Source of the DNA: Bryobacteraceae bacterium
GTDB taxonomy: Bacteria; Acidobacteriota; Terriglobia; Bryobacterales; Bryobacteraceae
Direction: 5' to 3'
DNA: 15,189 nt
Assembly (NCBI GenBank): GCA_025350445.1
Contig: JANXXV010000533.1
Coordinates: forward strand, 1 to 15,189
The position numbers and the translations under genes were made by a program. Within the stretch, counting starts at the first letter, position 1; each line of letters opens with the position of its first letter. Shown here in pieces: positions 1 through 15,189 of this stretch. The notes beneath the pieces are model-generated. The model did no database searches. It had not been told where the DNA came from and saw nothing but the letters and a program-made list of their open reading frames with translations.

Positions 1-1758
1 GTCGATTGCGTTCAGCGTTCCCCAGGGCGGCTTCACTGCCGGGTAGCCGTCGGGATCGAGAAATTTGTTGTATCCGTCGAAGCGGTATTTCTGATCGGTG
101 ATCGCGGTGGCCGTGCCGTCGCCGAGGTTCAGTTCCTTCTCTTCTCCCTTTGCGATGTAACGTGTGATCGCCATGGTTTCTTCCGGTTTCAGATTGCCGA
201 AGCCGGGCATTCGTCCGTTACCCTGGCGAATGACGTTGTCGATTTCCATGTCTGTGTGGCGCTCTCCAATTCCTATCAGCGACGGAAATTCGGGCGGGCT
301 CCCGGCCCGGTCCGCACCATGGCAGTTGACGCATCTTTGCGTGTAGAGACTCTTGGCGGTGACAGGACCACCCCTGGTCCGCTCCACCAGACGCATGATC
401 CACGCCATCTCGTTCGCGTTGACATAGAGCCTGCCGGACTGAGGATCGAACGCCGCGCCGCCCCACTCGCCTCCGCCGTCGAAACCGGGGAAGATCACGG
501 TGCCTTGCAGGCTGGGCGGCAGAAACTGACCTCCAGTACGCACTTGGCGCAGCCTTTCGAGCACTGCTTTGTGCGCTTCCGGAGTCCGGCCGGTTACCTC
601 CTCTTCGGTGAACGATTGCCTGGCGAAGGGCGGCGGAGCGGTGGGGAACGGCTGCGTCTTCGCGGTGATTTCGCCGTCCACGTCGCTCGGCGGAACTTTC
701 CGCTGCGCGATGGGGAACAGCGGTTTTCCGGTGGCGCGGTCGAACACGTAGACTACACCGGCTTTGGTAATTTGCGCTATCGCGTCCACCGCGCGGCCGT
801 TGTGCTGCACGGTGACCAGCGTGGGGGCGGAGGGGAAGTCGCGATCCCAAACGTCGTGATGGACGGCCTGGAAGTGCCAGATTCGTTTTCCAGTGGCGGC
901 GTCCAGAGCCAGCAGCGTATTGGCAAATAGGTTGTCGCCGGCCCGGTTGGAGCCGTAGAAATCGAATGCGGCCGATCCCGTTGGGGCGAAGACGATACCG
1001 CGCTTTTCATCCAGGCTCATGCCCGACCAGTTGTTTGCGCCGCCGATGAAACTCCAGGCGTCCCTGGGCCACGTTTTGTAGCCGAACTCGCCTGGATGCG
1101 GAATGGTATGAAACGTCCACCGGATTTTACCTGTTCGCACGTCGTAGGCGCGGATGTCCCCTGGAGCGGCGGGTAGCGTTTCATTCACTATGCTGCCCAC
1201 GATTAGCAGGTCCTTGTAGATAATGCCGGGAGTGGTGGCCGAGATGGACATGTTCTCCGTATCGCGGCCCAAGCCTTCGCGGAGGTCGACGCGGCCGTTG
1301 GTCCCGAAGCCCGCGATCAGTTTGCCGGTGCCTGCGTCCACCGCGTATAGAAATGTTTTGGCTGCTACGAAGATGCGGCGATCATTGCCTTCCTCCCAAT
1401 ATGTGACCCCGCGGTTGCGCGATTTTCCGATGCCTGGATTGACGGTATTGGGATCGAACTGCCATTGCAATTTTCCGCTGGCGGCATCGAGAGCGATGAG
1501 CCGGAGCTTGGGCGTGGTGGCATAGAGCGTTCCGCGCACCACGATCGGCTGGCATTGCATCTCGGAATTGCGGAAGGCATCGCCGGTGTCGTAGGTCCAG
1601 GCTACCTTTAGCTGCGCGACGTTTTTGGGATTGATCTGGGCGAGCGTGGAGTAGCGCGTGCCGGCGGGATTGCCGCCATAGGTTCTCCAGTCCTGTTGGG
1701 CAAAGGCTAAGGCGGGCAGCACGAGGGCGAGACGGATGTGTATCGTATTCATGTTCAT
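1..1758 (-). CDS. PQQ-dependent dehydrogenase with cytochrome c domain (3' end beyond window)
   Basis: The minus frame is open from ATG 1758 to base 1, giving 586 residues with no stop, so the C-terminus lies outside the window. It starts with a signal peptide ([20 protein letters not shown], then QQDW), so the protein is periplasmic. Repeated propeller-blade motifs follow, such as [12 protein letters not shown] and [20 protein letters not shown] at residues 300-307 matches the signature of membrane/soluble quinoprotein glucose-dehydrogenase-type enzymes. A haem c site, CVNCH, lies at 476-480, with a probable axial Met in RMPGF (Met517). Propeller sequence ([10 protein letters not shown]) resumes at the left edge, so the cytochrome is inserted before the last blade. 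Family knowledge: such enzymes oxidise sugars or alcohols and pass electrons through the fused haem. The substrate cannot be told. No strong Shine-Dalgarno is visible. ATG 1752 is a possible second start. The gene is divergent from the TonB receptor. Confidence 0.9.
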
Positions 1759-1830
1759 GAGAACCGGGAAATAACCGCCACCTATTCTAAGTGATAAGGA
1801 TGGCATGCAGCGATTGAGCGCTCTTTGCTT

Positions 1831-1844
1831 CCGTAAATTTACGG
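1831..1844. promoter_or_regulatory. Perfect 14-bp palindrome, putative operator
   Basis: CCGTAAATTTACGG is identical to its own reverse complement and lies one base upstream of the TTGACA box of the receptor promoter, in the divergent intergenic region. The position suits a dimeric DNA-binding regulator of the receptor, the dehydrogenase or both. The regulator is unknown. Confidence 0.45.
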
Positions 1845-1845
1845 A

Positions 1846-1874
1846 TTGACAAGGACGACACTTGGCTCTAATGT
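1846..1874 (+). promoter_or_regulatory. Sigma70-like promoter of the TonB-dependent receptor gene
   Basis: A consensus -35 box TTGACA (1846-1851) is followed by a 17-bp spacer and TAATGT as -10 (1869-1874). The predicted start of transcription near 1881 leaves a leader of about 50 nt before GTG 1932. The adjacent palindrome would place a bound regulator against the -35 box. Confidence 0.5.
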
Positions 1875-1931
1875 TATTGACATAGGCTGCACTTGGTAGT
1901 GCTGTCACTACATGGGAAAGGGGTTCTCCGC

Positions 1932-4900
1932 GTGAAACATCACCGTCTGATGTGTGTACTACTGGCTCTGTTGCTTGCGTTTGCAAACTTTGCCAATTCT
2001 CAAGCCGTTAACGGCTCTCTTCTTGGAAGCATTCTGGATTCAACTGGCGCCAGAATGCCGAATGTCAAAGTAACAGTCACAGAAACTAACACGGGACTCA
2101 GCCGCGGCACGCAAAGTAATGAAAGCGGCAACTATTCATTTCCTGATCTCCAGCCCGGCACCTACACAGTCGCCGCGGAACAGGCGGGGTTCAAACGCGC
2201 ATCGCGAGCCGACGTCAGTATCATCGTCAACACCTCGCCTCGCGTGGATCTTGCGCTGGAACCCGGCAACGTTTCGGAAACCGTGACTGTGACGGGAGAA
2301 GTGCCGCTTCTGCAGACCGACCGCGCCGACACCGGTCGAACGATCGAGAGCAAAACGCTGGAAGACCTGCCAGTTGGCGCAGGCCGGAATTTTCAGAGCT
2401 TCGTTAAGCTAGTTCCAGGGGCGACTTCTCCGTTTCGCCCACACTCGGAATTTTTCAATCCGCAAAATAGCCTGTCAACACAGGTGAACGGGCAGTCGCG
2501 TTTGGGCAATAATCTTCAATTCGAGGGCGTCGATAATAACGAGCGCACCGGATTACTGCAAGTTCTGATTCCTCCATTGGAAGCGATTCAGACGGTGGAC
2601 GTTTCCACCAGCAACTTCGAAGCGGAGCTGGGACGCGCCACGGGCGCGGTCACGAACGTGATTCTCAAATCGGGTACAAACCAGATTCACGGACAGGGCT
2701 ATTGGTTTAACCGAGTTAGCGCATTGTCGGCTCGTAACTTTTACGATAATGCCCGCGGCCATTTCGTTTACAACTACCTGGGCGGAAACATCGGCGGTCC
2801 GATCGTCAAGAACCGCACGTTCTTCTTCGGCGACTATCTACGCAATACGGATCACCGCTACAATCCGGATCGCTACACGCTGCCCACGGCGGCGGAACGC
2901 GCCGGAGACCTGAGCGCGTCCACTTCGACGATATACGATCCGAACACCGGGAACCCGGACGGCAGCGGCCGGATACCCTTTGCTGGCAACCAGATTCCCG
3001 GCAGCCGCATCAGCGCGTTGTCCCAGAAGATACTATCCCTGGTTCCGCTCCCGAACCTGCCAGGTTTAACAAATAACTATTTCACTTTGATCCCGTTCGT
3101 ACGCGATACGGACCAGTTCGACGTGAAAGTGGACCATAGCCAATCTGAAAAGGATCGCTTCTCGGTTCGTTATAGTTTCTCACGGCCAAAGACGTTCGAC
3201 GGACCCTCCTTCGGAGAAGCCGGCGGACCTCATGGAGGCGGCTTTCAAGGCACCGGTGTCCAGAACACCCATAACGGAGCTATCAATTACGATCGCATCT
3301 TCTCGCCTACCTTGATTACCCAGGTGCGCTTTGGAGTGAGCCGGTACCGCAACGACGCGCAGCAAGTGGATTACGGCAAGAAAGACTCGCTGGTTCCCGG
3401 AGTGAATGTGGACGGCTTCACCAGCGGCCAGGTGGGGATCGACATTCCAAGCTTCGCCAGCCCTATAATCGGTTATTCGCCCAGTTTGCCGTGGGTTCGC
3501 GCGGAATCGAACGTCGACTTTGTGAATAGCTGGACCAAGAGCAAGGGCAATCACACGATCAAGTTCGGTATTGATGTCCGGCGCATTCGCGACGATCTGC
3601 AGCAGACGCAGACGTACAGTCCTCGCGGCCGTTATAGTTATGGCAACTCAACTACGTCGATTTCCGGCGCGGCCACCAGTTTTGGCAACAATATGGCCGG
3701 GTTCCTGCTGGACTTACCTACGTCTGTCGGGCGGGATCTTCTGATCACCACTCCCGCCTACCGTGCCTGGGAGACGTTCGCATTTGCGCAGGACAAGTGG
3801 ATTGTGTCGCCCAAGCTGACGGTCGACTTTGGTATCCGTTGGGAGTTTTATCCGCCGGGTACGCCGGCATCGAAGGGTGGATTCTCAAATTACGATCCTT
3901 CGACGAACAGCCTGGTCTTGGCGGGCATCGGTTCGAATCCGTCGAACCTGGGATTGGACAAGCATTATAAGGATTTCGCGCCGCGTGTCGGGATCGCCTA
4001 CCGGCTGAACGAAAAGACGGTGCTGCGCAGCGGGTTTGGCATCAGCTATTCCCCTTTCCCGGACAACACGTACGCATACAACTTCCCTGTGAAACAGAAT
4101 AATGCGTACAACCCCAACTGCAGCTTCTGCCCGGCGGTGTTGCCAAACGGACAGGTGGCGAAGCTGGAGACCGGTTTTCCGGCACCCAGTTTTGTGGCCA
4201 TTCCTTCGAACGGGATACTGCCGAATGCCGATATCAACCAGGTTTACGAAGTGATCAACAAGCACTTCCGCGAACCCTACGTCGAATCCTGGAATGCCGC
4301 GGTCCAGAGATCTCTGCCGTTTAATCTCACGCTCGACGTGGCTTATGTAGCCAACCACGGAGTGGACCAGCCGTCAAATACAAATCTCAATGCATCTACG
4401 ACCATCGGGGGCGATGTGGCCTCGCAGCCGCTCTTCGCCTTGTATAAACGCAAGGCCGATACCAACCTGCGCTACGTGGGCCATAGTTCCAGCTATAACT
4501 CGCTTCAGGTGAAGCTCGACAAACGATTCTCAGGCGGCTTGGCGATGACCACGGCCTTCACCTGGAGCCACGCGCTCGGCTATCAGTCTGAAGACGCGGG
4601 CTTGACGTTCTTCATCAACGGAGCGCGGAACTGGCGTACACTCGACTTCAATCGCAAGTACAACTTCGTCCAGAGCTACGTCTACGAATTACCGTTCGGA
4701 AAGGGCAGGAAGTTCCTGACAAGCGGGCCGCTCGGCTATGTGGTGGGCGGTTGGCAGGTAAATGGAATTCTCACCATAGCCAGCGGCACGCCGCTGAACT
4801 TTGGCGGAGATACGGCGGGACTGAAAGCTCCGGGCAATGGAAATACCTTGAATCACTTTGGACCGATCGGGACCCTGAAGGGAAATGGCCGGGACGCTGC

Positions 4901-5213
4901 GTGGTTTGATGCTACCAAGTGCGGCGCAGGGGTGACGACGGGCTGCTTCGCTCAACCGGATTCATTGCAGTTCGGCAACCTGAGCCCGAACGTGATCAAT
5001 GGCCCTGGATACTGGAACCTGGATGGGTCCGTCTTCCGCAGCTTCAAAGTCACGGAACGCTTTGTGCTGGAAGTTCGCGGCGAGGCGTTCAGCGCCGTAA
5101 ACACTCCGCAGTGGAATAATCCGGATACCGGATTCGGCAACAAGACGTTCGGCTTCATCACGGGAGCGGGCGGGAATCGACAGATCCAGATGGGGACGAA
5201 GATCACATTCTGA
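1932..5213 (+). CDS. TonB-dependent receptor, Oar-like, with carboxypeptidase-regulatory-like domain
   Basis: This is a 1,093-residue outer-membrane protein. GTG 1932 is chosen because a purine-rich Shine-Dalgarno (GGGAAAGGGG, 1914-1923) sits 8 nt upstream and a signal peptide follows directly ([20 protein letters not shown], then ANSQ). An in-frame TTG at 1893 would leave almost no leader after the predicted promoter. Residues about 25-110 form a beta-sandwich regulatory domain ([17 protein letters not shown], then [15 protein letters not shown]). The plug follows ([36 protein letters not shown]). The rest is beta-barrel, ending in [10 protein letters not shown] with the terminal Phe typical of BAM substrates. 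Family knowledge: Acidobacteriota carry many such receptors, probably for sugars, oligomers or peptides. The ligand here is unknown. No TonB box is obvious. Confidence 0.93.
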
Positions 5214-5229
5214 TCAATGCCGATTGATC
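5212..5229 (+). other. Perfect hairpin overlapping the receptor stop codon
   Basis: GATCAAT and ATTGATC form a 7-bp stem around a GCCG loop, starting inside the TGA stop of the receptor gene. No U-tract follows, so it is not a classical intrinsic terminator. It may stabilise the mRNA 3' end. Confidence 0.35.
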
Positions 5230-5235
5230 CGCACG

Positions 5236-5282
5236 TTGAGAGATGGCGGGTTGTGATAAGATCGCCATCTTTGAGGAAGGAG
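5236..5282 (+). promoter_or_regulatory. Leader of the bicupin gene: possible promoter, hairpin and Shine-Dalgarno
   Basis: TTGAGA (5236-5241) and TGATAAGAT (extended -10, 5254-5262) could form a promoter with a short 15-bp spacer. The same bases form an 8-bp stem, AGATGGCG (5241-5248) with CGCCATCT (5263-5270), followed by TTT. This could be a weak terminator of the upstream transcript. GGAAGGAG (5275-5282) is a strong ribosome-binding site 10 nt before ATG 5293. The promoter and hairpin readings compete and neither is certain. Confidence 0.35.
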
Positions 5283-5292
5283 TGTGGCTCTT

Positions 5293-6189
5293 ATGAGAGT
5301 TCTGGCCGGCATGATCGTTGCGGCTCTGGCAACGCAGGTTTTCGCGCAGGATTTGATCGCGCCGAAGGGTGCGCCAGGAAAATACACCGGGCCGCATCGC
5401 CCTATCACCAAGTGGGGGGAGCTAAAGGCTAAACACGCCGGCCACGCGGACTGGACCGAACTGATTGTGGACGACGACCGCCTGTATGCCGAGTACATTT
5501 CGGCAAAGCCCGGATCCAAATCGCCGCGAATCGTTCATCCGGATACGCGCGCGTGGTGGGTGGTGATGGATGGGGAGATCCGTTTCGACATCGAAGGCAC
5601 TGAGCCTTTTGTTGCGAAGAAAGGCTCCATCGTGCAGGCGCCGATGCAAACGCTGTTCTCGTTTGAGACGGTCGGCGATAAGCCGTCGGTGCGGTTTGAA
5701 GTGAATATCGCGGGAGCAAAAACGCTTTACACCAAAGATGCCGAGCCGCCGAAGATGCCCGGGTTCGATTGGATTCCGGTTCGGTTCCCGCGCAAGCCGG
5801 GCATTTACGGGCGGAACAATAAGCCGCATACTACTTTCGATGAAGTGGCGAAGGAGATAGATGAGGGCACGCGCAAGGGCACCATCGCCATTGTCGACGA
5901 TGACCGCGGCGCGGCTAATTTCATTTACGGACACCAGAAGAACCTTCCGGCGTTAAATCCGGCTGACAAGGGTCACTATCATCCGGAGAGTTCGGAGTTT
6001 TGGTTGATCATGGCGGGACAGATCCGCTATCCGATCGAGACGCAAGGCGTGATCATCGCCAATGTGGGCGATGTAGTGTACGTGCCGAAGAATACGTTTC
6101 ATGCACCGCGCTGGTGGGGTGATGGTCCCTCGTGCCGGTTGGCGATGAACGGGTTTCCGGGGTTGGCGCATTTGTTTGAGCCGAAGTGA
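5293..6189 (+). CDS. Secreted bicupin protein
   Basis: This is a 298-residue protein with a signal peptide (MRVLAGMIVAALATQVFA, then QDL). ATG 5293 is preferred over GTG 5284 because GGAAGGAG lies 10 nt upstream of the ATG but only 1 nt from the GTG. It has two cupin halves. The C-terminal one has a full metal site: H228, H230 and E235 in GHYHPESSEFWLIMAG fit G-x5-HxH-x4-E-x6-G, and H270 in VGDVVYVPKNTFH is the expected third histidine. The N-terminal half (HPDTRAWWVVMDGEIRF) keeps the fold but has lost part of the ligand set, so it is probably structural. The reaction is unknown. Its last 135 bp (residues 255-298 plus stop) are repeated at 10627-10761 on the far side of the DGR, so this 3' end may have arrived with the element. 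Confidence 0.88.
   Translation: MRVLAGMIVAALATQVFAQDLIAPKGAPGKYTGPHRPITKWGELKAKHAGHADWTELIVDDDRLYAEYISAKPGSKSPRIVHPDTRAWWVVMDGEIRFDIEGTEPFVAKKGSIVQAPMQTLFSFETVGDKPSVRFEVNIAGAKTLYTKDAEPPKMPGFDWIPVRFPRKPGIYGRNNKPHTTFDEVAKEIDEGTRKGTIAIVDDDRGAANFIYGHQKNLPALNPADKGHYHPESSEFWLIMAGQIRYPIETQGVIIANVGDVVYVPKNTFHAPRWWGDGPSCRLAMNGFPGLAHLFEPK
6055..6189 (+). repeat. 135-bp direct repeat, left copy (3' end of bicupin gene)
   Basis: This segment aligns without gaps to 10627-10761, with four mismatches (at 6060, 6063, 6075 and 6105 in this copy), all at synonymous third codon positions. Similarity stops exactly at the stop codon on one side and at codon 255 on the other. The two copies bracket the DGR like the repeats left when an element enters a gene 3' end. 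Confidence 0.9.
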
Positions 6190-6203
6190 ATTGGACAGCG
6201 CCC

Positions 6204-6231
6204 GTGCTGGCACAGTACTTCATGCCAGCAC
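6204..6231. other. Hairpin between the convergent bicupin and RT genes
   Basis: GTGCTGGCA (6204-6212) and TGCCAGCAC (6223-6231) form a perfect 9-bp stem around a 10-nt loop. A competing outer pairing, CCCGTG (6201-6206) with CACGGG (6239-6244), is also possible. There is no U-tract on either strand. The position suggests a bidirectional transcription barrier or an element boundary. Confidence 0.4.
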
Positions 6232-6294
6232 CGATGGTCACGGGCATAATTCACTACGTGCTTCTTGCAGGCCCCAGCCCTACCACTTGATGTC

Positions 6295-7386
6295 TCAAAT
6301 TGTCCGAGGCGGCGAAGTCGCCAGGAATTGTTTTGGGCTGAAGGCCACTTGATCGAAAATCTGTTCCCGTAACTTCCAAGTATCTCCATGCTTTGCGTGC
6401 CCGATCCACGCCGCGAGGGACTGATGTATTTCATCCCATTCGACGTCCCCGATTTTCCACCGATGCTGGAGATTATTAAGCCGCCTCCGGAATCGGACGA
6501 CGTTTCCTCTTACCAGGCGCCGGTGGTCTGGAAAGATTCGCCAGCCCAGAAACGTGAGTCCATCACACACTCTGTAAATTCGGGACTTGCCAGGATGCAA
6601 GCACAGCCGCAAATCCACAAGATGTTGCTCGATCGCAGAACGGAAAATACGCAGCTTCTCTTTGTCTTGGTCCAGGAGCACGAAATCATCCACGTAGCGG
6701 GCGTATGCCGTAGGCCGCAACTGGCGTATCACCAGATGGTCCAAACTATTGAGATAGACATTGGCAAAAAACTGAGAAGTCTGATTGCCTAGCGGCAACC
6801 CTCGCCGCCGAACGGCGGGGGTGAACAGATTGTCGCCGGGAAAGTACCAATCCACCTGTTCCTGCGGATTCGAACCATCTATGATGCGGGATGCAAGATC
6901 GAGCGTGGGCTTGCAACGAACCACTCGTTCCAGCTTCGCTTGTAAAATCTGGTGGTCAATACTGGCAAAGTATTTGCGAATGTCACAGCGTAGTGCGTAT
7001 CCGCCAAGGCGGGCAGCGCACTGTACGCAGCCCACCGCCGCATGCGAGCCCAAGCCACTGCGGCAAGCGAAGCTCACTGGCAGAAAGCGGCGTTCAAAGA
7101 TTGGCTCCAAAACTTGCGTAAGCGCGTGATGAACTACCCGGTCGCGAAATGGGGCTGCCGATATCCGCCGCGGCTTCGGTTCACGAATCTCGAAAACTCT
7201 GTAAACTCCTGGCTGATAGATCCCGCTCAGTAACTCGCGCTGGAGCGCCACCACTTCGATCTCCTGCCCACACAGAAACGCCGCTACGTCTGGGCGGCTC
7301 TTCTTACCCAGCGCCGCCCGGCGCACGGCTTCAAAGAGGTTTGCATGGGAAAGCACCTGCGGCCACAACTCTCCAACTCGCTTCAT
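6295..7386 (-). CDS. DGR reverse transcriptase
   Basis: This 363-residue reverse transcriptase copies the template-repeat RNA into adenine-mutated cDNA for transfer into the target gene. The start at ATG 7386 overlaps the avd stop as ATGA, indicating translational coupling; ATG 7410 would overlap avd by 28 bp. Fingers/palm motifs include LRCDIRKYFASIDH (motif A aspartate), LGNQTSQ at 199-205 and the catalytic YVDD at 231-234. The LGNxxSQ form of motif 4 is characteristic of DGR RTs; retron and group II intron RTs normally have QGxxxSP. No maturase, endonuclease or RNase H domain is visible. The C-terminus (about residues 270-363) contains FLGWRIF followed by a basic stretch, as in other DGR RTs. 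Its neighbours avd, TR and VR confirm the assignment. Confidence 0.95.
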   Translation of the reverse strand: MKRVGELWPQVLSHANLFEAVRRAALGKKSRPDVAAFLCGQEIEVVALQRELLSGIYQPGVYRVFEIREPKPRRISAAPFRDRVVHHALTQVLEPIFERRFLPVSFACRSGLGSHAAVGCVQCAARLGGYALRCDIRKYFASIDHQILQAKLERVVRCKPTLDLASRIIDGSNPQEQVDWYFPGDNLFTPAVRRRGLPLGNQTSQFFANVYLNSLDHLVIRQLRPTAYARYVDDFVLLDQDKEKLRIFRSAIEQHLVDLRLCLHPGKSRIYRVCDGLTFLGWRIFPDHRRLVRGNVVRFRRRLNNLQHRWKIGDVEWDEIHQSLAAWIGHAKHGDTWKLREQIFDQVAFSPKQFLATSPPRTI

Positions 7387-7730
7387 CGAGTTACCGACGC
7401 TTTTCGCCATCCGCCGGCCATTCGCCCCAGCTCCTCTATGAGTCCAGCGGCAAAGCCATATGATTCCACGCTAAGAAGATTCAGATCCTTAGACAGGCGC
7501 ATCAGGAAACGCAGGCAGTTCAAGTCGCGAATCGCTCGATCCAGCGGAGCTTCGCGTCTAGCTGAGTATGCCGCCTCCACCAGCGCCGTGAGCAGGTCCA
7601 GCATGGTGGTCGTGATGCGGTCGCCTATAGTAAACCGGTAGGTACGAGGAAACCGTTCCACTTTAGGCAAGAGCCATAGAGACAAGTCATAGGCTTTTTG
7701 AACTATGGGGGCGGATTCCGCAAGTGACAT
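7383..7730 (-). CDS. avd: DGR accessory variability determinant (Avd-like four-helix protein)
   Basis: This small basic protein has 115 residues, the usual size for Avd. Family knowledge: Avd forms a positively charged pentameric four-helix barrel that binds the RT and the template RNA and is required for cDNA synthesis. Sequence features that fit are the N-terminal YDLSLWLLPKVERFPRTYRF, then IGDRI, an alanine/arginine-rich middle (AAYSARREAPLDRAIRDL) and the C-terminal EELGRMAGGWRKA, close to the GRMxGGW ending common in the family. It lies between TR and RT, and its TGA overlaps the RT ATG. No good Shine-Dalgarno is visible. A TATAAT hexamer on the coding strand (7742-7737) ends 6 nt before the ATG, so a nearly leaderless transcript is conceivable, but no -35 box supports it. 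Confidence 0.9.
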   Translation of the reverse strand: MSLAESAPIVQKAYDLSLWLLPKVERFPRTYRFTIGDRITTTMLDLLTALVEAAYSARREAPLDRAIRDLNCLRFLMRLSKDLNLLSVESYGFAAGLIEELGRMAGGWRKASVTR

Positions 7731-7788
7731 TGTCCGATTATACGGAAGACCGGCTGAGCTTCGCGGGGTGAACCGTTACCACAAAACC

Positions 7789-7827
7789 GGCCTTCAATTT
7801 ATGTTTGGCCCCATGAATTATAAGGCC
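7789..7827 (-). other. Long imperfect hairpin in the TR-avd spacer
   Basis: The arms 7789-7803 and 7812-7827 pair as GGCCTT/AAGGCC, then a small internal loop, then an eight-position inner stem containing AATT/AATT and ATG/CAT. The 8-nt loop is TTTGGCCC. On the transcribed minus strand one inner pair becomes A-C. The 183-nt spacer 7731-7913 has no credible gene. Family knowledge: in the Bordetella phage DGR, RNA next to TR is structured and needed for cDNA priming, so this may be the equivalent. Confidence 0.5.
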
Positions 7828-7913
7828 AGGACCGAAACCCGGAAGCAAGGAGGCACGCTCGCTGGAGGATTTAGTCCCAGCCGACTCTGGCCGACACCCG
7901 AAGGCGCCTTGCA

Positions 7914-8026
7914 TCCCACGCGCAACGAAAGCCGATGTTGTTGTTGAGTTTCGTTGGATCGTTCCTGTTACGGTTCGACGCCCGGAGCCTTCTGGAATTG
8001 TTGTTCCAAGAACCGCCCCGCAGTTT
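7914..8026 (-). repeat. DGR template repeat (TR)
   Basis: This is a 113-bp non-coding copy of the 3' end of the target gene, aligning without gaps to VR at a constant offset of 230. Read on the minus strand in the VR frame it would encode [17 protein letters not shown], then [13 protein letters not shown] and IGFRCAW. It is full of AAC/AAA codons that adenine mutagenesis can change without creating stops. By hand count, 19 of its 33 coding-strand adenines differ in VR and none of the other 80 bases do. The 25 bp at its 3' end (7914-7938) are identical to VR and are the probable counterpart of the initiation-of-mutagenic-homing region. Intergenic stretch 7731-8139 holds TR, flanking hairpins and no gene. 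Confidence 0.96.
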
Positions 8027-8088
8027 CTGGTTCCGTTCCCGTCCATAGAATAGCGTAGCTCACTTGGAAGTGGCAAATAAAATTTTCC

Positions 8089-8103
8089 CGCGGCTTCGCC
8101 GCG
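8089..8103 (-). other. GC hairpin downstream of VR (DGR cruciform candidate)
   Basis: CGCGGC and GCCGCG form a perfect 6-bp stem with a GAA loop on the coding (minus) strand. It lies about 40 nt after VR and 63 nt before TR. Family knowledge: several DGRs need a GC-rich hairpin with a GA-rich loop just downstream of VR for efficient homing. The distance here is longer than in phage examples. No U-tract follows, so termination is less likely. Confidence 0.55.
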
Positions 8104-8139
8104 AAGAGTAAAAGGAAAAGAGAAAAGAGTAAAGGAAAG
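8104..8139. other. 36-bp polypurine/polypyrimidine tract between VR and hairpin
   Basis: The plus strand is purine apart from two T bases. It consists of an imperfect direct repeat: AAGAGTAAAAGGAAAAG (8104-8120), then AAGAGTAAAGGAAAG (8125-8139). It starts immediately after the target stop codon and ends at the GC hairpin. Such strand asymmetry can promote unusual DNA structure or nicking. A role in homing is only inferred. Confidence 0.55.
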
Positions 8140-10524
8140 TCATTCCCACGCGCAACGAAAGCCGATGTCGTCGTCGAGTCCCGACGGATCGCCCCCGTCA
8201 CGGTCCGACGCCCGGAGCCCTCCGGAATTGTTGACCCAAGAACCGCCCCGCAGCACTCGCTTTTCACCGTCCGTTGGACCGGTCGGATCGGTTCCTCCTG
8301 ATAGGTTTTCTGTGTATCGGTCGCCAGTCCACTCCCAGACGTTACCCAACATGTCGTACAGACCGTAGCTGTTTGGTGTCTTGCCTCTCACTGAGTGTGT
8401 TTTCTGTCCGCTGTTCTTGTCGTACCATCCCACTTGATCTAAATCACTGTAGCGCGACGACGGGTTTCCACCCCGCGCCGCATACTCCCACTCCGCCTCC
8501 GTTGGCAGTCTTCCGCCAATCGTCTCGCAATAGGACTTCGCCTGATTCCAATTAACCGATTCTACCGGCAAGTCGGCACCCTTGAAATGGCTAGGATTAT
8601 TTCCAGTGACCTTTTCGTACGCGGCCTGCGTCACTTCCGTCTCTCCAAGCCAATATCCCTTGGTCAGTGTCACCTGCTTTGATGGCTTTTCATCGTTGTC
8701 GCATTCTCCATCTCCCGGAGAACAACCCATTTGAAACCGACCCGGCGGAATCCAGACATACCGCAAGCCATCTTTCGGATTCCTACGCGGATTCGTCGTG
8801 TCAATTCTAGCGGCTGACACCGAACCTCCCCTTGGATCTGTACGATAAGAGTTGCCCGCCGCGGTTGTAGAGTTGCCAGCCACGGTTGCAAATTTCAAGG
8901 AACGATCAGAAACCCCAACAAGAACTTCTTTAAAAATTTGCTCCCAAAGATCCCGCTTCACTCCGCCGTTCGGCGATAAAAGCTGTCCGACGCTACGTTC
9001 GAGCAACTTTTGGTTAGATCGCACTCTTTCGGAGAATTCGTTTGGCGGGAGACCTGCTTCAGCGGCTGCTAATTCGAGGTTGAGCTCCGCGTCGTACTTT
9101 ACCGAGAGAGCGTGGATCGGTTCCGTACGAAAGTCGACGCTTATCACGCCATCTGCGTTGCGAACAGCGTTTTCAAATCTGTCCGCATCCTGCTTGAGAT
9201 AGGCATTCAACCGATCTTGTTTCGGGTAAATTGCTAAGGCTTTGTCGCGATCAAACGCTGCACTATTTGAAGCTTCAAGCATGGGACGAACTTCGTCTCT
9301 GAAGGTTTTCATGCCGGCGTAATGGCAACTCATGCATGATCTTCCATTGAAAACTTCCGGAGAGTCCGGATTGTTCTTATCGAACACTATGGTGACAGGG
9401 CCCTTGTCCAACGACTTGCCCTGTCCGTTTGTGAGGAAATAGGCTTGCATGCCATTCGGCAAATTAAAAATGATCTCTCCGCCAGCTGGGGAAAAATCGA
9501 GAGGATTCTCGAAAATGTTTTGTTTACCTACGTTGGCGCTAAAATCGTAGCTTCTCCAATAAGCGCCATAGGAAGAAGTATGGCGTTCCACGATACGGTT
9601 GTTGCGGGAAACACCACTCTTGCGGACTCCTCCACGTGCCGTATTCTTTTCCTCTGCTATGTCCCGGTCAACATCGACACCCAGTATTGTTTCAAGCTCC
9701 TGGACTGAAGATGGAAGGCGAAGAATACCGTTGTAAAGTGGCGGGACTGATGCCTCAGCCACGAACCAATCCGCTCTCACATAACCTAGCGGTGAGCCGG
9801 AAAGCGTTTTGATCATCTCAAGGTCGGACGTTACGGCCTCAATTCCATATGGATAGGCATCCACAATTTGCTTCCACGTACTTCCGGTCCAGTTGAGATC
9901 GCGCAGGTCGATTCGTAATATTGTCTTCGCTGGATCTATCGGCACAGGGACAGAGATTTCCCGGCTCCAAGAAAGGCTGTTGATTAGTTTGGAGAGGCCG
10001 GTTCTATAACCATTCAATTCGGCCTCTGGTATGCCGGCGTTGTATAGATGGGCGATGCTGTAATACCGCAAGAATTGCCGATCACGATCCCCGGCTGATT
10101 CCAGATCGCGGCGGATGATTTTCGTAATCTGGTCGTTGCGCAAGAAAGATCGAGCTGCCTTCGCCGTGGGTGTAGTCCAGTTTAGGGCTCCCGTTGAAAT
10201 CCATTCGCGGAGAATCGCTTTTTCCTGCTCGGGAAGTGGGGGGCCACCATCAGGCATCCTTCCAGTCTCGACCGCCTGTAGAAGCGGCGAATTGCGATCA
10301 CCGGGAACAACCGTTTTCGCGCTCAGGAGACGGTCACGGTCCAGGACATATACGGAATTCACAGACTGACCGCCGAGGCCATGACATGTGAAACATCTTT
10401 TGCGGAGGATGGATTCCGCTTTTGCGGCAACGGTAGACTGGGCGGCTAGCTGGCTCTGAAATATAGAAGGTGCAACCATGGCTGAAACAAATAGCGCCCG
10501 AGACCATCCGAACTTCCAGTGCAT
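8140..10524 (-). CDS. DGR target: secreted dihaem cytochrome c with diversified FGE-sulfatase/C-type-lectin domain
   Basis: This is a 794-residue protein. ATG 10524 is chosen because GGAGG (10538-10534) lies 9 nt upstream and a promoter lies just before it; a longer frame to 10599 would include that promoter. A signal peptide (MHWKFGWSRALFVSAMVAPS, then IFQSQLAAQ) exports it. Haem site 1, CFTCH, is at 44-48 with probable ligand Met90 in RMPDGG, in a planctomycete-type cytochrome module ending LREWISTGALNW. Residues about 110-390 are a domain I cannot name, containing IIFNLPNGMQAYFL. Haem site 2, CMSCH, is at 397-401. From about 580 onward is an FGE-sulfatase domain (YVWIPPGRFQMG, LPTEAEWEYAARGG, LGNVWEW, LRGGSW). 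Residues 757-794 are encoded by VR. Known DGR targets use this lectin-like fold for ligand binding. No sulfatase-maturing activity is implied. Confidence 0.93.
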   Translation of the reverse strand: MHWKFGWSRALFVSAMVAPSIFQSQLAAQSTVAAKAESILRKRCFTCHGLGGQSVNSVYVLDRDRLLSAKTVVPGDRNSPLLQAVETGRMPDGGPPLPEQEKAILREWISTGALNWTTPTAKAARSFLRNDQITKIIRRDLESAGDRDRQFLRYYSIAHLYNAGIPEAELNGYRTGLSKLINSLSWSREISVPVPIDPAKTILRIDLRDLNWTGSTWKQIVDAYPYGIEAVTSDLEMIKTLSGSPLGYVRADWFVAEASVPPLYNGILRLPSSVQELETILGVDVDRDIAEEKNTARGGVRKSGVSRNNRIVERHTSSYGAYWRSYDFSANVGKQNIFENPLDFSPAGGEIIFNLPNGMQAYFLTNGQGKSLDKGPVTIVFDKNNPDSPEVFNGRSCMSCHYAGMKTFRDEVRPMLEASNSAAFDRDKALAIYPKQDRLNAYLKQDADRFENAVRNADGVISVDFRTEPIHALSVKYDAELNLELAAAEAGLPPNEFSERVRSNQKLLERSVGQLLSPNGGVKRDLWEQIFKEVLVGVSDRSLKFATVAGNSTTAAGNSYRTDPRGGSVSAARIDTTNPRRNPKDGLRYVWIPPGRFQMGCSPGDGECDNDEKPSKQVTLTKGYWLGETEVTQAAYEKVTGNNPSHFKGADLPVESVNWNQAKSYCETIGGRLPTEAEWEYAARGGNPSSRYSDLDQVGWYDKNSGQKTHSVRGKTPNSYGLYDMLGNVWEWTGDRYTENLSGGTDPTGPTDGEKRVLRGGSWVNNSGGLRASDRDGGDPSGLDDDIGFRCAWE
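8144..8256 (-). repeat. DGR variable repeat (VR)
   Basis: This is the 113-bp 3' end of the target gene, matching TR. On the coding strand, 16 differences are A to G and 3 are A to T (none A to C). They produce changes such as N to D, N to G, N to V, R to G, K to G, K to V and T to S; one (CCA to CCG) is silent. The current sequence reads VLRGGSWVNNSGGLRASDRD, then GGDPSGLDDD and IGFRCAWE. The invariant end (8144-8168) encodes IGFRCAW and is the likely homing-initiation site. Confidence 0.96.
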
Positions 10525-10549
10525 TGACGTGTGCCTCCGCTTCGTAGCA

Positions 10550-10577
10550 ATTATGCCACGCGCTTGTCTGATGTAAA
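10550..10577 (-). promoter_or_regulatory. Promoter of the DGR target gene
   Basis: On the minus strand, TTTACA (10577-10572) and CATAAT (10555-10550), each 5 of 6 to consensus, are spaced by 16 bp. Transcription would begin near 10543, about 19 nt before ATG 10524, with GGAGG between them. This supports the shorter start and suggests the target is expressed constitutively from within the element. Confidence 0.6.
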
Positions 10578-10626
10578 GAGAAAAACTGCGGAAATACATG
10601 TCTCGATTAACCTAGGCACGCCGTCC

Positions 10627-10761
10627 ATCGCGAACGTGGGCGATGTGGTGTACGTGCCGAAGAATACGTTTCATGCGCCGCGCTGGTGGGGTGATGGTCC
10701 CTCGTGCCGGTTGGCGATGAACGGGTTTCCGGGGTTGGCGCATTTGTTTGAGCCGAAGTGA
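10627..10761 (+). pseudogene. Orphan 3' fragment of a bicupin gene (right direct repeat)
   Basis: This copy encodes the last 44 residues and the stop of the bicupin at 5293-6189 (from IANVGDVVYVPKNTFH to LFEPK). It has four synonymous differences, and no cupin sequence precedes it. An open frame runs back to 10531, but that part has no cupin similarity and overlaps the target promoter, so it is not a gene. Purely synonymous divergence means both copies evolved as functional genes before this one was cut off. It may be the original 3' end of the resident gene. Confidence 0.88.
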
Positions 10762-10788
10762 CGCGGGGAGTTGACTATTACTTGGAGA

Positions 10789-10808
10789 GCGCGAGCAGGG
10801 GCTCGCGC
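10789..10808. other. Strong GC hairpin after the cupin fragment
   Basis: GCGCGAGC and GCTCGCGC form a perfect 8-bp stem with an AGGG loop, 27 bp beyond the stop codon of the orphan cupin 3' end. There is no T-run. It may have been the 3' end structure of the original resident cupin transcript. Confidence 0.35.
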
Positions 10809-11063
10809 GCCGGCGAGGGTGCCCGCCCCACCGTGGGTCCTTAGATTGGGCTGGGTGGTTGATTGGGCTGTGGGTGGTTTTATCAAAACATCAATTTTCA
10901 ATTCTGGAACTGCGGCATATTGACTTGAGCCTATAGCCGTGGCGTTACCGTAGGTGCATGAGCGAAGCCCGGCGGTCATCGCTCCAAGTAGAAGAAGAAT
11001 AGTTGAGGTTTTCATTCAGGCGGTATGGAAGCCCGTTAGTAGGATGGCAAGCCGAAAAGCACG

Positions 11064-11096
11064 AGAGCCGGAAAGATTGCTCTCTCCGGCTCTTTT
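11064..11096 (+). terminator. Intrinsic terminator-like hairpin
   Basis: AGAGCCGG (11064-11071) and CCGGCTCT (11086-11093) form an 8-bp GC-rich stem with a 14-nt loop, followed by TTTT on the plus strand. On the minus strand it lies just beyond the vapC stop and is followed more loosely by CGTGCTTTT, so it may also end the vapBC transcript. Confidence 0.5.
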
Positions 11097-11107
11097 CAAA
11101 GGGGCTG

Positions 11108-11540
11108 TTAGGCCTCCCAAGGGTTGAAGATCGTAACGCCAAGACCAGCGAAATCTTTCACGTTGCGGGTTGCAACGGTCAAATCGTGTGCAAGGGCTGT
11201 TGCTGCGATAAGGCCGTCCATGACGGCGAGTGGCGTTCCCTTGCCTTGCGCCTGAGCGGATAAAATCGCCCACCGGTCGCCGATGGTTTTGGTCACTGGA
11301 AGCAAGCGGCTGGCGAACGATGTCTCGATGTCGGCTTGCCATTCCTCCAACTGGGTGCGGCGCTTGCCTGCGGGCAAAAGTTCGATACCACGGCGTATCT
11401 CGGCAAAGGTCAAAACGCTGGCGAAGAGAAGTTCCTCGGGAATCTCCTTCAACCAACCTTCAACTCGTGGATCGGCGGGCAAAGACCGTGCAAATTCCGA
11501 AAGGACGTTGGTGTCGAGTAAAAAACCAGCCCCGGATCAA
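11108..11540 (-). pseudogene. vapC: VapC-type PIN-domain toxin, frame broken at a T6 run
   Basis: PIN-domain ribonuclease toxins cleave RNA (often initiator tRNA or rRNA) using clustered acidic residues. The expected start is TTG 11540-11538, overlapping the antitoxin stop as TTGA. With five T it would read LIRGWFLLDTNVLSE, a typical VapC N-terminus. The sequence has six T (11525-11520 on the minus strand), so the start frame does not continue into LLDTNVLSE. The LLDTN frame itself has no start codon after the upstream TGA. Downstream in that frame the family motifs are intact: FAEIRRGIELL with the conserved Glu, MDGLIAATALAHDLTVATRN, and the VTIFNPW ending. A TTG at 11482 would lose the first catalytic Asp. 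A real inactivating frameshift, a base-calling error or slippage on T6 could each explain it. Confidence 0.75.
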
Positions 11541-11785
11541 CCCAGGTCAACTTGCCGGGGATAGTCTTTTTGTCTTTCGATGGTCAATTCTGAACCGGCG
11601 AAAGGGGGATGGGTAAGCAGGTCGTAGAGTTTCTTGCGGGGTTTGGTTTGTGGTGGCTCGGCATGATACTTTTCGCGCCAAGCATGGACGCCTTGCACGA
11701 TCAGTTCGTCCACCGAATGAAAGTGGCCGCGCTGGATCTCTTCCTGCACTAGCCGCTCAGTCTCGGGTTTGAGTTGCACCGCCAT
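11537..11785 (-). CDS. VapB/ParD-like antitoxin of the vapBC pair
   Basis: This small 82-residue protein is directly upstream of, and overlapping, the PIN toxin gene. Its N-terminal half (VQLKPETERLVQEEIQRGHF, then HSVDELIVQGVHAW) fits a short strand plus two helices, as in ribbon-helix-helix antitoxins that dimerise and bind their own promoter. The C-terminal half (ERQKDYPRQVDLG) would wrap around the toxin. GGAGG lies 1 nt before ATG 11785 and 7 nt before the in-frame GTG 11779, so GTG may be the true start (80 residues). Family knowledge: such pairs are autoregulated by the antitoxin or complex. No operator is clear in the 47 bp upstream. Confidence 0.8.
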   Translation of the reverse strand: MAVQLKPETERLVQEEIQRGHFHSVDELIVQGVHAWREKYHAEPPQTKPRKKLYDLLTHPPFAGSELTIERQKDYPRQVDLG

Positions 11786-11832
11786 ACCTCCAACTTAGCT
11801 TCATCCGGGCCACGGCGCAAGCTCTTGGTTGA

Positions 11833-13047
11833 CTACAGCGTCGGCGCCAGGCGGCGGAGGAACTCTTTCAGGCCTTCTTTTAACAGCTTCGGGTGCTGGC
11901 GCAGGACTTGAAAGACCCAGCCGCTCAGGAACTCGGTTTGCAGGCCTTGCGCGAACTGAGCGGGCGTTAAGAGTGACAGCAGTTCAGTGCGGCGATCCCA
12001 CTTTTCGTCGGACCATTTCGCGATCTTGCGATTGATTTCCGCTGCGATGCGCAGGTTTGTGCCGTACTCTTTGCGCCACTGCTTTTCATAGCGCGAGAGA
12101 TAGCCGCGCGACTGGTCGCCGGCCTGGATGGATTCCGCGGCGAACTTTCCGGCCATCCTGCCAGCCTTGATCGCCCAGCGTATGCCTTCGCCTACCAACG
12201 CGGACGGCTGCCCGGCCGCGTCGCCTACCGACATTATGCCGTCGCCGACAAATCGCTCGGCCATGCCGTCGGATGGAATCAATCCAAAGTGATATTCAAC
12301 GGGTTGCGCGCCGATGAAGTTCATCCCGAATCGGGCCGCGTTTTCCAACAGAGGATTCAGATAGTCTTCCGGTTTAGCGGTGGAATCGGCGTGAATGATG
12401 CCTACGCCCAGGCGGACGCGGTTGTGGCCCCAGGGACAGGCCCAGGCATAGCCGGACGGAGCGATTTGACTGCCTACGATTAAGACGACTTCGTCGTGAT
12501 TGTAGTTCGGGGCGTAGAGATCGTATTCCGCGCCGACGCCGAACCGTTTGAAGCCGGGGTCGATGCCAGCTTTGCGAAGCATGGCGCAGCGGTAGCCGGT
12601 GGCGTCAATCAGTAGCTTCGAAGTGGCGGTGAATTCCGCGCCGCGCTGATCTTTACCGCGCACGCCGCGGACTACGCCGTTTTCAATGACGGGTTCGATG
12701 GCGGTTGTGGCTACGCGCACCTGCGCGCCGGCGTCGATGGCGCGCTCGGCCAGGAACTGAAATGTCCCGTGGACGTCGAGCGCGCAGGCCATGGGTTCGG
12801 GATAGTCGAACGTTACCGAATGATTTGGCGAAATGAACCGGCAGCGGGAGATGGTGTGATACAAGCGGCTGGGAATGCCCAGCGCAATCATGTCGGCCAG
12901 GAACGTCGCGCCCGTGGTTCGGGTGGGCGTTCCGATCTCGCCGCTCTGTTCGAAGACAACTGTGCTTGCGCCGTTGCGCGCGGCGAACTCCGCCGCCGAC
13001 AGGCCGCCCGGTCCCGCGCCAACCACGATTACGTCGAAATCATGCAT
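11833..13047 (-). CDS. Geranylgeranyl-reductase-family FAD-dependent oxidoreductase
   Basis: This is a 404-residue flavoprotein. ATG 13047 puts the FAD-binding Rossmann motif right at the N-terminus (DFDVIVVGAGPGGLSAAEFA, GxGxxG), as usual. A longer frame to 13203 overlaps the divergent gene and is rejected. Other family features are LLIDATGYRC, GYAWACPWGHNRVRLGVGI and the second FAD motif MSVGDAAGQPSALVGEGIRW. Family knowledge: these enzymes reduce isoprenoid double bonds (archaeal lipids, chlorophyll side chains, menaquinone). The substrate in this bacterium is unknown. The C-terminal about 80 residues are helical and basic (LKEGLKEFLRRLAPTL), perhaps for membrane contact. It is divergent from a kinase-like gene with only 31 bp between the starts. 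No clear Shine-Dalgarno is visible. Confidence 0.87.
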   Translation of the reverse strand: MHDFDVIVVGAGPGGLSAAEFAARNGASTVVFEQSGEIGTPTRTTGATFLADMIALGIPSRLYHTISRCRFISPNHSVTFDYPEPMACALDVHGTFQFLAERAIDAGAQVRVATTAIEPVIENGVVRGVRGKDQRGAEFTATSKLLIDATGYRCAMLRKAGIDPGFKRFGVGAEYDLYAPNYNHDEVVLIVGSQIAPSGYAWACPWGHNRVRLGVGIIHADSTAKPEDYLNPLLENAARFGMNFIGAQPVEYHFGLIPSDGMAERFVGDGIMSVGDAAGQPSALVGEGIRWAIKAGRMAGKFAAESIQAGDQSRGYLSRYEKQWRKEYGTNLRIAAEINRKIAKWSDEKWDRRTELLSLLTPAQFAQGLQTEFLSGWVFQVLRQHPKLLKEGLKEFLRRLAPTL

Positions 13048-13078
13048 TGAAAGTATTATCGATGATAGGGAATCCCTA

Positions 13079-14038
13079 ATGACCGATGTGTTTTTTCTGG
13101 ATGCATCCGCACCGTCCGCGATCGATGATTTTCTGAAGCATCTGGGATGGCTCAACGCGGAGGAAACGGTGTTGTCCGCGTCGCGTGCCGGCGACGGGAA
13201 CATGAACTGTACGCTGCGGGTTCACACTGCCCGGCGAAGTTTCATCCTGAAGCAGTCGCGGCCGTGGTGTGAAAAATTCCCTCACATTCCCGCGCCGCAA
13301 GAGCGGACTCTGATCGAAGCTGCATTCTACCGCGAAGTGCAAAACACGCCGTCCATCGCGGATCGAATGCCGCGGCTGCTGGGCTTTGATGCACCGGCTC
13401 GCGTGTTGATGCTGGAAGATCTGGGTGCCGCCGGCGACTTCACCGGACTATATAGCGGGGAGCAACTGGAAAGGGCGGATCTTGCGGCGCTGGTCCGGTT
13501 CGCGGCCGATTTACATAGCGGATTTACGGCCGGACCGCATCTATCCCCCGGCCCGCATCTATCCAATGTCGCAATGCGTAAATTGAATCACGAATATATC
13601 TTCGAGCTGCCGCTCGCCGAGGTGAACCGGGGATCGGCGTTCGATCAGCGGGTCCGCCAGCTCGGCGACCTGTATCTCGGCTCGGGGCCGTCTCTGCTAC
13701 ACGGCGATTACTTTCCGGGAAGCTGGCTGCATGTGGATGGATCTGTCAAGGTGATCGATCCGGAATTTTGTTTCTTCGGGCCGGCGGAATTTGAGATCGG
13801 GGTGATGCTGGCGCACCTGTATCTCGCACGGCAATCGGAAAGCATTCTGCGGGGCGCCGTGGAAGGCTATCGAACTATTGCACCGCTGAATGAAAGTTTG
13901 ACCCGGCAGTTCGCCGGAGTGGAAATCATCCGCAGGCTGGTTGGAGTTTCACAGCTCCCGCTTCCCTATGGCGGCGGCGAGCGCAGGGCGTTGCTGGAAG
14001 CGGCTGTTGCGATGACGATGTGCCCGGGTGCGCCATGA
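13079..14038 (+). CDS. Aminoglycoside-phosphotransferase-fold kinase, methylthioribose-kinase-like
   Basis: This 319-residue kinase-fold protein starts at ATG 13079, just after AGGG (13067-13070); an upstream extension would overlap the divergent flavoprotein. N-lobe features are a glycine-containing loop (SRAGDGNMNCTLRV) and the ATP-binding lysine in FILKQSRPW. The hinge region includes MLEDLG. The catalytic loop is LLHGDYFPGSWL (HGD at 208-210) and the metal-binding segment is VIDPEFCFFGPAEFEIG (D227). HGD-xxx-GS together with IDPEF-x-FxGP is the pattern of 5-methylthioribose kinases (methionine salvage), not of antibiotic kinases. No other methionine-salvage gene is in the window, so the substrate is uncertain. 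An in-frame 18-bp duplication gives GPHLSPGPHLSN at residues 152-163. Confidence 0.78.
   Translation: MTDVFFLDASAPSAIDDFLKHLGWLNAEETVLSASRAGDGNMNCTLRVHTARRSFILKQSRPWCEKFPHIPAPQERTLIEAAFYREVQNTPSIADRMPRLLGFDAPARVLMLEDLGAAGDFTGLYSGEQLERADLAALVRFAADLHSGFTAGPHLSPGPHLSNVAMRKLNHEYIFELPLAEVNRGSAFDQRVRQLGDLYLGSGPSLLHGDYFPGSWLHVDGSVKVIDPEFCFFGPAEFEIGVMLAHLYLARQSESILRGAVEGYRTIAPLNESLTRQFAGVEIIRRLVGVSQLPLPYGGGERRALLEAAVAMTMCPGAP
13532..13564 (+). repeat. 18-bp-period tandem duplication inside the kinase gene
   Basis: GGACCGCATCTATCC (13532-13546) recurs as GGCCCGCATCTATCC (13550-13564) with one mismatch and a 3-bp gap. It adds six residues (GPHLSP/GPHLSN) in frame, in a surface loop between the helices and the catalytic loop. 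It is probably a recent slippage event. Confidence 0.7.
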
Positions 14039-14265
14039 GACATCGCAAGGATCCCCGCTAATCCGCGTCCGCCGGCGGCTACAAATCTTCACCGGGCATA
14101 ACGCGGATCAACAACGACAAATTGGCCCGTCCAGCCATTCCTTGAACACGGCATTTCGGGAGGCCGGTCCAGACAGCAGTGCGGGGATGTCACCATGGCA
14201 ACCGGGTGAAATGCGGCGCATCCTTTCACCGGCGGTTAGAATCTAAACACGGTATACCCGGACAG

Positions 14266-15189
14266 ATGAAGAGCACTCTCCAAATTTTTTTGCACTACGG
14301 TTATTGGGTTCTATTCGCTACGGTGCTCGCCGAGCAATTGGGGTTGCCGATCCCCGCTGTGCCTGCGCTGCTTGCGATGGGCGTCCTTGCGGGGTTGGGC
14401 AAATTTTCGTTCGCCATGGCGCTGGGGATCGCGCTACTGGCATGCTTGCTGGCCGATTTCCTGTGGTACTACATGGGACGGACACGCGGCCAATCCATTC
14501 TAAATCTGCTGTGCCGGCTTTCGCTTGAGCCCGATTACTGCGTAAGCCGGACCAAGGGCCTGTTCGGGCGATACGGCGACAAAGGGCTTTTGGTCGCCAA
14601 GTTTCTCCCTGGTTTCAGCACGGTCGCCCCACCGATGGCGGGCCTTACGCGCATGAGTCCCGGGCGCTTTCTGCTTCTGGACGGGTTCGGCAGCCTATTG
14701 TGGACAGTCGCTTTCATGGGGAGCGGTTACGTTTTGCGCGCCCAGATCGAATTGGCTGCCGAGGCGTTAAGCCGGTTTGGATCGTCGCTGGGACTAATAG
14801 TGGGGCTGCTCGTCGGATTCTACGGGACCTGGCAATTGGTGCTGCGGCGAAAGACCCTGCTGTCCCTGCGGGAGGCCCGGGTTACTCCGGAAGAAGTGAT
14901 GGACCGGCTGAACGCCGGCGAAAAACTGGTGATTCTCGACCTGCGGCAACAACATGACGTCGATTCAAATCCGATGCGTCTGCCGAGCGCCATCCATTTC
15001 ACCGTGGATGAGTTGGAGGCGAGACACGAAGAGATACCCAGAGACCGCGAAATTGTTCTCTATTGTTCTTGACCAACCGAATTGACGAGCGCCCGTGCGG
15101 CGCTGAACCTGCACCGCCGGGGAATTATGCGCGTACGTCCGCTGGAAGGCGGATTCGAGGCATGGCGGGAACTCGGCTATCCGCTGGAG
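14266..15189 (+). CDS. DedA membrane protein fused to rhodanese domain, in-frame TGA (candidate selenoprotein; 3' end beyond window)
   Basis: The start is ATG 14266 (MKSTLQIFLHYGYW); no strong Shine-Dalgarno is visible. Residues 1-195 are a DedA/SNARE-associated domain with several hydrophobic segments. They include LAEQLGLPIPAVPALLAMGV and KFLPGFSTVAPPMAGL, typical of the DedA-rhodanese subfamily. A rhodanese domain follows from about residue 205 (EEVMDRLNAGEKLVILDLR, then IVLYCS). TGA 15070-15072 is codon 269. The same frame stays open to the window end for 39 codons and reads PTELTSARAALNLHRRG, then RPLEGGFEAWRELGYPLE, plain rhodanese sequence. As I recall the family, this position is the second Cys of YCxCPNE, one base from TGA, so selenocysteine or a nonsense mutation would both fit. 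If TGA is a true stop, the product has 268 residues and loses the end of the rhodanese domain. The 227 bp upstream hold no gene. Confidence 0.82.
15088..15104 (+). promoter_or_regulatory. SECIS-like hairpin downstream of the in-frame TGA
   Basis: AGCGCC (15088-15093) and GGCGCT (15099-15104) form a perfect 6-bp stem with loop CGTGC. The stem starts 15 nt and the loop 21 nt after the TGA. As I recall the bacterial SECIS model, a G is needed among the first two loop bases, and the loop should lie roughly 16-37 nt from the UGA. Both conditions are met, and the loop also contains GU. The hairpin overlaps coding sequence, as bacterial SECIS elements do. Confidence 0.5.

What the first reader, a model, noticed from the sequence alone, without database searches (positions are those of the whole stretch)
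15070..15104. Candidate selenocysteine codon in a DedA-rhodanese fusion
In-frame TGA falls where relatives carry Cys in the rhodanese active-site loop (YCS-TGA-PTE). Conserved rhodanese sequence continues for 39 codons in the same frame. A 6-bp perfect hairpin with a CGTGC loop starts 15 nt downstream, matching the bacterial SECIS layout. This would be a CxU selenosulfurtransferase-like membrane protein.
Basis: partly seen in the sequence, partly recalled or inferred. Interest (0 to 1): 0.88.

Follow-up and report, generated by a model that had tools for sequence, protein, structure and literature searches.

The report
Selenium-containing DedA-rhodanese membrane protein
A bacterial membrane protein that databases cut short at a 'stop' codon very probably continues through it by inserting selenocysteine next to its active-site cysteine, giving a selenium-containing version of a membrane-bound sulfur or redox enzyme whose function is still unknown.

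Summary
An ORF (14266 to past the window's end) encodes a DedA/VTT domain plus a rhodanese domain, with TGA at 15070-15072 and a 6-bp hairpin 15 nt downstream. In 97 comparable genes this codon is TGA in 43, Cys in 50, Ser/Arg in 4. TGA tracks the selenocysteine machinery: SelA in 30 of 31 TGA-form genomes against 5 of 41 others, tRNA-Sec in 27 of 31 against 6 of 41. Synonymous codons in the hairpin are far more constrained in TGA genes than in Cys genes. Correction: Sec is not the canonical rhodanese Cys (C267, Cys in 97 of 97) but lies two residues after it (CxU). New here: a DedA-half Cys pair, C83/C92, in 88 of 88 TGA or Cys rows that contain that half, in 0 of 19 DedAs taken as single-domain; the lipid-flippase residues are largely lost. 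CxU rhodaneses and DedA-rhodanese fusions are in print; I found no selenocysteine fusion in the papers searched. Probably a membrane-tethered thiol/persulfide enzyme; chemistry unproven. The window's own genome could not be examined.

The parts
14266..15189 (+). DedA(VTT)-rhodanese ORF with one TGA read as Sec; open at the window's end
   Evidence: start agrees with relatives
14350..14730 (+). DedA / VTT membrane domain (residues 29-155)
   Evidence: Pfam PF09335, 53 bits, cut-off 33.9
14512..14514 (+). C83 codon, first of a Cys pair of the DedA half
   Evidence: C83 and C92 in 38 of 38 TGA rows that contain the DedA half and 50 of 50 Cys rows; 0 of 19 DedAs taken as single-domain
14539..14541 (+). 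C92 codon, second of the Cys pair
14884..15171 (+). Rhodanese domain (residues 207-302)
15064..15066 (+). C267 codon, canonical rhodanese active-site Cys
   Evidence: Cys in 97 of 97 rows; aligned with the Cys of the 3tp9 loop; follows strand 262-266 of the model
15070..15072 (+). TGA read as selenocysteine, Sec269
   Evidence: 43 TGA, 50 Cys, 3 Ser, 1 Arg in 97 rows
15088..15104 (+). bSECIS-type hairpin, 6 bp, 5-nt loop CGUGC, 21 nt between UGA and loop
   Evidence: synonymous codon constraint

Best explanation
The gene encodes a membrane selenoprotein. [quoted passage not shown] Proposed mechanism (inferred, about 0.35-0.4): C267, the canonical rhodanese Cys, accepts sulfane sulfur or an oxidising equivalent; Sec269 resolves the intermediate as a selenenylsulfide with C267, releasing sulfide or a reduced product; a thiol reductant, possibly through the C83/C92 pair of the DedA half, regenerates it. 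The DedA part tethers the enzyme to the membrane and is probably not a standard undecaprenyl-phosphate flippase, since three of its four key residues are changed. The confidence given is for the first part (Sec protein with CxU), not for the chemistry.
For: Codon alternation TGA 43, Cys 50, Ser 3, Arg 1 of 97. SelA in 30 of 31 TGA-form genomes against 5 of 41 others; tRNA-Sec in 27 of 31 against 6 of 41; all of these 31 have one or the other. bSECIS filter passed by 33 of 43 TGA genes, 7 of 50 Cys genes. Hairpin more stable than synonymous recodings at p<0.05 in 24 of 43 TGA genes, 2 of 50 Cys genes. Hairpin codons in TGA against Cys genes: Ala GCC 41 of 42 against 25 of 39, Arg CGC 0 of 41 against 6 of 10, Val GTG 29 of 29 against 7 of 19, Ala GCG 39 of 43 against 19 of 49. 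Of 120 listed database homologues 23, besides the window's own, end just before the TGA. After the TGA third codon positions vary most on average over 42 pairs (0.28, 0.34, 0.55). TGA ends 7 of 9 other ORFs checked in the window, so it is not reassigned in general. C83/C92 accompany CxU or CxC.
Against: No genome is held for the window, so its own Sec machinery is untested. The ORF leaves the window before its stop. Ten of 43 TGA genes fail the energy limit of the hairpin filter (L010, L119, L123-L128, L130, L135). Part of the codon bias is shared by Cys genes: Ser AGC 36 of 43 there against 35 of 36, and GCC 25 of 39 is above their gene-wide rate. Covariation in the stem is slight: one pair with changes on both sides, and a stem slid by one column shows more such cells. 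Cys forms also occur in genomes with the machinery (G005, G078, G053, G403, G231). Rows are related, so counts are not independent. Nothing computed tests the chemistry; no gene neighbour is shared across the family (largest cluster 8 of 37 loci). Four relatives have Ser or Arg there.
Confidence: 0.92

Rival explanations
1. The TGA is an ordinary stop or a decay mutation; the product is a 268-residue DedA protein with a truncated rhodanese tail.
For: Gene callers end it there: 24 of 120 listed database proteins, the window's own included, stop at this residue; TGA is the common stop in this window.
Against: The frame after TGA is conserved with third-position excess on average, hairpin codons are more constrained in TGA genes, and the TGA form tracks SelA and tRNA-Sec. 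A stop would fall inside the active-site loop, and random decay would not recur at one codon.
Confidence: 0.03
2. The TGA is read through as Trp, Cys or another residue by suppression or code change rather than as Sec.
For: The frame is open beyond TGA.
Against: TGA closes 7 of 9 other ORFs checked in the window; the position is mostly Cys in relatives without the machinery; tRNA-Sec with UCA anticodon is found in seven relatives' genomes.
Confidence: 0.02
3. It is a selenoprotein, but the Sec is the sulfur-accepting nucleophile itself (a true selenosulfurtransferase), with C267 as the resolving thiol.
For: U269 to S275 has the spacing of a classic rhodanese loop (motif recalled, from no call); forms with Sec in UxxS or UxxG motifs are listed in PMC13188914 (passages).
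Against: C267 is Cys in 97 of 97 rows even where 269 is Ser or Arg, aligns with the loop Cys of 3tp9 and directly follows the strand in the model.
Confidence: 0.25
4. The DedA half is an active lipid flippase or scramblase and the CxU rhodanese is its redox regulator.
For: DedA proteins of one subfamily are described as lipid flippases (PMC10127716, passages); the C83/C92 pair lies in the DedA half and accompanies the CxU or CxC domain.
Against: Of four residues called essential for undecaprenyl-phosphate flipping only the Glu is kept (E23); Asp51 is lost, Arg130 is Lys112, Arg136 is Ser118.
Confidence: 0.2

Closest known systems
CxU rhodanese selenoprotein, NCBIfam NF041203 rhodanese_LYCAU ('form 3' in PMC13188914)
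   Same: Rhodanese domain with C-x-U in the active-site loop.
   Different: That model has 126 positions, one domain; the window scores 80.3 bits against a cut-off of 115, and 1 of 396 sampled genomes of the phylum reaches the cut-off although 172 match at E up to 1e-12. The DedA fusion and C83/C92 are not part of it; the review's main text has no occurrence of 'DedA' (passages seen only).
DedA-rhodanese fusions, such as Pseudomonas aeruginosa PA1209 and COG0586 fusions to PF00581
   Same: Same two-domain order (PMC12893004 and PMC10127716, passages).
   Different: No word beginning 'selen' in the main text of PMC12893004; one in PMC10127716, a reference title on selenite resistance. I did not fetch or align PA1209, so its residue at the Sec place is not known to me.
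DedA proteins of the undecaprenyl-phosphate flippase type (E. coli YghB)
   Same: VTT domain and the first reentrant-loop Glu.
   Different: Asp51, Arg130, Arg136 replaced; C83/C92 pair; fused rhodanese.
Rhodanese domains in persulfide enzymes (CoADR-RHD 3ict, persulfide reductase 3nta, persulfide dioxygenase-rhodanese 5ve3)
   Different: Partner domains there are not membrane DedA domains; a shared fold shows no function.

Membership tests
Bacterial selenoprotein | In-frame TGA aligned with Cys of homologues | tested here: met
   43 TGA, 50 Cys of 97
Bacterial selenoprotein | bSECIS hairpin: 3-9 nt loop, 4-16 bp stem, G in first two loop positions, 16-37 nt from UGA, MFE at most -7.5 (PMC13188914 legend, seen) | tested here: met
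   window: loop 5, stem 6, loop begins CG, 21 nt, -9.5 kcal/mol for the hairpin
Bacterial selenoprotein | selA, selB, selC, selD in the genome | not testable with these tools
   window's genome not held; found in most TGA-bearing relatives tested
Bacterial selenoprotein | Selenium in the product | not testable with these tools
   needs an experiment
NF041203 CxU rhodanese | Rhodanese domain with C-x-U/C | tested here: met
NF041203 CxU rhodanese | Score at or above the curated cut-off of 115 bits | tested here: not met
   80.3 bits
COG0586-type UndP flippase | VTT/DedA domain | tested here: met
   PF09335 53 bits
COG0586-type UndP flippase | Glu39, Asp51, Arg130, Arg136 (YghB numbers; PMC10127716, passages) | tested here: not met
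   E23 kept, Asp lost, K112, S118
Rhodanese sulfurtransferase | Active-site Cys after the strand that ends in the catalytic loop (feature recalled) | tested here: met
   C267
Rhodanese sulfurtransferase | Sulfur transfer activity | not testable with these tools
   needs an assay

The most novel reading that the evidence does not exclude
A membrane redox relay built into one chain: Sec269/C267 of the rhodanese exchange electrons or sulfur with the C83/C92 pair of the DedA half, so that a lipid or small-molecule permease is switched or driven by (seleno)thiol chemistry. The Cys pair, the CxU/CxC motif and the loss of the flippase residues would then have evolved together as one device.
Probability: 0.22. 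Interest if true: 0.8.

Novelty: new variant of a known kind. Interest (0 to 1): 0.6.

Why it matters
Selenocysteine is costly, so its recurrent use here marks the CxU site as catalytically important in a DedA-rhodanese family whose connection to lipid transport is called unclear in print (PMC10127716, passages). It also shows a set of membrane selenoproteins that gene calling cuts before the TGA and that nearly all fall under the cut-off of the existing NCBI model in the genomes sampled. The co-conserved C83/C92 pair gives a direct, testable link between the two halves.

Tried and rejected
Hairpin significance on the window alone: not convincing. Stem covariation as proof: slight, so I rest on synonymous codon constraint, which Cys genes share in part at two codons. 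Plasmid origin: no match of 14179-15189 in 72,556 plasmid records. Conserved neighbours as a clue to function: only clade-specific ones in 37 loci. tRNA or Rfam element in the window: none at the thresholds used. The tree has many weak forks: starred branches force at least 3 Sec/Cys changes, parsimony 5-6, and six long branches make details unsure.

Rows dropped or not examined: of 80 loci the first ten were examined at the codon; L011-L080 were not. L096 and L138 are second fetches of L001 and L010; L007 and L171 do not cover the codon. Of 104 match rows printed, 90 were analysed; the other 14 rows (13 loci) were looked at only for the Cys pair and flippase residues. Of these 13, seven carry C83 and C92 (L194, L195, L197, L203-L206), five do not (L196, with His at both, and L198-L201), and L202 starts at about residue 92. 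L194 and L195 matched the query in the DedA half alone yet have the pair, perhaps decayed or diverged fusions; they blur the strict pairing. The 20 DedA controls were picked by me by open frames of 187-261 residues, from 18 of 24 genomes; their domain content was not scanned, and L212 gave no aligned segment, leaving 19. Not given: G348, G355, G392 (weak DedA-only matches), G001 and G010. Three of the 31 TGA-form genomes (G105, G096, G268) are there by stand-alone TGA rhodaneses only. The tRNA-Sec search at a loose threshold also rings in 14 of 14 control genomes; at 1e-10 in 2 of 14, where it scored 50 candidates a genome with stricter filters. Its hit in G157 (no SelA) may be another tRNA.

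Full report
What is there. The ORF begins at ATG 14266 and runs past the window's end at 15189. Read with TGA as a residue it has a Pfam VTT (DedA) domain at residues 29-155 and a rhodanese domain at 207-302. No genome is held for the window; no tRNA or Rfam match was found in it. TGA closes 7 of 9 other ORFs checked here, so it is a normal stop in this organism.

The codon in relatives. One scan of genome contigs gave 80 loci; of the first ten, seven have TGA at this codon, two TGC, one does not cover it; the other 70 were not examined. A search of 396 genomes of the phylum of L001's genome (titles of the nearest loci say Acidobacteria or Bryobacterales) found matches at E up to 1e-20 in 77. 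In 101 rows (100 loci and the window), after removing two second fetches and two rows that do not cover the codon, the residue is TGA in 43, Cys in 50 (TGC or TGT), Ser in 3, Arg in 1; position 267 is Cys in all 97. The databases hold the same gene cut short: of 120 listed homologues 24, one being the window's own, end exactly before the TGA (19 of the others at 74-89% identity, 4 at 58-63%), and the other 96 have Cys. One cut form carries the NCBI name 'VTT domain-containing protein [Bryobacteraceae bacterium]'.

Machinery. In 72 genomes, SelA is found in 30 of 31 with a TGA form and 5 of 41 without. tRNA-Sec at E up to 1e-10 is found in 27 of 31 and 6 of 41. The one TGA genome of these without SelA (G350) has tRNA-Sec, and its selD itself has one TGA; the four without tRNA-Sec have SelA. 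Among the seven TGA genomes of the first scan (G001, G002, G003, G004, G006, G009, G010) tRNA-Sec over the cut-off, confirmed as UCA by ARAGORN, is in six, SelA in five, SelB over its cut-off in five with split SelB pieces in G001 and G002, SelD in seven. G004 has SelB and SelD but neither SelA nor tRNA-Sec was found. Of the two Cys genomes there, G005 has the whole set and G008 only SelD over its cut-off. Cys forms thus occur in Sec-competent genomes too (G005, G078, G053, G403, and G231 in two pieces; G141, also with SelA and tRNA-Sec, matched in the DedA half alone): TGA goes with the machinery, not the reverse.

The hairpin. The four published bSECIS limits (PMC13188914, figure legend seen) are met by the window: 6-bp stem, 5-nt loop with G second, 21 nt from UGA to loop, -9.5 kcal/mol. 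The filter is passed by 33 of 43 TGA genes, 7 of 50 Cys genes and 33 of 402 TGA triplets of the window. Against synonymous recodings with each gene's own codon usage the TGA genes fold better (mean -10.3 against -5.5 kcal/mol; p<0.05 in 24 of 43; the window at 0.05), the Cys genes do not (-5.0 against -4.5; 2 of 50). The codons show why: Ala GCC 41 of 42 (Cys genes 25 of 39), Arg never CGC in 41 (6 of 10), Val GTG 29 of 29 (7 of 19), Ala GCG 39 of 43 (19 of 49); Ser AGC is common in both, 35 of 36 and 36 of 43. These rows are related, so p-values are not those of independent draws. Covariation proper is slight.

Sec/Cys history. On a quick tree built without the Sec column, starred branches force at least 3 changes between Sec and Cys, parsimony 5-6; two groups within the tree each hold both forms. 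Long branches and open forks limit this.

Mechanism. Shown: codon, frame, alternation, machinery in relatives, codon constraint. Inferred: Sec insertion in this organism, C267 as acceptor, Sec269 as resolving residue, reduction by thioredoxin or by C83/C92. A metal site at C83/C92 is not excluded.

What is known. PMC13188914 (passages only) lists five rhodanese-like selenoprotein forms, form 3 being CxU (NF041203), and its main text has no occurrence of 'DedA'. PMC9312934 (passages) lists the CxU form too; PMC1088965 (passages) lists a rhodanese-related selenoprotein from sea water. DedA-rhodanese fusions are noted as having an unclear connection to undecaprenyl phosphate (PMC10127716, passages), and PA1209 is one (PMC12893004, passages). 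Searches: selenoprotein+rhodanese+DedA, 0 papers; selenocysteine+Acidobacteria+selenoproteome, 4 papers; selenoprotein+rhodanese+selenocysteine+bacteria, 34 papers, 20 listed; DedA+rhodanese, 7 papers; DedA+selenocysteine, 22 papers, 15 listed; NF041203, LYCAU and like terms, 3 papers; selenoprotein+Acidobacteriota, 10 papers; two of VTT domain, SNARE-associated, selenoprotein, 6 papers, 5 listed. In these listings and the passages opened I saw no report of a selenocysteine DedA fusion. Two papers by Haft and colleagues that are likely places for one are not held, so prior mention cannot be ruled out. PMC12013277 (passages) counts three known selenoprotein genes in one Acidobacteriota genome; 'rhodanese' and 'DedA' do not occur in its main text.

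Verdict. A very well supported selenoprotein, a new two-domain variant of the CxU rhodanese kind, with an unexplained Cys pair that makes its function testable.

Noticed in passing
window 6295-8253 (minus strand) and 8140-10599: A diversity-generating retroelement: reverse transcriptase (6295-7410), bAvd accessory protein (7383-7730), template repeat 7914-8023 and variable repeat 8144-8253 at the 3' end of an FGE-sulfatase-domain gene; all 16 differences are A in the template against G (14) or T (2) in the variable copy.
   Followed up: partly
window 6054-6189 and 10626-10761: 136-nt direct repeat, 97% identical, on either side of the retroelement cassette; the first copy ends at the 3' end of the cupin ORF 5284-6189.
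   Followed up: no
L183, L185, L186, L187: In the same phylum, CxU (TGA) rhodanese domains also sit at the C-terminus of frames of about 520-630 residues that look like cation/proton antiporters (name from my reading, no family search run).
   Followed up: no
L188, L190, L191, L139-L142: Stand-alone TGA-form rhodaneses, L190 and L191 with signal-like N-termini by eye.
   Followed up: no
G005, G006, G009, G010, G350: selD genes in these five genomes contain one TGA themselves, apparently a Sec-containing selenophosphate synthetase.
   Followed up: no
L196: A DedA-half relative has His at both places of the C83/C92 pair, which would suit metal binding.
   Followed up: no
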